This document shows, one piece after another, positions 1 through 64,000 of a stretch of 64,000 nucleotides of DNA (position 1 is its first letter; each line of letters begins with the position of its first letter). Made by a program: the position numbers and the translations under genes. This stretch comes from Saccharothrix syringae (GTDB taxonomy: Bacteria; Actinomycetota; Actinomycetes; Mycobacteriales; Pseudonocardiaceae), in assembly GCF_009498035.1 (NCBI RefSeq), contig NZ_CP034550.1:5332001-5396000 (forward strand), given 5' to 3'. A model generated the notes under the pieces. The model worked only from the letters and a program-made list of their open reading frames with translations, did not search any database and was not told the origin of the DNA.

Positions 1-269
1 CGGTCGGTCGTGGTGATCGACTCGGCCATGGCGTTGACCGGCGCGGAGGTCTTCGGGTCGTACTCCACCAGGCCGGTGTAGAGCGCGCTGAGCACCAGCA
101 CCGCGTTGGAGTCGGTGGCGTCGGTGCTCAGCAGGGACCGGGGTTCGGTGATGGCGACCCGCAGCTCACCCGCGGGCGGGGTGCCGTCCTCCGCCCCGGT
201 CGTGCCCCGGCACGCCGCCGCGGCCAGCAGCAGCGCCACCCCGCAGCAGGTCGAGAGTGCCCTCGACAT
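1..269 (-). CDS. Peptide-type ABC transporter substrate-binding lipoprotein, N-terminal part only
   Basis: I translated the minus strand from the ATG at 269. It opens with a short charged stretch, a hydrophobic run and a lipobox ending in Ala-Ala-Ala-Cys (Cys at residue 20), so it should be a lipid-anchored extracytoplasmic protein. The mature part contains the ELRVAI, EPRSL, SALYTGLVEYDP pattern typical of family 5 (oligopeptide/dipeptide) solute-binding proteins. A strong ribosome site (GGAGGGG) lies about 7 bases upstream. The gene runs off the left edge, so only 89 codons are visible. Its start lies inside the 3' end of the AfsR-type regulator gene, overlapping by about 100 bases on the same strand, so the two are probably co-transcribed. 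Substrate unknown. Confidence 0.8.
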   Translation of the reverse strand, partial: MSRALSTCCGVALLLAAAACRGTTGAEDGTPPAGELRVAITEPRSLLSTDATDSNAVLVLSALYTGLVEYDPKTSAPVNAMAESITTTD

Positions 270-3054
270 GGGTGCTCCCCTCCAGGTCGACCAGTTGTCG
301 CCCGATCCGGTCGGCGTCGGCGGTCCGGTACTGCCCCAGGTACCGCTCGCGGGCCTGCCGCCAGCACCGCCGGGCCTCGTCGCGCCTGCCGAGGGCCAGG
401 TGCGCCGCCGCCACGTGGTCGAGGGCGTTGGCCTCCTCGAAGGCGTTGCCGAGCTCGCGGTAGAGGTCGAGCGCCCGGAGGCCGTGGTGCAGCGCGCGTT
501 CCCAGTCGCCCAGCTGCTGGTGCACGTACCGCAGGCTGTCCAGGGTGTTGGCCACGGCCTCGGCGTGCCCGTGGGCGGTCAGCAGGGCGAGGGCGAGTTC
601 GCACTGGGCCCGCGCCTGCCGGTGGCGGCCCACCTGGGCCAGGTACCAGCCGACCCCGTTGCGCGCCTCGCCCTCCTGCGCCGGGGTGCCCACCGCGCGG
701 AACAGGTGCAGCGCCCGGGCCAGGTGCGCCAGCGCCGCCCGGTGGTCGCCGGTGGCCTCCCGGATCGAGCCGAACGCCTGGTGGGTGTGGGCCTGGGCGC
801 GCCGGTCGCCGGTGCGCTCGGCCAGCTCCAGGGCCTGCCGGAGGTGGTCGACGGCCTCGTCGTGCCGACCGAGCCGGGCGCAGGCCAGGGCCAGGCGCCT
901 GCGGGTGAGCACCAGGGCCCCGGTCGACCCCGACCGGGTCGCGGCGGCCAGCCCCAGCACCCACACCGCGTGCTGGTCGGCGAAGCGCCCCTGCCTGCGG
1001 TGGAACGTGCTCAGCGACCAGGCCAGCTGCCACACCGCGTCGTGCCTGCCCTGCTCGTCGGCCAGCCGCTGCGCGGCGAGCAGGCACGCGTGCTCGGCCT
1101 CGAACCACCGCATGGCCGCGGCCTGGTCGGGCAGGTCCACCGGCTCGCACCCGGCCGCGGGCGCGACCTCGACCGGGTCGCGGTGCGGGTTGAGCAGCCG
1201 TTCCCCGGCCACGGCGGTGTGCAGGTAGAGGTCGACCACCCGGTGCAGCGCCGCGGCGCGCTCGTCCGCCGCGAGTTCGCCGGCCCGCTCGGCCGCGTAG
1301 AGCCGCACCAGGTCGTGCATCCGCCAGCGGCCGTCGCGGTGCCGCCGGACCAGGTTCGCGTCCTCCAGGTCCCGCAGCACCGCCTTGGTCCGGGACGTCG
1401 GCAGCCCGGCCAGGGCCACCGCGGCGGCCAGCCCGCTGTCGGGCCCGGGTGCCGCGCCGAGCAGCGCGAACAGGCGCCGCGACCCGGCCGCGAGCGGGGC
1501 GTGCGACCAGGACAGCACCGCGCGCACGTCGACGCCCAGCTCACCGCCGTCCAGCGCGTCGAGCCGGGCCGCGGAGGACCGCATGTCCTCGGCCAGCTCG
1601 GCCAGCGGTAATCGCGCGGTGCGGGCGGCGCGCGCGGCCACGATGTCCAGCGCCAGCGGCAGCCCCGCGCACGCGGCCAGCAGCTCGGCCGTCGCCGCGG
1701 GTTCGGCGGCCGTGCGCCCGGCGCCGAGGCGGCGGGTCAGCAGCTCCTCGGACTCCGGCCCGCTGAGCACGTCCAGCTCCACGGCCGCGGCGCCGTGCGC
1801 GACGACCAGGCCGCCGAGGTAGCGGCGGCCGGTGACCAGCACGGCGCACGACGGGCTGCCCGGCAGCAGCGGTTCGACCTGCGGGGAACCGCCGGCGTTG
1901 TCCAGCACCACGAGCAGCCGCTTGTCGGCGGTCAGGCTCCGGTACAGCGCCGCCCGCGCGTCCGGGTTGCGGGGCACCGCGTCGGCGGGGACGCCCAGGG
2001 CCTCCAGGAACGAGTGCAGCACCTCCTCCGGTGCCGGCGGCGCGCCCGCGGGACCGAAGCCCCGCAGGTTGGCGAACAGCTGGCCGTCGGGGAAGCGGTG
2101 GGCGTTCGCGTGCGCCCAGTGCAGGGCGAGCGAGGACTTGCCGACGCCGCCGGGACCGGTGACGACCGCGACCGCCACGCCCGGGCCCGACAGCGCCTCG
2201 TCGAGGCGGCGCAGCGGGCCGGACCGGCCCACGAACAGCCGGGGACCGGCCGGGAGCTGCCGCGGCACGACGTCGGGGGCCGACCGGGCGGTCACCCGGC
2301 GGCGGGGCGCGTCGAGGGCCGGCGCCGAGGCCAGCACCTGCTGGTGCAGCGTGCGCAGCGCCGCACCGGGCTCCAGGCCCAGCTCCTCGGCCAGCCTGCG
2401 GCGGATCCGCTGGTAGTGCGCCAGGGCGTCGGACCGGCGCTCGCTGCGGTACAGCGCCAGCACCAGCTGGCCGGCCAGGCGTTCGTCGAGCGGGTTCTCC
2501 TCGACCTGGTCGTGCAGCTCCGGGACCAGCGCGGCGTGCCGGCCCAGCCGCAGCCGCAGGTCGGTCAGGTCGAGCCGGGCGGCCTGGCGCCGCATGAGCA
2601 GGACGGTGCGCGCGTTGTTGAGCCAGGCCGTGTCCAGGGTGCCGAACGGGTCGCCGCGCCACAGCCGCAACGCCTGCTCCAGCAGGTCGGCGCTGCGCTC
2701 GTCGTCACCGCCCGCCCGCGCCTCGTCGACCAGGTCGTGGAACCGGAGCACGTCCACGGCCGCGGGGTCGACGGTGAGGCGGTAACCGGGCGCGCACCGC
2801 TCGATCGCCACTCCGTCCACGCCGGTCAGCGCCCGCCGCAGCAGCGCCAGGTAGGTGTGCAGCGTGTTGACCGGGCGGTTGGGCAGCCGCCCGCCGCCCC
2901 ACACCCGGTCCACCAGCTGCGCGCTGGGCACCACCAGGTTGGCCTCCACCAGCAGGACCGCCAGGACGCACCGCTGCCGCGCGTGGCCGACGTCCACGGG
3001 TCGACCGCCGACCAGCGCCTGGATGTCACCCAGCAGGCGGAACTCCACTGCCAT
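166..3054 (-). CDS. AfsR/SARP-family transcriptional regulator (winged helix, BTAD, NB-ARC, TPR)
   Basis: The 962-residue protein has the full large-SARP layout. An OmpR-like winged helix occupies about residues 1-95, with the VWGGG and LHTYLALLRRAL elements typical of SARPs, and a bacterial transcriptional activation domain covers about 96-245. An NB-ARC ATPase follows, with a Walker A GPGGVGKSS at 300-308, and tetratricopeptide repeats fill about 700-920. Such proteins switch on secondary-metabolite genes; the ATPase/TPR half senses or oligomerises. The last roughly 35 residues read through the start of the downstream lipoprotein gene in another frame, so the C-terminus is unusual or a small indel is present. 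The gene is divergent from the lanthipeptide synthetase across a 391-base gap, making it the obvious candidate regulator of that pair. That link is inference. Confidence 0.88.
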   Translation of the reverse strand: MAVEFRLLGDIQALVGGRPVDVGHARQRCVLAVLLVEANLVVPSAQLVDRVWGGGRLPNRPVNTLHTYLALLRRALTGVDGVAIERCAPGYRLTVDPAAVDVLRFHDLVDEARAGGDDERSADLLEQALRLWRGDPFGTLDTAWLNNARTVLLMRRQAARLDLTDLRLRLGRHAALVPELHDQVEENPLDERLAGQLVLALYRSERRSDALAHYQRIRRRLAEELGLEPGAALRTLHQQVLASAPALDAPRRRVTARSAPDVVPRQLPAGPRLFVGRSGPLRRLDEALSGPGVAVAVVTGPGGVGKSSLALHWAHANAHRFPDGQLFANLRGFGPAGAPPAPEEVLHSFLEALGVPADAVPRNPDARAALYRSLTADKRLLVVLDNAGGSPQVEPLLPGSPSCAVLVTGRRYLGGLVVAHGAAAVELDVLSGPESEELLTRRLGAGRTAAEPAATAELLAACAGLPLALDIVAARAARTARLPLAELAEDMRSSAARLDALDGGELGVDVRAVLSWSHAPLAAGSRRLFALLGAAPGPDSGLAAAVALAGLPTSRTKAVLRDLEDANLVRRHRDGRWRMHDLVRLYAAERAGELAADERAAALHRVVDLYLHTAVAGERLLNPHRDPVEVAPAAGCEPVDLPDQAAAMRWFEAEHACLLAAQRLADEQGRHDAVWQLAWSLSTFHRRQGRFADQHAVWVLGLAAATRSGSTGALVLTRRRLALACARLGRHDEAVDHLRQALELAERTGDRRAQAHTHQAFGSIREATGDHRAALAHLARALHLFRAVGTPAQEGEARNGVGWYLAQVGRHRQARAQCELALALLTAHGHAEAVANTLDSLRYVHQQLGDWERALHHGLRALDLYRELGNAFEEANALDHVAAAHLALGRRDEARRCWRQARERYLGQYRTADADRIGRQLVDLEGSTHVEGTLDLLRGGAAAGRGGVPGHDRGGGRHPARG

Positions 3055-3445
3055 CCCAGTCCCCGGTGCTCCCGCGAGAGATCACGATCCGACGACGCTA
3101 ATGGCTTCCGCCGGCGCCGCTCAAGGTCTGTCGTTCGAATCCCCCCTTCGGCTGCACGGCGACGCATTCGCGCTGTCGCCGTGCACGCCGGGTAGTGCTT
3201 TTACCGCATTGCGGCGGACATTTCGCGAATGGTCGCCGCCGGGGGCGGCCGAGTGGTGCGCGGGAATCGGGCGAACGCGGTAACCGCCCGGTCGGCGCGG
3301 GTCAGCGGGGCGGCGGTGCGTTCGGTGCACCACCGGTCGCGGGCGGACCAGCGCATTTATGGGTGCCCAAAGTCCTGCCGAAGGCGCGGTGCGGATCGTG
3401 GTCGGTGCGCGGGGCCCGGCGGTCCCGGAGGGGAGCAGGTGGTCG
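3055..3445. other. Divergent control region between SARP regulator and LanKC
   Basis: No convincing gene lies in these 391 bases. The stretch from about 3080 to 3240 is less GC-rich than its surroundings and must hold both the SARP and the LanKC promoters. I could not assign a clear -35/-10 pair or the direct heptameric repeats expected of SARP binding. A T-loop-like GTTCGAATCC at 3133-3142 has no matching cloverleaf. Confidence 0.5.
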
Positions 3446-6010
3446 ATGGACGTGGCGTACGAGAAATTCTGCCTGGCCGACCCGGTGTTCTACGACTCGC
3501 CGGCGCGGGTGCGGACCGGACCGGCCGAGGCGCTGTCCGCGGGGCGGGTCGTGCCGCACGGGTGGGTGCGGCACGAGAACCCCGAGTGGGTCCACCTGAC
3601 GCCGACGTCGGCGCGCCTGCCCGCGCAGGGGTGGAAGGTCCACGTGTCGGCCACCCCCGCCAACGCGGTCGAGGTGCTGGACGCGGTGTGGGGGTACTGC
3701 CTGCCGCGGGCCCTCCCGTTCAAGTTCCTGCCCGACCTGACGGCCCTGCTGCTGCGCAACGGGAAGTACGCCGACCGGGGCGGCAGCGGGAAGTTCATCA
3801 CCATCTACCCCGCTTCGACCGGCGAGCTGGAGCAGCTGCTGGACGGGCTCGGCGCCGCCCTCGACGGCCAGCCGGGGCCCTACATCCTCAACGACCTGCG
3901 CTGGGGCGCCGGGCCGCTGCACGTCCGCTACGGCGCGTTCCGCCGCCGGTTCTGCCGCGCGCCGGGCGGTGAGCGCGTGCCCGCCATCGCCGACCCGACC
4001 GGCCGGCTGGTGCCGGACTTCCGCGGGCCGTACTTCGAGGTGCCGCCGTGGGCGCCGGTGCCGGACTTCCTGGCCGAGCGGATCCGCGCCCGGCTGCGCG
4101 ACGAGCAGGCACCGGCGGACTTCCCGTACACCGTCGCGCGACCGCTGCACTTCTCCAACGGCGGCGGCGTCTACCTGGCCACCGACACCCGGACCGGGCG
4201 GCGGGTCGTGCTGCGGGAGGCCCGGCCGCACGCGGGCCTCGACGCCACCGGCCGCGACGCGGTGCGGCGGCTGGAGCGCGAGCAGGAGGTCCTGGAGAAG
4301 CTGGCCGGGACCGGGGTGGTGCCGGAGCTGTACGAGCGGTTCACCTGCTGGGAGCACCACTTCCTGGCCGAGGAGTACGTGGAGGGCGCGACGCTCGGCC
4401 GGATGTTCGTCGACCGCTACCCGCTGATCCACCCGGAGGCCACCGAGGCGGACGTCGCCGAGTACACCGCGTGGGCGCTGGACGTGCTCGACCGGGTGCG
4501 CGAGGGCCTGCGGGTCGTGCACGACCACGGCATCGCGTTCGGCGACCTGCACCCGCACAACGTCATCGTCCGGCCGGACGGGCAGATCCGCTTCGTCGAC
4601 TTCGAAGCGGCCTCGTACACCACCGACGAGCAGCGCCCCGGCCTGGGCGCACCGGGGTTCGCGCCCCCGGACGGCCGCCGCGGCACCGCGCTCGACCGGT
4701 ACGCGCTGGCCTGCCTGCGGGTCGCGGCGTTCCTGCCCCTGACGGTCGTGTTCCCGCTCGCGCCGGACAAGCCGCGGGCGCTGGTCGAGACGATCGCGCG
4801 CCGGTTCCCGGTGCCCGCGAGCTATGCCCCGGAGGTGCTGGCGGAGTTGCGCCCCACCGCACCGCCCGGCCGGATCGGCGCGCTCGCCGACGCCCTGGAC
4901 GCGGGGGACGGCGTGTGGCCCGTCCTGCGCGCGTCGCTGCACCGCGGCATCCTGGCCGGCGCCACCCCCGAGCGCGACGACCGGCTCTTCCCCGGCGACA
5001 TCAGGCAGTTCACCGGCAACGGCGTCGGGTTCGCCCACGGCGCGGCCGGGGTGCTGCACGTGCTGAACGCGACCGGCGCCGGCCGCCACCCCGAGCACGA
5101 GGACTGGCTGCTCGACGCGGTGTGGCGAGGGCAGTGCGGCGACGCGGTCGGCTTCTTCGACGGCCTGCACGGCGTGGCCTACGCGCTGGAGGCGCTGGGC
5201 CGCCGCGACGACGCGCTCACCCTGCTGGACGGGGTGCCGGACACCGCCCTGGACACCGCGTCGGCCAACCTGTTCGACGGCCTGGCGGGCATCGGCCTGA
5301 ACCTGCTGCACTTCGCCGGGCGGACCGGTGCCGGGGAGTTCCGCGCCCGCGCGCTCGACGTGGCCGACCGGCTGGTCGACTGCACCGCCGTGCCGCCGGA
5401 CCCCTCGGCGGTCCGGCGGGCGGGCCTGATGCACGGCCCGTCCGGGCACGCGCTGTTCCTCCTCCGGCTGTTCGAGGCGACCGGCGACCGGCAGTTCCTC
5501 GACCTCGCGGAGACCGCGCTGCGCCGGGACCTCGACCGGGCGGTGGCGCTCGACGACGGCACGGTGCAGGTGGACGAGGGCTTCCGCGTGATGCCCTACG
5601 TCGCGACCGGCAGCGCCGGCACCGGCTTCGTGCTCGACGAGTTCCTGCGCCACCGCCCGGACGAGGAGCTGGCGGGCACGCTGCGGGGGATCGCGCGGGC
5701 GGCCACCCCCGAGTTCGTCATCGGCTGCGGGCTGTTCAACGGCCGGGCCGGGCTCATCGCGTTCCTGGCCAGGCTGCGCGACACCGGCCGGGTCGAGCAC
5801 GGGCCGGTGGTCGAACGGCACCTGCGCAGGCTGTCCTGGCACCTCCTGGACCACCGGGGGCACGCCGCCTTCCCCGGCGACCAGCTCCTGCGGTTGTCGA
5901 TGGACGTGGCCACCGGGTCCGCCGGGATCCTGCTCGCCGTCGCCGCGGCCCTCGACGGCGACCACGCGACCTTCCCGTTCCTGTCCCCGTGGGAGGGGGT
6001 GACCCCGTGA
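3446..6010 (+). CDS. Class III lanthipeptide synthetase LanKC (lyase-kinase-cyclase)
   Basis: It should phosphorylate and dehydrate Ser/Thr in the precursor encoded immediately downstream and then cyclise with Cys to form labionin or lanthionine. From the ATG at 3446 (ribosome site GGAGGGGAG at 3427-3435) it is 854 residues, a normal LanKC length. The N-terminal lyase region spans about 1-215. The kinase domain covers about 225-480, with a Gly-rich loop near 238-246, a catalytic loop GDLHPHNVIV at 366-375 and DFE at 385-387. The LanC-like domain (about 530-854) has the GLHG, MHGPSGH and CGLFNGRAGL blocks, but I see no complete Cys-Cys-His zinc site, which fits class III rather than class IV. 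The gene overlaps the precursor by 4 bases, and the synthetase-then-precursor order is that of ramC-ramS. No RamAB-type exporter is present here. Confidence 0.93.
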   Translation: MDVAYEKFCLADPVFYDSPARVRTGPAEALSAGRVVPHGWVRHENPEWVHLTPTSARLPAQGWKVHVSATPANAVEVLDAVWGYCLPRALPFKFLPDLTALLLRNGKYADRGGSGKFITIYPASTGELEQLLDGLGAALDGQPGPYILNDLRWGAGPLHVRYGAFRRRFCRAPGGERVPAIADPTGRLVPDFRGPYFEVPPWAPVPDFLAERIRARLRDEQAPADFPYTVARPLHFSNGGGVYLATDTRTGRRVVLREARPHAGLDATGRDAVRRLEREQEVLEKLAGTGVVPELYERFTCWEHHFLAEEYVEGATLGRMFVDRYPLIHPEATEADVAEYTAWALDVLDRVREGLRVVHDHGIAFGDLHPHNVIVRPDGQIRFVDFEAASYTTDEQRPGLGAPGFAPPDGRRGTALDRYALACLRVAAFLPLTVVFPLAPDKPRALVETIARRFPVPASYAPEVLAELRPTAPPGRIGALADALDAGDGVWPVLRASLHRGILAGATPERDDRLFPGDIRQFTGNGVGFAHGAAGVLHVLNATGAGRHPEHEDWLLDAVWRGQCGDAVGFFDGLHGVAYALEALGRRDDALTLLDGVPDTALDTASANLFDGLAGIGLNLLHFAGRTGAGEFRARALDVADRLVDCTAVPPDPSAVRRAGLMHGPSGHALFLLRLFEATGDRQFLDLAETALRRDLDRAVALDDGTVQVDEGFRVMPYVATGSAGTGFVLDEFLRHRPDEELAGTLRGIARAATPEFVIGCGLFNGRAGLIAFLARLRDTGRVEHGPVVERHLRRLSWHLLDHRGHAAFPGDQLLRLSMDVATGSAGILLAVAAALDGDHATFPFLSPWEGVTP
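5991..5999 (+). promoter_or_regulatory. Strong ribosome binding site deciding the lanthipeptide precursor start
   Basis: GGGAGGGGG lies inside the 3' end of the synthetase gene, 7 bases before the GTG at 6007. It is among the best Shine-Dalgarno matches in the window and supports independent, high-level translation of the small precursor gene. Confidence 0.75.
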
Positions 6011-6120
6011 CCTTCGTGTTGAACCTGCAGAAGCTGGACGCCTCCGGCGACGACCTGTTCGGCCTCAGCACCCACAGCGACCACTGCTGCAGCTGCGTCA
6101 GCCTCCTGGCCTGCAACTAG
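6007..6120 (+). CDS. Class III lanthipeptide precursor peptide (SapB-like), 37 residues
   Basis: This tiny gene starts with a GTG that overlaps the synthetase TGA (GTGA). The leader (about residues 1-20) begins TFVLNLQKLD, matching the hydrophobic (L/I)xLQ leader motif read by class III synthetases. The core holds two exactly adjacent SxxSxxxC units, STHSDHCC (21-28) and SCVSLLAC (29-36), plus a final Asn. SapB also ends in Cys-Asn. Each unit can form one labionin or lanthionine; Cys27 and Cys30 are extra and could pair or give alternative rings. The likely product is a small amphipathic two-ring peptide with a morphogenetic (surfactant) or antimicrobial role, which is inference. The stop codon is shared with the left edge of an insertion element, but the original stop is preserved. 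Confidence 0.88.
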   Translation: MTFVLNLQKLDASGDDLFGLSTHSDHCCSCVSLLACN

Positions 6121-6696
6121 GAGCTGTTCGGGGTTCGGATCATGTGGTTGGGATCAGGGTCTTCAGCCACATGACCGCTCCTCGTAGATGTAGTCCGGCC
6201 TCGTGGCTTTGCGGGATCGAACGAGACCGGCCGGTCGGGCCGGGACCCCGGATCCGGTCCAGCACCGTCCGCAACCGCGGGTTGGCCGGGGGTGAGCACG
6301 AACGCCAACGGCAACCCCGCGGCGTGGATCTTGCTGCTCAGCCCGCCCCGGGACCGGCCGAGCCCGGCCGCCGCAGCCCGCGCCTTCCGACGACGCCCGC
6401 GAGCGGCACGGTCCCGACCGGCAGGCGTGCCCGCGTCGGCCGTGTCAGGCGCGGACCGCGGCGCACCACCCGCAGCACGCTCTGTTGGGTGGGCAACGGA
6501 GCCCCCTTTTCCTCGGTCAACGCCTGCTCCAGCGCATCCAGGGTCTCCCCGGCGACCGCCACCCCGCTCAGGCACTGAACCGGGAGTAGACGGTCAACTG
6601 CTCGCGCACCCGCCGTGGCAACAGCCCGGTGGCCGCCACCGGCACGTGCGGCTCGATCAGCGCCCACTCGGCATCGGTCAGATCACAACGCGCCAC
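6120..6696 (-). pseudogene. IS5-family transposase remnant
   Basis: Reading from a GTG at 6696, the minus strand begins ARCDLTDAEWALIEPHVP, the typical N-terminus of IS427-group transposases. A later segment in another frame reads LGRSRGGLSSKIHA and ALAFVLTPGQ-like residues, matching the start of the DDE catalytic part. Between them the frame changes and sequence is missing, and no complete DDE triad can be assembled. This is a degenerate, internally deleted copy. A related fragment lies near 59349. Confidence 0.78.
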
Positions 6697-6765
6697 AACC
6701 GTGTTCTACCAGCCCCAACCGGCACACCACCGAGCCCAACCGAGATCCGAACCTCAAACAGCTCG
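6120..6765. mobile_element. Decayed IS5-family (IS427-like) insertion element with terminal inverted repeats
   Basis: The left end (6120-6141) and the reverse complement of the right end (6744-6765) match at 19 of 22 positions, giving clear terminal inverted repeats that share GAGCTGTT and GGTTCGGATC. TA flanks both sides (6118-6119 and 6766-6767), consistent with the TA/TNA target duplication known for IS427-group elements. At 646 bp it is shorter than an intact member, and the transposase inside is broken, so it looks immobile. It lies between the lanthipeptide precursor and its probable terminator. Confidence 0.82.
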
Positions 6766-6775
6766 TAGCGCGCCA

Positions 6776-6808
6776 CGGCACCGGTGCGGCGCCACCGCAC
6801 CGGTGCCG
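6776..6808. terminator. Strong bidirectional hairpin between lanthipeptide locus and AhpD-like gene
   Basis: CGGCACCGGTGCGG at 6776-6789 pairs perfectly with 6795-6808 around a 5-base loop. It sits between the plus-strand lanthipeptide genes and the minus-strand gene ending at 6815, so it can terminate both. Before the IS inserted it would have begun about 9 bases after the precursor stop codon. Confidence 0.85.
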
Positions 6809-6814
6809 CCGGTG

Positions 6815-7297
6815 TCACCGCCGCCACTGCTCCGCGGGCGTCGCGCCGGGGAGCGGCCTGCCGACCAGGACGAGCGGCACGAAGAAGTTGACCTGCCCGA
6901 TCGCCAGGGCCAGCGTCGTGATCGCCAGGTCGTCGTAGTGCCGGGACACCTGCGCGTACAGCTCGTCGGGGACGCGCTCGCCGTGCGGGTTCGGGGTGAG
7001 CACGGCCTCGACGAGCGCCAGCGCGGCACGCTCGGGCCCGGTGAAGCAGGGCGCGTCGCGCCAGGAGGCCACCGCGCTGATGCGGTCCTCGGTCTCCCCG
7101 CCCCGGCGGAGGTCGCCGGTGTGCCGGGCGGTCAGGTAGGTGTTGCCGACGAGCTGCCCGGCGCGCAGGTGCACCAGGCTGATCGTGGTCCGCGGGACCG
7201 AGCCGTTCCCGACCGCCTCGAACAGCAGGCCGCCCAGCTCGGTGAGCCGGGGGACGTGGGCGGTCGGGTCGGGCAGCCGCGGCTGGTGGGTGCTCAT
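6815..7297 (-). CDS. Carboxymuconolactone decarboxylase (AhpD)-family protein lacking the CxxC
   Basis: The 160-residue alpha-helical protein aligns with the AhpD-like family through SLVHLRAGQLVGNTYLTARHTGDLR and the later ETEDRISAVASWRDAPCFT block, given here as family pattern rather than measured alignment. Family members normally carry a redox-active Cys-x-x-Cys five residues before the conserved His. Here those positions are Asn52 and Leu55, with His59 kept, so peroxidase or disulfide chemistry of the usual kind is unlikely. It is divergently arranged with an ECF41-type sigma factor, the pairing known for that sigma group. A matching promoter is at 7336-7362. A role as partner or sensor of the sigma factor is inference. 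Confidence 0.85.
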   Translation of the reverse strand: MSTHQPRLPDPTAHVPRLTELGGLLFEAVGNGSVPRTTISLVHLRAGQLVGNTYLTARHTGDLRRGGETEDRISAVASWRDAPCFTGPERAALALVEAVLTPNPHGERVPDELYAQVSRHYDDLAITTLALAIGQVNFFVPLVLVGRPLPGATPAEQWRR

Positions 7298-7335
7298 GGT
7301 GGGTTCCTCTCCCGTTGTGGGGTGTCCACCGACCT

Positions 7336-7362
7336 GACGCCGGGCGCGCGGCGGAGGTGACC
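7336..7362 (-). promoter_or_regulatory. ECF41-type promoter for the AhpD-like gene
   Basis: On the minus strand GGTCACC (7356-7362) is followed after exactly 16 bases by CGTC (7336-7339). The motif reported for ECF41 sigma factors is TGTCACA-N16-CGTC. This gives 5 of 7 matches in the -35 element, a perfect -10 and perfect spacing, about 38 bases before the start codon. Confidence 0.65.
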
Positions 7363-7372
7363 GGCGGGGCGC

Positions 7373-7399
7373 GGTCACATCCCACGGGTTTCGTTCGTC
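7373..7399 (+). promoter_or_regulatory. ECF41-type promoter for the sigma factor gene (autoregulation)
   Basis: GGTCACA (7373-7379), 16 bases, then CGTC (7396-7399) matches the ECF41 consensus TGTCACA-N16-CGTC at 10 of 11 fixed positions. It lies about 35 bases before the GTG start and back-to-back with the divergent copy. This strongly suggests that the sigma factor drives both genes. Confidence 0.75.
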
Positions 7400-7433
7400 A
7401 GGCTGGTGGAGGACCCACCGGGGGAGGACGGAC

Positions 7434-8339
7434 GTGGACGTGTTGGCCAGGCGGTTCGAGGAGCACCGCACCCACCTGAGGGCGGTGGCCCACCGGATGC
7501 TCGGCTCCCTGGCCGAGGCCGACGACGCCGTCCAGGAGACCTGGCTGAAGCTCGCGCGCGCCGGGGCCGACGACATCGACAACCTCGGCGGCTGGCTGAC
7601 CACGGTGGTCGGCCGGGTGTGCCTGGACGCGCTGCGCGCCCGCCGGCTGCGCCGCGAGGACCCGCTGGAAGCCCACCTGCCCGACCCGGTGATAGGTCCC
7701 GAGGACACCGGCCACCCGGAGGCCGGGGCGCTGACCGCCGACTCCGTGGGCCCGGCGCTGCTGGTGGTGCTGGAGTCGCTGACCCCGGCCGAGCGGCTGG
7801 CGTTCGTCCTGCACGACCTGTTCGGGCTGCCCTTCGAGGACATCGCCCCGATCGTCGACCGCACCCCGGTGGCCGCCCGCAAGCTCGCCAGCCGCGCCCG
7901 CGGCCGGGTCCGGGGCGCCACGCCGAGCCGGGAACCGGACCCGGCCACCCAGCGCCGGGTCGTCGACGCCTTCCTGGCGGCCGCCCGCGAAGGCGACTTC
8001 GAGGCCCTGGTCGCCATCCTCGACCCCGACGTCGTGCTCCGCGCCGACAACGGCACCCTGACGGTCGTCCGCGGGGCCGAGGCGGTGGCGGGCCGGGCCG
8101 CGGTCTTCCGCCGCGCGGCCGGCGCCGCCACCACCCGGCCCGCGCTGGTCAACGGGGCACCCGGCCTGGTCAACACCCTCGGCGGCGGGCTGTTGTCGGT
8201 CATGGGCTTCACCGTCGCCGGTGGTCGGGTCGTGGCCATCGACATCCTCTCCGACCCCGCCCGGCTGGCCCGGCTCGACCTCGGCGGGCTGGGTGTCGAC
8301 CTCCGGGCGTGCCGGGTCGATCGACCCGAAAAGCGATGA
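7434..8339 (+). CDS. ECF41-group RNA polymerase sigma factor (SigJ-like, SnoaL-like C-terminal domain)
   Basis: The 301-residue protein has sigma region 2 (about 5-75, with EADDAVQETWLKL), region 4 (about 105-160, LTPAERLAFVLHDLFGLPFEDIA) and a C-terminal SnoaL/NTF2-like domain (about 175-290). That architecture defines the ECF41 group, where the extra domain replaces an anti-sigma factor. The linker contains HLPDP, close to the group's WLPEP motif, and the end contains SDPARL, close to NPDKL. The GTG at 7434 is preceded by GGGGAGG. The gene is divergent from the AhpD-like gene, and both have matching ECF41-type promoters. The signal sensed is unknown. Confidence 0.92.
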   Translation: MDVLARRFEEHRTHLRAVAHRMLGSLAEADDAVQETWLKLARAGADDIDNLGGWLTTVVGRVCLDALRARRLRREDPLEAHLPDPVIGPEDTGHPEAGALTADSVGPALLVVLESLTPAERLAFVLHDLFGLPFEDIAPIVDRTPVAARKLASRARGRVRGATPSREPDPATQRRVVDAFLAAAREGDFEALVAILDPDVVLRADNGTLTVVRGAEAVAGRAAVFRRAAGAATTRPALVNGAPGLVNTLGGGLLSVMGFTVAGGRVVAIDILSDPARLARLDLGGLGVDLRACRVDRPEKR

Positions 8340-8357
8340 GGGTTCCTCGTTTTTTCG
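8327..8357 (+). terminator. Probable terminator after the sigma factor gene
   Basis: CGAAAA and GAGG pair with CCTC and TTTTCG to form an interrupted stem at the stop codon, followed by a run of six T. T runs are rare in this DNA, which makes a rho-independent-like terminator likely. Confidence 0.55.
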
Positions 8358-8605
8358 AAACTCTTTCGCTCCCCGCCGAATTGCGGAAAAGGTGTCGTGG
8401 GGTCGCCCGCGCGCGCCATTCCAATGCGCGGCCGGTCGGGCGGTCAACGCAGATGCCGGCCTTTCACTCGTATTGCTCACCACGTCGTGCTCCGTTCAGG
8501 TGATCATCGCCGGAAAAGCCGCCGGGATTGATTTGCGAATCGGCGCCCGAGGTACCCCTGGAAAGCAACACCCCGAAAGGGGAGTCCGACGAAGGGAGAA
8601 AGCGA

Positions 8606-8977
8606 ATGTCGATCCAGGACGTTGTTCGACGCACCGGCAGAGCGGTGGCGCTGGTCGGCGCCTCCCTCCTGGTGGGGACGGGCGTCGCCGCGGCCGCCCC
8701 CGCCGGCGAGGACCCGGGGGTCGGCCCCTACGCCGTCTACGTGTCGCAGGGCGAGGACTACGCCCAGTTCCTCGGCGGTGTGGTCAGCGTCTGCGACATG
8801 GAGGGGGACGGCAACCTGGTCTACGCCGAGTACCGCCTGCCGAACAACACGATCGGCCGGGTCACCGACGACAACGGGGTGACGCCCGGCTGCGGTTCGG
8901 TGACGGTGACCATCACCCACCTCCGGGTGTGCGAGAACGACATCTTCGGCGACAGCTGCTCGGAGTGGAGGCCCTGA
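8606..8977 (+). CDS. Small secreted protein of unknown function
   Basis: The 123-residue product starts at the ATG at 8606, preceded by AAGGGAGAA. It has a classical Sec signal peptide (basic RRTGR, a hydrophobic core, then GVAAAAPAG, cleavage near residue 30). The mature part is about 90 residues, acidic and with four cysteines, enough for two disulfides. It is rich in beta-prone segments (YAVYVSQ, VTVTITHL). I do not recognise a family. A small CCCC-GAAA-GGGG hairpin (8571-8582) lies just upstream and could affect translation. The gene stands alone and is followed by a strong hairpin. The 266 bases between the sigma gene and this one hold only its promoter region. Confidence 0.8.
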   Translation: MSIQDVVRRTGRAVALVGASLLVGTGVAAAAPAGEDPGVGPYAVYVSQGEDYAQFLGGVVSVCDMEGDGNLVYAEYRLPNNTIGRVTDDNGVTPGCGSVTVTITHLRVCENDIFGDSCSEWRP

Positions 8978-9029
8978 CCTCCCGCGTCGCCGATCGCGCC
9001 ACACCTGCTGAGGCGGGGTGAAGTCCGAT

Positions 9030-9067
9030 CGGCCCCCCGCGCCCACCTCCGGGTGGGCGCGGGGCCG
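9030..9067 (+). terminator. Strong GC hairpin after the small secreted protein gene
   Basis: CGGCCCC...CGCGCCCACC (9030-9047) pairs with GGTGGGCGCGGGGCCG (9052-9067) with a two-base bulge and a short loop. This is an actinomycete-style terminator without a T run. Confidence 0.75.
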
Positions 9068-9172
9068 TTCACCGTGAACGGGCGAGTGCACTGCCCTTTC
9101 GTGCGCGGTGATTTCCCGTGCTGAATTCCCCCGGCTTTGCCCGTGGCGCCCAACCGCATTCGGGAATCGCGT

Positions 9173-9285
9173 TCACGACCCCGTCACCCGGTAGTGCCGC
9201 ACCGCCCGCCGCCAGACCAGCGCGGCGGCGACCGCGGCGAGCACCAGGGCGGCCCCGGCGTAAGGTCGAAGCGGTGGGGGAGCAC
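9173..9285 (-). pseudogene. Possible C-terminal remnant of a membrane protein (ABC-2 permease-like)
   Basis: Read on the minus strand into a TGA at 9173-9175, the sequence gives YAGAALVLAAVAAALVW then RRAVRHYRVTGS. That is a hydrophobic helix followed by a basic tail, as at the end of many ABC-2 type permeases. An in-frame stop lies just upstream (near 9288) and the hemerythrin gene occupies the other strand, so no complete gene is possible. It is most likely a gene stump. The family call is tentative. Confidence 0.35.
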
Positions 9286-9804
9286 ATCACCGAGCCGTCG
9301 TCCCGCCTGATGGCGTTCGGGAACCAACTGGTCCGCGTGCACGTCGCCCTGCGCGAACAGCTCGCCGAGCTGCGCGACCACCTGGACGACCACCTGACCG
9401 GCCACCTGACCGGCGAGCACCGCCCGCTGCCCGACCTGCGCGCGCACTGCCTGTCCTTCTGCGCGGCCGTCACCCGGCACCACACCGCCGAGGACGACGG
9501 CGCGTTCCCGGTGCTGGCGCGGGAGCACCCCGAGCTGCGCGCGGTGCTGGAGGAGCTGGCGCGGGACCACCGGGTCGTGTCCGACGCGCTCCGGGCGCTG
9601 GCCGAGCGGATCGGGTCGCCGGGCGGCGACGAGGCGTCCGCGCGGGCGGCGCGCACCGAGGTGGACACCGTGGCCGCGCTGCTGGAGACGCACTTCACCT
9701 ACGAGGAGCGCAAGATCGCCGACGCGCTGACGGGGCTGGCCGGGAGGCTCGGCGCGGTGGACGCGGAACTGGTGGCGCGCGCGGTCGAGGTGCCCGGCCG
9801 GTAG
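9274..9804 (+). CDS. Hemerythrin HHE-domain protein
   Basis: This is a 176-residue cytoplasmic four-helix protein. The probable iron ligands are visible as the TRHHTAEDDGAF segment (His and Glu/Asp), LARDHRVV (His) and LLETHFTYEERKI (HxxxEE), in the normal order and spacing of the hemerythrin/HHE family. Such domains bind a di-iron centre and O2 or NO. Length fits a single-domain actinobacterial member. I chose the GTG at 9274; an in-frame ATG at 9310 is the alternative, and no strong ribosome site distinguishes them. The gene is monocistronic. Confidence 0.85.
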   Translation: MGEHITEPSSRLMAFGNQLVRVHVALREQLAELRDHLDDHLTGHLTGEHRPLPDLRAHCLSFCAAVTRHHTAEDDGAFPVLAREHPELRAVLEELARDHRVVSDALRALAERIGSPGGDEASARAARTEVDTVAALLETHFTYEERKIADALTGLAGRLGAVDAELVARAVEVPGR

Positions 9805-9913
9805 TCCGCAACCCCCAGGTTTGGGGATACGCGCACGCCGCCCGCCCCGCGAGAGTACGAAGTCACGCCGCGCGGTCCGCGTCGGCGGGGGGGACTCTCG
9901 GAGGGGGACGCAC

Positions 9914-10408
9914 ATGGTCGGGTCCAGGGTGAAGAAGGTCGCCGCGGTGCTGGGCGCCGCGGCGTTGGCGGCCGGCGGGGTGGCCGGCTCGGCGGCGTCG
10001 GCCGAGCCGGGCGCGGAGGCGGTGGGGTTCATGCTCGCGGCGAACCTGAACAACCGGTGCCTGAACATCGCCGACGCCAACCCGTACCGGGGCGCGATGG
10101 CGCACATGTGGGACTGCGGCGGCTGGGCCCAGCAGCGGTGGTCCTGGCGGGGTGAGCAGCTGGTGACCGACCTCGACGGCGGGCAGTGCCTGGACGTGCG
10201 GGGCGCCAACGGCGACACGGGTGCGGCGGTGGGCCTGTACGACTGCATCGACCAGCCGCAGCAGCACTGGTACTGGCAGGGCTCGGAACTGCGCAACCGC
10301 ATCAACGGCAAGTGCCTGACCGTCCTGGCGGGGAACTGGTGGAACGGCGCCGCGGTCGTGATGTGGGAGTGCGTCGGCGCCGCCGACCAGCAGTGGCACA
10401 CCACCTGA
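9914..10408 (+). CDS. Secreted ricin-type (beta-trefoil) lectin domain protein
   Basis: The 164-residue protein has a signal peptide (about 1-34, ending ASAEPGAE) followed by one ricin B-type beta-trefoil and nothing else. The three subdomains show the expected repeats: NNRCLNIADA with AQQRWSW, GQCLDVRGANGDTGAAV with PQQHWYW, and GKCLTVLAG with ADQQWH. The QxW motifs are present in all three. It should bind galactose-like or other polysaccharides outside the cell. The start is fixed by GGAGGGGGAC just upstream of the ATG. A palindromic CCCCA-GGTT-TGGGG motif lies about 90 bases upstream, and a similar one precedes the next gene. Confidence 0.9.
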   Translation: MVGSRVKKVAAVLGAAALAAGGVAGSAASAEPGAEAVGFMLAANLNNRCLNIADANPYRGAMAHMWDCGGWAQQRWSWRGEQLVTDLDGGQCLDVRGANGDTGAAVGLYDCIDQPQQHWYWQGSELRNRINGKCLTVLAGNWWNGAAVVMWECVGAADQQWHTT

Positions 10409-10421
10409 CTGAGGGGGACCA

Positions 10422-10457
10422 CCGCACCCGGCCTGCCGCGCGGGCGGCCGGGTGCGG
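10422..10457 (+). terminator. Terminator hairpin after the lectin gene
   Basis: CCGCACCCGGCC (10422-10433) pairs perfectly with 10446-10457 around a GC-rich 12-base loop, 13 bases after the stop codon. Confidence 0.8.
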
Positions 10458-10472
10458 GGATGGAGCGGGGGT

Positions 10473-10514
10473 GGGCGCGCCCGTCCTGTGGCCGGTCTGG
10501 ACACGGGCGCGCCC
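10473..10514. terminator. Second hairpin in the lectin-endonuclease gap
   Basis: GGGCGCGCCCGT (10473-10484) and ACGGGCGCGCCC (10503-10514) are perfect inverted repeats around an 18-base spacer. With the preceding hairpin this makes a tandem terminator. The rest of the 320-base gap (10515-10728) holds GTGGCCG-rich sequence, the palindrome at 10621-10643 and the next gene's promoter. Confidence 0.6.
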
Positions 10515-10620
10515 GCTCGCGTGGCCGACCTGGGTGGGTGCGGTGGCCGTGTGGCCGGGCTGGGACGCGGTCCCGCCTGCCCGGGTGGTCGGCCCTGGTG
10601 GTGATCCCAGTGTGAACGGT

Positions 10621-10643
10621 TGATCCCCAAGGTTGGGTGATCA
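10621..10643. promoter_or_regulatory. Extended palindrome upstream of the endonuclease gene
   Basis: TGATC-CCCAA-GG-TTGGG-T-GATCA is an almost perfect inverted repeat about 86 bases before the GTG start. Its centre resembles the CCCCA-GGTT-TGGGG element at 9813-9826 before the lectin gene. It may be a shared operator. Confidence 0.45.
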
Positions 10644-10728
10644 TTAACTCGGTCGTGTTGTTTCTCGGGCATGCTCCCCGGGGGTGCGGTCACCCTGCGA
10701 CGCCGCTCCCGGGAGGAGATCCACGATC

Positions 10729-11904
10729 GTGCGAACCCGGTCCCTGCTTCATCCAACAGCCTTCGTGGTGGCCGTCGTCGCGGTGGCGGCGGCCCTGGTG
10801 GTGCCCGCGGCGTCGGGCGCCGCGCCGATCACGGTGGCGGCGGCCATCGCGCAGCAGAACGGCGCCACCGCGACCGTGCGGGGTTACGTGGTCGGCCAGC
10901 CGACCGCGACGAGCACCGTGGTCAGGTCGGCGTTCCCGTCGGACTACGCGCTGGCGCTGGCGGACTCGCCGTCCCAGACGGCCACCGGCCAGATGTTGTA
11001 CGTGCAGGTCACCTCGGCGTTCCGGGCGCAGTGGGGGCTGAAGAGCAACCCCGGCCTGCTGGGGCGGCAGGTGGACGTGACCGGCGTGCTCGGCGCCTAC
11101 TTCGCCCACCCGGGCCTGACCTCGACCTCGGCGTTCGCGTTCGCCGGCGGTGCACCGACGACGACCACCACGACCGGCGCCACCACCACGACGACCACCA
11201 CGACCGCGGTGCCCGACGTGGACGCGTACTACAGCGCGGCGCTGGGCAAGTCCGGCGCGGCCCTGAAGACGGCGCTGCACCAGATCATCCGCACCCAGAC
11301 CAAGCTGTCCTACGACCAGGTGTGGGAGGCGTTGAAGGTCACCGACCAGGACCCGGACAACGCCGCCAACGTCATCCTGCTGTACTCCGGGCGCTCGCAG
11401 GGCAAGACCGCCAACGGCGGCAACGCGGACGACTGGAACCGGGAGCACGTCTGGGCCAAGTCGCACGGCGACTTCGGCACCGCGACCGGTCCGGGCACGG
11501 ACGTCCACCACCTGCGGCCGGAGGACGTGTCGGTCAACGCCAACCGGGGCAACAAGGACTTCGACGCGGGCGGTTCGGCGGCGGCCGAGGCGCCGGGGAA
11601 CTACACCGACGCCGACTCGTGGGAGCCGCGCAACGCGGTCAAGGGCGACGTGGCGCGGATGCTGTTCTACATGGCGGTGCGCTACGAGGGGGACGACGGG
11701 TTCGCCGACCTGGAGCTCAACGACAGCGTGGCCAACGGCACCGCGCCGTACCACGGGCGGTTGTCGCTGCTGCGGCAGTGGCACGCGCAGGACCCGCCGG
11801 ACGCGTTCGAGAAGCGGCGCAACCAGGTGATCTACGACCGGTTCCAGCGCAACCGGAATCCGTTCATCGACCACCCGGAGTGGGTCGCGGCGATCTGGGG
11901 CTGA
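10729..11904 (+). CDS. Secreted endonuclease I-type nuclease with N-terminal OB-like domain
   Basis: The 391-residue protein starts at GTG 10729 (GGGAGGAG upstream) with a signal peptide ending near AASGAAP. Residues about 35-145 form a DUF6359/OB-like domain (ATVRGYVVGQPT, YVQVTSAFR). A Thr-rich linker follows, then an endonuclease I domain (about 165-390). Its metal/catalytic block is clear: NREHVWAKSHGDFG and GPGTDVHHLRPEDVSVNANRGNKDF. It should non-specifically cut extracellular DNA for phosphate or nucleotide scavenging. It stands alone and is closed by a long hairpin. Confidence 0.9.
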   Translation: MRTRSLLHPTAFVVAVVAVAAALVVPAASGAAPITVAAAIAQQNGATATVRGYVVGQPTATSTVVRSAFPSDYALALADSPSQTATGQMLYVQVTSAFRAQWGLKSNPGLLGRQVDVTGVLGAYFAHPGLTSTSAFAFAGGAPTTTTTTGATTTTTTTTAVPDVDAYYSAALGKSGAALKTALHQIIRTQTKLSYDQVWEALKVTDQDPDNAANVILLYSGRSQGKTANGGNADDWNREHVWAKSHGDFGTATGPGTDVHHLRPEDVSVNANRGNKDFDAGGSAAAEAPGNYTDADSWEPRNAVKGDVARMLFYMAVRYEGDDGFADLELNDSVANGTAPYHGRLSLLRQWHAQDPPDAFEKRRNQVIYDRFQRNRNPFIDHPEWVAAIWG

Positions 11905-11930
11905 GCGCGGGGGCGTTCCGAAGAAGAATT

Positions 11931-11974
11931 CCTGTGTCCCGTTGTCCGCGATCATGCGGATAACGGGACACAGG
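11931..11974. terminator. Long terminator hairpin between convergent genes
   Basis: CCTGTGTCCCGTT at 11931-11943 and its complement at 11962-11974 form a stem that continues for about 19 base pairs with one mismatch and a 6-base loop. It separates the nuclease gene from the convergent oxidoreductase gene ending at 12054. Confidence 0.85.
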
Positions 11975-12053
11975 TGCACACCGAACGTCACCGGAATTGC
12001 GGGGCGTCGCCCGATCCCGTGACCGCGTTCGTCGCCCGGTCGGTTCGGCCGTA

Positions 12054-13091
12054 TCAGCGGACGTGCGCGGCGGGCACCCGGCCCCGCGCCCCGGCCCGCG
12101 CCGCCGGCACCACCGGTTCGGCGCAGATGTTCTTGGCCACCGACAGCAGCTGCACCACGTCCGTGGCGAACGAGAAACCCCGCGCGTGCTGGTCCCCGGG
12201 CGCCTGGAACAGCCGGTAGGCGCGGATCACCCACTCGGTCAGCGAGTCGTCCCGCAGCACCTCGTGCTCGCGGCGCCCGTTGACCGTCACGGTCAGCTGC
12301 GAGTGGTCGTCCTCGTCGCTGACCGCGAAGTGCCCCACCGCGACGCCCTTCTCGAACTCCACGGTGACCCGCCGCTCCCGCACCGGCGAGGTCAGGTCCG
12401 AGGCGATCTCCGCGCGCACCCCGTTGTTGTGCCGCAGCCCCACCCGCGCGCCGCCCATCCTGGGCACCACCGCGTCGCCCACGACCAGGTCGAACCCCGC
12501 CGCGTGCGTCACCCGCGCGCTGCCCGCCAGGCGCAGCGCCAGCCCCACGCCGTGCGGCAGCTCCACGTCGAAGGCGGTCGGGTGGCTCGGCGAGGTCAGC
12601 GACCGCCGGAACCGCGGCTTGTTCTGCACCACCGAGATCGACCGCGGCTCGCCCAGCGCCCCGCCGCGCACCAGCCCGACCAGCCGCTCGGTGAGTGCGC
12701 TGGTCAGCCACGGCTCCACCACCGCGATCCGCAGGCCGTGCTTGCGCCGCAACCGCATCACGCGGGCCAGGTCGTCGGTGTCGGCGGCCAGCGGCGCCTC
12801 CACGATGACGTTGCGGAATCCGCGCTCGGCCAGCTCCGCCACCACCGCGGCCCGCACCGTCGGCGGTGTGCACACGTGCGCCACCGAGTCGGCCGGGTCC
12901 AGCAGCGCGGCCGCCTCGGCGACGCTGCCCACCATCGCCAGCCCCGGCCGCTCCGCAGGCAGCCGGCGCGGGTCGCACGCCACGACCGGCCGGTCGTCGA
13001 ACAGCTGCCGGACCGAGGCCCGTGCCCTGGCCAGCACCGGCAGGTGCAGGTCCGTCCCGTCCCGCCCCAGCCCCACGACGAGTGTCCGCAC
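12054..13091 (-). CDS. Gfo/Idh/MocA-family protein without the catalytic lysine
   Basis: The 345-residue protein has an N-terminal Rossmann fold (VVGLGRDG near residue 4) and a C-terminal alpha/beta domain typical of the Gfo/Idh/MocA oxidoreductases. The usual Glu-Lys-Pro signature reads VEAP here, so the catalytic/cofactor Lys is replaced by Ala. The downstream His (VELPHGVGL) is kept. It may be a non-canonical reductase or a binding protein. I prefer the GTG at 13091; an ATG at 13130 would add 13 residues but lacks a ribosome site. It is divergent from a CoA transferase. A TTGACA-containing promoter lies upstream. Substrate unknown. Confidence 0.8.
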   Translation of the reverse strand: MRTLVVGLGRDGTDLHLPVLARARASVRQLFDDRPVVACDPRRLPAERPGLAMVGSVAEAAALLDPADSVAHVCTPPTVRAAVVAELAERGFRNVIVEAPLAADTDDLARVMRLRRKHGLRIAVVEPWLTSALTERLVGLVRGGALGEPRSISVVQNKPRFRRSLTSPSHPTAFDVELPHGVGLALRLAGSARVTHAAGFDLVVGDAVVPRMGGARVGLRHNNGVRAEIASDLTSPVRERRVTVEFEKGVAVGHFAVSDEDDHSQLTVTVNGRREHEVLRDDSLTEWVIRAYRLFQAPGDQHARGFSFATDVVQLLSVAKNICAEPVVPAARAGARGRVPAAHVR

Positions 13092-13571
13092 TAGAGAGCC
13101 CCACTTGTCCCGAGTTGATGTGGAAGACATCGGAAATGAAATCAAATTGACTGCGGATGACGTTAGTCCGAGGCTCGCCAGCGTTGTCAACACGGAGTGC
13201 GGTAGTTGACCAGGAAGAGTGAACTCGCCGGTCACGGGAGGTTCTTCCGGGCTCCTGACATACGCTGCACCCGGAGCGACGACAGCGGAGGTGAGCGCGC
13301 TGACCGGGCCATTCTTCACGCAATCGGCGACTTTTTTCGATTTGTGGTGCGCTGCTCGGAAATGCATTGTCGGTGTTGATCGCGGTAAAATCGGTCGAGT
13401 CGGCGAAGTGGCAGAGGAATGCGCGTCCGGCCACGGCGTGCAGGCCGGAGGGGCGGATGGTGCCCCCGACGGTGCTCGCGCGCCCGCCCTGACTCGAACA
13501 CCGGCTCCCGCCCGCAGGTACAACCCCGCCACCGCCCTCACCGCACTCCCCGCGCACCCGCGGCAGCCGGC
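13092..13571. other. Intergenic control region between oxidoreductase-like and CoA-transferase genes
   Basis: These 480 bases hold no credible gene. The first half (13110-13420) is clearly less GC-rich and includes the minus-strand promoter at 13160-13190 and AT-rich patches around 13330 and 13385. The plus-strand promoter must lie here, but I could not single it out. Confidence 0.5.
13160..13190 (-). promoter_or_regulatory. Probable housekeeping promoter of the Gfo/Idh/MocA-like gene
   Basis: On the minus strand TTGACA (13185-13190) is followed after 19 bases by TAACGT (13160-13165). The -35 is perfect, the -10 fits TANNNT and the spacing is at the long end. Transcription would start near 13153, about 60 bases before the GTG. 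Confidence 0.5.
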
Positions 13572-14972
13572 ATGACCTCGACGCTGACGGCGGTGCCGTG
13601 GTCCGGCCCGGTGGACCTGCCGCTGGGCGGCGAACTGGACGTGCAGGCCGCGTGCGGCCTCATGCACGTCCACGGCCGCCGCTTCGGGCGGCCGACCCCG
13701 CTGGCCGTGGACTACGCCTCGATCGTGGCCGGCGAGCTGTCCGCCACCGGCACCCGCGCGCTGGAGCTGGCCCGCCTGCGCGGCGCCCCGGTGCGCGTCG
13801 CCACCACCTCCGTGGCCCAGGCCGCGCTGCTGGCGGTGGCCCAGTACCTGGCCGCGGCCACCGCGGACGAACCGGTCGGCCCCTTCGCCGTGGGCGGCCC
13901 GCCGTTCGTGTCGGCCGACGGGGTGGCCTTCGAGCTGGAGGCGCCGGAGGCGGAGGCGTGGCGGCGCTTCTGGACCGCCCTGCGCGCCGACCCGCGGGCG
14001 GTGGCCCGGTCCTGGCGGCCCTTCGCCGACCGGTTCGCCACCGCCACCTGCCCGCTGCCGCCGGAGCTGACCGGGGCGGCTGCCCGCCTGCCGGTCCACC
14101 TGCTGGAGCGCACCGCCGCCGTGACCGGGATGACCCTGGTGCGGGTGGCGCACCGGGCGCTGGACCACCTGCCGCCCTACCGGCTGGTCGAGCTGCCCGG
14201 CGCCTCCGTCCCGGCGGTGCCCGTACCGCGCGGCCCGCTGCCGCTGTCCGGGCTGGTGGTGCTGGAGTCGACCCGGCGGGTGCAGGGGCCGCTGGCCGGG
14301 CACCTGCTGGGCCAGCTCGGCGCGACCGTGGTCCGGGTGGAGCCGCCGGGCGGCGACCCGACGCGCGTCGCCTCCCCGCTGACCTGCCCGTCCTCCGGCC
14401 CGGTCTCGGCCCGCTTCCACGCGCTCAACCGGGGCAAGCAGGTCGTCGAGGTCGACCTGGGCACCGTGGCGGGCAGGCACGAGCTGCTGGACCTGGCGGC
14501 CGGCGCGGACGTGTTCCTGCACGACTGGGCGCCCGGCGAGGCCGAGCGGTGGTCGCTGCGCGCGCGGGACGTGGCACGGGCCCGGCCCGGCGTCGTCTAC
14601 GCGCACGCCTCCGGCTGGGGCGGCGAGCTGGGCGACCGGCCGCCGGTGGGCACCGACTTCGTGGTGCAGGCCCACGCCGGCGTGCCGCCGTCGCTGATGA
14701 CGGTGCTGGAGGTGTTCGCCGGCGTGGTGTGCGCGCAGGGCGTGGTGGCCGCGCTGGTGCGGCGCGTGCGGGAGGGGGCGGGGCAGGCGGTGAGCGCGTC
14801 GCTGCTGTCGGCCGCCGCCCGCCTGAACGCCCGCGCGGCCCGTCGTTGCACCGCGCCGCTGGCGGTGCCGGTGTGCACCGACCTCGCCGCGCTGGCCGCG
14901 GACCCCAGGTTCGCCCGAGCCGTGGTCCGCGACGGGTGCGCGATGCCCGCGCCGTGCTGGGAGTTCGCCTGA
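13572..14972 (+). CDS. Family III (CaiB/BaiF-type) CoA transferase-like protein
   Basis: The 466-residue protein matches family III CoA transferases best in its second half. There, GLVVLESTRRVQGPLAGHLLGQLGATVVRVEPPGGD, the NRGKQVVEVDL segment and GTDFVVQAHAG occur in the canonical order (the first given as a pattern). The Asp in GTDFVVQA occupies the position of the Asp that forms the acyl-aspartyl intermediate. The first 210 residues are a less typical lobe that may be a rearranged or duplicated half. It would move CoA between carboxylic acids. No clear ribosome site precedes the ATG at 13572. It is divergent from the Gfo-like gene, so both may serve one small pathway, which is inference. 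Confidence 0.78.
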   Translation: MTSTLTAVPWSGPVDLPLGGELDVQAACGLMHVHGRRFGRPTPLAVDYASIVAGELSATGTRALELARLRGAPVRVATTSVAQAALLAVAQYLAAATADEPVGPFAVGGPPFVSADGVAFELEAPEAEAWRRFWTALRADPRAVARSWRPFADRFATATCPLPPELTGAAARLPVHLLERTAAVTGMTLVRVAHRALDHLPPYRLVELPGASVPAVPVPRGPLPLSGLVVLESTRRVQGPLAGHLLGQLGATVVRVEPPGGDPTRVASPLTCPSSGPVSARFHALNRGKQVVEVDLGTVAGRHELLDLAAGADVFLHDWAPGEAERWSLRARDVARARPGVVYAHASGWGGELGDRPPVGTDFVVQAHAGVPPSLMTVLEVFAGVVCAQGVVAALVRRVREGAGQAVSASLLSAAARLNARAARRCTAPLAVPVCTDLAALAADPRFARAVVRDGCAMPAPCWEFA

Positions 14973-15053
14973 CCCGCTTGACCGGCGACCGCCGGTGGCC
15001 CACAGCCCGAGCGTGGCGCGGCTCACCGCACCCCGTCGGGCAGAATCGGCCGG

Positions 15054-16277
15054 GTGAGCACCAACTGGGCAGGCAACGTCACCTTCTCCGCCGCGCGCAC
15101 CGAGCACCCCCGCTCGCTGGACGAGGTCCGGGACCTGGTGACCGGTGCCGACACCGCCCGCGTCGTCGGCACCGGTCACTCCTTCAGCACCGTCGCCGAC
15201 ACCACCGGCACCCTGATCGCCCTCGACGGCGTGCCCGAGGTGTTCGAGACCGGCCCCGACTCGGTCCGCGTCGGCGCCGGCACGCGCCTGGCCCGCCTGG
15301 CCGAGCTGCTGCAAGCCCGCGACCTCGCCCTGCCCGCCATGCCGTCGCTGCCGCACATCACCATCGCGGGCGCCTGCGCCACCGCCACCCACGGCTCCGG
15401 CGACCGGGTCGCCTCGCTGGCGAGCCTGGTCCGCGCGGTCGAGCTGGTCACCGCCGACGGCGGGACCGTGCGCCTGGCCCGGGGCGAGGAGGACTTCGAC
15501 GGCGCGGTGGTCTCCTTCGGCACCCTGGGCGTGGTCACCGCCGTGGAGCTGGACGTCGTGCCCGCCTTCGACGTGGAGCAGCGCGTCTACGAGGACATGC
15601 CGTTCGACGCGCTGGTGGAGCACGTCGACGCCGTCTTCTCCAGCGCCTACAGCGTCAGCGCCTTCACCACCTGGCAGGGCGTGGCCCACGTGTTCACCAA
15701 GCGCCGCACCACCGACGAGCGGCCCGACCTGACCTGGACCGGCGCCACCGAGGCCACCCGGCCGCACCACCCCGTGCCCGGCCAGCCCACCGTCCACTGC
15801 ACCGCCCAGCTCGGCGAACCCGGCCCCTGGCACGAGCGCCTGCCGCACTTCCGGGCCGACTTCACGCCCAGCGTCGGCGCGGAGCTCCAGTCCGAGTACT
15901 TCGTGGCCCGCGAGCACGCCGCGGACGCCCTCAAGGCCCTGGCCGGCCTCCGCGAGCACGTCACGCCGGTCCTGCTGACCTCCGAGGTCCGCACGATCGC
16001 CGCCGACACCCAGTGGCTGAGCATGGTCCACGGCCGCGACAGCGTCGCGTTCCACTTCACCTGGCGGCCCGAGGACCGCGAGGTGAGGGCCGTGCTGCGC
16101 CGCATCGAGGACGCCCTGGCGCCGTGGGACCCCCGCCCGCACTGGGGCAAGCTGACCGAGCTGCCCGACCCCGCGGCCCGCTACCCGCGACTCGACCGGT
16201 TCCTGGACCTGCGCCGCCGCCTCGACCCGACCGGCAAGTTCGGCAACGCCCTGGTCAACGGCTGGCTCAACCGCTGA
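15054..16277 (+). CDS. Alditol (xylitol/sorbitol) oxidase, FAD-linked
   Basis: The 407-residue protein closely resembles Streptomyces alditol oxidase AldO from end to end. It starts STNWAGNVTF and carries GTGHSFS (about 39-45), whose His is the covalent FAD-attachment residue in AldO. The PSLPHITIAGACATATHGSG FAD-binding block and the C-terminal RPHWGKLTELP segment follow. It should oxidise the terminal hydroxyl of alditols such as xylitol to the aldose with release of H2O2 in the cytoplasm. No signal peptide is present. GTG start; alone in its orientation. A tandem-repeat region follows the stop. Confidence 0.92.
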   Translation: MSTNWAGNVTFSAARTEHPRSLDEVRDLVTGADTARVVGTGHSFSTVADTTGTLIALDGVPEVFETGPDSVRVGAGTRLARLAELLQARDLALPAMPSLPHITIAGACATATHGSGDRVASLASLVRAVELVTADGGTVRLARGEEDFDGAVVSFGTLGVVTAVELDVVPAFDVEQRVYEDMPFDALVEHVDAVFSSAYSVSAFTTWQGVAHVFTKRRTTDERPDLTWTGATEATRPHHPVPGQPTVHCTAQLGEPGPWHERLPHFRADFTPSVGAELQSEYFVAREHAADALKALAGLREHVTPVLLTSEVRTIAADTQWLSMVHGRDSVAFHFTWRPEDREVRAVLRRIEDALAPWDPRPHWGKLTELPDPAARYPRLDRFLDLRRRLDPTGKFGNALVNGWLNR

Positions 16278-16351
16278 GCCGGGGGACTGGGCCGGGGGCC
16301 GCCGGGCCGGGCCGCTGAGCCAGGGGCCGCCCACCCTCAGACCCCCGCCCT

Positions 16352-16519
16352 CGAACCACCAGGCCCGAGCCCCCGCCCCCGAACTGCCGTCACCGAACCA
16401 CCGGGCCCGAGCCCCCGCCCCCGAACCGCCGCCCTCGAACCACCGGGCCCGAGCCCCCGCCCCCGAACCGCCGTCCCTGAACCACCAGGCCCGAGCCCCC
16501 GCCCCCGAACTGCCGGGCC
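16352..16519. repeat. Four tandem 42-bp repeats in a convergent intergenic gap
   Basis: Four head-to-tail copies begin at 16352, 16394, 16436 and 16478. Each contains GAACCACC(A/G)GGCCCGAG and then CCCCCGCCCCCGAAC, with a few substitutions between copies. The period is a multiple of 3, but no gene covers it: it lies between the alditol oxidase stop and the convergent regulator end. The remaining bases of the 293-base gap are similarly low-complexity. Confidence 0.9.
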
Positions 16520-16570
16520 CGGACCGCTCAACAGCGGCCCGGGCCCGACAGGCACCCCACCTCCGCCACC

Positions 16571-18364
16571 TCACATCCGCGCGAACCGCCGCAGCATGTC
16601 CAGGTCCGGCACCACCACGTCCCGCCGCAGGTGGCTGACCACCACACCGGCCTTGCGCAGGTCGGCGAACGCCTTCTCCGCGGTCCGCGGCTTCATCCCC
16701 GCGATCGAGGCCAGCTCCACCTTGGTCAGCGGGATGCCCAGCACCCACCCGCCGACCTCCTGCCTGCCGTGCGCGCCGACCAGCTCGGCCAGCACCCGCG
16801 CCACCCGCTCGGCGGCGGTGTGGGACAGGAAGTCGCGCCGCCGCCGGTTGGCCCACCGGAGCTGGTCGTCGATCACGCCGATCAGCTCGACGAACCCGTC
16901 GTTGCGGCGGTGCAGGAAGCTGTGCAGCTCGGCGCTGGTGATCAGCTTGGCCACCACGTCACCGCACGTCACGATAGTCGCCGACCGCGGCTTGTGGTCC
17001 ATCGCGGCCATCTCGCCCACCAGGTCGCCCGCCACCCGCACGGTCAGCACCGCGGTGTCGCCCGCCTCGTCGTTGACCACCACCTTGACCACGCCGTCGA
17101 GCAGCAGGAACGCGTGCGTGTCGGTGGCGTCCTGGATGATGATCTCGCGGTCGGCGGCGTAGCGGACGGTGGTGCCGAGGTTCATCAGCTCCTGCCTGCT
17201 GGTCTCCCGCAGCCGGTGCAGCAGGGTGCCCACCGGCCACTCCGCGCCGGCCGGCAGGGTCTGCCGCACGCCCGGCCCGGCGGGCTTGGCCGTGGCCAGC
17301 GAGCGGCCCGCGTCGGCGAACGAGGCGTAGCCGCGCTCGAACGACGGGTCGGGCCCGGTGCCGGACACCAGCGCCTCGCACGCCCGCCGCAGCTCGTCCA
17401 GCTCCGGCACGGCCGGGTGGTCGGCGCCCAGCGCGGCAGTGGCCCGGCCCGAGGCGTCGCGCACCAGGTCCAGCAGGCGCTGCGCCTGCGGCCGCGGGCC
17501 CTCCACGTGCGCCAGCTCCAGCTCGGCCGCCGCCAGGTTCGCCGAGGCGATCAGCGCGTGCGGGTGGTCCGAGCCCAGCCGCATGGCCGTCCGGTCGGCG
17601 GCCGAGCGCAGGCTGGGCAGCGCGAGCCTGGCCCGCTCGGCGGACCGGCGCACCCGGGCCAGCTCGAACTCCGCGGACGCCAGGTTGGCCTGCGCCACCA
17701 GCGCCCGCGGGTGGTGCGAGCCCAGGGCGGCCAGCGCCCGGTCGGTGGCCTCGCGCAGGTCGCCCAGCGCCTCGGCCACCTCCTCCGCGTCGCCCTGGTC
17801 GCGGGCTATTCGGAACCGCGCGCACATCAGGTTGAGCCGCACCGCGGCCGTCTGCGGGTGGGTGGCGCCCAGCACCGCCGCGTTGCGCTGCAGCGCCAGC
17901 TCCAGCGGGCCGGTCTCGGTCTGGGGCGCCGGTCCGACCGCCACCGCCACCGAGCCGACCGCGACCCGGTCCGCCGCGGGCGCGGGGTCGAGGAAGTCGC
18001 CCAGCACCTGCCGCAGCGGGGCGCCCCGCCCGAACGCCGCACCGGGCACCCGCCGCCGCGCCACCGTGCCGGGCTCGCGGCGGCCGCGGGCCACGGCGAC
18101 CAGCGCCTGCTGGTCGCGCATCCGCGCCGCCTCCGGTGTCGCCGGGTCGACCAGCCCGAGCATCGCCACCAGCAGCGCGTCCGCGGCGTCGGCGGAGCCG
18201 ATCCGGGTCAGCGCCGCGGCGCACCGCAGCAGCCGCTCGACGTCGCGGCGGGCGCTGAGCGCGTCCAGCGAGCGCGCCAGCTCCACCGCCAGGCGCCGCG
18301 CGGCGAGCCGGTCCGGGGCAGAACGGGACAGGACTGCTTCGAGTTCGACCATTCGGCTGTTCAT
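16571..18364 (-). CDS. TPR-Crp/Fnr fusion transcriptional regulator
   Basis: The 597-residue protein joins an N-terminal helical repeat region (about 1-370) to a C-terminal Crp/Fnr regulator (about 375-597). The repeats include LGATHPQTAAVRLNL, LGSHHPRALVAQANL, LGSDHPHALIASANL and LGADHP, the kinesin-light-chain type TPR pattern. The Crp part shows a cNMP-fold (ADREIIIQDA, HAFLLLDGVVKVVV, AGDLVGEMAAMDHKPRSATI) and a winged helix (IPLTKVELASIAGMKPRTAEKAFADLRKAGVV). Crp/Fnr proteins are usually about 230 residues, so the TPR half is a large addition that could bind a partner. Start chosen at ATG 18364 (GGGGTG upstream). Targets unknown. Confidence 0.85.
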   Translation of the reverse strand: MNSRMVELEAVLSRSAPDRLAARRLAVELARSLDALSARRDVERLLRCAAALTRIGSADAADALLVAMLGLVDPATPEAARMRDQQALVAVARGRREPGTVARRRVPGAAFGRGAPLRQVLGDFLDPAPAADRVAVGSVAVAVGPAPQTETGPLELALQRNAAVLGATHPQTAAVRLNLMCARFRIARDQGDAEEVAEALGDLREATDRALAALGSHHPRALVAQANLASAEFELARVRRSAERARLALPSLRSAADRTAMRLGSDHPHALIASANLAAAELELAHVEGPRPQAQRLLDLVRDASGRATAALGADHPAVPELDELRRACEALVSGTGPDPSFERGYASFADAGRSLATAKPAGPGVRQTLPAGAEWPVGTLLHRLRETSRQELMNLGTTVRYAADREIIIQDATDTHAFLLLDGVVKVVVNDEAGDTAVLTVRVAGDLVGEMAAMDHKPRSATIVTCGDVVAKLITSAELHSFLHRRNDGFVELIGVIDDQLRWANRRRRDFLSHTAAERVARVLAELVGAHGRQEVGGWVLGIPLTKVELASIAGMKPRTAEKAFADLRKAGVVVSHLRRDVVVPDLDMLRRFARM

Positions 18365-19190
18365 CCGGCACCCCAGTTGGTTGCTCGGTCCACGACTGTG
18401 CGGTTCCTGCGGTTCAGGCGTTCGGACGTCTCGTTCCGGCGTTCGGGCGCGTCTACTCGTACCGCCGGAGTGGAATCGTCGTCCATAGCGGCGATATCGG
18501 TGGCTTCGGGCAATCGTTAGCCCAGGCCGTGACATCGTTACGGTATGAATGTTCAGACGTTCGTCCAGGCCGCAATAATGCGGACAACTCCCGCTCACCT
18601 GCGTCCATCGGTGGAGGCCGGAAGCGGAGAGTCAACGGGGCGCGGCCAGGTTATCCCGATCGAAATATGAGCTTCACTCGATAGGGGAAACTTGCGCGTA
18701 ATCTGCTTGCCGCTCAGTGACCACCCGTCCGGGTTGCTCCGGTTGGCGTACTTTGTCCGGTACTCCGTTCCGGCTCCCGCAACCATTGCGGCCCTATGCG
18801 GTCTCGTTTGATTGCTTGGGGTTCCGCTCGATCCCGTTCGCTTCCCGGCGAACCGCCGCGTCTCGGTTGGCGGGGTTCAGGGGTCGGGCCACCGCCCACC
18901 GCCGGCCTCGCGCGGGGTGCGGGCCGCTGCCGCCCGCGTTATCTTCGGAACGAAGGTGCTGGTCAGACGGGGATCAACCGGCGTTCCGGGTGGGCGTTCC
19001 GCCCCGGCCGGCACCGTTCCGGTTCCCGTAGCGGAACACGGTGATTCGTTTTCACGAGCACGACTTTCAGTCATCCTATGGCCCTCCCGGACCACCCGGT
19101 CGGCGGTACCCCGTTCCGGGGGTCGGCCTTGCGCGCCCCGATCGACCACTGCTGACTGGCCGGGTTGACCTTCACCGCAGGAGGAAGTCG
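18365..19190. other. 826-base gene-free control region
   Basis: No reading frame here has family-like content or good codon use. The region is relatively GC-poor between 18480 and 18700 and is rich in short GTTCCGG/CCGGAAC-like words from 18740 to 19040. These include an inverted pair CCGTTCCG/CGGAACACGG at about 19014-19041. It must contain the promoters of the TPR-Crp regulator and of the LuxE-like operon. An untranslated RNA cannot be excluded. Confidence 0.45.
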
Positions 19191-20258
19191 ATGACCGTTG
19201 CCCACGACGACCCCCACGTCGCGCGGCTCTTCGAACAGATGGTCCGGCTGGTCGCCGAGGAGGACGGAGACCCGCTCGACGTGCACGAACAGCTCCTGGA
19301 ACTGGCCCAGGCCAACTTGCCCGAGGTCGCCAGGTACTGGAAGCAGGTCGGGACGGGCGTCGGCGTCCCGGACACCGCCTACAAGGACGGCGGCCCCCAC
19401 CTGTTCCCCGACGCCCCCGTGGTCCGCGAGTTCCGGACCAGCGGCACGACCGGCAGCTCCCGCGGCAGCGTCCGCTACTCCCGGCTCGGCCTGGAGCTGA
19501 AGGGCATCGCGGTCGCCGCGCGGGCCCGCCGCGAGATCGCCTTCCCCGACGTCAGGCCCGTGGTGCTGCCGTTCGCCCCCTCCGAGCCCGCCGCACCGCA
19601 CATGGCCATCGCGTTCGACATGGCCCGCATCGTCGAGGCCGTCGGCGACCCCCGGCTGAGCACCGCCGTGGTCGGCGCGGACGGCGTGGACGTCGAGCTG
19701 CTGGAGCAGCGGCTCGACGCGGCCGTCGCCGAGGGGCTGCCGGTCGTGCTGGTCGGCGCCACCTTCGCCTTCGTCAACATCTGCGACGCGCTCGACGCCC
19801 GGGGCCGCAGTTGGCGGCTGCCACCGGGCTCGCGCATGTACGACGGCGGCGGCTTCAAGGGTCGCTCGCGCGTCATGGCCGTGGACGAGCTGCGCGCCAT
19901 CGTCGGGCGGGTCTTCGGCATCGAGCGGTTCGGCAACATCTTCGGCATGACCGAGATCGCCAACCCGCTCTACGACTCGGCCGACACCCCGGTCGGCCCG
20001 CTGGGCGAGCGGCCCAAGGCGGGCGGCGTCGCGGGCGGTCCGCGGGTCCGCGACCCCCGCACCCGCGAGTACCTGGCCGAGGGGCCCGGCCTGCTGGAGA
20101 TCACCGACTACGCGCTGCTGGACCGGCCGCACGTGCTGCTCACCGGTGACGTCGGCATCGCCGTCCCGGAGGGCGTGGCCATCGCGGGCCGCGTCGCCGG
20201 CACCACCAGCCGGGGCTGCTCGCTGTCGCTGGACGAGATGACCGGGGGTGCCGCGTGA
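19191..20258 (+). CDS. LuxE/PaaK-like acyl-adenylating enzyme
   Basis: The 355-residue protein belongs to the adenylating LuxE/phenylacetate-CoA-ligase-like branch. It has the EFRTSGTTGSSRGSVRYS nucleotide loop (about 84-101), the GGGFKGRSR segment and the FGMTEIANPLYD adenylation motif. It is shorter than PaaK and resembles proteins such as EhpF, which activate an aryl acid for reduction. Its product would be an acyl-AMP or acyl-enzyme handed to the LuxC-like reductase encoded next. AGGAGG precedes the ATG. The stop overlaps the next start by 4 bases, so the two are translationally coupled. The acid substrate cannot be read from sequence. Confidence 0.82.
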   Translation: MTVAHDDPHVARLFEQMVRLVAEEDGDPLDVHEQLLELAQANLPEVARYWKQVGTGVGVPDTAYKDGGPHLFPDAPVVREFRTSGTTGSSRGSVRYSRLGLELKGIAVAARARREIAFPDVRPVVLPFAPSEPAAPHMAIAFDMARIVEAVGDPRLSTAVVGADGVDVELLEQRLDAAVAEGLPVVLVGATFAFVNICDALDARGRSWRLPPGSRMYDGGGFKGRSRVMAVDELRAIVGRVFGIERFGNIFGMTEIANPLYDSADTPVGPLGERPKAGGVAGGPRVRDPRTREYLAEGPGLLEITDYALLDRPHVLLTGDVGIAVPEGVAIAGRVAGTTSRGCSLSLDEMTGGAA

Positions 20259-21631
20259 GCGTGTCGTGGATGCCCGGCTGGGTCACCCACCCGGGCACGC
20301 CGTTCACCCTGCGCTCCGGCGCGCACGAGTGGCGCGGCGAGCGGCCGGCCGACTGGGCCGCGATCGGGGCCGGGCTGCGGGCCGCGCACGAGGAGCTGCG
20401 CCGGCTGCCCGTGCGCCGCATCGTCGAGGCGTTCGACGTGACCGCCGAGCGGTGGGCCAAGCGCGACTTCGCCCCGCGCCGCGCCGTGGTGCGGGACGCC
20501 TCGCTGGTCACCGGCATGTCCGAGGAGACCATCGAACGCGCCCTGGACGCCGAGGTCGGCAACCTGCGCGCCGAGTCGCTGCTGGCCGCGCTGACCCGCG
20601 AGCTGGGCGACCCGGAAGTGCTCGACGGCTTCCGCGGCGGCACCACCGCGGTGGGCCCGCGCACCGTGCTCGGCGTGTTCTCCGGCAACGTCCCCGGCCT
20701 GCCCGCCCGGTCGATGGTGCGGGCGCTGCTGGTCAAGTCCAGCCTGATCGCCAAGGTCCCGGCCAAGGAGCCGCACTTCACCGCCGCGTTCCTGCGCACC
20801 CTGCACGACGTGGAGCCGGTCGTGGCCGACGCCGTGGTCGCCACCTACTGGGACCGCGACGACGAGGCGACCATGGACGCCGCCCTGGCCGAGGCCGACG
20901 CGGTGGTCGCCTACGGCGGCGACCGGGCGTGCGCGGCGATCAGGGCGAAGGTCCGACCCGACCAGTTCTACGAGGAGCACGCCCACAAGCTCTCCTTCGG
21001 CCTGGTCAGCGCCGAGTACGCCAACCGGTGCGGCCCCGCCGAGGTGGCCCGCCGCATCGCCGCGGACTGCAGCGACTTCGACCAGCACGCCTGCCTGTCG
21101 CCGCAGGTCTACCTGGTGCAGGCCGAGCACGCCCGCGCGGTCGCCCAGTACCTGGCCGACGCGATGCGGCTCGCCGCCCGGGACTGCCCGCCCGGGAAGG
21201 CGGGCGAGCACGAGGCCATCGCGCTCGGGCACCGCCGGATCGTCGCCGAGTGGCGCGCCGCCACCCGGGACACCAGCGAGGTCTGGGCCCCCGACGGTCT
21301 GGAGTGGACGGTCGTGCTGGACGACTCGCTGCTGCCGCTCAGCGGCGCGGGCGACCGGGTCGCCCGCATCGTGCCGGTGCCCGACCTGCCGTCGGCCGTG
21401 GAGCTGATGCGCCCCTACGCCAGGCACCTGCAGAACGTCGGCCTCGGCGCGGTGGGCGAGGAGTTCTGGCGCACCGCGCGGGCGCTGGCCGTGCTCGGCG
21501 CGAGCCGGGTGTGCGAGCCCGGCGCCATGACCAGGCCGAGCATGTCCTGGCGGCACGACGGGCAGCCGCGCATCGCCAACCTGGTGCGCTGGGCCGACGT
21601 GGAGCTTCACCCCGAGCTGGCCACCGAATAA
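20255..21631 (+). CDS. LuxC-like acyl reductase (aldehyde dehydrogenase fold)
   Basis: The 458-residue protein has the LuxC/acyl-CoA reductase pattern. It shows VFSGNVPGLPARSMVRALLVKSSLIAKV-type NADPH-binding residues and AYGGDRACAAIR. The thiolate nucleophile lies in SDFDQHACLSPQVYLV, where the Cys occupies the aldehyde-dehydrogenase catalytic position. It should reduce an activated carboxylate to an aldehyde with NADPH. It overlaps the LuxE-like gene by GTGA. LuxE plus LuxC with no luciferase genes argues for a tailoring carboxylate reduction, comparable to the EhpF/EhpG step of griseoluteic acid formation, rather than bioluminescence. That comparison is inference. Confidence 0.84.
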   Translation: MSVSWMPGWVTHPGTPFTLRSGAHEWRGERPADWAAIGAGLRAAHEELRRLPVRRIVEAFDVTAERWAKRDFAPRRAVVRDASLVTGMSEETIERALDAEVGNLRAESLLAALTRELGDPEVLDGFRGGTTAVGPRTVLGVFSGNVPGLPARSMVRALLVKSSLIAKVPAKEPHFTAAFLRTLHDVEPVVADAVVATYWDRDDEATMDAALAEADAVVAYGGDRACAAIRAKVRPDQFYEEHAHKLSFGLVSAEYANRCGPAEVARRIAADCSDFDQHACLSPQVYLVQAEHARAVAQYLADAMRLAARDCPPGKAGEHEAIALGHRRIVAEWRAATRDTSEVWAPDGLEWTVVLDDSLLPLSGAGDRVARIVPVPDLPSAVELMRPYARHLQNVGLGAVGEEFWRTARALAVLGASRVCEPGAMTRPSMSWRHDGQPRIANLVRWADVELHPELATE

Positions 21632-21654
21632 CCTCCACACGGGGTCACGAGGTC

Positions 21655-21702
21655 GCCGTGCCCCGCCCTCCCGGGCACCCGCCCGGCGCGGCGGGGCACG
21701 GC
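21655..21702 (+). terminator. Perfect 13-bp hairpin after the LuxC-like gene
   Basis: GCCGTGCCCCGCC (21655-21667) is exactly complementary to 21690-21702 across a 22-base GC-rich loop. It lies between the reductase stop and the methyltransferase ribosome site, so it may end or attenuate the LuxE-LuxC transcript. Confidence 0.75.
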
Positions 21703-21724
21703 CGTTCGCTGGGGAGGACCTGGC

Positions 21725-23329
21725 ATGTCCGTGACGGTGACCGGTGCGCACGGCGCGCTGGACGAGCGGGATTTCCGGCGGCTGGCGGAAGCGGTGGAGC
21801 TGGTCCGGTCCACCACCACCGCGCGGGCCCTGGCCGAGGTGGTCGACGCGCCCGCGGCGCTGGCCGCGCACCTGGAGTTCACCCACGCCGCCGTGCTGGT
21901 GGCGGCGCACGGGGTGGGCGACGCGGTGGCGGCGCTGGTCGCGCTCGGCGTGCGCCCGCACGAGCCGGCGACCGCCGCGGCGGTCGCCGAGCGGCTGGCC
22001 CGCCGCACCGGCCGCGAGGTCGACGTGCGGCTGGTGCGCGGCACCGTGCCCGGCTGCCCGCGCGGCCTGGAGGTGTTCGTGGCGGTCGGCGCCGACCTGT
22101 CCGACGCCGACCGCGACGCGGGGGCCCACCTGGCGTTCCGCGTCACCACCGACGACGACGTGGTGCCGCGCGGCGTCTACGAGACCCTGCTCGACGCGGC
22201 CCTCACCCCCGACGGCGCCGACGACCGCGACGGGGTCACCGAGCTGCACCTGCGCGGCCGCACCCGCCTGGCGCTGCGGCTGCCCGGCCGGCGGGATGGG
22301 CTGCTGCGCCGCCACGTCGGCCGCCCCGACGAGGCCAGGCGCGCGGCGTTCGAGCTGATGACCGGCGCCTGGCGCACCCGCGCCGTGGCCGCGGCCGCCG
22401 AACTGGGCGTGGCCGACCTGCTCGCGACCGGCCCGCTGCCGACCGCCGAGCTGGCCGCGCGCACCGGCACGAAGGAGGACAAGCTGCGCCGCGTGCTGGC
22501 GTTCCTGGCCGCGCTCGGCGTGCTGCACCGCGACGGCGAGCAGTGGTCGCTGACCGAGGTCGGCGCGCTGCTGCGCACCGACGCCGACGGGTCCGTGCGC
22601 GACCTGGCCCGCATCTACGGCGGCCTGTTCTACCGGTCGTTCACCGGCCTGGAACACACCCTGCGCACCGGCGGCAGCGCGTTCGAGCACGTCTACGGCG
22701 CGGTCCCGTTCGAGCACTTCGCCGCCCACCCCGCCGACGCGCGGCTGTTCGAGGGCGCGATGGCGGCCGGCACCAGCTTCCTGACCCTGGTGCCCGACCT
22801 GCTCGACCTGCCCGCCACCGGCACGGTGGTCGACGTGGGCGGCGGCGACGGCAGGCTGCTGGGGCTGGTGCTCTCCGCCGCGCCCGGCCTGCGCGGCGTG
22901 CTGTTCGACCGGCCGCACGTGACCGGCGCGGCCACCGAGGTGCTCGCCGGCCTGGGCTGCGCGGACCGCGCGCGGGTCGTCGCCGGCGACTTCTTCCGCG
23001 ACCCGGTCCCGGCGGGCGGCGACGTCTACCTGCTCTCGCGCATCCTGCACGACTGGGACGACGAGCGCGCCTCGGCCGTCCTGCGCAACATCCGGGCGGC
23101 GATGCCCGCCGGCGCGCTGCTCGCGATCGTGGAGCGGCCGATCCGGGACGACCGGTCCGTGCTGCCGCTGTCGTTCAACGTCCACATGATGGTCAACACC
23201 GCGCTGGGTGGCGAGCGCACCACCGCCGAGCACCGGGAACTGCTGGCCGCCAACGGTTTCACCCTGGAGGACGTGCGCGACCTGCCGCTGGACATGGCCG
23301 TTCTGGTGGCCCGGGCCGACGCCGGGTAA
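21725..23329 (+). CDS. SAM-dependent O-methyltransferase with an unassigned N-terminal domain
   Basis: The C-terminal 340 residues (about 195-534) are a classical secondary-metabolite O-methyltransferase. A winged-helix dimerisation part (LPTAELAARTGTKEDKLRRVL pattern) precedes the SAM-binding VVDVGGGDGRLLG and the catalytic-region SRILHDWDDE, with the usual His. The first 190 residues are an extra domain I do not recognise. It has no signal or membrane segment and looks like an alpha/beta fold (TRALAEVVDAPAALAAHLEFT region). Typical family members are about 340 residues, so this is a fusion. It likely methylates the product of the LuxE/LuxC pair. ATG 21725 has GGAGG upstream. Confidence 0.85.
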   Translation: MSVTVTGAHGALDERDFRRLAEAVELVRSTTTARALAEVVDAPAALAAHLEFTHAAVLVAAHGVGDAVAALVALGVRPHEPATAAAVAERLARRTGREVDVRLVRGTVPGCPRGLEVFVAVGADLSDADRDAGAHLAFRVTTDDDVVPRGVYETLLDAALTPDGADDRDGVTELHLRGRTRLALRLPGRRDGLLRRHVGRPDEARRAAFELMTGAWRTRAVAAAAELGVADLLATGPLPTAELAARTGTKEDKLRRVLAFLAALGVLHRDGEQWSLTEVGALLRTDADGSVRDLARIYGGLFYRSFTGLEHTLRTGGSAFEHVYGAVPFEHFAAHPADARLFEGAMAAGTSFLTLVPDLLDLPATGTVVDVGGGDGRLLGLVLSAAPGLRGVLFDRPHVTGAATEVLAGLGCADRARVVAGDFFRDPVPAGGDVYLLSRILHDWDDERASAVLRNIRAAMPAGALLAIVERPIRDDRSVLPLSFNVHMMVNTALGGERTTAEHRELLAANGFTLEDVRDLPLDMAVLVARADAG

Positions 23330-23363
23330 CCGCTCTCACCGTCCGAATGCTGGAAACCCGCTT

Positions 23364-23389
23364 CCTCGTCGCCCGATCGGGCGACGAGG
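23364..23389. promoter_or_regulatory. Perfect 26-bp palindrome overlapping the MFS ribosome site
   Basis: CCTCGTCGCCCGA at 23364-23376 is followed directly by its exact reverse complement to 23389. It ends 9 bases before the GTG of the exporter, and the right arm contains GACGAGG, the only Shine-Dalgarno-like sequence. It could be a repressor operator, a terminator for the methyltransferase, or an RNA hairpin that hides the ribosome site. Confidence 0.7.
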
Positions 23390-23398
23390 ATCGGCGGC

Positions 23399-24619
23399 GT
23401 GGAAGCGGTCACCGATACCCCGAGCCCGTCCCGCGCCCGTTCGCTCGTCCCGCTGTTCTCGGTCAGCCTGCTGACCGGTGTCGGGTACGCGCTGGCTGGT
23501 CCGTTCATGTCGGTGTTCCTGATCAAGCAGTTGCAGGCCGGTCCCGTCGCGGTCGGGGCGTTCCTGCTGGTCAGCTCGTTGGGGTCGATCGCGGTGAGCA
23601 CGGTGGTCGGTCGGGTGTCCGACTCCCGCGCGATCCGCCGACTGGTGCTGCTGACCGCCAGCTCGACCGGTGCGGTGGCGTGGCTGCTGTTCGCGTTCGT
23701 CCGCGAGTACTGGCTGCTGCTGGTGGTGTCGGTGACGCTGATGGCGATCGCGTCGTCGCAGGTGCCGCAGGTGTTCGCCTACGCGCGCCAGGTGCTCGAC
23801 CAGACCGGCTCCACCCGGGCGCCGCTGGCGATGAGCGGGCTGCGCACGGTGATGTCGCTGTCCTGGGTCGCCGGTCCGCCGCTGGGCGCGGTGCTGATGG
23901 CGGGTACCGGCTTCACCGGCCTGTTCGGCGTGACCGCGCTGTTCTACGTGCTGGCCGCCGCGGCGATCGCGCTGTGGCTGCCGGAACCGGGCGTCCCGGA
24001 ACCGGCGTCGGCCGAGGCCGCCGCCGAACCGCCCGCGGCCCGGGCGGAGGTCCTGCTCGCCAGCGTGGCGTTCGTCCTGCTCCAGGGCGCGACCTCGGTC
24101 GGCGTGGCGGCGATGCCGCTGTTCGTGCCCGAGGTGCTGGGCGGCACGACCACCGACGCGGGCCTGGTGCTGGGGTTGTGCGCGGCGCTGGAGATCCCGC
24201 TGATGCTGGGCTTCGGCGCGCTGGCGGTCCGCCACGATCAGCGGCGCCTGGTGCTGCTCGGCGGCGCGGTCGCGCTGGCCTACTACGCGGTGGTGCTGGC
24301 GGCCCAGGCGACCTGGCAGGTGATGGCCGCGCAGGTGCTGCACGCGGTGGTGATCTCGGCGGTCATGGGCGTGGGCATCTCCTACTTCCAGAACCTGGCC
24401 CCGGACCGCCCCGGCTACGCCACCACGCTCCACTCCAACACGTTCAAGATCAGCGCGATGCTGTCGGGCCCGCTGCTCGGCGTGGCCCAGCAGTTCGGCT
24501 ACCGCTCCGCCTACGGCATCGGCCTGGTCATGTCGGTGCTCGGCTTGGCGCTGCTGCTGGCCGCCCGCCCGAGGCGCCAGGCAGGCTACGAGCGGTGGCA
24601 GACCCGTAACAGAGAGTGA
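23399..24619 (+). CDS. MFS exporter, sugar-efflux (SetA-like) type
   Basis: The 406-residue protein has about 12 hydrophobic helices in two halves. The loop between helices 2 and 3 carries VVGRVSDSRAIRR, the MFS signature variant, and the start (SLVPLFSVSLLTGVGYALAGP pattern) resembles the sugar efflux transporter group. A charged Ala/Glu/Pro-rich linker (about 200-222) joins the halves. Placed last in the LuxE-LuxC-methyltransferase set, it is a reasonable exporter or self-protection gene for the product. Expression is probably controlled through the palindrome just upstream. Confidence 0.85.
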   Translation: MEAVTDTPSPSRARSLVPLFSVSLLTGVGYALAGPFMSVFLIKQLQAGPVAVGAFLLVSSLGSIAVSTVVGRVSDSRAIRRLVLLTASSTGAVAWLLFAFVREYWLLLVVSVTLMAIASSQVPQVFAYARQVLDQTGSTRAPLAMSGLRTVMSLSWVAGPPLGAVLMAGTGFTGLFGVTALFYVLAAAAIALWLPEPGVPEPASAEAAAEPPAARAEVLLASVAFVLLQGATSVGVAAMPLFVPEVLGGTTTDAGLVLGLCAALEIPLMLGFGALAVRHDQRRLVLLGGAVALAYYAVVLAAQATWQVMAAQVLHAVVISAVMGVGISYFQNLAPDRPGYATTLHSNTFKISAMLSGPLLGVAQQFGYRSAYGIGLVMSVLGLALLLAARPRRQAGYERWQTRNRE

Positions 24620-24714
24620 ACCGACCGTTCGGTTTGCGCTGTTCGAGCGGTTCTCCGCGAAAATCGGGTCACTTCGACGCGGGCGTTGCTAAACCTTCCT
24701 CACGGGAGGTCGCC

Positions 24715-25371
24715 ATGCCCAGGGGGTTCTACACCGACGAGAAGGGCCGGGTGCGCCCCGTGCCCGTCCGGCACGGCCGCGCCGGGCCGCTGCTGCTCGC
24801 CGGGCTGCTCGTGCTCGGCGCCGTCGGGTACGGGGGAGCGGTCGGGCTCAGCGCGGGCGGTGCCGGCGGCGCCGGCCTCGGCGTGACCGCGCGCCGGGCC
24901 GAGAGCGAGGACCTCGCGCGCCGCGGTGACGCGGACGGCGCGTGGCAGCGCATGGGGCTGCACGGGCTCCGCCAGACGGGCCCGCAGCCGACCGAGTGCA
25001 CCGCGGGGTCGTTCGGCGAGGTGCACGAGTTCCTGCGGCGCACCGGCTGCGCCTCGATGGACCGCGCCCTGTTCGCGGTGGGCGACGGCACGGGCAACAC
25101 CGCGGTCGTGGCCGTGGCCTGGGTGGAGTTCGCCTCGCGCGGCGACGCCCGCCGGTTCCAGGACCTCGTCGACGCCTCCGGGACGGGCGACGTGGAACCG
25201 CTGGGCACCGAGGCGCTGGACCTGGGCGAGGTCTCGTTCAGCGGCGCGAACCACGGCTCCGAGCGCCACCGCGGCACCGTGACGGTCGCCGAGGCCGAGC
25301 TGGCGTCGGGCCACCTCACCCCGGAGGTGCTGGACGCCCTGGCGGAGGTGGCGGCGCTGCTGCCGCGGTGA
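24715..25371 (+). CDS. Single-pass membrane protein of unknown function
   Basis: The 218-residue protein has a short cytoplasmic N-terminus (PRGFYTDEKGRVRPVPVRHGR). One membrane helix follows (about 25-50, LLLAGLLVLGAVGYGGAVGL), then an extracytoplasmic domain of about 150 residues with two cysteines. The N-terminal FYTDxKGRxRPV pattern recurs in small actinobacterial membrane proteins, but I know no function. GGGAGG precedes the ATG. Its 3' end overlaps the convergent S-component gene by about 55 bases, so antisense interference is possible. Confidence 0.7.
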   Translation: MPRGFYTDEKGRVRPVPVRHGRAGPLLLAGLLVLGAVGYGGAVGLSAGGAGGAGLGVTARRAESEDLARRGDADGAWQRMGLHGLRQTGPQPTECTAGSFGEVHEFLRRTGCASMDRALFAVGDGTGNTAVVAVAWVEFASRGDARRFQDLVDASGTGDVEPLGTEALDLGEVSFSGANHGSERHRGTVTVAEAELASGHLTPEVLDALAEVAALLPR

Positions 25372-26998
25372 ACCGGGGCTGTTCGAAGCGCGCGCGGCGG
25401 GCGGCGCGGCGCAGGGTGCGCAGCAGCACCGGGCCGGTGGCCAGCACCAGCACCGCGGTGGTGATCGCCCGGCCGACGTCCCAGCCCAGCGAGGTGGCCA
25501 GGCTGAAACCCACCAGCCGGACCAGGTTGTCGGCGAGCGGGCCGCCGGGTTCGTAGGACAGCGACGTGCTCGCCGCGCCCAGCGCGAACGGCCAGAACGA
25601 CAGGTTCAGCAGCAGGCCGTAGACCAGCGAGGCCACCGTGCTGTAGGCGGCCAGCAGCACCGGTTCCCAGCGCCCGCGCAGCGGCGGCAGCAGCCCGGCG
25701 CCGAACGCCACCCAGGCGGCGCCCAGCATCTGGTAGGGGAGCCAGGGGCCGACGCCGCCGGTGAGCAGCGCCGAGGCGAACATCATCGTGTTGCCCAGCA
25801 CGAAGCCGAAGCCGGGGCCGAACACCCGGCCGCCCAGGACGAGCAGGAAGAACACGACTTCGATGCCCGCCGCGCCCGCGCCCAGCGGCCGCAGGGCCGC
25901 GCCGAGGGCGGACAGCACGCCCAGCACCGCCACCGCCTTGGCGTCCAGGCCGCCCTCGCCGAGTTCGGCGAGGGTCACGGCCAGGACCAGGGGGAGGAGC
26001 AGGATGAACAGCCAGGGTGCGCCGGTGCCGCGGGCCAGGGCGGCGTCGGCGGAGATCAGCAGCGGCCAGCCGAACGCGGCCGCGCTGATGACGGCGGCGA
26101 TGCCGAGGGCGATCGCCGCGCGGGGGCGGATGCGGATGGGGGAGTGGGTTGCCCGGCCGGTCCTTCCGGCAGCCCTCGGTTCGGTCTCCGACCCAACCCC
26201 TGCCTCAACCGCCGACCCCGCCGACCCCGCCGACCCTGCCGCCCCTGCCCCCGCCAACCCTGCCGCCACCGAGCCCGCCGCCGCCCCTGCCGCCGCCGCC
26301 GAGCCCGTCGACCCCGCCGTCGACCCCTCCGACCCTGCCGAGCCCGCCGCCGAGCCGGCCTCCGCCCCAGCTACCGACCTGGTTCCCGACCCTGCCGAGC
26401 CCGCCGCCGAGCCGGCCTCCGCCCCAGCTACCGACCTGGTTCCCGACCCTGCCGAGCCCGCCGCCGAGCCGGCCTCCGCCCCAGCTACCGACCTGGTTCC
26501 CGACCCTGCCGAGCCCGCCGCCGAGCCGGCCTCCGCCCCAGCTACCGACCTGGTTCCCGACCCTGCCGAGCCCGCCGCCGACCCGGCCTCCGCCCCAGCT
26601 ACCGACCTGGTTCCCGACCCTGCCGAGCCCGCCGCCGAGCCGGCCTCCGCCCCAGCTACCGACCTGGTTCCCGACCCTGCCGAGCCCGCCGCCGAGCCGG
26701 CCTCCGCCCCAGCTACCGACCTGGTTCCCGACCCTGCCGAGCCCGCCGCCGAGCCGGCCTCCGCCCCAGCTACCGACCTGGTTCCCGACCCTGCCGAGCC
26801 CGCCGCCGAGCCGGCCTCCGCCCCAGCTACCGACCTGGTTCCCGACCCTGCCGAGCCCGCCGCCGAGCCGGCCTCCGCCCCAGCTACCGACCTGGTTCCC
26901 GACCCTGCCGAGCCCGCCGCCGAGCCGGCCCCCAGCCCGGTTCCGCAGCCGCCCTCAGGCCCGGTTCCCCCGCCGCCCACCGAACCAGCCCCGCTCAC
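25316..26998 (-). CDS. ECF transporter S component for cobalamin, with a long repeat-rich N-terminal extension
   Basis: Residues about 290-560 form a membrane protein with six or so helices (GIAAVISAAAFGWPL, FGFVLGNTMMFASALLTGGVGPWLPYQMLGAAWVAFGAG pattern), typical of ECF substrate-binding S components. The first 290 residues are low complexity: ten near-identical copies of the 19-residue unit GSAAGSAGSGTRSVAGAEA, then Ala/Gly/Ser-rich sequence. The GTG at 26998 overlaps the ATPase stop (GTGA), and I see no better internal start, so the extension appears to be translated. It is the last gene of the riboswitch-controlled operon, which makes cobalamin the probable substrate. The usual S component is 180-260 residues. 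Confidence 0.8.
   Translation of the reverse strand: MSGAGSVGGGGTGPEGGCGTGLGAGSAAGSAGSGTRSVAGAEAGSAAGSAGSGTRSVAGAEAGSAAGSAGSGTRSVAGAEAGSAAGSAGSGTRSVAGAEAGSAAGSAGSGTRSVAGAEAGSAAGSAGSGTRSVAGAEAGSAAGSAGSGTRSVAGAEAGSAAGSAGSGTRSVAGAEAGSAAGSAGSGTRSVAGAEAGSAAGSAGSGTRSVAGAEAGSAAGSAGSEGSTAGSTGSAAAAGAAAGSVAAGLAGAGAAGSAGSAGSAVEAGVGSETEPRAAGRTGRATHSPIRIRPRAAIALGIAAVISAAAFGWPLLISADAALARGTGAPWLFILLLPLVLAVTLAELGEGGLDAKAVAVLGVLSALGAALRPLGAGAAGIEVVFFLLVLGGRVFGPGFGFVLGNTMMFASALLTGGVGPWLPYQMLGAAWVAFGAGLLPPLRGRWEPVLLAAYSTVASLVYGLLLNLSFWPFALGAASTSLSYEPGGPLADNLVRLVGFSLATSLGWDVGRAITTAVLVLATGPVLLRTLRRAARRARFEQPRFTAAAAPPPPPGRPAPPG
26337..26930. repeat. Ten 57-bp tandem repeats inside the S-component gene
   Basis: Ten head-to-tail copies of a 57-bp unit run from 26337 to 26906, and a partial eleventh continues to about 26930. 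The unit begins GCCGAGCCCGCCGCCGAGCC and ends GGTTCCCGACCCT on the plus strand. Copies are almost identical; the fifth has one base change (GAC for GAG). The period is 19 codons, so copy-number change keeps the frame. All copies are open in several frames, which explains spurious ORFs here. Confidence 0.97.
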
Positions 26999-28596
26999 CG
27001 GGCCGCCAACGCGTCGCGCACGTCCGCCACCGTCAACCAGGCCCGCGGCGCCAACACCTTCGCCACCTGGGGCGAGAACACCGGCGAAGCCGTCACCACC
27101 TCGGCGGTCGGCCCGTCGGCCACCACCTCGCCACCGGCCATCACCACCACCCGGCTCGCGTACTCGGCGACGAACTCCACGTCGTGCGTCGCCAGCACCA
27201 CCGCGTGCCCCCGCTCCGCCAACCCCCGCAGCGCCGCCGCCAACCGCGTCTTGGCCGGGTAGTCCAGCCCGCGCGTCGGCTCGTCCAGCAGCAGCACCCG
27301 CGGCGACGGGGTCAGCGCCACCGCCAGCACCAGCGCCAGCCGCTGCCCCTCCGACAGGTCGCGCGGGTGCCGCGAGTCCGGCACCCCCGGCGCGAGCCGG
27401 TCCAGCAGCTCCCGGCACGTGCCCGCGGCCCGCCCCGACTCCCGGTCGGCCTGCGCGCACTCCCCGGCGACCGTGTGCAGGTACAGCAGGTCGGCCGGCT
27501 GCTGCGGCACCAACCCGACCACGCCCCGCCGCGGCCCCGGCTTGAGCCCCGCCGGGTCGACGCCGGCCACCTCCACCGAACCGCCCGACCGCCGCCCCGT
27601 GCCCTGGAGCGCCCACAGCAGGCTGGACTTGCCCGACCCGTTGCGCCCCATCACCGCCACCCGCTCACCGGCGCCGACGGCCAGCGACACCCCGCGCACC
27701 GCGTCCACAGTGGAGTAACGCACCCGCAGCCCGTCCGCGCGCAGCAGCACCTCGCCCGGTGACCCCGGCACCTCCGGCGGCCCGGCGAGGCGTTCGCGCA
27801 GCGGCCCGGCCAGCCGCCGGGCGTCCCGGATGGACACCGGCACCGGGTCCCACCCGGCCAACTGCCCCAGCCGCACCACCGGCGGCGCGACGGGCGCCTG
27901 CGCCAGCACCGGCCCGGGCGCACCGCCCACCGGCGGCCGGCCACCGCCGGGCAGCCACACCACGCGGTCGGCGTACTGCGCCACCCGCTCCAGCCGGTGC
28001 TCGGCGATCAGCACCGTCATCCCCAGGTCGTGCACCAGCCGGTGCAGCGCGGCCAGCACGTCCTCGGCCGCGCCGGGGTCCAGCGCCGACGTCGGCTCGT
28101 CCAGCACGAGCACGCGCGGGTGCGCGGTCAGCGCCGCGCCCACCGCCACGCGCTGCTGCTGACCGCCGGACAGCGTCGCCAGCGGCCGGTGCCGCAGGTC
28201 GGCCAGGCCGAGCAGGTCCAACGTCTCCTCCACCCGCTTGCGCATCACCGGCTCGGGCAGCGCCAGCGACTCCATCGAGTACGCCAGCTCCTCCTCGACC
28301 GAGTCGGTGACGAACCCGGCCTGCGGGTCCTGCGCCACCAGCCCGACCACGTCGGCCAGCTCGCGCGGCGGGTGCGTGCGCGTGTCCCGGCCGTCGACCA
28401 GCACCCGGCCGGCGAGCGTGCCACCGGTGAAGTGCGGCACCAGGCCGTTGACCGCGCGCAGCAGCGTCGACTTGCCGGACCCGGTGCGCCCGACCACCAG
28501 GCACAGCTCGCCCTCGGGGACCTCCAGGTCCACCCCGGACAGCACGGGCGCCTCAGCGTCGCGGTAGGTGACGGAGACGTTCTCGAACCGGATCAT
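26995..28596 (-). CDS. ECF transporter energising subunit, fused double ATPase (EcfA-EcfA')
   Basis: The 533-residue protein contains two complete ABC ATPase domains. The first (about 1-235) has Walker A GRTGSGKST, signature LSGGQQQR and Walker B VLVLDEPTSALD. The second (about 285-533) has GRNGSGKSS, a variant signature LSEGQRLAL and VLLLDEPTRGLD. Two fused ATPases are common for actinobacterial ECF transporters. They drive uptake through the CbiQ-like T component encoded immediately upstream. Its ATG overlaps the CbiQ stop (ATGA), and its own stop overlaps the S-component GTG. Confidence 0.92.
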   Translation of the reverse strand: MIRFENVSVTYRDAEAPVLSGVDLEVPEGELCLVVGRTGSGKSTLLRAVNGLVPHFTGGTLAGRVLVDGRDTRTHPPRELADVVGLVAQDPQAGFVTDSVEEELAYSMESLALPEPVMRKRVEETLDLLGLADLRHRPLATLSGGQQQRVAVGAALTAHPRVLVLDEPTSALDPGAAEDVLAALHRLVHDLGMTVLIAEHRLERVAQYADRVVWLPGGGRPPVGGAPGPVLAQAPVAPPVVRLGQLAGWDPVPVSIRDARRLAGPLRERLAGPPEVPGSPGEVLLRADGLRVRYSTVDAVRGVSLAVGAGERVAVMGRNGSGKSSLLWALQGTGRRSGGSVEVAGVDPAGLKPGPRRGVVGLVPQQPADLLYLHTVAGECAQADRESGRAAGTCRELLDRLAPGVPDSRHPRDLSEGQRLALVLAVALTPSPRVLLLDEPTRGLDYPAKTRLAAALRGLAERGHAVVLATHDVEFVAEYASRVVVMAGGEVVADGPTAEVVTASPVFSPQVAKVLAPRAWLTVADVRDALAAR

Positions 28597-29648
28597 GCCC
28601 TCTTCCGATCGACGAGCACGGGCGCCAGCGCGCACAGCAGACCGAGCGCGGGCAGCAGGGGCAGGCCGGGCACCACCAGCGGCGAGGTGCCGGGCGTCAG
28701 CGCGTCGCCGCCCAGGTCGGCGGGCGCCAGGAACGTCGCCAGCGCCGCCACCAGCCCCGCCCCGACGATCAGCAGCTCGCGCGGACCCCAGGTGTCCGGC
28801 CGGTACCGGCTGCGCCGCACCCGCCGTGACCCGGTCCACAGCCCCGCGACGGCCAGGGCCGCGCCGACCGCCAGCACCGGCGCGCCCACCAGCGGCGGCG
28901 CGCTGCCGTCGAGCAGCCCGTACGCGCCCAGGCACAGCCCGCCCAGCCCGCCCAGCACCAGCACCCCGGTCAGCGCCCGCGCCGACCGGGGCAGCCCGGC
29001 GGTGCGCCCGTACCCGCGCGAGTCCATCGCCGCCGCCAGCACCAGCGACCGCTCGAACGCGTCCTCCAGCACGGGCACCGCCAGCACCCGCAACGCCCTG
29101 ATCCCGCGCACCGCGTCCCCGCGCAGCGCCCGCGCCCGCCGCACCGAACGCGCGCTGGTCACCAGCTGCGGTGCCACGGTCAGCGCCACCACCACCGCCA
29201 CGCTCACCTCGTACAGCGCCGCCGGCAGCGACCGCAGCAGCCGCTTGGCGTTGGCCAGCGCGTTCGCCGCGCCCACGCAGCACAGCAGGGTCGCGAGTTG
29301 GAGCCCGTGGTAGAGCGCGAAGACCAGGCCCTCGGCGCTGACCGGGCCGCCCAGCCGGATGCCGCGCGCCCACCCCGGCAGCGGCACGGACGGCAGCGTG
29401 AACAGCACCGTGGGCCCGGCGACGCCGCCGAGCAGCACGTGGAACACCACCCGGACCGCGATCACCGCCAGCCCGAACTTCAGGAACACCCCGTAGGCAC
29501 CCGCCCACGGCGTGTCCGGCCGGCACGACACGGCCACGTACCCGGCGACCGCGACCACGAGTGCGAGCAGCACCGGATTGGTGGTCCGCGTGGCGACGGC
29601 GGCCAGGCACAGCGCCCACAGCCACCACGCGCCGGGGTGCGGTGTCAC
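28593..29648 (-). CDS. ECF transporter transmembrane T component (CbiQ-like)
   Basis: The 351-residue integral membrane protein starts at a GTG overlapping the previous stop (GTGA). It begins TPHPGAWWLWALCLAA and has multiple helices. It also carries the coupling-helix motifs expected of T components: AMDSRGYGRT is the Ala-Arg-Gly-like motif, and RRARALRGDAVRGIR precedes it. Extra C-terminal helices make it longer than the usual 220-270 residues. It transmits ATPase motion to the S component. Confidence 0.9.
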   Translation of the reverse strand: MTPHPGAWWLWALCLAAVATRTTNPVLLALVVAVAGYVAVSCRPDTPWAGAYGVFLKFGLAVIAVRVVFHVLLGGVAGPTVLFTLPSVPLPGWARGIRLGGPVSAEGLVFALYHGLQLATLLCCVGAANALANAKRLLRSLPAALYEVSVAVVVALTVAPQLVTSARSVRRARALRGDAVRGIRALRVLAVPVLEDAFERSLVLAAAMDSRGYGRTAGLPRSARALTGVLVLGGLGGLCLGAYGLLDGSAPPLVGAPVLAVGAALAVAGLWTGSRRVRRSRYRPDTWGPRELLIVGAGLVAALATFLAPADLGGDALTPGTSPLVVPGLPLLPALGLLCALAPVLVDRKRA

Positions 29649-30547
29649 TCCGGCGCCCTGGCGCGCCGGCGCGCGGTCCACCAGCCCAGGCCACCGAGCA
29701 CGAGCACCGCCGCGACACCCGCGAGCAGGCCGAACGTGCCACCGGACGACGTGCTCGCCGCCGGTTCGACCGCGACGGGCGTGCCGCCGGTCGCGGACGG
29801 TGCCGGGGTGGGGGAGGACGGTGCGCTGCTGCTCGCCGGCGCGCCCGCGGAGGCCGTGGGCGGTGCCGAGGTCGTGGCGCCCCCGGTCCCCGAGGTCGTC
29901 GGCTGCGCGGTCGGCACCGGCTGCCCCGGGGTCGGTTGCGGCGCGGGCGGCTGGGGTTGTGGCTGGGGCTGGGGTGGTGGCTGCGGTTGTGGTTGGGGGA
30001 CCGGTTGTGGTTGGGGTTGCGGCTGGGGAGCGGGTGCCGGCGGTGCCGCGCTCGGCGGCGTCCCGGCGCCGAACGACCAGCCCTCGACGCTGCCCGGAGC
30101 CGGGTCGTGCACCCCGGCGCCCGCGCTGCTGTAGGTCCAGCCGCTGCCGGGCGTGCCGTGCCAGTAGGACCAGTAGGCCGTGGTGGGCGCGCCGTTGCAC
30201 GGGTCCGGCAGGCCGTCGACCCGGCAGACCATGCCTGCTTGGCGCGGCAGGAACTCGTAGCGGAACCCGGCGGCGGACAGCGCCGCCAGGCCGCTGGCCG
30301 GGTCACCGGGCGCGCAGCCGGTCCGCACCCCGCCCAACGACCCGAAGTCCACCACGACGCTCACCCCGGCGCAGGACGCGGCCCAGGCGGCGGGGGAGAG
30401 CAGCGCCGGAACGGTGACCGCGATCAGCACCGCCGACGAGGCGGCGAGGCCGCGGGAGGTCGCTCGCGGACGCCGGTGTGCCGTTGCCGCGCGGGCGGCA
30501 GCCGTGACCGGTATCGCCGACGAGGCCGCGAGACCGCGTGAAGTCAC
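29645..30547 (-). CDS. Membrane-anchored DUF4430 protein (transcobalamin C-domain-like)
   Basis: The 300-residue product starts at a GTG overlapping the preceding stop. After a long N-region and signal sequence (cleavage near AAWAAS) comes a roughly 100-residue DUF4430 domain. It contains VVVDFGSLGGVRTGC, FLPRQAGMVCRVDGLPDPCNG and TTAYWSYWHGTPGSGWTYSS. This domain is related to the C-terminal beta domain of intrinsic factor and transcobalamin. A Pro-Gln-rich spacer and a C-terminal membrane helix with a RRRAR tail follow, so the domain should stand out from the membrane. The signal region contains an internal repeat of TSRGLAASSA. A role in binding corrinoid is inferred from domain and context. 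Confidence 0.85.
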   Translation of the reverse strand: MTSRGLAASSAIPVTAAARAATAHRRPRATSRGLAASSAVLIAVTVPALLSPAAWAASCAGVSVVVDFGSLGGVRTGCAPGDPASGLAALSAAGFRYEFLPRQAGMVCRVDGLPDPCNGAPTTAYWSYWHGTPGSGWTYSSAGAGVHDPAPGSVEGWSFGAGTPPSAAPPAPAPQPQPQPQPVPQPQPQPPPQPQPQPQPPAPQPTPGQPVPTAQPTTSGTGGATTSAPPTASAGAPASSSAPSSPTPAPSATGGTPVAVEPAASTSSGGTFGLLAGVAAVLVLGGLGWWTARRRARAPE

Positions 30548-31953
30548 TTCCCGACCCCGGCGTGCCGCTGCCGCGCCACCACCAGCAGCAGCGCACCCGC
30601 GGCCAGCAGCAGCGAACCCAGCCACGTGGCCGGCCCGACCGGTACGCCCGTGCGGGCCAGCTCCCGCCCGCCACCGGCCGCCGCCACCGCGGTCGTCGTG
30701 GTCGTGGTGTCCGAAGTGGAGGCCGCCGGGGTCGTGGAGGTCGGTGCCACCGGGCAGTCGAGCACCGGCACGCCGGTCACCGCGCCCTCGGCCGACAGCT
30801 CGGCGTAGCCCACGCCCACCAGCCCCAGCACGGCCTGCGCGCTCGCGGCCTGCGCGGTCGCGGCGGTGAAACCGGTCCGGTCGTAGGCGATCGCACCGCG
30901 GTCCGCCCCGGCCGCCGAGCAGCCCTGGGCCAGCCCGGCGAGGAACGCCGCCGCCCGGTCCGCCTCGGCGGTCCGACCACCCGCGCGCAGCGCCTGCGCC
31001 GCGAGGCCGGTGCTGTTGGCGTTGCCCTCGTCGTCCTTGCCGTCCTCGCGGAACCCGCCGCCCGGCTGCTGCTGCCCGGCCAGCCAGGTCAGCGCCTCGG
31101 CCAGCGCCGCGTCGTCCGCGGGGGTCCGGTCCACCGCCAGCAGCGCCTGCACGGCCATCGCGGTGGTGTCCACGTCGGGCACGCAGGGCTCGGCCAGCAG
31201 TTGCACCGGGAAGCCGGTGCCCGGGCACCGCGTGCCCAGCATGAAGTCGACCGCGTTGCGCGGCGCGCTCTGCCGGCGCTCCAGCGCCAGCACCGCGAAC
31301 GCCTGGGTGAAGCCGTTGGAGAAGTCCTGCGGGACGTCGGAGAACCGCCCGGAGGGCGCCTGCAGCGCGGTCAGGCCCGCGATCAGGTCGACCCCGCCGA
31401 AGTCGGTCGGGTCCAGGCCGCGCACCTGCACGGCCAGCGCGAGCTTGGCGTACGAGCCCGCGTAGGAGGTGTTCGGGTCGCCGAAGTGCAGGTAGGTCGC
31501 GACGGTCTCGGGCCGGGCGAACCAGGCGGTGATCGCGTCCGCGCGGTCCTCGGCGACGCCGGCGGCGGCGAGGGCGAACAGCGCGTCCAGGGTCAGGCCG
31601 TGGTCGACGAACCGGGTGCCGCCGTACTCGGTCTCCAGGTGGTCGCCGTCGACGAGCCGCCGGGCCAGCCACCCCGCCGCGGCGGCGGCCACGCCCGCCT
31701 GGGCCGCGCTGGCCGAACTCGCGTTGGCCGAAGCCGCGTCTGCTGGAGCCGCGCCGACGGGAGCCGCGTCCGCCGGAGTCGCGCCGACGAGAGTCGCGTC
31801 CGCCGGAGCCGCGCCGACCAGAGCCGCGTCCGTCGACGACGTGCCCGCCGAAGGCGCGTCGGCCGGCGGCTGCGCGTGGGCGTGCGGCGCGACCAGCAGC
31901 GCGGCGACGGCGGCGACCGCGGCGGCGGTCCGTCTGATCGGCCTGATCGGCAT
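30544..31953 (-). CDS. Wall-anchored alpha/alpha-toroid protein (intrinsic factor N-domain-like)
   Basis: The 469-residue protein has a signal peptide (cleavage near APHAHAQP) and an Ala-rich spacer with near-repeats of ADAAPVGAAP. A prenyltransferase/terpenoid-cyclase-type alpha/alpha barrel follows (about 85-400, repeats such as SYAKLALAVQVRG, FTQAFAVLALER, TTAMAVQALLAV, NSTGLAAQALRAG). The C-terminus ends with LARTG, a hydrophobic helix and a basic tail, the LAxTG signal of class E sortases. The alpha6/alpha6 barrel is also the fold of the N-terminal domain of intrinsic factor and transcobalamin. Together with the adjacent DUF4430 protein it looks like a two-protein corrinoid trap. It is the first gene after the riboswitch, with AAAGG before the ATG. 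Confidence 0.87.
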   Translation of the reverse strand: MPIRPIRRTAAAVAAVAALLVAPHAHAQPPADAPSAGTSSTDAALVGAAPADATLVGATPADAAPVGAAPADAASANASSASAAQAGVAAAAAGWLARRLVDGDHLETEYGGTRFVDHGLTLDALFALAAAGVAEDRADAITAWFARPETVATYLHFGDPNTSYAGSYAKLALAVQVRGLDPTDFGGVDLIAGLTALQAPSGRFSDVPQDFSNGFTQAFAVLALERRQSAPRNAVDFMLGTRCPGTGFPVQLLAEPCVPDVDTTAMAVQALLAVDRTPADDAALAEALTWLAGQQQPGGGFREDGKDDEGNANSTGLAAQALRAGGRTAEADRAAAFLAGLAQGCSAAGADRGAIAYDRTGFTAATAQAASAQAVLGLVGVGYAELSAEGAVTGVPVLDCPVAPTSTTPAASTSDTTTTTTAVAAAGGGRELARTGVPVGPATWLGSLLLAAGALLLVVARQRHAGVGK

Positions 31954-32047
31954 GTTCGACCTTTCCGGGCGCGAGGCGCGCGAGCGGACCCCGGACGGCC
32001 TTCACCCGGGCTCCGACCCGCTGACCTCGACGGTGTCTGGAGCGTGC

Positions 32048-32140
32048 CGCGCGTGGCGGGTGTTCGGGCTCGTCCCGGGCCGGGACCTACCGTTGCGGGC
32101 CAGCGCCGGACTTCGACCGGCTTCCCCCTGTTCACGCGCG
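32048..32140 (-). ncRNA. Compact cobalamin riboswitch
   Basis: On the minus strand the core contains GGGAAGCCGGTCGAAGTCCG, GCGCTGGCCCGCAACGGTAG and GAGCCCGAACACCCGCC, the conserved cobalamin-aptamer elements in the right order. The ends pair as P1: CGCGCGTG (32133-32140) with CACGCGCG (32048-32055). The aptamer is about 93 bases, shorter than the roughly 200-base AdoCbl type, so it resembles the compact Cbl-II architecture. It lies in the leader of the five-gene operon starting at 31953 and should repress expression when cobalamin is plentiful. Confidence 0.92.
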
Positions 32141-32147
32141 ATTGCCG

Positions 32148-32176
32148 ATCGTCTGCCACCGACCACGGTGTGTCAA
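32148..32176 (-). promoter_or_regulatory. Promoter of the cobalamin-uptake operon
   Basis: On the minus strand TTGACA (32171-32176), 17 bases, then GACGAT (32148-32153). The start would fall near 32141, exactly at the 5' edge of the riboswitch aptamer, giving a leader of about 190 bases. Confidence 0.7.
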
Positions 32177-32266
32177 TCCGCCTGTGGCGCGATGCTCGCC
32201 ACCCGCGCATGCGGTTACCGTTCGTCGATTCGATCTGGGGACGGACTGGGGAACGAGGGGTGTGGG

Positions 32267-33526
32267 ATGGCGACTCTGGCGTCGGTGCGCGAGGGCCTGG
32301 TGGCGTGGGTCGCACGGCGTTCGGCGACGCGGTGGATCATGGGCAAGATCGGTTCACGGGCGTTGTCGCTGCTCCCGGACCGTGCGCTGGTGCCGCTGAA
32401 GCGGGACGGCGTCGAGCCGGTGGCGGAGCTGGAGCGGATGCGGGAGTCCGGGCCGGTGCACCGGGTGCCCGTGCCGTTCGGCATTCGCGTGTGGTTGGTC
32501 ACGGGCGAGTCGGAGGCCAGGGAAGTGCTTTCCGACACAGCGGCGTTCAGTAACGATTACACCCGCCTGGGCGCGGCGGTGGGGCGGCTGGAGCAGTCGC
32601 CGGGTGGTCTCGGGTTCGCCGACCCGCCGGACCACACCCGGCTGCGCAGGCTGCTGACGCCGGAGTTCACCATGCGCCGGCTGTCGCGGCTGGTGCCGCG
32701 CATCGACGAGATCGTCACCGAGCGGCTGGACGCGATGGAGGCCGCGAAGGGGCCGGTGGACCTGGTCAAGGAGTTCGCCCTGCCGATCCCGTCGCTGACG
32801 ATCTGCGAGCTGCTGGGCGTGCCCTACGACGACCGCGACCGGTTCCAGCAGCTCGCGGCGGCGAGGTTCGACCTGTTCGGCGGCGCCGGCCAGGCGCTGG
32901 GCGCGATCTCGGAGTCGCTGGAGTACATGCGCCACATCGTGGAGCGCGAGCGCCGCTCGCCCGGCGACGGCCTGATCGGCATGATCATCCGCGAGCACGG
33001 CGACGCGGTCGACGACGCGGAGCTGGCCGGCCTGGCCGACGGCGTGCTCACCGGCGGGTTCGACACCACCGCGAGCATGCTGGCGCTGGGCGCCTACGTG
33101 CTGCTGCGCGACGACGAGGCGCGTGCCGCCATGCGCGACGACGACGCGGCGGTCGCCCCGCTGGTGGAGGAGCTGCTGCGGCACCTGAGCGTGGTGCAGG
33201 TGGCGTTCCCGCGCTTCGCCCGCAACGCCCTGACCGTGGGCGGGCAGCGGATCGAGGAGGGCGACGCGATCGTGGTGTCCCTGGCGGCCGCCAACCGCGA
33301 GGGCACGCCCGGGTTCGACCACACCCGCAAGTCCTCGTCGCACCTGGCGTTCGGCTACGGCGCGCACCGCTGCGTCGGCGCCGAGCTGGGCCGGATGGAG
33401 CTGCGCGCGGCGTACCCGGCGCTGCTGCGCCGGTTCCCGAACCTGCGCCTGGCCGAGGACCGCCCGGTCTTCCGGGCCGCCTCCATCGTCCACGGCGTGG
33501 ACCGGCTCTTGGTCCACACGCGCTGA
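32267..33526 (+). CDS. Cytochrome P450
   Basis: The 419-residue protein is a full-length class I bacterial P450. It shows the I-helix GGFDTTAS (oxygen-activating Thr; Asp in place of the usual Glu), the K-helix EELLR (ExxR), and the haem-binding loop FGYGAHRCVGAELGRME with the axial Cys. Electrons would come from a ferredoxin encoded elsewhere. The start at ATG 32267 is preceded by GAGGGGTGTGGG. It is divergent from the cobalamin operon. No partner genes are adjacent, so the substrate cannot be guessed. Confidence 0.93.
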   Translation: MATLASVREGLVAWVARRSATRWIMGKIGSRALSLLPDRALVPLKRDGVEPVAELERMRESGPVHRVPVPFGIRVWLVTGESEAREVLSDTAAFSNDYTRLGAAVGRLEQSPGGLGFADPPDHTRLRRLLTPEFTMRRLSRLVPRIDEIVTERLDAMEAAKGPVDLVKEFALPIPSLTICELLGVPYDDRDRFQQLAAARFDLFGGAGQALGAISESLEYMRHIVERERRSPGDGLIGMIIREHGDAVDDAELAGLADGVLTGGFDTTASMLALGAYVLLRDDEARAAMRDDDAAVAPLVEELLRHLSVVQVAFPRFARNALTVGGQRIEEGDAIVVSLAAANREGTPGFDHTRKSSSHLAFGYGAHRCVGAELGRMELRAAYPALLRRFPNLRLAEDRPVFRAASIVHGVDRLLVHTR

Positions 33527-33593
33527 GCGCCCGAACGGGGTCCGCAACGGCGCGGGCCCCGACCTTGAAGCAGCGCTTAACGCACGTGCATGA

Positions 33594-33614
33594 GGTTTCA
33601 CTTTTCTTGAAACC
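33594..33614. promoter_or_regulatory. Inverted repeat upstream of the DMT exporter
   Basis: GGTTTCA (33594-33600) and TGAAACC (33608-33614) are perfect 7-base arms around a T-rich 7-base spacer, ending 22 bases before the start codon. The position fits an operator overlapping the promoter. Confidence 0.5.
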
Positions 33615-33636
33615 CCCACCGGGGCACGGTGGTCCC

Positions 33637-34551
33637 ATGACCGGACGAGGCGTGCTGCGGGTGGGGCTGCTGGCCCTGCTGTGGGGTTCCTGCTTCCTGT
33701 GGATCGAGCTGGCGCTGACCGGGTTCGCGCCGGCGCAGATCGCGACCGCGCGGTGCGCGCTGGGCGCGGCCTTCGTGTTCGCCCTGGCGCGCCGGGCGGG
33801 CCAGCGCCTGCCGCGCGGCCTGTGGGGTCACCTCGCCGTGGCCGCCCTGTTCTGCAACGCCCTGCCGTTCGTGCTGTTCGGCATCGGGCAGCAGACGGTC
33901 GACTCCGGCGTCGCGGGCGTGCTCAACGCCACCACCCCGCTGTGGTCGCTGCTCATCGGCCTGGTGACCGGGGGCGAGCGCGGCCTGTCCCCGGTGCGGG
34001 CGGCCGGGCTGGGCCTCGGGTTCGCGGGCGTGCTGGTCGTCTTCGCCCCGTGGGAACAGGGGGTGACCGGGGTGGGCGCGCTCTTCCTGCTCGCCGCCGC
34101 CGCCGGCTACGCCGTCGCGTTCGCCTACATGAGCCGCACGCTGGTGGCCAAGGGCGCGCCGCTCGCGGTGTCGGCGGCGCAACTGGCCGTCGCGGCGGGT
34201 CTGAGCGCGCTGCTGCTGCCGTTCGACGGCGCGGCGGCGGGACCGAACACCGTCGCGGTCGTCGCGCTGGTGGTCCTGGGTGTGCTCGGCACCGGTGCCA
34301 CGTTCGTGTTGAACTACCGGATCATCACCGACGAGGGCCCGACCAACGCCGCCGCGGTCGGGTACCTGCTGCCGGTGGTGTCGGTGGCGTTGGGCGCGGT
34401 GGTGCTGGGCGAGCCGCTGACCCCGCGGGTGGTCGTGGGGGTGCTGGTGGTGGTGGCCGGGGTCGCGTTGACCAGGCTGACCGCCGCGCCCGGCGCGTCC
34501 GGGGTCGGCCGCCGGGCTGCCGGGGCCGTGTCGGCATCGGTGCGCGGATAG
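33637..34551 (+). CDS. EamA/DMT-family transporter
   Basis: The 304-residue protein has ten predicted membrane helices arranged as two EamA repeats. These are LALLWGSCFLWIELAL and NATTPLWSLLIGLV in the first half, and YMSRTLVAKGAPLAVSA with NAAAVGYLLPVVSVALGAVVLGEPLT in the second. This is the drug/metabolite exporter (RhaT/YdcZ-like) superfamily. Substrate unknown. The start was set at ATG 33637, downstream of an inverted repeat. It is monocistronic. Confidence 0.88.
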   Translation: MTGRGVLRVGLLALLWGSCFLWIELALTGFAPAQIATARCALGAAFVFALARRAGQRLPRGLWGHLAVAALFCNALPFVLFGIGQQTVDSGVAGVLNATTPLWSLLIGLVTGGERGLSPVRAAGLGLGFAGVLVVFAPWEQGVTGVGALFLLAAAAGYAVAFAYMSRTLVAKGAPLAVSAAQLAVAAGLSALLLPFDGAAAGPNTVAVVALVVLGVLGTGATFVLNYRIITDEGPTNAAAVGYLLPVVSVALGAVVLGEPLTPRVVVGVLVVVAGVALTRLTAAPGASGVGRRAAGAVSASVRG

Positions 34552-34783
34552 GCGGCACCCCCGGCCGGCCGCACGGCAAGAGGCCGCCCGAGCGACGTGG
34601 TCCTTACCAATTGTCGGTTTTCTCCACCGAGCGTGATGCCGAACGCGACCGTTCGGCCGAACCGGGTTGACCATGGCATAACCGCTGGTCAGGCTGCAGG
34701 GATGAACCCGGACGAGTGACCGTTGGCCCCGTCGACCCTGCGTCGGGGCGCACTGGTCCGGGGGCACCCGAAGGAGCCGACAA

Positions 34784-35967
34784 GTGCGTCCTTTCACCAG
34801 AGCGCTCACCCTGCTGTCCGTCTCCGCCACCGCCATCGGCCTGACCACCGGCACCGCCCCGCCGCGCCGCGGCACCAGGCCGAGGTCGTCCTCGCGACCG
34901 CCTCGGCGACCGTCCACCCGATCGAGGACACCTACATCGTCAGCCTGGGCGCGACCGCCCGCGCCGACGCGAAAGCGGCCGCCGCGGCCGCCGGCGTCAC
35001 GCCCACCCACGTGTGGGGCGCGGCGTTCCACGGCTTCTCCGCCAAGCTCACCCCGGCCCAGCTGCGCAAGCTCAGCCGCGACCCCTCGGTCGCCTCGATC
35101 GAGCAGGACGTCCTGGTCACCGACGCGCTCGACGCCACCCAGGCCAACCCGCCGTCGTGGGGCATCGACCGGGTCGACCAGCGCAACCTGCCGCTGTCGG
35201 CGAGCTACACCTACAACTACACCGGCGCCGGCGTGCACGCCTACATCATCGACACCGGCATCACCCCGGGCCACGCCGACTACGGCGGCCGGGCCACGTT
35301 CGACTACAACGGCATCGACACCAACAACACCGACTGCCACGGCCACGGCACGCACGTGGCGGGCACCATCGGCTCCACCACCTACGGCATCGCCAAGGGC
35401 GTGCGCCTGCACGGCGTGAAGATGATGAACTGCTCCGGCAGCGCCACCACCACCTCCGCGCTCAACGCGATCAACTGGGTCACCCAGAACCACACCAAGC
35501 CGGCCGTGGCCAACACCTCGTGGAACTTCACCGCGTCGGCCAGCCTGGAGACCGCGATCCGCAACATGATCGCCGCGGGCGTGTTCCTGGCGACCTCGGC
35601 GGGCAACACCGGCGGCAACTCGTGCGACCGGCTGCCCCGCAAGGTGGAGACCGCGTCCGTGGTGGCCTCCTCCGAGCGCACCGACGCCCGGTCGTCGTTC
35701 TCCAGCACCGGCGCCTGCGTCGACCTGTACGCGCCCGGCGGCTCGATCGTGTCGACCGTCCGCACCGGCGGTTCGGGCGCGATGAGCGGCACGTCGATGG
35801 CGACCCCGCACGTGACGGGCGTGGCCGCGCTCTACAAGCAGCGGTTCGGCGACCAGCCGTCGGCGACCGTGCACGACTGGCTCAACTCCTCGGCCACGCC
35901 GAACGCGGTCAGCGGCGGCGCGACCGGCGGCACGGTCAACCGCCTGCTGTTCACCAACGGCCTGTGA
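34784..35967 (+). pseudogene. Subtilisin-like (S8, proteinase K-type) secreted protease with a frameshift after the signal peptide
   Basis: A GTG at 34784 (GAAGGAG upstream) starts a normal signal peptide, RPFTRALTLLSVSATAIGL, in one frame. The propeptide and protease domain continue in a different frame from about 34880 (AEVVLATASATVHPIEDTYIVSL onward, as a pattern). The two frames are joined by a GC-rich run at about 34850-34885, so one base has been lost or two gained. The catalytic domain is otherwise complete: Asp in YIIDTGI, His in CHGHGTHVAG, oxyanion Asn in SAGNTGG, Ser in SGTSMATPHV. It is either a recent inactivation, since signal and enzyme are uncoupled, or a sequencing error in the GC run. 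Confidence 0.82.
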
Positions 35968-36024
35968 GGACGTCCCCGGTGCGCGGGCGCCCTCGTCCTC
36001 CCGCGCACCGGGGCACCCACCGGC

Positions 36025-37224
36025 TCAGGTGGTGGTCCGCCGGGCGGCCTTCCACTGGTGCCACAGCACGTCCCCGAAGTCCTGCCACTTCCGGAACCGG
36101 TCCGGGTCCGCGGCCTGCACCGGGGAGGGCACCGTGCCCACCCGGCCGCCCGGCCCGGACTGCCGCGCCGGGACGTTGGCCGAGTTCTGCAGCCGGTCCC
36201 TGAAGTCGCCCCAGACCACCTTGGCCTTCGCCGCCATCTCCTGGTCGAGGACGGCGAAGACCCGCCAGACGTCGGCGAGGCAGTTGTCGGCGTGGTTGGT
36301 GGCCACCTCCAGGAACGCCACCTGGGTCCTCAGCCACCCGACGTCGCCGCCGATCATGGTGTCCATCGCGTCGTTGAGCCTGCCCCTCAACCACGCGTTG
36401 CTCAGGCCGGCGGCCGGGACGTCGATCGCGCGCACGTCGGCGTCCCGGCCGACCAGGTCGTGTTCCGTCGCGTAGTAGTCCGCCACCGTGTCGCGGAACT
36501 GGGTGAAGTCGGCGGCCCGCCGGGCCGGCCCGAGCGCCTTGAGCCGGGTCCTGACCTGCTCGACGACCTTCTTCCGCAGGTCCGTCTCGACCTTGGACGC
36601 CTGCTGCAGCAGGAACCTGTCGATGTCCGGGGGGATGTTCGGCAGGACGGCCTTGTAGTTCCCGGTGTAGTAGACCAGCCCTTCGGCGGCCTTCAGCGGC
36701 CCGCCCCACTTCCCGCCCCGGACGTCGAGGAGCTTGAGCAGGCGGGCCACCCGGGCGCCGAAGGCGGCGCCGGCCGCCGCCTGGGCCTGCCCACCGCCGC
36801 AGGCGACGAACTTGAACGCGGTGTCCCGCTGCAACCCGTGGTGGTCCATGCTCGCCTCGACCACGAAGTCGAAGGGCGTGATCCCGCCGATCTTCTCGCG
36901 GGTGCCGTGGCCGTAGAAGACCGAGGGTTCGGTGGTGGGGGTCGGCGGGAACACCCAGTCGTCCTCCCACTTGTGCGACCCGGCCCGCCCAGCGTGCCCC
37001 TTGGCGGTCAGGGCCTCGCCGATCTCGTCGACCTCGGCGTTGCCCACGGCGTTGCGCGCGCCCTGCTCGTAGGGGTTGGGCATGCGCACCAACAGCCGCT
37101 GCACGGCCCGGTTCCCGGCGAGCTGCTGCAACCCGAGGAGCCGGTGGACCGGTGGGACGTCGGAGCGGGGCGCGGCCGGGCGCCCCGGCGTGCGCTCCCG
37201 CTCCGGTTCGGCGTGCTCTTCCAC
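36025..37224 (-). CDS. Protein with N-terminal eCIS/DUF4157-associated motif; function unknown
   Basis: The 399-residue product begins with a charged, Pro-rich tail and then LLGLQQLAGNRAVQRLLV (about 30-47). The LQxLAGNRAVxRLL motif is found at the N-terminus of DUF4157-type and other proteins linked to extracellular contractile injection systems in actinomycetes. The rest has no family I recognise. It lacks a signal peptide and includes SVFYGHGTREKIGG, DFVVEASMDHHGLQ and VYYTGNYKAVLPNIPPD, and is helical after residue 190. No eCIS structural gene is in the window. A role as exported effector is a hypothesis. GTG start at 37224. Confidence 0.65.
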   Translation of the reverse strand: MEEHAEPERERTPGRPAAPRSDVPPVHRLLGLQQLAGNRAVQRLLVRMPNPYEQGARNAVGNAEVDEIGEALTAKGHAGRAGSHKWEDDWVFPPTPTTEPSVFYGHGTREKIGGITPFDFVVEASMDHHGLQRDTAFKFVACGGGQAQAAAGAAFGARVARLLKLLDVRGGKWGGPLKAAEGLVYYTGNYKAVLPNIPPDIDRFLLQQASKVETDLRKKVVEQVRTRLKALGPARRAADFTQFRDTVADYYATEHDLVGRDADVRAIDVPAAGLSNAWLRGRLNDAMDTMIGGDVGWLRTQVAFLEVATNHADNCLADVWRVFAVLDQEMAAKAKVVWGDFRDRLQNSANVPARQSGPGGRVGTVPSPVQAADPDRFRKWQDFGDVLWHQWKAARRTTT

Positions 37225-37359
37225 TGTGCACCGACTTCCTGGTGGCTGGGCTCAGGTGCCGCGCGTGCACGATCGGACACTACCGGTGACCACCGGGCCG
37301 TCGCACCGTCCGCGAGGGCGGCGGAACGTGCCCGTTCGGGCGGGCGACCCCGGAAGCCC

Positions 37360-40300
37360 TCACCCCCGGTCGAGCACGCACCGCAGGTGCCCGGCCAGCA
37401 CGGCCACGTTCGGCGGGTCCACCATGGACAGGTGGTCGCCCGGCACCGGCACCACCTCCAGCGAACCGCACGCGTCCGCCCACCCCAGGTCGTCGTCCTC
37501 CTGCCGCCGCAGGTACCGGGGGTCCAGCACGGTGGTCAGGGTCTCGCGCTCGGTGGCCCGGTAGAACACCACCCGGCCCGGGAAGTGCCGGGGCTCGTAC
37601 CGCTCGGCCGCCCGCGCGTCCAGGTACGAGGTCCGCTGGTGCCGCAACGCGCCGGGGCTGATGCCGACGCCCGCCACCACCAGCGCGTCCAGCACGGCGT
37701 CCACCTGCGCCTCGTCGCCGAGCCCGGCCAGCGCGCCCCACGGCAGCTCCACCACCGCGCCGTACACGCGCTCGACGTGCGCCAGGTACCGCTCGAACCG
37801 GTGCCGCACCAGGTCGGCGGGCGACACGTCCGGCGCGGGCAGCGGCCGCACCGTGTCCACCATGACCACCAGCTCCACCTCGTGCCCGTCGTCGAGCAGC
37901 CGGCACGCCACCTCGTGCGCCAGGCACCCGCCGAACGACCAGCCGCCCAGCACGTACGGCCCCTCCGGCTGGGCGGCCCGCACCAGCTCCGCGTACCGCC
38001 GCGCCCTGGCCGGGACGTCGGGCAGCCCGTCGACCCGCTCGTACCCCCAGCACGGCCGGTCGGGCAGCAGCTCCACCAGCGGCTGGTAGACGCTCGTCGG
38101 CCCGCCCGCGGGGTGGAACAGGTGCAGCGGCCGCCGCGACCCGCCCGCGCGCAGCACCCGCACCGGCCCGCCCGCGCCCTCGAACCGCCCGCGCAGCACC
38201 TCGGCCATCGCCTCCACGGTGCGCGCCCCGCGCAGCGCCCCTGCCGGGTCCGCGCCCGGCACGCGTTCCCGGACCAGGGCGACCAACCGGTCCAGCGGCC
38301 CGTCGAACTCGTCGTGCACGCCGAAGTCCCGCCGCCCCAGCACCCGCGCGCACAGGCCGAACAGCCAGCGCTCGGTCGCGTCCCGCGGCCCGACCCGCGG
38401 TGCGGCCGGCTCGTGGTCCGGCCCCCGACTCGGCTCCGGCTCCAGCTCCCGGTCCAGGTGTCGCGCCAGGTCGGCCAGGCTCGCCCCGCGCAGCAGCAGC
38501 GCCACCGGCAGCTCCGCCCCCAGCTCGTGCTCCACGGCGTTGCGCAGCCGCATCGCCATCAGCGAGTCCAGGCCGAGCGAGGTCAGCGGCGCGTCGGGGT
38601 CGGGCGCCGCGCCCAGCACCCGCGCCACGATCGCGGTCAACCGGTCCCCACCGCCCTCCTCGGCGCCGGCCCGGACGAACCCCTCCAGGAACGGCCGCCG
38701 CGCCAGCCGCGGGAACAGCTCCACCGCGGTCCGGGGGTCGAACCGCGCCACCCCGGTCACCGCCCGCCCCGACCGCACCAGCGCCTCCACCGCCGCCACG
38801 CCCTCGGCGGGCGAGATCGGCCGCAGCAGCGGGTTGGCGTTGTCCCGGGCGAGCCCGACCCGGCTCCACGCGCCGAAGCCGATGCTCGTCGCGGGCAGCC
38901 CGGCGGCCTGCCGGTCGCGGGCGAAGGCGTCCAGCCACGCGTTGGCGGCGGCGTAGGCGAGCTGCCCGGGGGACCCCAGCAGGGCGGCGGCGGAGGAGAA
39001 CAGCACGAACCAGTCCAGCGCGTGGCCGGCGGTGGCCTCGTGCAGGCGCAGCGCGCCGTCGACCTTGGGGCGCAGCACGCGCCGCACGTCCTCCGGGTCG
39101 AGCCGGTCGACCGGCGCGTCGGCCAGCACCCCGGCCGCGTGCACCACGCCGCGCAGCTCCACCCCGCCCGCCGTGGCGGCCGCCACCAGCCGCTCGGCCA
39201 CCCCGGGCCCGGCGACGTCGCCGGTCACCACGAGCACTTCCGCGCCCGCTCCGCCGCCCGGCGCCGCCACCTCGGCCGGCACCCCCGCCGACGGCTCCCG
39301 ACGCCCGGACAGCACCACCCGCGTCGCCCCGCGCTCGACCAGCCACCGCGCCACCACGCGCCCCAGCCCGCCCAGGCCGCCGGTCACCACGTACGCGCCC
39401 GCCCGGACCACCGGGCCGCCGGCGCCCCCGGGCACCACCGGCCGCAACCGCGCCGAGTACCGCTCGCCCCGCCGCCAGGCCACCTCGTCGTCGTCCGGAT
39501 CGGCACCCAGCTCCCCGGCCAGTACCGCGAGGTCGTCCACGTCCACCACCGACGCCCGCAACCCCGGCCGCTCGAACGCCAGCACCCGCACCGCCCCGCG
39601 CAACGCCGCCCGCTCCGGCACCCCGCGCTCCCCGTCGAGCACCGCCGCCGCCCCGCGCGTGACGACCCACAGCCGACGCGCCCCGTGCGCCAGGCCGGCC
39701 AGCCGCACCAGGTCCTGCGCCAACCCGTCCCGGGGCACGAACACGACCCCGTCGGTGTCCGCGTCCGGGTCGGTGGTCACCCGGTGCCCCGCCGCCGCCA
39801 GCGCCGCCGCGACCCCCAGGTCCCCGCCGACCACCAACCACCTCCGCGGACCACCGCCGCGGGCGGGCAGGTCGTGCCGCTCCCAACGGGCCTCCAGCAA
39901 CGGCAACGCCGCCGCCACCGGCCGCACCCGGACGTCCAGCACCTCCGCCAGCAACGCGCCCGCGTCGTCGTGCAGCCACACCGACCCGGTCAGCCCGCCG
40001 TCGCCCTCGGCCACCACCGCCGAGCACCGGTCGGCCCGGCGCGGGTCGCCGTGCACCCGCACCGCGCCGATCCCCACCGGCAGGCACGGCCCGTCGACCC
40101 CGAGCCCCAGCGCGGCGGCGGCCAGGGCGTGCAGGCACGGGTCCAGCAGCGTCGGCGGCAGCCGCCACGCCCGGTCCGGCCCGTCCGGCCGGCGCAGCAG
40201 GCAGCTCGCCACCCCGCGGCCCGCCCGCGCCTCCAGCACACCGCGGAACGCCGGCCCGTACTCCATGCCCGCCTCGGTCAGCCGCTCGTACAGCGCCACC

Positions 40301-43300
40301 GGTTCCAGTCCGCTGTGGACGACACCGGCGCCCTCCGGCGGCGTGGTGCCCACGACGGTCGCCACGGCGTGCCGCACCCAGCCGTCCCCGGTCCTGGCGT
40401 GCACCTCCACCCGCCCGTCCCGCAGCGTGGTGCTCAACCGGACCGGCTCGCCCAGCGGCAGCAGCGCCTCGAACTCCACGTCCCGCACCGCCACCGGCCC
40501 GCCGGCGACCAGCGCACCGGCCGCCAGCGCGATCTCCACGTACGCCGCGCCGGGCAGCACCGCCGTGCCCCGCACGCGGTGGTCGCCCAGCCAGGGCAGC
40601 GCGTCCAGGCCCACCTCGGCCTGCCAGGCGTGGGTGCCGTCGGGCAGCTCCACGTGGTCGCCCAGCAGCGGGTGCCCCGCGGTCCGGGGCCGGGGCGCGG
40701 CCCAGTGCTCGCGGTGCAGCCAGGGCGCGGTGGGCACGTCCGTGACGCCCCGGGCGCGCACCAGCCCGTGCAGGTGCAGCTGCGCGAGGTTGTCGTGGAA
40801 CGCCTCGTCGTCGTCCCGGCGCAGCGTCCCGACCAGCAGCAGGTCCGGCGCGTGCTCGGCGATCGCGGCCAGCGCCACCGGGTGCGGCGAGACCTCCAGG
40901 AACGCGGTGTGCCCGTCCTCCAGCGCCGCGCTCACCGCCTGGGTGAACCGCACCGGCTGCCGCAGGTGCGCGGTCCAGTAGGCGGCGGTGAACGCGGGCG
41001 CCTGCCGGGGGTCGGCCAGCACCGTCCCGTACAGCGGCACCGCGCCGGACCGCCCCCGCACGTCCCGCAGCCGCTCGGCCAGCTCCGCCAGCACCGGTTC
41101 GACGGCGGGGGAGTGGCCGCCGGCGCGCAGCGGCAGCAGCCGGGCCGTGCCGCCGCCCGCCTCGACCCGGTCGACCAGCGCGGCGACCCGGTCGGCGGGC
41201 CCGGACACCGTGCAGCGGCGCGGCGCGGCGTGCACGGCCACCGACAGCTCCGGGTCGTCCACCTCGTCGGCGGCCAGCTCGACCGCGGCCATCCCGCCCG
41301 CGCCGTCCACGGCGTCCAGCAGCCGGGCGCGGGTGGTCATCACCAGCACCGCGTCGGCCAGGGTCAGCGCGCCCGCGACCACCGCCGCGGCCACCTCGCC
41401 CACCGACTGGCCGATCACCGCGGCCGGCCGCACCCCGCGCGACTCCCACAGCCGGGCCAGCGCCACCTGCACCCCGAACAGCGCGAGCTGCCCGTTGCCC
41501 AGGCCCTCGTCCGGGTGCTCCAGCAGCCGCCGCACCGAGCGCGGCGCGAGCAGCCGGTCCACCTCGTCCACGGCGGCGGCGAACACCGGCTCGCCGGCCA
41601 GCAGCCGCTGCCCCATCCCGGCCCACCCCGAGCCGTAGCCGGAGAACACCCACACCGCGCCGGCCCGCGGTCGGACCCGCCGCACGCCCGAGGGCAGCGC
41701 CCGCAGCCCGGCCACCACGGCGTCCCGGTCGGCCCCGGTCACCACCGCCGCGCGCGGTTCGCGCCCGCGGCGCCGGGCCAGCGTGGCGCCGACCTCGCGC
41801 GGGTCGGCCCCGGAGGCGTCGAGCCAGTCGGCCAACCGCGCGGCGTGCCGCCGCACCCGCTCCTCGGACGCGCCGGCGACGACCAGGACCGCCGGGCCGG
41901 CCGGCTGCGCCACCGGCTCGGCCGGCGGCGGTTCCTCCAGCACGACGTGCGCGTTGGTGCCGCCGAAGCCGAACGAGGACACGCCCGCGGTGATGCGGCC
42001 CGAGCGGCGCGGCCACGGCGTCGGCGCGGTGACCACGCGCAGGCCGGTGAAGTCGACGTGCGGGTTGGGCGCGTGGAAGTGCGGGCTCGGCGGGATCTCG
42101 CCGCGCTGGATCGCCAGCACCACCTTGACCAGCCCCACCAGCCCGGCGGCCGACTCGGTGTGGCCGAAGTTGGCCTTGGCCGAGCCCAGCAGCAGCGGGC
42201 CGCCGAGGACCTCGCCCAGCGCGTGCGCCTCGATCGGGTCGCCGAGCAGGGTGCCGGTGCCGTGCGCCTCCACGTAGTCCACCAGCGCCGGGTCGACGCC
42301 CGCCTCCGCGTACGCCTGCCGCAGCAGGTCGGCCTGGGCCCGCGGGTTCGGCGCCATCAGCCCGTTGGAGCGGCCGTCGGAGTTCACCGCGCTGCCGCGG
42401 ACCACGGCCAGCACCCGGTCGCCGTCGCGGCGGGCGTCGGCCAGCCGCTTGAGCACCACCACCGCGCAGCCCTCGGCGCGGGCGATGCCGTCGGCGGCGG
42501 CGTCGAACGGCTTGCACCGGCCGTCGGCGGCCAGCAGGCCCGCCCGGTGGAAGGCGACCGTGACCGCGGGGCCCAGCAGCAGGTTCACCCCGGCCACCAC
42601 GGCGGTGTCGCTCTCGCCCGCCCGCAGGCTGCGGCCCGCGTGGTGCAGCGCGACCAGCGACGAGGAGCACGCGGTGTCCACGGCCAGGCTCGGCCCGCGC
42701 AGGTCCAGCAGGTAGGACAGCCGGTTCGCGGCGATCGACAGGGCGCCGCCGGTCGCCGTCCACGGCTCGACCCGGTCCAGGTCCAGCGCCTGCGCCGCGC
42801 CGTGCTCGCCGCTGGAGATGCCCACGAACACGCCGGTGCGGGTGCCGCGCAGCGCGTCCGGCGCGATGCCCGCGTGGTGCAGGGCCTCCCACGACACCTC
42901 CAGCACCAGCCGCTGCTGCGGGTCCACCAGCGCGGCCTCGTGCGGCGAGATGCCGAAGAACTCCGCGTCGAAGCCCTTCACGTCGGCCAGGAACCCGCCG
43001 AACCGGGGCGTGCCCTCGGGCAGGCCGGGCCAGCGGTCCGGCGGCGCGGGCGCGATCGCGTCACCGCCCGACCGCAGGAACTCCCACATCCGCTCGGGCC
43101 CGTCGACCCCGCCCGGCAGGCGGCAGCCGACGCCGACCACCGCGATCCCGTCCGCGGGCGTCGGCCCGGCCGGTCCGACCTCCGGCGCGGCCAGGTGCCC
43201 GGCCAGGTGCCGGGCGAGCCGGGCGATGGTCGGGTGCTGGTAGAGCGCGGTGGCCGGCAGGGGGGTGCCGACCTCCTCGCCCAGCGCGCCCGCCAGCACC

Positions 43301-43437
43301 ACGGCGTCGCGGGAGGACAGCCCCAGCTCGGCCAGGGGTTGGTCGACGTCGACCTCGTCGCCGGGCAGGCCGGTGAGGTCCGCGACGCCGCGCACCAACC
43401 ACGCGCGGATTTCCGCCTCGGCGGTCATGCGGGCCAT
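37360..43437 (-). CDS. Pks13-like type I polyketide synthase: ACP-KS-AT-DH-KR-ACP-(vestigial carrier)-TE
   Basis: The 2025-residue single-module synthase has these domains in order. A loading ACP spans about 1-80 (ELGLSS at 37-42), and the KS follows (DTACSSS, Cys257; HGTGT and GHTE histidines present). The AT has GQSVGE, and RAGGHSP in place of the usual HAFHS/YASHS. The DH has HRVRGTAVLP and LLDPCLH. The KR has TGGLGGLG, then the catalytic Ser and YAAAN. The second ACP has GLDSLMAMRLRN. A carrier-like stretch without its phosphopantetheine Ser precedes the TE (GGWSFGG, GDHLSMVD). An N-terminal ACP plus C-terminal TE beside a fatty acyl-AMP ligase is the Pks13/FadD32 arrangement, but Pks13 lacks DH and KR. 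ATG 43437 has AAAGG upstream. It should extend a FAAL-loaded fatty acyl chain once and reduce and dehydrate it before release. Confidence 0.93.
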   Translation of the reverse strand: MARMTAEAEIRAWLVRGVADLTGLPGDEVDVDQPLAELGLSSRDAVVLAGALGEEVGTPLPATALYQHPTIARLARHLAGHLAAPEVGPAGPTPADGIAVVGVGCRLPGGVDGPERMWEFLRSGGDAIAPAPPDRWPGLPEGTPRFGGFLADVKGFDAEFFGISPHEAALVDPQQRLVLEVSWEALHHAGIAPDALRGTRTGVFVGISSGEHGAAQALDLDRVEPWTATGGALSIAANRLSYLLDLRGPSLAVDTACSSSLVALHHAGRSLRAGESDTAVVAGVNLLLGPAVTVAFHRAGLLAADGRCKPFDAAADGIARAEGCAVVVLKRLADARRDGDRVLAVVRGSAVNSDGRSNGLMAPNPRAQADLLRQAYAEAGVDPALVDYVEAHGTGTLLGDPIEAHALGEVLGGPLLLGSAKANFGHTESAAGLVGLVKVVLAIQRGEIPPSPHFHAPNPHVDFTGLRVVTAPTPWPRRSGRITAGVSSFGFGGTNAHVVLEEPPPAEPVAQPAGPAVLVVAGASEERVRRHAARLADWLDASGADPREVGATLARRRGREPRAAVVTGADRDAVVAGLRALPSGVRRVRPRAGAVWVFSGYGSGWAGMGQRLLAGEPVFAAAVDEVDRLLAPRSVRRLLEHPDEGLGNGQLALFGVQVALARLWESRGVRPAAVIGQSVGEVAAAVVAGALTLADAVLVMTTRARLLDAVDGAGGMAAVELAADEVDDPELSVAVHAAPRRCTVSGPADRVAALVDRVEAGGGTARLLPLRAGGHSPAVEPVLAELAERLRDVRGRSGAVPLYGTVLADPRQAPAFTAAYWTAHLRQPVRFTQAVSAALEDGHTAFLEVSPHPVALAAIAEHAPDLLLVGTLRRDDDEAFHDNLAQLHLHGLVRARGVTDVPTAPWLHREHWAAPRPRTAGHPLLGDHVELPDGTHAWQAEVGLDALPWLGDHRVRGTAVLPGAAYVEIALAAGALVAGGPVAVRDVEFEALLPLGEPVRLSTTLRDGRVEVHARTGDGWVRHAVATVVGTTPPEGAGVVHSGLEPVALYERLTEAGMEYGPAFRGVLEARAGRGVASCLLRRPDGPDRAWRLPPTLLDPCLHALAAAALGLGVDGPCLPVGIGAVRVHGDPRRADRCSAVVAEGDGGLTGSVWLHDDAGALLAEVLDVRVRPVAAALPLLEARWERHDLPARGGGPRRWLVVGGDLGVAAALAAAGHRVTTDPDADTDGVVFVPRDGLAQDLVRLAGLAHGARRLWVVTRGAAAVLDGERGVPERAALRGAVRVLAFERPGLRASVVDVDDLAVLAGELGADPDDDEVAWRRGERYSARLRPVVPGGAGGPVVRAGAYVVTGGLGGLGRVVARWLVERGATRVVLSGRREPSAGVPAEVAAPGGGAGAEVLVVTGDVAGPGVAERLVAAATAGGVELRGVVHAAGVLADAPVDRLDPEDVRRVLRPKVDGALRLHEATAGHALDWFVLFSSAAALLGSPGQLAYAAANAWLDAFARDRQAAGLPATSIGFGAWSRVGLARDNANPLLRPISPAEGVAAVEALVRSGRAVTGVARFDPRTAVELFPRLARRPFLEGFVRAGAEEGGGDRLTAIVARVLGAAPDPDAPLTSLGLDSLMAMRLRNAVEHELGAELPVALLLRGASLADLARHLDRELEPEPSRGPDHEPAAPRVGPRDATERWLFGLCARVLGRRDFGVHDEFDGPLDRLVALVRERVPGADPAGALRGARTVEAMAEVLRGRFEGAGGPVRVLRAGGSRRPLHLFHPAGGPTSVYQPLVELLPDRPCWGYERVDGLPDVPARARRYAELVRAAQPEGPYVLGGWSFGGCLAHEVACRLLDDGHEVELVVMVDTVRPLPAPDVSPADLVRHRFERYLAHVERVYGAVVELPWGALAGLGDEAQVDAVLDALVVAGVGISPGALRHQRTSYLDARAAERYEPRHFPGRVVFYRATERETLTTVLDPRYLRRQEDDDLGWADACGSLEVVPVPGDHLSMVDPPNVAVLAGHLRCVLDRG

Positions 43438-43553
43438 GGGAGAACCTTTCGGGATTTTTGCGCGAAGCGCGACGGAGTGCGACCGATCGTGACCGTCCAC
43501 TGTGCCGTTAACAATAGTCCGTTCGGGTTAAACGGGGTTGCTGGACGTAGTCG
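43438..43553. other. AT-richer divergent promoter region, PKS side
   Basis: The 242-base gap between the PKS and FAAL genes is markedly less GC-rich than its surroundings. The FAAL promoter is at 43554-43582. The PKS promoter should lie on the minus strand around 43500-43540 (ACTATTGTTAAC region), but I could not match a convincing -35. Confidence 0.4.
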
Positions 43554-43582
43554 TTGACAGTTCTTGTACTCGTGGGTAGCTT
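43554..43582 (+). promoter_or_regulatory. Housekeeping-type promoter of the FAAL gene
   Basis: TTGACA (43554-43559), exactly 17 bases, then TAGCTT (43577-43582). This is the best sigma-70-like promoter match on the plus strand here. Transcription would start near 43589, leaving a leader of about 90 bases before the ATG at 43680. Confidence 0.75.
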
Positions 43583-43679
43583 CCGACCTCGACATGTGCT
43601 CGAAAGACACGGAAAAACTTGTGTCGAACGCACAAAAGTTATTTCTGGATTTGTGGTACCCAGGGAAAAGAGGCTGGTC

Positions 43680-45344
43680 ATGACGGTCGCATTGACCAGG
43701 ACGGGCACGGTCGTCGACGCCGTCCGGCGTTGGGCGGTGGAACGCGGGAACAGCACCGCGTTCACGTTTGTCGACCATGACCTGGACCCGCTCGGGGTGT
43801 CGGTGTCGATCACCTGGGCGGAACTCGACGCGCGCGCCCGGGGCGTGGCATTCGAGCTGCGGAAAAGGTGTTCCGCCGGTGATCGCGCGGTGCTCCTGCT
43901 GCCGCAGGGGATCGACTACGTGGTGGCGTTCGTCGGCTGCCTGTACGCCGACGTGCTCGCCGTGCCGCTGTTCCCGCCCACCGGCGACGGCCACCGCGAC
44001 CGCCTCGACGGCGTGCTGCGGGACTGCGCCCCCCGCGTCGCCCTCACCGCCGCCCCGGTGCCGCTCGACCTGGACGTGGTGGTGGTCGGCCGCGTGCCGC
44101 CGGGCACCGCGCCCCTGCCCCCGTGGCCCTCCGGCGGCCCCGCCTACCTCCAGTACACCTCCGGCTCCACCCGCACCCCGGCCGGCGTCGTGGTGACCGA
44201 CCGGAACTTCCGGGTCAACGTGGGCCAGGCGCTCACCGCCTACGACCTCGCCGACGCGACCGCGACCCCGGTCAGCTGGCTGCCCCTGTTCCACGACATG
44301 GGGCTGGTGCTGGGCGTCGGCGTGGCCCTGACCACCGGCGCCGAGGCGGTGCTGATGGACCCGCTGGCGTTCCTCTACCGGCCGTCCCGGTGGCTGCGCG
44401 CCATGCACGGCAGGCGGGGCGTCATCACCGCCGCGCCCAACTTCGCCTACGACCTGTGCGCGCACCGGGTCCCCGAGGCGGACCGGGCGGACCTGGACCT
44501 GTCCGGCGTGGTCGCGATGGTCAACGGCAGCGAACCGGTGCGGGCGGGCACCCTGGCGCGGTTCCAGGCCGCCTTCGCACCGTGCGGCCTGCGCCCCGAC
44601 GCCCAGCGCCCCTCCTACGGCCTGGCCGAGGCCACCGTGTTCGTCACCGCCGCCGACGGCCCGGCCACCGCGTCGTTCGACCGGGAGGCGCTGTCGCACG
44701 GGCGCGCCGAACCCCAGGACGACCCCGCGCGGGCCACCGTGCTGGTCGACTGCGGCGCGCCGGTGGACCAGCACGTGGCCGTCGTCGACCCCGTCACCGG
44801 CGAACCCGTCGCCGACGACCGCGTCGGCGAGATCTGGGTCTGCGGCGACAACGTCTCACCGGGCTACTGGTCCGGCCGCACCGGCTTCGGCGCGGAGCTG
44901 GAGGCCCCCGGACTGCCGCGCGGCCCGTGGCTGCGCACCGGCGACCTGGGCGTCCTGCACGGCGGCGGGCTGTACGTGGCGGGCCGGATCAAGGACCTGA
45001 TCGTCATCGACGGGCGCAACCACTACCCGCAGGACGTCGAGGCGGTGGCGGAGCGGGCGGACGAGGTCATCCGGCGCGGGCACGTGGCCGCCTTCGCGGT
45101 GCCCTCGGACGACGGTGAGGCGCTCGTGGTGGTCGCCGAGCGGAGCGCCAGGTCGCCGCGCGACGCCGTCGACCAGGCGCGGGTGCGCAACCGGGTCCGG
45201 GCGGCCGTGGCCCGCCACCACGACGTGCGGGTGCGCGACGTGCTGGTCGTCGAACCCGGCTCGGTGCCCCGCACGTCCAGCGGCAAGCTGTCCCGAGCCG
45301 CCTGCCGCGACCGCTACCTGGCCGGCCTGCTGCCCGCGTCGTGA
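43680..45344 (+). CDS. Fatty acyl-AMP ligase (FAAL, FadD32-like)
   Basis: The 554-residue adenylating enzyme shows FAAL features. They include LQYTSGSTRTPAGVVV (P-loop), SWLPLFHDMGLVLGVG and the adenylate-binding SYGLAEATVFV. The hinge and C-terminal lid are LRTGDLGVLHGGGLYVAGRIKDLIVIDGRNHYPQDVE and SSGKLSRAACR (first as a pattern). Such enzymes activate fatty acids as acyl-AMP and load them onto a carrier protein, here most likely the N-terminal ACP of the divergent PKS. ATG 43680 follows AGAGG. Near-identical 36-base repeats span its stop codon. Confidence 0.92.
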   Translation: MTVALTRTGTVVDAVRRWAVERGNSTAFTFVDHDLDPLGVSVSITWAELDARARGVAFELRKRCSAGDRAVLLLPQGIDYVVAFVGCLYADVLAVPLFPPTGDGHRDRLDGVLRDCAPRVALTAAPVPLDLDVVVVGRVPPGTAPLPPWPSGGPAYLQYTSGSTRTPAGVVVTDRNFRVNVGQALTAYDLADATATPVSWLPLFHDMGLVLGVGVALTTGAEAVLMDPLAFLYRPSRWLRAMHGRRGVITAAPNFAYDLCAHRVPEADRADLDLSGVVAMVNGSEPVRAGTLARFQAAFAPCGLRPDAQRPSYGLAEATVFVTAADGPATASFDREALSHGRAEPQDDPARATVLVDCGAPVDQHVAVVDPVTGEPVADDRVGEIWVCGDNVSPGYWSGRTGFGAELEAPGLPRGPWLRTGDLGVLHGGGLYVAGRIKDLIVIDGRNHYPQDVEAVAERADEVIRRGHVAAFAVPSDDGEALVVVAERSARSPRDAVDQARVRNRVRAAVARHHDVRVRDVLVVEPGSVPRTSSGKLSRAACRDRYLAGLLPAS

Positions 45345-45443
45345 ACGGCGGACCGCCCAAGCCCCGACACCTCGCGGGTTGAGCCCGCTGCGCGTGCCGC
45401 CTACGACGCGTCGTGAACGGCGGACCGCTCAAACCCCGACACC
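45336..45443 (+). repeat. Direct 36-bp repeats at the FAAL-esterase junction
   Basis: The segment starting GCGTCGTGAACGGCGGACCG occurs at 45336-45371 and again at 45408-45443 with two differences, a period of 72. The first copy contains the FAAL stop codon, and the second ends just before the esterase ribosome site. It looks like a local duplication that lengthened the spacer. Confidence 0.8.
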
Positions 45444-45456
45444 CCTGGGAGAACCC

Positions 45457-46422
45457 GTGTTCCGCACCCTGCTCCTGGCCGTCACCACCACCCTCACCAC
45501 CACCGCCCTGCTCACCGCCCCCGTCGCCCACGCCACCCCCGACATCCCGGCCGACGACGGCGCCCGCATCACCGACGAGCGCCGACCGGCCCCCCGCACC
45601 GTCGACCTCACCATCTCCTCACCCGCCGTCGGCGGCGCCGTGCCGGTCCGCGTCCTCACCCCGCCGAACTGGTCCCCGACCGCCAACCGCACCTGGCCGG
45701 TCCTCTACCTCCTCCAGGGCGTCGGCGACGACTACACCTCCTGGACCCGCGAAACCGACGTCGAAGAGCTGAGCGCCGACACCGACGTGCTGGTCGTGAT
45801 GCCCGACGCGGGTCGCGCGGGCTGGTACACCGACTGGTACAACGACGGCCGGGGCGGCACGCCGAAGTGGGAGACCTTCCACACCACCGAGCTGCTCCAG
45901 CTCATCGAGCGCAACTACCGCGGCAGCACCACCAGGTCGGTCGCCGGGCTGTCCGCGGGCGGCACGGGCGCGCTCAACTACGCGGCCAAGCACCCCGGCC
46001 TGTTCCGCGCCGCCGCCTCCTACAGCGGCCTGCTGTCCACGCAGTTCATCGGCGTCCCCCAGTTCATCTACACCACCGTGCTGCGCGAGGGTCTCGACCC
46101 GTTCGGCCCGTGGGGCCGCGAGGCGCTGGTGCCGCAGGTCTGGTCCGCCAACAACCCGAAGTCCCTGGCCGAGGCCCTGCGCGGCACCCAGCTCTACGTC
46201 TCCTTCGGCAACGGCTTCAAGGGCCCGCTGGACACGAGCTGGCTCACCCTGGACCCGTTCGAGACGATCGTCGGCACGACCGCGCCGGACTTCGTCGCCC
46301 GCGTCCGCCAGCTCGGCATCCCGATCACCGTCAACGCCTACGGCGGCGGCACGCACACCTGGAAGTACTGGCAGCGCGAGCTGCACGCGTCCTGGCCGAT
46401 GCTGGTCTCCGCGCTCCGGTGA
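45457..46422 (+). CDS. Secreted antigen 85-like / esterase D-type alpha/beta hydrolase
   Basis: The 321-residue protein starts at a GTG with GGGAGAA upstream and carries a signal peptide ending VAHATPD. The mature part is an esterase of the Ag85/S-formylglutathione-hydrolase-like family. It shows VLYLLQGVGDDYTSW, VVMPDAGRAGWYTDWYN, the nucleophile elbow VAGLSAGGTGALNYA with Ser, a late Asp/Glu region and GGGTHTWKYWQRELH with the catalytic His. In mycobacteria the homologous Ag85 proteins transfer mycoloyl chains. Here it follows the FAAL in the same direction and overlaps the exporter gene by 4 bases, so it may handle the PKS lipid outside the membrane. Actual acyl substrate unknown. Confidence 0.85.
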   Translation: MFRTLLLAVTTTLTTTALLTAPVAHATPDIPADDGARITDERRPAPRTVDLTISSPAVGGAVPVRVLTPPNWSPTANRTWPVLYLLQGVGDDYTSWTRETDVEELSADTDVLVVMPDAGRAGWYTDWYNDGRGGTPKWETFHTTELLQLIERNYRGSTTRSVAGLSAGGTGALNYAAKHPGLFRAAASYSGLLSTQFIGVPQFIYTTVLREGLDPFGPWGREALVPQVWSANNPKSLAEALRGTQLYVSFGNGFKGPLDTSWLTLDPFETIVGTTAPDFVARVRQLGIPITVNAYGGGTHTWKYWQRELHASWPMLVSALR

Positions 46423-47756
46423 ACCCGGTCGTCCTGCTCGCCTGCGTCGCGGGGTTCCTCACCGCGCTGGACAACAACGTCCTCATGGTCGCCCTGCCCA
46501 CCATCGGTGACGACCTCGGCCTGACCACCCACGACCTCCAGTGGGCCGTGGTCGGCTACATGCTGGTGTTCGCGAGCCTGATGGTGGCCGCGGGCGCGGC
46601 GGGGGACCGGTTCGGGCCGCGGCGGGTGCTCCTGGCGGGCCTGCTCGGGTTCGCGGTGGCCTCGCTGGGCTGCGGCACCGCGGGCAGCGGGTGGGAGCTG
46701 TCGCTGTGGCGGGCGGTCCAGGGCGCGGGCGCGGCGGCGATCGTGCCCACCGGGCTGGCCGTGCTGCGCACCGGGCTCGACGAGCGCGGCAGGCGGGCGG
46801 GCATCGCGGCGTGGACGGCGGCCCTGGCGGTGGCGCTCGCGGTCGGGCCCGCGCTGGGCGGGCTGCTCGCCGAGGCCGCGCACTGGCGGTGGATCTTCCT
46901 GGGCAACGTCCCGGTGTGCGCGGCGGCGGCGCTGCTGGCGCACCGGGTGCTGCCCGACCGCCGGGGCGCGGCACCGCTGCCGGTCCGCTCCACGCTGGCG
47001 TTGACGGCCGCGGTGTTCGCGGTGACGGCCGCCGTGCTCGGCGTGGGGCTCGCGCTCGTGCCGGCCGTGGTCGCCTGCCTGGTGTTCCGGCGGGTCGAGC
47101 GGTCGGCGGCGCACCCGCTGTTCCCGCCCGGGGTGGTGCGCGGGCCGTTCGCCGCGGGCGTGGCCGCGCAGGCGCTGTGGGGCCTGGCGGTCAGCGGCGC
47201 GCTGTTCGTGCTGCCGCTGCACCTGCACCGCGCCGAGGGCTTCACGCCGCTGGGCACCGGCCTGTTCTTCGTGCCCGCCGCGCTGGCCGTGGTCGCCGGG
47301 GCGCCGGCGGTGCCGTTGCTGGTCGCCCGGTTCGGCGCGGCCCGCACGGCGGGCGCCGGCCTGGTCGCGGTGACCGCCGGGCTGGCGGTCCTGCCGGTCG
47401 TGCCGGTGCCCGGGGTGCTCGCCTGCCTGGTGCTCGTCGGTCTCGGCTCGGCCCTGACCACCCCGCTGACCACGACCGCGCTGGACGCCGCCGACGAGCG
47501 GCTGGCCGGGGTGGCCTCGGCGGCGGTCACCGCGAGCCGCGAGCTGGCCGGCGCCCTCGGCGTCGCGCTGGTCGGCCTGGCGTTCACCGCCGCCGGGCTC
47601 GCCGCGGCGGTGTGGGTGGCCGCCGCGGCGACGGCCCTGGCGCTGCCGCTCAGCCGTTCGGGCAGGTGTCGCGGTACTCGGAGATCGCCGGGTCCGGCAC
47701 CGGTGCCGGGCACAGGAACTGCTCGTAGCGGACGTCGTCGTCGACGAACCGCTTGA
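46419..47756 (+). CDS. MFS exporter (EmrB/QacA-like drug:H+ antiporter family)
   Basis: The 445-residue protein has at least 12 membrane helices. Motifs include FLTALDNNVLMVALPTIG in helix 1, GDRFGPRRVLLAG in the 2-3 loop (MFS motif A) and ALAVGPALGGLLAE (motif C of drug antiporters). GTG 46419 overlaps the esterase stop, so it is translationally coupled to the FAAL-esterase transcript and may export the cluster product. Its last about 35 codons are basic and Pro-rich and lie opposite the 3' end of the convergent cutinase gene, a 107-base overlap. Confidence 0.88.
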   Translation: MNPVVLLACVAGFLTALDNNVLMVALPTIGDDLGLTTHDLQWAVVGYMLVFASLMVAAGAAGDRFGPRRVLLAGLLGFAVASLGCGTAGSGWELSLWRAVQGAGAAAIVPTGLAVLRTGLDERGRRAGIAAWTAALAVALAVGPALGGLLAEAAHWRWIFLGNVPVCAAAALLAHRVLPDRRGAAPLPVRSTLALTAAVFAVTAAVLGVGLALVPAVVACLVFRRVERSAAHPLFPPGVVRGPFAAGVAAQALWGLAVSGALFVLPLHLHRAEGFTPLGTGLFFVPAALAVVAGAPAVPLLVARFGAARTAGAGLVAVTAGLAVLPVVPVPGVLACLVLVGLGSALTTPLTTTALDAADERLAGVASAAVTASRELAGALGVALVGLAFTAAGLAAAVWVAAAATALALPLSRSGRCRGTRRSPGPAPVPGTGTARSGRRRRRTA

Positions 47757-48519
47757 GCCAGGAAATGCTCAGCCGCGCGATGGTGGTGTGCGGTGAGTTG
47801 GTGACGAAGTGGTCGCCGCCGCGGATTTCCAGGTACGCCTTGTCCGGGGTCGACGGCAGCGACTGGTAGAACGGTTCGGAGTGCAGGGAGACGGGCGCGA
47901 TGAGGTCGTTCTCCGCGCCGACCACGAGCGTCGGCACCCGGTTGGTCGACCAGTTCCCGTTGAGGTCCCACCCGGCCAGCGGGATCGCCGCCCGGAGGGC
48001 GGGCCGGTCGCGGGCCGCCTCCAGCGCCCCGCCGCCGCCCATCGAGTGCCCCATCACGGCCGTGCGCGACGCGTCGATCCGGGAGCGCACGGGGCTCGCC
48101 GCGGTGAGGTAGTCGAGGGCGGCCAGCAGCTGGTCGCCGCGGGCGTCGGGGAAGTCGAGCGGGCCGTTGGTGTCGATCGTGATCACCACGAACCCCCGGG
48201 ACGCCAACCGCGGCCCGTACCAGGAGATCGCGGACTGCGACTCGGTGAACCCGGGCGCGACGGCCACCGCGCCGAACGTGCCCTCGGCGGTGCTGGTCGG
48301 GTAGTGGATCGTGCCGCCGCCGAACCGGCCGCCGGCCTGGGCCGCCGTCACGGTGGCCGTGGCGACGGCGAACGGGCCCAGCGGCGCGTCCACGCCCTGC
48401 CGCGTGGGTGCGGGTCCGCGCTCGTGGGGGTTGGCGGCCGCGTGGGCCGGCGTCGCGACCGCGGTGCCCGCCAGGGCGAGCACCGCGGCGACTGCTGCTC
48501 TCTTCGTCAAGGGTCGCAC
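47650..48519 (-). CDS. Secreted cutinase/polyester hydrolase of the actinomycete PET-hydrolase type
   Basis: The 289-residue protein has a signal peptide (cleavage near PAHAAANP) and a mature part that begins NPHERGPAPT, like Thermobifida cutinases. The catalytic triad is in place: Ser in MGHSMGGGGAL, Asp in VVGAENDLIAP, His in GGDHFVTN. The oxyanion loop is APGFTE, where related enzymes have PGYTG, and the Trp-containing loop is AGWDLNGNW. The C-terminal Cys pair (FLCPAP...DTCPNG) matches the conserved disulfide. It should hydrolyse cutin, triglycerides and short polyesters; PET activity is possible but not shown by sequence. It converges with the MFS gene. Confidence 0.92.
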   Translation of the reverse strand: MRPLTKRAAVAAVLALAGTAVATPAHAAANPHERGPAPTRQGVDAPLGPFAVATATVTAAQAGGRFGGGTIHYPTSTAEGTFGAVAVAPGFTESQSAISWYGPRLASRGFVVITIDTNGPLDFPDARGDQLLAALDYLTAASPVRSRIDASRTAVMGHSMGGGGALEAARDRPALRAAIPLAGWDLNGNWSTNRVPTLVVGAENDLIAPVSLHSEPFYQSLPSTPDKAYLEIRGGDHFVTNSPHTTIARLSISWLKRFVDDDVRYEQFLCPAPVPDPAISEYRDTCPNG

Positions 48520-48695
48520 GTCGTCGTACTCCCTGCTCGAAACCGAAAGACGGCGGAATGGTTGGACGATAACGTGCGAACGCTTTTCTGGGGAGCCCCG
48601 AATATTTTGTCACGCGGTTGACCGCGAGGGCTTCGGGAATGTGTGCGCCCTGGCGCGTTTTGTGGAAATCCGCGCAAAATTTCCCGGTTCTCCGC

Positions 48696-49814
48696 CTATT
48701 CGAAGAACTTCAGGCCCCACCCGGTGTCCGAGGTCGCGCCCGGGACGTTGGCGCGGCGGTAGGTCGTGTTGCCCCACCAGGTGAACGTGCCGGTGTACCA
48801 GTAGCGGTTGTCCCAGTGGTAGGGCGTGCCCTTGGCCACCGCGTGGTAGACCAGCGGGAACCGCGGACCGGCCGGCGGGCTCGTCGCGATGTCGCCGTCG
48901 AGCAACACGAACGAGTGGTGGCCCGGCCCGTTGACGTACAGGGTCGGGTCCCAGCCGGTCATCATGGTGGCCCGGTTGGAGCCGAACAGGCAGCCGTTGG
49001 ACTTGTACCAGTCCCACACGTGGGTCGGGTCGCCGCCGGCGCGCAGCCGCAGGTCCGCCAGGCAGTACTGCTCGCTCCAGCTGCCGTTGGCCGAGTACAC
49101 GACGTGCAGCCGGCCGTCGGGGTCCTTGATGACCTCGGGCGCCTCGTTGATGAACGGGTCGCCGACCACCCGCTCCCACGGCTCGCGCGGCTGCGAGATG
49201 ACGTGGCGGTCGCCCACCGGCGTGAGCGGGTCGGACATGCGGGTGATGTAGAGGTTCTGCTCGACGTTGGTGGTGCACTCCCAGCCCGACCAGATGAAGT
49301 AGCGCTGACCGTTGAACGTCACCGGGACGCCGTCGATGGCCCACCGGTCACCGGGCAGGGCGAGCCGGACCTCGCCGGTGTAGCCGGAGTCCGGCGAGGC
49401 CGAGCTGATCGCGTACATGCGGTGCGCCGCGTCGTCGCCGGCCGTGAAGTAGATGTGGTACCGGCCGCCGTCGCGGACGATCTCGGGCGCCCACACCGAG
49501 CCCAGGCCGCGCGCGTCCCGCCACACCAGGCGCGCGGGCGCGGCGGCCAGGCCGTCCGGGGAGGACGCCTGGCGGACCTGGATGCCGCCACCGCCCACCT
49601 GGGCCGAGATGTAGGTGCCGCCGACGCGGATCACGCTCGGGTCGGCGGCGCGCAGGGTGGTGCGCCCCAGTGCGGAGACCGCGCAGTCGTCCGGTGCGAC
49701 CGGTTCGACACCGAGGGCCGGCGGCGCGGGAAGGACGAGTGCGGCGGCGATGGCTGCCGCGAGCCGCCTGAGCCTGGTCGGGAACGTGCGCCGGGTGCCG
49801 GAGGACGAGCGCAT
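48696..49814 (-). CDS. Secreted glycoside hydrolase family 43-like enzyme
   Basis: The 372-residue protein starts at ATG 49814 (AAGGAG upstream) with a signal peptide ending PPALGVEP. The beta-propeller residues of GH43 are visible: Asp in AADPSVIRVGGTY (general base), Asp in AIDGVPVTFNG (pKa modulator) and Glu in FINEAPEVIKDPDG (general acid). Members act on arabinan, arabinoxylan or xylan side chains. Fine specificity cannot be told. Four cysteines in the mature part may form disulfides. Transcribed away from the phosphotransferase gene. Confidence 0.88.
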   Translation of the reverse strand: MRSSSGTRRTFPTRLRRLAAAIAAALVLPAPPALGVEPVAPDDCAVSALGRTTLRAADPSVIRVGGTYISAQVGGGGIQVRQASSPDGLAAAPARLVWRDARGLGSVWAPEIVRDGGRYHIYFTAGDDAAHRMYAISSASPDSGYTGEVRLALPGDRWAIDGVPVTFNGQRYFIWSGWECTTNVEQNLYITRMSDPLTPVGDRHVISQPREPWERVVGDPFINEAPEVIKDPDGRLHVVYSANGSWSEQYCLADLRLRAGGDPTHVWDWYKSNGCLFGSNRATMMTGWDPTLYVNGPGHHSFVLLDGDIATSPPAGPRFPLVYHAVAKGTPYHWDNRYWYTGTFTWWGNTTYRRANVPGATSDTGWGLKFFE

Positions 49815-49998
49815 GGGACTCCTTGCGGTGCGGGGAACCGGGCAGTGGCGCAGGGGGCCACGCGCGACCGCACACCCTCCGGCGGCTGTGGGCCTCGACG
49901 GTTCGCGCGACAACGAACGCTACATAGTCCGACGAAGTACAACAACGGGGCGCGGCGAACCACCCATGCGCACCACCCGCCCCTGGCATGATCGGATC

Positions 49999-52347
49999 AT
50001 GGGGACCACCGCGCTGGTGCTGCCGCTCGCCGACCCCGCCGCCGACCTGGCCGCGGTCGGCGGGAAGGGCGCCGCGCTCGCCCGGCTCGCCGCCGCCGGC
50101 CTGCCCGTGCCCGACGGCTTCCACCTGACCACCCACGCCTACCGCCGCTTCACCGCGGGCCTCGACATCGACGGGATGCTGCGCGGGGACGACCCGGCCG
50201 CCGCGATCGCCGCCGCCTTCGCCGGGCGCGAGGTCCCCGCGGACGTCGCCGCCGCCGTGCGCGCCGCGCTCCCGCCGGGCCCGGTCGCCGTGCGCTCCTC
50301 CGCGACCACCGAGGACCTGCCCGAGCTGTCGTTCGCCGGCCAGCACGACACGTTCCTCGACGTGCCGGCCGACGGCGTCCTGGACGCGGTCAGGCGGTGC
50401 TGGGCCTCGCTGTGGACCGCGCGGGCCATCGACTACCGCGCCCGCAACGGCATCACCGACCCGGCCCTGGCCGTGGTGGTGCAGCGGATGGTGCCCGCCG
50501 AGGTCGCCGGCGTGCTGTTCACCGCCAACCCGGTCACCGGCGCCCGCGGCGAGACCGTGGTCAACGCCGCGCCCGGCCTCGGCGACGCCCTGGTCGGTGG
50601 CGAGGTCACCCCCGACGAGTACGTCGTCGCCGACGGCCGGGTGCGCCGCGGCGGCGACCTCCTGACCGACGCCCGGGTGCTGGAGCTGGCCGCCCTGGGC
50701 GAGCGCGCCCAGGGACTGTTCGGCACCCCGGTCGACGTGGAGTGGGCCCGGCACGACGACCGCTGGTGGGTGCTCCAGGCCCGCCCGATCACCGCCCTGC
50801 CCGAGGTGTGGAACGACAGCCTGCGCGGCGACTACCTGTGGACGTGCGCGAACCTCCGCGAGGCCGTGCCGAGCGTGATGACCCCGGCGACCTGGTCGCT
50901 GGCCCGGGCCCTCGACGACCGGACCGTCGGCGGCCACCCCACCTCCGGCAACATCGGCGGCCGGTTCTACCTCAACCTCAGCGCGGCCCTCGCGGTCGCC
51001 TCGGCGCTGGGCCTGGGCCGCCCGGCGCGCCGGGCGGCCGAGCAGGTCTTCGGCCCCGTCCCGGCCGACCTGGGCGTGCCGCCGCTGCCGCTGTCCCGCC
51101 CGGCCCTGCTGCGCGCCGCGCTCGGCGCGGCCCTCGTGTTCCTCAGGCAGGACCGCGAGTACCGGGCGCGCATCGACGACCTGCTGGCCACCGCGCCCGC
51201 CGCCGCCGAACGGGTGCTCGCCGCCGTCCGGGCCGCCGGCACGCCCGCGGAGCTGCGCGCCCGCTGGGACTCCGACGTGGACGAGGTGCTCAACGTGCGC
51301 GCCCGCCTGTTCAACATGGGCGCCCGCAACGGCCCGATGTCCTCCACCCGGGTCCGCGGCCGGCTCGTCGCCCTGGTGGGCGAGGACGACGCGGCGGCGC
51401 TGCTGACCGGCGCCCACGGCGCGGGCGGCGAGCTGGTCAGCCTCGGCCCGGTGCTGGGCCTGGCGGGGCTGCGGCGCGGCGAGATCTCCCGCGAGGACTA
51501 CGTGCGCGCGCACGGCCACCGCTTCGACGACGAGTTCGAGGTCTCCGCGCCGCGCCCGGCCGAGGACCCCGCGTGGCTGGACCGGCAGCTCGCCGGCCCG
51601 GACGTCGACCCGCGGGAGCTGCTGGCCGGGCAGGCGGAGCTGCGCGACGCGGCGTGGGCCCGGCTGCGGCGCGCGGTGCCGCCGCGCAAGGCCGCCCGGC
51701 TGCGCCGCCGGGTCGACAAGCTCACCGAACTGGCCCGCGAGCGGGAGCGGGCGCGCTCGGAGTTCGCCCGGGCGTTCGCGGTGCTGCGGGCGTTCCTGGT
51801 GCGGGCGGGCGAGGTGACCGGCCGCGGCGACGACGTGTTCTTCCTGTCCCTCCCGGAAACCCTGCGCCTGCTGGAGGGCGACACCGCGCCGCTGGCCCGG
51901 GTGAAGGCCCGCCGGGCGACCTACGAGCGCTACCGAGCCCTGCCGCCGTACCCGACCCACCTCCGCGGCCGCTTCGAACCGGAGGCGTGGGCCGGCCCGG
52001 CGACCACCCGACCCGACGGCTCCGAGGGCGCGATCACCGGCCTGCCCGGCTCGGCGGGCGTGGCCGAGGGCGTGGCGCGGGTGGTCCTCGACGTCGCCGA
52101 CGGCGCCGCGCTGGAACCGGGCGAGGTCCTGGTGACCACGGTGACCAACATCGGCTGGACCCCGCTGTTCCCGCGCGCCGCGGCCGTGGTGACCGACGTG
52201 GGCGCGCCCCTCTCGCACGCCGCCGTCGTGGCGCGCGAGCTGGGCATCCCGGCCGTGGTGGGCTGCGGCGACGCCACCACCCGGCTGCGCACCGGCGACC
52301 GGGTCCGCGTCGACGGCGGCCGGGGCACGGTCACCCCGCTGCGCTGA
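49999..52347 (+). CDS. PEP-synthase/rifampin-phosphotransferase-like enzyme
   Basis: The 782-residue protein has an ATP-grasp domain (about 1-300: VGGKGAALARLAAAGLPVPDGF pattern, VRSSATTEDLPELSFAGQHDTFL, LQARPITAL). A long helical middle region (about 310-680) follows, then a C-terminal swivelling phosphohistidine domain with TDVGAPLSHAAVVARELGIPAVVG (pattern), whose His would carry the phosphate. This is the layout of rifampin phosphotransferase, which lacks the PEP/pyruvate domain of true PEP synthase. I see no rifamycin-associated element upstream, so antibiotic inactivation is only one option. ATG 49999 is preferred by family length; ATG 49966 adds 11 residues. Confidence 0.82.
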   Translation: MGTTALVLPLADPAADLAAVGGKGAALARLAAAGLPVPDGFHLTTHAYRRFTAGLDIDGMLRGDDPAAAIAAAFAGREVPADVAAAVRAALPPGPVAVRSSATTEDLPELSFAGQHDTFLDVPADGVLDAVRRCWASLWTARAIDYRARNGITDPALAVVVQRMVPAEVAGVLFTANPVTGARGETVVNAAPGLGDALVGGEVTPDEYVVADGRVRRGGDLLTDARVLELAALGERAQGLFGTPVDVEWARHDDRWWVLQARPITALPEVWNDSLRGDYLWTCANLREAVPSVMTPATWSLARALDDRTVGGHPTSGNIGGRFYLNLSAALAVASALGLGRPARRAAEQVFGPVPADLGVPPLPLSRPALLRAALGAALVFLRQDREYRARIDDLLATAPAAAERVLAAVRAAGTPAELRARWDSDVDEVLNVRARLFNMGARNGPMSSTRVRGRLVALVGEDDAAALLTGAHGAGGELVSLGPVLGLAGLRRGEISREDYVRAHGHRFDDEFEVSAPRPAEDPAWLDRQLAGPDVDPRELLAGQAELRDAAWARLRRAVPPRKAARLRRRVDKLTELARERERARSEFARAFAVLRAFLVRAGEVTGRGDDVFFLSLPETLRLLEGDTAPLARVKARRATYERYRALPPYPTHLRGRFEPEAWAGPATTRPDGSEGAITGLPGSAGVAEGVARVVLDVADGAALEPGEVLVTTVTNIGWTPLFPRAAAVVTDVGAPLSHAAVVARELGIPAVVGCGDATTRLRTGDRVRVDGGRGTVTPLR

Positions 52348-52514
52348 CCGGCGTCGGGCGGTGCCACCGCACCGACCACGGCCCGTACCCGCCGGCGTCG
52401 TACCACTTCCACCCGACCGTGTGATCGCAGCGACCCGATCAGCCCTGCCCCCGCCGCGCGCCGCGGCCCGATGCTGTGTCCCGGCAGGGCCACCCAACGC
52501 GCACGGAGGATGTT

Positions 52515-53075
52515 GTGCCCCTCACCGACCTGCTCAAGGCCAAGATCAACCACGGGTTCGACCACCTCGACGTCGACGGTGACGGCCTGCTCACCGAGCA
52601 GGACCACGTCCTCATGGGCCGCCGCGCGGCCGAGTCGCTGGGCCACGCGCCCGGCTCGCCGGAGGAGCGGCGCATCGTGGACGCCTACCTCCGCATCTGG
52701 AACGACCTGCACCGCCCGCACATCCCCGACGGCGGCGAGGCCATCACGCGCGAGCAGTTCCTCACCTCCACCGCCTCCCTCGCCGACGACCCGCGGGCCG
52801 CGCGCGAGACCGTGGGCGCGATCGCGGAGGCGTTCCTGGCCATCGCCGACACCGACACCGACGGCCGCGTCAGCCCGGACGAGTTCCTGGTGTTCCAGCA
52901 CGGCCACTTCCCGGGCCTGAGCGAGGCGGAGTCGGCCGAGGCGTTCCGCCACCTCGACACCGACGGCGACGGGCACCTCACGGCCGAGGAGTTCGTCCGG
53001 GCGTGCGTGGACTACTGGACCAGCACCGACCCGGACAACCCGGGCAACTGGTGGGCCGGTCGGCCCGTGGGCTGA
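52515..53075 (+). CDS. EF-hand calcium-binding protein (calerythrin/CabD-like)
   Basis: The 186-residue cytoplasmic protein has four EF-hand positions. Canonical loops are DVDGDGLLTEQD (about 19-30), DTDTDGRVSPDEF and DTDGDGHLTAEEF. The second (IPDGGEAITREQF) is degenerate and probably does not bind calcium. This matches the calerythrin/sarcoplasmic-type proteins of Streptomyces and Saccharopolyspora, thought to buffer or sense calcium. The GTG at 52515 has GGAGGA just upstream. Confidence 0.92.
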   Translation: MPLTDLLKAKINHGFDHLDVDGDGLLTEQDHVLMGRRAAESLGHAPGSPEERRIVDAYLRIWNDLHRPHIPDGGEAITREQFLTSTASLADDPRAARETVGAIAEAFLAIADTDTDGRVSPDEFLVFQHGHFPGLSEAESAEAFRHLDTDGDGHLTAEEFVRACVDYWTSTDPDNPGNWWAGRPVG

Positions 53076-53134
53076 CACCGCGAGCCGCAAAACCGGTGGA
53101 CGCGGCACGCGCCTCCCGACCACCATCGGTCGAC

Positions 53135-53872
53135 GTGGATCACCAGGACATCTGGGACGAGGACGCGGCCCGGCGCTACGACACGCCGGGCACCGGCATG
53201 TTCGCCCCCGACGTCCTGGGCCCGACCGTCGACCGCCTCGCCCGGCTCGCCGCCGGCGGCAGGGCGCTGGAGTTCGCCGTGGGGACCGGCCGCGTGGCCG
53301 TCCCGCTGGCCGAGCGCGGCGTGCCCGTCACCGGCGTCGAGCTGTCGACCGCCATGGTCGGGCGACTGCGCGAGAAGGCGGACGAGTCGCTGGTCCCGGT
53401 GGTCGTCGGCGACATGGCGAGCGCCGTCGCACCGGGCACGTTCACCCTGGTCTACCTCGTCTACAACACGATCTCCAACCTGCTCACCCAGGACGCGCAG
53501 GTGGAGTGCTTCCGCAACGCCGCCCGCCACCTGGCGCCGGGCGGCCGGTTCGTCGTCGAGCTGTGGGTGCCCGAGCTGCGCAGGCTCCCGCCGGGGCAGC
53601 GGGCCACGGTCTGGCACACCGAGCCCGGCTACATCGGCCTGGACGTCTACGACGTGCTGCGCCAGCAGGTCGTCTCGCACCACTTCACCTTCGACGAGGA
53701 CGGCCGGGCCAGGCTGGACCGCAGCCCGCACCGCTACATCTGGCCGGACGAGCTGGACCTGATGGCGCGGTTGGCCGGGTTCGGGCGCGAGAGCAGGCAC
53801 GCCGACTGGACCGGCGGCGAGTTCACCGCCGACTCGCGCTCGCACGTGACCGTCTACCGCCTCGGCGGCTGA
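53135..53872 (+). CDS. Class I SAM-dependent methyltransferase
   Basis: The 245-residue protein contains a Rossmann-type methyltransferase fold. LEFAVGTGRVAVPLAERG (about 44-61) is the SAM-binding motif I, GVELSTAMVGRLR holds the acidic residue for ribose, VVGDMAS is motif II, and LVYNTISNLLTQDAQVECF and LAPGGRFVVELW follow. It resembles small-molecule methyltransferases (UbiE/Tam-like) but not closely enough to name a substrate. The start at GTG 53135 has no clear ribosome site. It is convergent with the 2OG oxygenase. Confidence 0.82.
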   Translation: MDHQDIWDEDAARRYDTPGTGMFAPDVLGPTVDRLARLAAGGRALEFAVGTGRVAVPLAERGVPVTGVELSTAMVGRLREKADESLVPVVVGDMASAVAPGTFTLVYLVYNTISNLLTQDAQVECFRNAARHLAPGGRFVVELWVPELRRLPPGQRATVWHTEPGYIGLDVYDVLRQQVVSHHFTFDEDGRARLDRSPHRYIWPDELDLMARLAGFGRESRHADWTGGEFTADSRSHVTVYRLGG

Positions 53873-53890
53873 CGGGGCTCGCGGTGGCGG

Positions 53891-54682
53891 TCACGCCGCG
53901 CCGATGATGACCCGCCGGAGGTGCCTGCGCCGATCGGTGAAGGCGTTGCGGGCGTGCAGCATGCGCCAGTTGTCCCACACCAACGCGCCGCCCGAACCGA
54001 TCGGGATCGCCACCCGGGTCCGCCGGAAGTACTCCCTGCCCGCCGCGACGAAGTTCTTCGAGAAATCGTCGGCGCACTCCATGAAGAGCGAGCTGAACCG
54101 CAGCACCGGGCGTCCGTCCACCGCGGTCAGGATCGGTGCCGATGCCTCCTGGTGGATTCCCTCGCTCTCCAGGGTCACCTGGGAGCGCCACCGGTACGAC
54201 CGCCGCGCCAGTTCCGCCCTGTCCTCGGCCGAGAACGTGGCCAGGTACCCGTAGCCGTCGGCCAGCGTCGTCTCGCCGCCGCTGCTCGCGGCCACCACGG
54301 CGTGCAGCACGACATAGCGCGGTGGGACGTCGGGGAATTCGAACCACTCGGTGTGCGGGAGCACTTCGGACCGGTTGTACGGGGTGATGACGTCATCGCT
54401 GATGGCGGGATCCGGTCGCACGTCCCTGACGTACTCGCCGAGGTACTGGGGAACCGGTTCACCCAGGAAACCGAAACCCGTCCGCAGGTCGAACGATTCC
54501 CCCACGTCGTCGACGTACGAATACCCGTGCGCGCGGAGGTCGGACCTCACCGCGTCTTCGTCGATCGGCACGACGCCCCCTTCGACACACGACAGGTCGA
54601 TCGGCGGTGCGAACCCGGCGGGGAACTCGGACGCCCGGGTGCCGGGATGTTTTCGCCGAGTGTCCGACAAGTCGGGGCGCAC
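53891..54682 (-). CDS. TauD/TfdA-family Fe(II)/2-oxoglutarate-dependent oxygenase
   Basis: The 263-residue protein has the jelly-roll oxygenase signature. The facial triad is His-x-Glu in LPHTEWFEF, where many TauD members have HxD, plus a distal His in NWRMLHARNAF. The 2OG-binding Arg is in RRRHLRRVI. The Glu variant and the HAR(N) motif are seen in amino-acid hydroxylases of natural-product pathways. It is divergent from the GGT-ATP-grasp operon, so it probably oxidises an amino acid or peptide in the same pathway. GTG at 54682 is the assumed start; GAGG lies 10 bases upstream. Confidence 0.85.
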   Translation of the reverse strand: MRPDLSDTRRKHPGTRASEFPAGFAPPIDLSCVEGGVVPIDEDAVRSDLRAHGYSYVDDVGESFDLRTGFGFLGEPVPQYLGEYVRDVRPDPAISDDVITPYNRSEVLPHTEWFEFPDVPPRYVVLHAVVAASSGGETTLADGYGYLATFSAEDRAELARRSYRWRSQVTLESEGIHQEASAPILTAVDGRPVLRFSSLFMECADDFSKNFVAAGREYFRRTRVAIPIGSGGALVWDNWRMLHARNAFTDRRRHLRRVIIGAA

Positions 54683-54803
54683 GTACCGGGTACCTCGCGC
54701 GGTTCACCCGATCGGCAGCTCCGCGACCCGCAGGAATGCGGTCCGGCGGCACCGCCGCGGAACCGCACTGGTGCGCCCCTGCCGGTCGGAGCACAATGCC
54801 GCC

Positions 54804-56456
54804 GTGGCGGAGAGCGGGTGGACGCATTCGAAAGAACCGGTTTCCGGTGCGAATGGAATGCTGACCTCGCGGCACCCCCATGCCGCGAGGGCCGGCGCGG
54901 CGGTGCTCCGACAAGGCGGGAACGCGGTGGACGCCGCCATTTCGGCGATCGTCGCGACCGGCGTCGTCCAACCGTTCGCCACCACCATCGGCGGTGGTGG
55001 GGTGGCGACCGTCGCGGCACCGGGCGGACGGGTCCACACCGTCGACTACCGGTCGGAGGCACCGGCCGGGGCGAGCCCCGACATGTACCGGGCGGTCCGG
55101 CCGAGTCGCGGGCTGTACGGCTGGACGGGCGTGCGCGGCGAGGAGAACGAATCGGGGCACGGGGCCGTCGCGACACCCGGCGCGATCCCCGGGCTGGTCG
55201 ACGTGCACCGGGCGTTCGGCCGCCTGCCCTGGCCGGAGGTCCTGGCGCCCGCGGTGTCCCTGGCCCGACGCGGTTTCGAGATGGACTGGTTCGGCACCCT
55301 GATGCAGGGAGCGCACCTGGACCGCCTCACCAGGTACGAGCTGACGGCGAAGACGTTCCTGCGCGATTCCCGCTACCCGTACCGCTCCGCCTCCGCCCAC
55401 CGGGGCGACACGTTCCGCCAACCGGAACTGGCGCGCACGCTGGAGGAGATCGCCGCGGCCGGGCTCGACGGCTACCTCCACGGCAGGTTCCGGGCATCGC
55501 TGATCGACGAGATGTCGGGCAACGGCGGCCTGATCACGGGCGCCGATCTCGCGGACTACCGACCACGCCCCCTGCCGGTGCGGCGAATCGGGTTTCGCGG
55601 GCACACCGTCGTCGGGCCGTCCCACGGGGGCATCCACGAACTCGTGCTGCTGGTGCTCGAACGGACGGGCACGCCGACCGGCGGCATGTCCTCACCGCTG
55701 CGGCTGCACGTGCTGGCCGAGGTCCTCCGGCGCTGCCGCCGCGTCGAGAGCCGTTGTGGCGACGGGATCGAGCCGCCGTGGATCAGCCGGCCGGGGCTGC
55801 CGGGGGAGATCGCCGCGAGCATCGACCCCACCTCCCGGCACGACGGCTGGTTCGACGCGTGGTGGGCCGAGGGGAGCGCGGTGGAACCGCCCGCGCACGA
55901 GAACACCGCTCACGTCTGCGCCGTGGATTCCGACGGCACCGCGGTCAGCCTCACGGAGACCGTCCTCGGTCCTTACGGTTCGGGCGTGACGACAGCGGGC
56001 GGTGTGCTCATGAACAACGCGATGAACGCGTTCGTCCCGGTGCCCGGTCACCCCAACTCGGTGCGGGCCGGCCGCCGGCCGCAGTCGAGCATGAGCCCGC
56101 TGGTCGTGCTGGACGGGACGGGTCGCCCCGTCCTCGCGGCCGGCGCGTCGGGCGGGCAGCGCATCCCCGCGGCCGTGGTCCAGGTGCTCCTCCACATCCT
56201 GGACTGGGGCCTGCCGCCACAGGCCGCGGTCGAAGCACCCCGGGTGGACACCGCGGACGAGACCCTCCTGCTCGACAGCAGGTTCCCGGTCGGGGTCGCC
56301 GCGGCGCTGGAGCGGATGGGCCACACCGTCGAGGTGGTCGCCGAGGACATCTCCACGCTGCACTTCGCCAACCCGTCCGTGATCACCGCCTTCGAGCCGG
56401 GGACCCTCCGCGCCGGCGTGAACCCGTTCAGCACCACCACGGCGGTCGGCGTGTGA
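54804..56456 (+). CDS. Gamma-glutamyltransferase family protein
   Basis: The 550-residue Ntn-hydrolase starts MLTSRHPHAARAGAAVLRQG-like after a short tail (a typical GGT opening, given as pattern). It includes the autoprocessing nucleophile Thr in HENTAHVCAVDSDGTAVS and the SSMSPLVVLDG oxyanion block. The Gly-Gly before the small-subunit end (ASGGQRIP) is kept. No signal peptide is evident, unlike periplasmic GGT, so it may act in the cytoplasm as a biosynthetic transpeptidase or hydrolase. It overlaps the ATP-grasp gene by 4 bases. GTG 54804 is assumed; ATG 54858 is the alternative. Confidence 0.87.
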   Translation: MAESGWTHSKEPVSGANGMLTSRHPHAARAGAAVLRQGGNAVDAAISAIVATGVVQPFATTIGGGGVATVAAPGGRVHTVDYRSEAPAGASPDMYRAVRPSRGLYGWTGVRGEENESGHGAVATPGAIPGLVDVHRAFGRLPWPEVLAPAVSLARRGFEMDWFGTLMQGAHLDRLTRYELTAKTFLRDSRYPYRSASAHRGDTFRQPELARTLEEIAAAGLDGYLHGRFRASLIDEMSGNGGLITGADLADYRPRPLPVRRIGFRGHTVVGPSHGGIHELVLLVLERTGTPTGGMSSPLRLHVLAEVLRRCRRVESRCGDGIEPPWISRPGLPGEIAASIDPTSRHDGWFDAWWAEGSAVEPPAHENTAHVCAVDSDGTAVSLTETVLGPYGSGVTTAGGVLMNNAMNAFVPVPGHPNSVRAGRRPQSSMSPLVVLDGTGRPVLAAGASGGQRIPAAVVQVLLHILDWGLPPQAAVEAPRVDTADETLLLDSRFPVGVAAALERMGHTVEVVAEDISTLHFANPSVITAFEPGTLRAGVNPFSTTTAVGV

Positions 56457-57430
56457 GCGGCTTGCGGGTGGTCGTGCTGCGCCCGGCGGTCTTCGACCCC
56501 CTCAACTCCTGGGGGAACGAGGAGTGCGTCGGCGCGGTGGTCGACGCGCTGACCCGGTCCGGCGTACCGGCGGAGTGCCGGACCGTGGAAGACCTCCGGG
56601 AACTGGACGCCCACCGCGGTCGCCCCGGGTTGCTGGCCTTCCCCAACGCCCGGCGCCTCGACGGCTCGGAGTCGTTGATCGAGGCGTTGGCGCGGCGCCG
56701 GATCCCCTTCGTCGGCTCCAGCGGCCCCGGCATGGCGGTCGAGGACAAGTCGTACCTGAAGCGGAGGCTGGCCGCGGCCGGCATCCCGACCCCGCACGGC
56801 ACCGTCTTCGACGGGGACCGGGCCGTGGAAGCGAGCACCGACGGCCTCCGGTTCCCGTTGGTGGTCAAGCCGGTGCGAGGTGCGGAGAGCGTGGGTGTCG
56901 CGAAGCACGAGGACGTGGCATCGCTGCGCACCGCACTCGGTCGGCCCGGCCGGTTCCTGATCGAGGAGTGGCACCGGCACCGGGAGTTCACCGTCGCGGT
57001 GGTGGGGAACGGTTCCGCGCTCGTCGCCGCCCCGGCCGAGATAGTCCTCCCGGCCGGCAAGGACATCCTCGACTCGGACACCAAAGCGCACCGCATAACC
57101 TCCACGCTGGTCCGGGCCGACAGCCGTTCGGCGACCGGGGCGGCGGGAGTCGCGCTCCGGGCGTTCGACGTGCTCGGCCTGCGGGACTGGGCGAGGATCG
57201 ACGTCGTCGTGGACGACGACGGAACCCCCTACGTGATCGACGTCAACACCATGCCCGGACTGCGGCGCGAGATCGGCCACCCGAGTTACTTCCCCCGTTG
57301 CCTGGCTTTCTCCCGAGGTCTCGACTACGACGAGTCGGTGCGCGCCTTGATCGCCGCCTCCGCCTTGCGGCACGGCCTTGAGGTGACGCCCGTTCTGCGG
57401 GCGGCGCACTCGAAGGCCATGGGGCGGTGA
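56453..57430 (+). CDS. ATP-grasp ligase related to D-Ala-D-Ala ligase
   Basis: The 325-residue protein has the ATP-grasp fold. There is an N-terminal lobe ending FVGSSGPGMAVEDKSYLKRRLAAAGIPTP (pattern), a nucleotide lobe with FPLVVKPVRGAESVGVAK (Lys-binding), LIEEW and EFTVAVVGNG, and metal ligands in RIDVVVDD and YVIDVNTMPG. The last contains the conserved Asn of the D-Ala-D-Ala ligase group. Ddl proper is usually near the cell-wall genes. Here it is coupled (GTGA) to a gamma-glutamyltransferase and a 2-hydroxyacid dehydrogenase, so a role joining two amino acids or an amino and a hydroxy acid in a small pathway is more likely. Confidence 0.86.
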   Translation: MSGLRVVVLRPAVFDPLNSWGNEECVGAVVDALTRSGVPAECRTVEDLRELDAHRGRPGLLAFPNARRLDGSESLIEALARRRIPFVGSSGPGMAVEDKSYLKRRLAAAGIPTPHGTVFDGDRAVEASTDGLRFPLVVKPVRGAESVGVAKHEDVASLRTALGRPGRFLIEEWHRHREFTVAVVGNGSALVAAPAEIVLPAGKDILDSDTKAHRITSTLVRADSRSATGAAGVALRAFDVLGLRDWARIDVVVDDDGTPYVIDVNTMPGLRREIGHPSYFPRCLAFSRGLDYDESVRALIAASALRHGLEVTPVLRAAHSKAMGR

Positions 57431-58479
57431 ACGCCACCCGGCCGCACCGCCCCGGCTTCCGCACGCGTGCGGAGAGGTGGCCACCACCACCGGATGAACC
57501 TCCGACTCCGGCCGAACCCACCAGCCCGCTCCGGGCGCGGGTGCGGAACAATCGCCGCGTGGGCCCCACAGTCTTCGTCGCGCTGGCGGACCTCCTCGCC
57601 AACCCGAGCGCACGTGCCGCCCTGGAGCGGCAGTTCCCGCGGATCGTCGTCGCGACCGAGCGCGTGCGCGCGCTCGACGAGCTCACGGACCTCGGGGCAT
57701 CGGTGGACGCGGTCATCGTCGGGGTGCGCGAACGGGTCGACGCGGCGCTGCTCGACGAACTCCCGAACCTCAGGGTCCTCGGCTCGGTCAGCGTCGGCAC
57801 CGACCACCTCGACCGGCCGGCCCTGGACGGGCGGGGGGTGCGCGTGGTCACCACCCCGGGCGTCAACGCCGTCTCCGTCGCCGAGCACGCGCTCGCCATG
57901 ATCCTCGGCCTGGCCAAGCGGATCGTGCCCGCCCACGCCGCGGTGCTGTCGGGCGAGGACCGCGCCGGCCTGGCCTCGCCGCCGGTGGAGGTCCGCGGGC
58001 TGCGGGTCGGCGTGCTGGGGGCCGGGGCGACCGCCGGTGCCCTGGTCCCCCTGCTGAAGGCCCTGGGGACCGAGGTGCTGAGCTGGACCAGGGACCCGGC
58101 GAAGCACCCCGGGCTCGCCTGCGCCGACCTCGCCACGATCTTCCGGCGCAGTGACGTGGTCAGCGTCAACCTGCCGCTGACGCCCGAGACCCGCGGGCTG
58201 GTGGGCTACGACCTGCTCTCCGCGCTCCCGCGGGGGGCCATCGTGGTCAACGTCGCGCGCAAGGAGATCGTCGACCGCGCCGGCCTGGCCCGGGTGCTGG
58301 CCGAGCGGCAGGACCTGCGGTTCGCGGTGGACGACTTCGAGCTGGCCGCCGACGGCACCGTCGAACTGGTCGGCGAACGGGGGTTGTGGAGCCCGCACGT
58401 GGCCGGGGTGACGGTGCAGGCCCTCGCGGCGATGCAGGACGCGGTGGCGACGGGGGTGGCGGAAGCGATGGCCGGCTGA
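57427..58479 (+). CDS. D-isomer-specific 2-hydroxyacid dehydrogenase family protein
   Basis: The protein carries the NAD-binding GVLGAGATAGAL motif and the family's catalytic residues: Arg in VVNVARKEIVD, Glu in the VDDFELAADGTVE stretch and His in SPHVAGVTV. It would interconvert a 2-keto acid and a D-2-hydroxy acid. From the GTG at 57427 it is 350 residues and overlaps the ATP-grasp gene, but the first 44 residues are Pro/Arg-rich. The GTG at 57559 may be the true start and would give a normal N-terminus. In D-Ala-D-lactate systems a 2-hydroxyacid dehydrogenase partners with an ATP-grasp ligase, an interesting parallel discussed in the findings. Confidence 0.86.
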   Translation: MNATRPHRPGFRTRAERWPPPPDEPPTPAEPTSPLRARVRNNRRVGPTVFVALADLLANPSARAALERQFPRIVVATERVRALDELTDLGASVDAVIVGVRERVDAALLDELPNLRVLGSVSVGTDHLDRPALDGRGVRVVTTPGVNAVSVAEHALAMILGLAKRIVPAHAAVLSGEDRAGLASPPVEVRGLRVGVLGAGATAGALVPLLKALGTEVLSWTRDPAKHPGLACADLATIFRRSDVVSVNLPLTPETRGLVGYDLLSALPRGAIVVNVARKEIVDRAGLARVLAERQDLRFAVDDFELAADGTVELVGERGLWSPHVAGVTVQALAAMQDAVATGVAEAMAG

Positions 58480-58504
58480 ACACCCAGCGAATCGAGTGGC
58501 GCCC

Positions 58505-59350
58505 ATGGAGATCCTGAACGACATCGACGCGGTCCTCGGCATGTTCGGGTTCGCCATAACACTGGTCACGCTGCTCAAGGTGCAGTCCGTGCGCCGGATC
58601 CAGCGCGAGGAGCGCGATCTGCTGCGCAAGCTGTACGGCACCGAATCGCTGGCGAACCACCTGCGGTCGGCGGCGACGTTCCTGCGCAAGGACCAGGACA
58701 ACGAGGCCAGGGTGCTCGCCGAGGAGCTGGTGCGGCTGTGCGGGCAGATCGAGGGGATCGGTCGTGCCCTGGACACCATGACGCGGGTGACCCGGGCGGC
58801 GAACGCGTCGCTGGTGGTCGACCGCGGTTACTTCACGCCGGTGTTCCTGCGCCGGGCCGTCGACGACGCGCGGCGCAACATCGACTTCCTCATCTACCGC
58901 AACCTGCAGTTCACCAACGTGGACCTGCTGGAGTCCATGGAGTACGCGGCGAAGCGCGGTGTGCGGATACGCATCCTGGCGCTGTCGTCGCGAGCCGACG
59001 ACTCCGTGCTCGAACAGGCGTCCATGGTCCTGCCGTGGCCGCAGGCGGACGCCAAGACCCTGCGGCGGCAGTTGGCCGAGTCGGAGGAGAGGATCCGCGG
59101 CATCGTCGCGGGCTGGAGCGAGCCGGCCCGCGCGAAGTTCGAGTACCGGGGGTACTCGGTCGCGCCGAACGTCCACTTCGTGCGGGTGGACGGGGTGCTC
59201 CGGCAGGGGTTCATCGGGACGTTCTCCGCGGCACAGCCGGCACGGCTGGAGGACCGGCCCTACCTGGAGGTGTCCGCGGCCGGCGAACCGGGCGTGACCC
59301 TGTCCCGCCACTTCGACCAGCTGTGGGAGCGGAGTGCCGCGCGGAACTAG
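58505..59350 (+). CDS. Membrane-tethered protein with a phospholipase D-like fold lacking HKD
   Basis: The 281-residue protein has one N-terminal membrane helix (about 8-26), a basic charged helix (RRIQREERDLLRKLY) and a helical linker. The C-terminal domain (ARRNIDFLIYRNLQFTNVDLLESMEYAAKRGVRIRILAL) is given here only as a pattern resembling one half of a PLD-like fold. No HxKxxxxD motif is present, so it is probably not a phospholipase; binding or signalling is more likely. ATG 58505 is preferred over GTG 58496. Its last codons are AAC TAG, and the TAG adjoins an IS fragment, exactly as at the lanthipeptide gene. Confidence 0.6.
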   Translation: MEILNDIDAVLGMFGFAITLVTLLKVQSVRRIQREERDLLRKLYGTESLANHLRSAATFLRKDQDNEARVLAEELVRLCGQIEGIGRALDTMTRVTRAANASLVVDRGYFTPVFLRRAVDDARRNIDFLIYRNLQFTNVDLLESMEYAAKRGVRIRILALSSRADDSVLEQASMVLPWPQADAKTLRRQLAESEERIRGIVAGWSEPARAKFEYRGYSVAPNVHFVRVDGVLRQGFIGTFSAAQPARLEDRPYLEVSAAGEPGVTLSRHFDQLWERSAARN

Positions 59351-59640
59351 GAGCTGTTCGGGGGTTCGGACCACGGGGTTGAGGCCCGGGTTCTCACCCC
59401 CGTGACCGCTCCTCGCGGATGTGGTCCGGCCTCGCCGTGTCCGGCCTTCTCCGGGACCACCGCCGTGATCCGGCGGCGACGCGGGTGAGCCCGGTCGGCC
59501 TTGGCGGGGTACGCCTTGTCCGCGGCCACCGCGACGGGCAGCCCGCCCGCGTCGACCGCGGCGTGGATCCTGCCGCTCAGCCCGTCCCGGGACAGGCCCG
59601 GCCGCCGTCGCCCGCGCCTCCCCGGCGGTCGAACAGCTCC
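59349..59640 (-). mobile_element. Fragment of an IS5-family element
   Basis: The left end repeats the terminal sequence of the element at 6120 (GGAGCTGTTCGGGG, GTTCGGA) and the sub-terminal TGACCGCTCCTCG and GATGTxGTCCGGCCTCG blocks. On the minus strand, pieces of a transposase are readable: DGLSGRIHAAVDAGGLPVAV, ADKAYPAKADRAHPRRRRI and AVVPEKA. They are in a broken context with no full DDE domain. The right boundary is unclear; a weak inverted match (TCGAACAGCTCC) near 59627-59641 may be it. The rest of the 534-base gap to 59843 holds only the next gene's promoter region. Confidence 0.72.
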
Positions 59641-59843
59641 TGGTGGCCCGGCGCAGGCGGCCGATCCGGGCCCGTCCGGTCGAAAGCGGACGCCCGAGGG
59701 GTGTGAACGGCCCCACGCGACAGCGTCGCCGCTGGTCGCGGCCTGCTGCCGGTGCCCGCCGGCGGGAGGGGGCGGTTCCGTGCACGAGCCGGCGTTGCGG
59801 CAAGCGGAGTATTCCACTGCGGTGACGGGATCGTTACAGTCGG

Positions 59844-59865
59844 TTTCTGGGAACGCTCCCAGAAA
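59844..59865. promoter_or_regulatory. CebR-like operator
   Basis: The 14-base core TGGGAACGCTCCCA (59848-59861) differs by one base from the TGGGAGCGCTCCCA operator of the cellobiose-responsive LacI-family repressor CebR. The symmetry extends four bases further on each side. It sits 20 bases before the GTG of a cellulose-binding protein, so induction by cello-oligosaccharides is expected. Confidence 0.85.
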
Positions 59866-59884
59866 CGACAACGAAGGGGTTGTT

Positions 59885-61069
59885 GTGCGAAATCTGCTGG
59901 CGGCGGTCGCCGCTGTCGTCTCCGTAGCCGGGTTGGTGGTGATCGGCGGGAACAGCTCCGCGGGAGCGGCACCCGTCTGCGCCGTGGACTACAAGCTCAA
60001 CCAGTGGTCCAACGGCTTCACCGCCAACGTGACCGTGACCAACCAGTCCGCTCCGGTCACCTCGTGGCAGCTCACCTGGACCTTCCCGGGCAACCAGGCG
60101 GTCACCTCCGGGTGGAGCGCCGACGTGAAGCAGTCCGGCACCCGCGTCACCGCCTCCAACATGCCGTGGAACGGGTCGCTGGGCACGGGCGCGAGCGTCC
60201 AGTTCGGCTTCCAGGCCAACTACAGCGGCACGAACGCGGTGCCGACCGACTTCGCGTTCAACGGTGTCTCGTGCAACGGGGACTCGCCCACCACGACCAC
60301 CACCACGACGACGTCGACCAGCACCTCCACGTCCACGTCCACGTCGACCACGACCACCACGACGACGACCACGACCACCACGGACCAGCAGCCCCAGGAC
60401 TGCACCTCGGCCGCGATCTGCGACGGCTTCGAGCAGCAGTCCGGCACGCCGTCCGGCCGCTGGACCGTCGGCGCGGCCAACTGCACCGGCCAGGGCCGGG
60501 TCAGCATCGACAGCGGCGTGGCCCGCAGCGGGTCGAAGTCGGTGCGGGTGGACGGCGCGTCCGGCTACTGCAACCACATCTTCTTCGGCACCGCCCTGCC
60601 CACCTCCGGCACCGTGCACGGCCGCTTCTACGTCCGCCACACCACGGCCCTGCCGACGTCGCACGTGACGTTCATGGCCATGAAGGACACCGCCGACAAC
60701 GGCCGTGACCTGCGCATGGGCGGCCAGAACTCGGCGCTGCAGTGGAACCGCGAGTCCGACGACGCCACCCTGCCCGCGCAGAGCCCGCAGGGCGTGGCGC
60801 AGAGCAAGCCGCTGCCCACCGGCCAGTGGAACTGCGTGCAGTTCACCGTCGACTCCAGCGGCAAGCTCTCCACCTCGCTCAACGGCACCGCCGTCGCGGG
60901 CCTCCAGGTGGACGGCACCCCGACGCCGGACATCGACGACCAGTGGCTGCGCAAGACCTGGCGCCCGACCCTGACGGACCTGCGCCTGGGCTGGGAGAGC
61001 TACGGCGACGGCGCGGACACCCTCTGGTACGACGACGTCGCGATCGGGTCCTCCCCGATCCGCTGCTGA
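59885..61069 (+). CDS. Secreted CBM2 protein with a jelly-roll-like C-terminal domain
   Basis: The 394-residue protein starts at GTG 59885 (GAAGGGG upstream) with a signal peptide ending SSAGAAPV. It has a family 2 cellulose-binding module (about 30-135; YKLNQWSNGFTANVTVTN, SWQLTWTFPGNQ, MPWNGSLGTGASVQFGF, with surface Trp residues). A Thr/Ser linker follows, then a domain of about 220 residues (ICDGFEQQSG, GYCNHIFFGTALP, LRMGGQNSALQWNRESDD, LRLGWESYGD, LWYDDVAIG). That domain looks like a beta-jelly roll and resembles the Cip1-type proteins found on cellulose. No enzyme motif is certain; polysaccharide lyase or binding are both possible. Controlled by the CebR-like operator. Confidence 0.87.
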   Translation: MRNLLAAVAAVVSVAGLVVIGGNSSAGAAPVCAVDYKLNQWSNGFTANVTVTNQSAPVTSWQLTWTFPGNQAVTSGWSADVKQSGTRVTASNMPWNGSLGTGASVQFGFQANYSGTNAVPTDFAFNGVSCNGDSPTTTTTTTTSTSTSTSTSTSTTTTTTTTTTTTDQQPQDCTSAAICDGFEQQSGTPSGRWTVGAANCTGQGRVSIDSGVARSGSKSVRVDGASGYCNHIFFGTALPTSGTVHGRFYVRHTTALPTSHVTFMAMKDTADNGRDLRMGGQNSALQWNRESDDATLPAQSPQGVAQSKPLPTGQWNCVQFTVDSSGKLSTSLNGTAVAGLQVDGTPTPDIDDQWLRKTWRPTLTDLRLGWESYGDGADTLWYDDVAIGSSPIRC

Positions 61070-62169
61070 CCCGTCGTCCCCGGCGGTGGCGACGCCGCCG
61101 CCGGGGACAGCAGGTCGTCGTCCCACCACCAGGCCACCGACGGGTAGGGCAGGGGAGCGGGGTCGTCGTCCAGCGGCCCGTCGGTGTAGGCGGGCCGCAC
61201 GCCCTCCGGCAGGTGGCGGGCGGCCAGGCACCCCCACTCGACGGTGCCGGCGAGCGTGCGGCCGATGTCGTCCACGTACCGGGCCAGCGCCGGGTCGGCC
61301 CACGACAGCACCTGCTCGCGCACGGCGAGGAACCGGAGCACCAGCCGGTCGCGCAGCGCCACCCCGGCGCGCACGGCCTCCTCGGGCGAGCAGCCGCGCT
61401 CGCGCTCGATGACGGCGAACAGGTTGTGCACCTCGTGCCGCCGGACCTCGCGGGCGTAGGAGTACCGGTCGTTGTCCAGCCCGCCGATCGTGCCCGCCAT
61501 CTCGGCCAGCGCCGCCACCGCGGGCAGCTCCAGCCACTCGGTGGGCAGCGGCGCGTCGCGCGCGAGCTGCAACCAGTGCGAGACCAGCTCGGCACCCCCG
61601 GTCCGCCGGCGCAGGACGAGGTAGTTCGACGTGTCGAACCGCCTGCCCCGCGCGTCGACCGCGGCCTGCCACTGCATGCCCGACAGGGTCGTCCGCAGCG
61701 CCTGCCCCATCCGGTTGACCACCGACACGTCGGCGAGGGCGCGGAACCGGCGGCCGAGGTCGCGCATCGCCTCCGGGAAGGGCGAGCCGAACCGCCAGTC
61801 CGGGTGCTCGAACGCGCGCTCGGCCTGGTGGCAGACGAGCGTGAGGGTGACCGGGTCGGAGGGCATCGGGGAGGTGTCGCAGTAGGCGTCGTCGAACGCG
61901 AACAGCCAGTGCACCCAGCAGGTCGCCGCCACCAGCAGGTCCAGGTCGGTGGACGGCGGCAGGACCCGGCAGGTGAAGTGGGCGCACCGCGTGGCGACGG
62001 CGCGCGCCCACTCCTTCGGGGTCGGGCGGAAACCGGCGCGGTCCACCCAGTCGAGGGCCAGGCGTTCCACGGTGTCCACGGCGGGGTGCGTGGTCGGCTC
62101 GAACGGGCAGTAGAACGACAGCAGGCCGGGAGGGATCGGCGTCGTCAGGGCGGCGGTGGGCGATGCCAT
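61000..62169 (-). CDS. Class I terpene synthase
   Basis: The 389-residue protein has the bacterial terpene cyclase fold. An aspartate-rich motif lies in FAFDDAYCDTSP (DDxxxD variant, about residue 95). A clean NSE triad NDRYSYAREVRRHE (NDxxSxxxE, about 235) is present, and the effector region (TSNYLVLRRRTGG) carries the pyrophosphate-sensing Arg. It should cyclise a prenyl diphosphate with Mg2+, most likely farnesyl or geranylgeranyl diphosphate. No partner P450 or prenyltransferase is adjacent. The C-terminal 23 codons overlap the convergent CBM2 gene. ATG 62169 is the assumed start. Confidence 0.88.
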   Translation of the reverse strand: MASPTAALTTPIPPGLLSFYCPFEPTTHPAVDTVERLALDWVDRAGFRPTPKEWARAVATRCAHFTCRVLPPSTDLDLLVAATCWVHWLFAFDDAYCDTSPMPSDPVTLTLVCHQAERAFEHPDWRFGSPFPEAMRDLGRRFRALADVSVVNRMGQALRTTLSGMQWQAAVDARGRRFDTSNYLVLRRRTGGAELVSHWLQLARDAPLPTEWLELPAVAALAEMAGTIGGLDNDRYSYAREVRRHEVHNLFAVIERERGCSPEEAVRAGVALRDRLVLRFLAVREQVLSWADPALARYVDDIGRTLAGTVEWGCLAARHLPEGVRPAYTDGPLDDDPAPLPYPSVAWWWDDDLLSPAAASPPPGTTGQQRIGEDPIATSSYQRVSAPSP

Positions 62170-62231
62170 GGCACCAATCGTGGAGACCACCGGGGGCGAC
62201 CGACAACGAGGAACAGCCGATCGTGTGGACC

Positions 62232-62452
62232 TCACCGGTCGTTCGGGTGCTCGTCCACAAGGTCCCGCCGGTCGCCCGCCGCGGTGTCGCCCGCCGTGAG
62301 GCCGTCGGTCGGAAGGCGGTCGGCGTCGAGGTCGGCGAGCTGGCGCCGGACGCGGTCGGCGTCGTCGTGGCGGCCCTGGTCCCGGTACAGCGCCAGCGCC
62401 TCCTCCCACACCTCGCGGGCCCGGTCGCGCTCGCCCAGGGCGGCGTGGGGGT
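62232..62452 (-). pseudogene. C-terminal fragment of an AfsR/TPR-type regulator
   Basis: The minus-strand reading HAALGERDRAREVWEEALALYRDQ followed by ADRVRRQLADLDADR is the usual last TPR and C-terminus of SARP/NB-ARC-TPR regulators; compare HLALGRRDEARRCW in the regulator at 166-3054. Upstream of about 62452 the homology stops abruptly, where an opposite-strand protease fragment begins. Only about 73 codons survive, so it is a truncated remnant. Confidence 0.72.
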
Positions 62453-62858
62453 GGCCGACTACAACGGCGCCCTCATCGGCACCGTGCAGTCGTCGTTCTT
62501 CCCGACCTACGACGACGCCCTGGTCCGCGTCACCAACACGGCCGGCTGGACCCGGGGCCCGTGGGTGGACTGCGGCACGATCACCGCCGAGCGCGTCACG
62601 GTGAACTACCGGGGCGGGTTCACCGTCCGGGACCTGACCAGGCACGACGCGTGCGTCGAGCCCGGCGACTCGGGCGGCTCGAACTACCGCGACTCCGGCA
62701 CCCGCACCGCCGAGGGCGTGACCAGCGGCGCGCTGCTGTCCGCGGCCAACCGCTGCGGCCAGAACGCCACCCCGTCGTTCCCGAACGAGTCGTACTACTA
62801 CCCGGCCGCGCTGAGCGTGCCGCACTACAACAGCACCCACGGCGTCACCCCGTGGTGA
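62450..62858 (+). pseudogene. C-terminal fragment of a streptogrisin-like (S1) secreted protease
   Basis: From about 62453 the plus strand reads DYNGALIGTVQSSFFPTYDDALVRVTN, then a later CVEPGDSGGS with the catalytic Ser and SGALLSAANRCG. This is the second half of an alpha-lytic/streptogrisin protease (first part quoted as a pattern). The Asp (DDALVRV) and Ser are present, but the signal peptide, propeptide and catalytic His are missing, replaced by the regulator fragment on the other strand. No start codon with a ribosome site precedes it. Confidence 0.78.
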
Positions 62859-64000
62859 CGTCCTGAACCGGGAGGAGCCGGGGCGCCGCCCCGGCTCCTC
62901 CCCCCGCGCGCGGCGCCGGATCGATCAGGGGGAGGCCCGGCGCCGCGCGCACGCGGCTCTCCCGGATCTCCCGGGCGCGCTCGAACAGCGGCCGCGCCTC
63001 GTCCGCGCGGTCGAGCAGGCTCAGGGCCAGGCCCAGGTTGTTCAGCCGCGCCGCGACCTCGGGGTGGTCGGGTCCGTGGCACGCCCGGCTGATGTCCAGC
63101 GCCCGCTCCAGCAGGGGCAGGGCGGCCCGGGGGCGGCCGAGGTCGCGCAGCGCGCCCGCCAGGCTGGTGAGCCGGACGGCGACCCGCGGGTGCCCGGACC
63201 CGTAGACGGCCTCGGTGATCGCCAGCGCGCGCGAGTGCAGCGGCAGGGCCTCCTTCGGCTGGCCGAGGCTGCGCAGCAGCAGGCCGAGGTCGTTCAACCG
63301 CACCGCCGTCTTGGGGTGGCCGGGCCCGTAGGCCGCCTCGGTGATCGCGAGCGCCCGCTCCAGCAGGGGCCGGGCCTCCCGCAGCGTCCTGGAGTCGGGG
63401 GAGGGGCCCAGGTCGCGCAGCACGAGCCCGAGGTTGCTCAGGGCGGTGGCCACCTCGGGGTGGTCGGCGCCGTGCGCGGCCTCGCTCGCGGCCAGGGCCC
63501 GCGCCAGCAGGCAGCGGGCGTCGTCGAGGCGGCCGATGTCGCGCATGGCCAGGCCCAGGGTGCTCAGGGCGACCGCGACGTCCGGGTGGTCGATCCCGTG
63601 GCCGGCCTCGGTGACGGCCAGCGCCCGCTCGTGCAGGGCGATCGCCTCGCGGCCGCGCCCCAGGTCGCCGAGCACCAGGCCCAGGGCGTTGAGCCGGGCC
63701 GCGACCAGGGGGTGCCCGGACCCGTACCTGGCCTCGGTGACGGCCAGGGCCCGCTCGTGCAGCGGCAGCGCCTCGTCGGGCCTGCCCAGGTCGCGCAGCA
63801 CCAGGCCGAGGTTGTTCAGCGGGACCGCGACCTCGGGGTGGTGCAGCCCCAGCGCGGCCTCGCCGATCGCCAGGGCCCGCTCCAGCAGCGGCCTGGCCTC
63901 CGCGGGCCGGCCGGACTCGCTCACCGCGTTGCCGAGGTTGTTCAGCAGCCGGGCCAGCTCCGGCCGGTCGGGCCCGTGCACCTCCTCGCCCGCCCGCAGC
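62845..64000 (-). CDS. Kinesin-light-chain-type tetratricopeptide repeat protein, 5' end outside window
   Basis: At least 385 residues are visible, made of eight to nine 42-residue TPRs of the form (H)P(E/D)VAxxLNNLGLxLRDLGRPxEAxPLxERALAITEAxxGxxH. The last repeat (DRADEARPLFERAREIRESR) is followed by a Gly/Ala/Pro tail. The reading frame stays open to the window edge, so the start and any N-terminal NB-ARC or effector domain lie beyond 64000. Such repeats mediate protein-protein contacts and are common in actinomycete regulators. The stop overlaps the protease fragment by 14 bases. Confidence 0.85.
   Translation of the reverse strand, partial: LRAGEEVHGPDRPELARLLNNLGNAVSESGRPAEARPLLERALAIGEAALGLHHPEVAVPLNNLGLVLRDLGRPDEALPLHERALAVTEARYGSGHPLVAARLNALGLVLGDLGRGREAIALHERALAVTEAGHGIDHPDVAVALSTLGLAMRDIGRLDDARCLLARALAASEAAHGADHPEVATALSNLGLVLRDLGPSPDSRTLREARPLLERALAITEAAYGPGHPKTAVRLNDLGLLLRSLGQPKEALPLHSRALAITEAVYGSGHPRVAVRLTSLAGALRDLGRPRAALPLLERALDISRACHGPDHPEVAARLNNLGLALSLLDRADEARPLFERAREIRESRVRAAPGLPLIDPAPRAGGGAGAAPRLLPVQDVTTG

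Follow-up and report, generated by a model that had tools for sequence, protein, structure and literature searches.

Our analysis supports a model in which a five-gene operon of Saccharothrix syringae captures and imports corrinoids, with a two-chain binder resembling intrinsic factor and transcobalamin feeding a dedicated ECF transporter. We put the probability of this reading at roughly 80%. Corrinoid binding, clamp closure, hand-over and substrate are the parts that we infer, and the basis for the reading is gene order, the riboswitch, anchor motifs, predicted folds, conservation and natural fusions of the two surface proteins. The operon lies in the window, by which we mean the whole 64,000-nucleotide stretch that was analysed (5332001-5396000 of a 10.9-Mb genome); the closest named relatives of its proteins come from Saccharothrix and Actinosynnema. 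On the minus strand it runs from 32178 down to 25316, a riboswitch being followed by five genes, the last of which contains a tandem array:

32038..32178, minus strand: aptamer of a cobalamin riboswitch (RF00174) heading the operon, 36.2 bits in Rfam against a gathering threshold of 31.5
30544..31953, minus strand: secreted alpha/alpha-toroid protein with an LARTG wall anchor (AlphaFold model, toroid fold, LARTG motif); alpha half of the proposed trap
29645..30547, minus strand: secreted beta-domain protein (predicted model and fold matches); beta half of the proposed trap
28593..29648, minus strand: EcfT/CbiQ transmembrane coupling protein (Pfam CbiQ, PF02361, 39.5 bits, cut-off 25)
26995..28596, minus strand: fused double ATPase of the ECF module (two ABC_tran stretches; TIGR01166 cbiO)
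25316..26998, minus strand: predicted S component with an N-terminal extension rich in repeats (core about 25370-26158; PF12822 below cut-off)
26329..26938, minus strand: 57-bp x 10.7 tandem array, in frame, within the N-terminal extension of the S gene

A first-pass annotation made from the sequence had described these five genes and their riboswitch, and all were found where it placed them. Its further claim that every junction is a 4-base overlap holds for the sequence at all four junctions, which as annotated read GTGA, GTGA, ATGA and GTGA, but the gene starts at the toroid/beta and ATPase/S junctions are uncertain. The database entry for the beta protein has 261 aa as against 300 aa, and its gene may start at 30430, so the overlap with the toroid gene may be only apparent. 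The ATPase/S junction is uncertain because about 840 bases, the 57-bp array among them, lie between the ATPase and the start of the conserved S core, whereas in order-level relatives the two are separated by 0 to 335 bases, too little for the array. The array, with 99% matches among its copies, encodes a Gly/Ala/Ser-rich 19-residue repeat between the ATPase and the S core. Since the gene order recurs throughout the phylum, the operon is not a product of chance.

The cobalamin riboswitch claimed in front of the operon was confirmed by RF00174 over its gathering threshold; the element is also found upstream of orthologous operons, and the genome has five cobalamin riboswitches in total, the window's included. 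A riboswitch model derived from the operons (R1) scored 117.3 bits at the window element, which is one of its 19 training sequences. The training set consisted of the window and 18 loci of the first locus set described below, with none from the second, so the support from R1 is circular for those loci.

We surveyed conservation of the operon, as the first-pass annotation had proposed, starting from the nearest named families to the window's toroid and beta proteins, SCO2321_fam and SCO2322_fam of NCBIfam. These are model names without a function, and the window proteins score far under their cut-offs (86.7 of 300 bits and 30.6 of 85, respectively). Matches to SCO2321_fam occurred in 43 of 60 related genomes, none over the cut-off, a count in which unrelated toroids and internal repeats are included; the first locus set consists of 40 regions surrounding the stronger of these matches. 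SCO2322_fam matched in 44 of 296 genomes of the phylum, and a second set of 40 regions was drawn from 39 of these 44. The nine genomes in which its cut-off was exceeded have the order beta protein, CbiQ, ATPase and S component, with a toroid in front in eight. In eight of the operons over the cut-off (L091-L098, presumably from Streptomyces), the domain profile matches roughly 50-80 residues, no more than about half of the beta domain.

With gaps of up to 1300 bases allowed within a cluster, and a riboswitch called within 700 bases by R1 at E<=0.001 or by Rfam, the two sets yielded 30 and 31 contiguous clusters of toroid, beta protein and ECF genes. A cobalamin-type riboswitch accompanied 53 of these 61 clusters: in the first set it stood at the head of 28 of 30 and inside one (24 of 30 by Rfam alone), and in the second at the head of 24 of 31. 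Two riboswitch-less clusters (L054 and L102) end at a contig end. In six of the 61 no riboswitch was found at threshold; in five of these (L092, L093, L096, L103 and L111) R1 gives a weaker match (E 0.0033 to 0.069) close to where the toroid gene begins, and L120 lacks even that. Where toroid and beta protein lack a contiguous ECF module, six of seven clusters had a riboswitch, the exception being L051, where neither ECF genes nor riboswitch are adjacent. One 18.6-kb locus (L039) carries two tandem toroid/beta pairs, each preceded by an R1 match of its own; both strands of this locus hold additional cobalamin riboswitches. The first-pass annotation had named regular pairing of the toroid and beta protein with unrelated riboswitches as evidence against its reading; the scanned loci gave Cobalamin/AdoCbl alone at Rfam gathering thresholds, and no other riboswitch family exceeded them.

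The split arrangement is thus widespread, and the two proteins are sometimes fused. Both domains were present in 8 of 312 protein records, the toroid coming first in four (P0241-P0244, of which P0241 is a protein of a Euzebya MAG) and the beta domain in four others (P0251, P0252, P0254 and P0255), the reverse of the animal order. P0244, whose 509 aa comprise a toroid and a beta domain followed by a hydrophobic stretch at the C-terminus, comes near to being an intrinsic factor in a single, membrane-anchored chain. Toroid and beta domain share one frame with three CWB2 wall-binding stretches in L104, L108 and L127, from three genomes of a single genus, and L176, from an Actinomycetota MAG, likewise encodes the two domains as one frame, close to a riboswitch match and CbiQ. 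Anchors also vary among relatives. Counted in stop-to-stop frames, with a hydropathy threshold of our own, LPxTG or LAxTG occurs in the last 60 residues of 29 of 89 toroid-bearing frames; hydrophobic stretches at the C-terminus are found in 55 of those 89, in 66 of 85 beta frames and in none of 20 DUF4430 frames.

The fusions, together with the riboswitch on 53 of 61 clusters, support a joint role of both proteins in B12 metabolism. They also bear on an alternative in which the surface proteins act in sequence, each binding corrinoid alone, rather than as halves of one clamp. Five clusters contain the beta protein and ECF genes with no toroid detected (riboswitch in 5/5), lone toroids exist, with their own riboswitch in five of the eight found in the first two locus sets (one of two for lone beta proteins), and the isolated beta domain of transcobalamin has been solved with cyanocobalamin, according to the title of 5np4. 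However, natural fusions in both orders and the conserved co-occurrence of the two proteins favor a single clamp, and we consider sequential binding unlikely, if worth keeping in view. Five of the lone toroids, L021, L022 (8022-8945, minus strand), L023, L024 and L033, lie behind their own cobalamin-type riboswitch and show no C-terminal anchor motif in the frame seen, L033 reaching a contig end; it is possible that they are freely secreted corrinoid binders.

The transporter downstream has the composition expected of an ECF system, with an EcfT/CbiQ component and two ATPase domains in one protein, as the first-pass annotation had proposed for both. The ATPase scored 235.5 bits against TIGR01166 cbiO, over the cut-off of 211.8, and about 270 bits against the ECF_ATPase models, below their cut-offs. 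The predicted S component at 26998-25316 is less firmly assigned, its match to Pfam ECF_trnsprt (PF12822) reaching 21.2 bits against a cut-off of 30.7. Its core could be aligned with 27 relatives at 40-81% identity, and a profile search for solved structures found no relative of it.

Some uptake systems for dimethylbenzimidazole, cobalt or cobyrinate diamide are under the control of cobalamin riboswitches. The importer could carry a related ligand under B12 control (dimethylbenzimidazole, cobalt or an incomplete corrinoid), with the surface proteins binding that ligand. Uptake systems for such ligands appear in the available part of a 2021 review (PMC8123684), which lists cblTS for dimethylbenzimidazole, cbrUVT for cobyrinate diamide and systems for cobalt, and the sub-threshold S component, with no solved relative by profile, would leave room for one here. 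Nonetheless, CbiM is absent from the Pfam matches of the S gene at E<=1, and a binder of transcobalamin fold suits a whole corrinoid, which makes a related ligand rather improbable. The genome itself encodes a methionine synthase B12 domain and CbiC. The organism may make corrinoid as well as scavenge it, and, given this gene of corrin-ring biosynthesis, uptake would be scavenging.

The first of the surface proteins was described as a wall-anchored toroid, and its features agree with that description. The 469-aa protein has a predicted toroid fold (AlphaFold mean pLDDT 83.4), a signal-like helix at its N-terminus, as seen in the predicted model and with no signal-peptide program, and LARTG at residue 432 followed by a hydrophobic stretch and a basic tail. 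Within the gene, 3' of the signal-like start, imperfect 15/30/60-bp repeats (window 31727-31866) encode an Ala-rich stretch that is mostly gaps in the 37 relatives of alignment A1. Both the model and Foldseek give it the alpha/alpha-toroid domain of the intrinsic factor/transcobalamin family, with cyclases scoring higher: class II terpene cyclases are the best structural matches, epimerases are also among the closest folds, and transcobalamin chains stand at ranks 19, 22, 26, 30 and 48 (probability 1.00, best E 3.9e-5). The absence of a cobalamin binder from its 50 listed structural matches is no test, transcobalamin standing lower in the Foldseek rows. The sequence matches Pfam SQHop_cyclase_C below its cut-off and PF01122 (Cobalamin_bind) with 16.6 bits against a cut-off of 25. 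Searched alone against the PDB, it gave no match at E<=1; profiles from toroid alignments matched cyclases, prenyltransferases and complement proteins, with no cobalamin binder among the matches listed (58 of 58 in one case, the best 60 of 91 in the other).

Four cysteines are invariant in all 38 aligned toroid sequences, and D262, N311 and T315 are identical in all 38. The DXDD motif is the catalytic motif of class II terpene cyclases, and in the toroids it is incomplete, the residue after D262 being A in 21, T in nine, S in seven and G in one of the 38. Thus, despite the cyclases and epimerases among the closest folds and database names of relatives such as 'prenyltransferase/squalene oxidase repeat-containing protein' or 'peptidase', we regard as very improbable a secreted terpene-cyclase or glycoside-processing enzyme paired with a beta-domain adhesin and regulated by B12 through a downstream pathway, given that the fourth DXDD position is A, T, S or G throughout, that the protein has a wall-anchor motif, and that the beta-domain fusions and transporter linkage favor binding.

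The model of the beta protein shows a signal-like start (again with no signal-peptide program), a domain of about 105 residues in which all 10-residue blocks exceed pLDDT 80, a Pro/Gln-rich linker and a C-terminal helix (residues 233-257 of the 261-aa form); four cysteines are invariant in 30 of 30 aligned members. When the predicted structure was compared with the PDB, the best folds were transcobalamin, intrinsic factor, haptocorrin and the bacterial 3u7z, with a clear gap to all others, which identifies a beta domain of transcobalamin fold. The first-pass annotation had proposed that the two proteins correspond to the two domains of intrinsic factor and transcobalamin; the beta domain bears this out by its best matches, and the toroid by its transcobalamin matches in Foldseek, below the cyclases. 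At the sequence level, searches of the PDB with the beta protein alone (10 rows), its profile (7 rows) and the DUF4430 profile (7 rows) gave matches that we judged low-complexity or chance, and Pfam matched no family to the protein.

The description of this protein as a membrane-anchored DUF4430 protein agrees with the predicted C-terminal membrane helix and the DUF4430-like fold, but not with PF14478 (DUF4430), which showed no match to it even at E<=1, nor to the 30 aligned family members. In hhalign the beta alignment matched DUF4430 with 0.9% probability when narrow and with 57% (E 1e-4, a single pair) when widened by 39 domain copies. Kinship to DUF4430, a family tied to transcobalamin in Pfam/InterPro, is seen in the fold and weakly in profile comparison. 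True PF14478 proteins, which 51 of the 296 genomes surveyed in the phylum encode and G000 does not, occur in riboswitch/ECF/toroid operons comparable to the window's. In a sample of 20 loci, one from each of 20 genomes, 12 combined a toroid, an ECF ATPase and DUF4430 in one region (L155, L157, L158, L160, L161, L162, L164 and L166-L170); in L169 the toroid was seen in one of two scans, and in L170 some 5.4 kb separate it from DUF4430. By Rfam, 11 of these 12 loci have a cobalamin riboswitch, the exception being L161, whose region ends about 1.5 kb upstream of DUF4430. Four loci (L152, L153, L163 and L165) have DUF4430 and an ECF ATPase with no toroid detected within the region; none has an Rfam riboswitch, and three give weak R1 matches (E 0.048 to 0.15). 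DUF4430 perhaps serves other ECF substrates there. As the loci are related, this difference is a contrast, not a statistic. The other four loci are L151, L154, L156 and L159; Rfam was run on two of them and gave a riboswitch in L154 and none in L151. Four of the toroid-bearing loci were examined for further genes (L155, L157, L160 and L162), and in all four the riboswitch and DUF4430 are separated by a large gene that matches PQQ_2 (beta-propeller) and DUF5719.

Given these outcomes of the sequence searches of the PDB, it is mainly structure, and not sequence, that ties the pair to the animal proteins. A broad toroid alignment pairs with transcobalamin at VDTAAM...KAQTPEGHFGNVYSTPLALQ (single-pair P 9e-4, 22% probability), and the transcobalamin residues matching bacterial D262, N311 and T315 presumably contact cobalamin; no paper giving the contact residues of transcobalamin was found in the open-licence literature. 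Of 1000 shuffles (852 and 815 returned a score), 25 reached the score of human transcobalamin with the widened beta profile and 11 with the broad toroid profile; the rat and bovine proteins fared worse than the human one, and narrower profiles worse still. These sequence-level scores are weak evidence. The window does not hold both domains in one chain, as some relatives do, and with two separate genes and PF01122 below its cut-off we do not file the system as a member of the intrinsic factor/transcobalamin family, although we regard it as working like one.

Taken as a prediction, the interpretation in the first-pass annotation is well supported. According to the capture-and-import model, the operon would be expressed when cobalamin is scarce, as the riboswitch family suggests. 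The secreted toroid would be anchored to the wall by sortase, and the secreted beta protein tethered in the membrane by its C-terminal helix on a long linker. Corrinoid would be gripped between toroid and beta domain, by analogy with the animal proteins, and the complex would hand it to the S component of the dedicated ECF transporter, which would import it with ATP. The presence of two such surface proteins beside a B12-type importer suggests that bacteria use an animal-like two-part grip on B12. As a more tentative extension, for which we would not claim an even chance, the proteins may form an interchangeable bacterial clamp kit, in which wall and membrane chains close on the corrinoid, with fusions in both orders and several kinds of anchor, and in which the animal family descends from, or shares an ancestor with, the fused form. 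If our model is correct, B12 uptake in Gram-positive bacteria includes a capture stage at the cell surface ahead of the ECF transporter, and bacteria become a place to test where the animal B12 carriers came from. Toroids now carrying enzyme names would gain a function, as would the SCO2322-type proteins that occur across the Actinomycetota.

Several known systems share parts of this arrangement. In the available part of its description, CbrT of L. delbrueckii (ECF-CbrT) carries cobalamin and cobinamide (PMC5997447), and cbrUVT is listed among B12 uptake signatures (PMC8123684, in part). Like CbrT and the predicted CbrUVT, the window combines an ECF module and an S component under a B12 control link; unlike them, it has a dedicated module with a double ATPase and two extra surface proteins, and its S component is not recognizably related to any solved one by profile. 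DUF4430 has been noted in fish transcobalamin-like proteins (PMC4350170, in part). For L. rhamnosus, a proteomics paper (PMC9963975, in part) names the DUF4430 protein LGG_02295, of unknown function, beside rtpR and lists a protein labelled 'Additional lipoprotein component of putative cobalamin ECF transporter'; the two are likely one protein. In the available part of that source the label comes without a functional test, and no toroid is mentioned. The bacterial 3u7z (RUMGNA_00854 of Ruminococcus gnavus) is titled 'putative metal binding protein', with no link to B12 or a toroid in the title. Among the matches listed from the open-licence literature we found no description of the toroid, the split pair or the fused pair, and the available parts of PMC4350170, PMC5997447, PMC2667541, PMC9963975 and PMC8123684 do not describe the toroid/beta pair. 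With animal intrinsic factor, transcobalamin and haptocorrin the system shares an alpha/alpha-toroid and a beta domain, the animal beta domains being among the nearest solved folds, and the order from toroid to beta domain recurs in fusions P0241-P0244. In contrast to those carriers, it consists of two separate anchored chains of weak sequence similarity and is linked to an ECF importer rather than to receptor endocytosis. As a prediction, the operon is best described as encoding an ECF importer of the B12 type together with a surface-borne binder that resembles intrinsic factor and transcobalamin, the binder being divided between two chains here and fused in some relatives.
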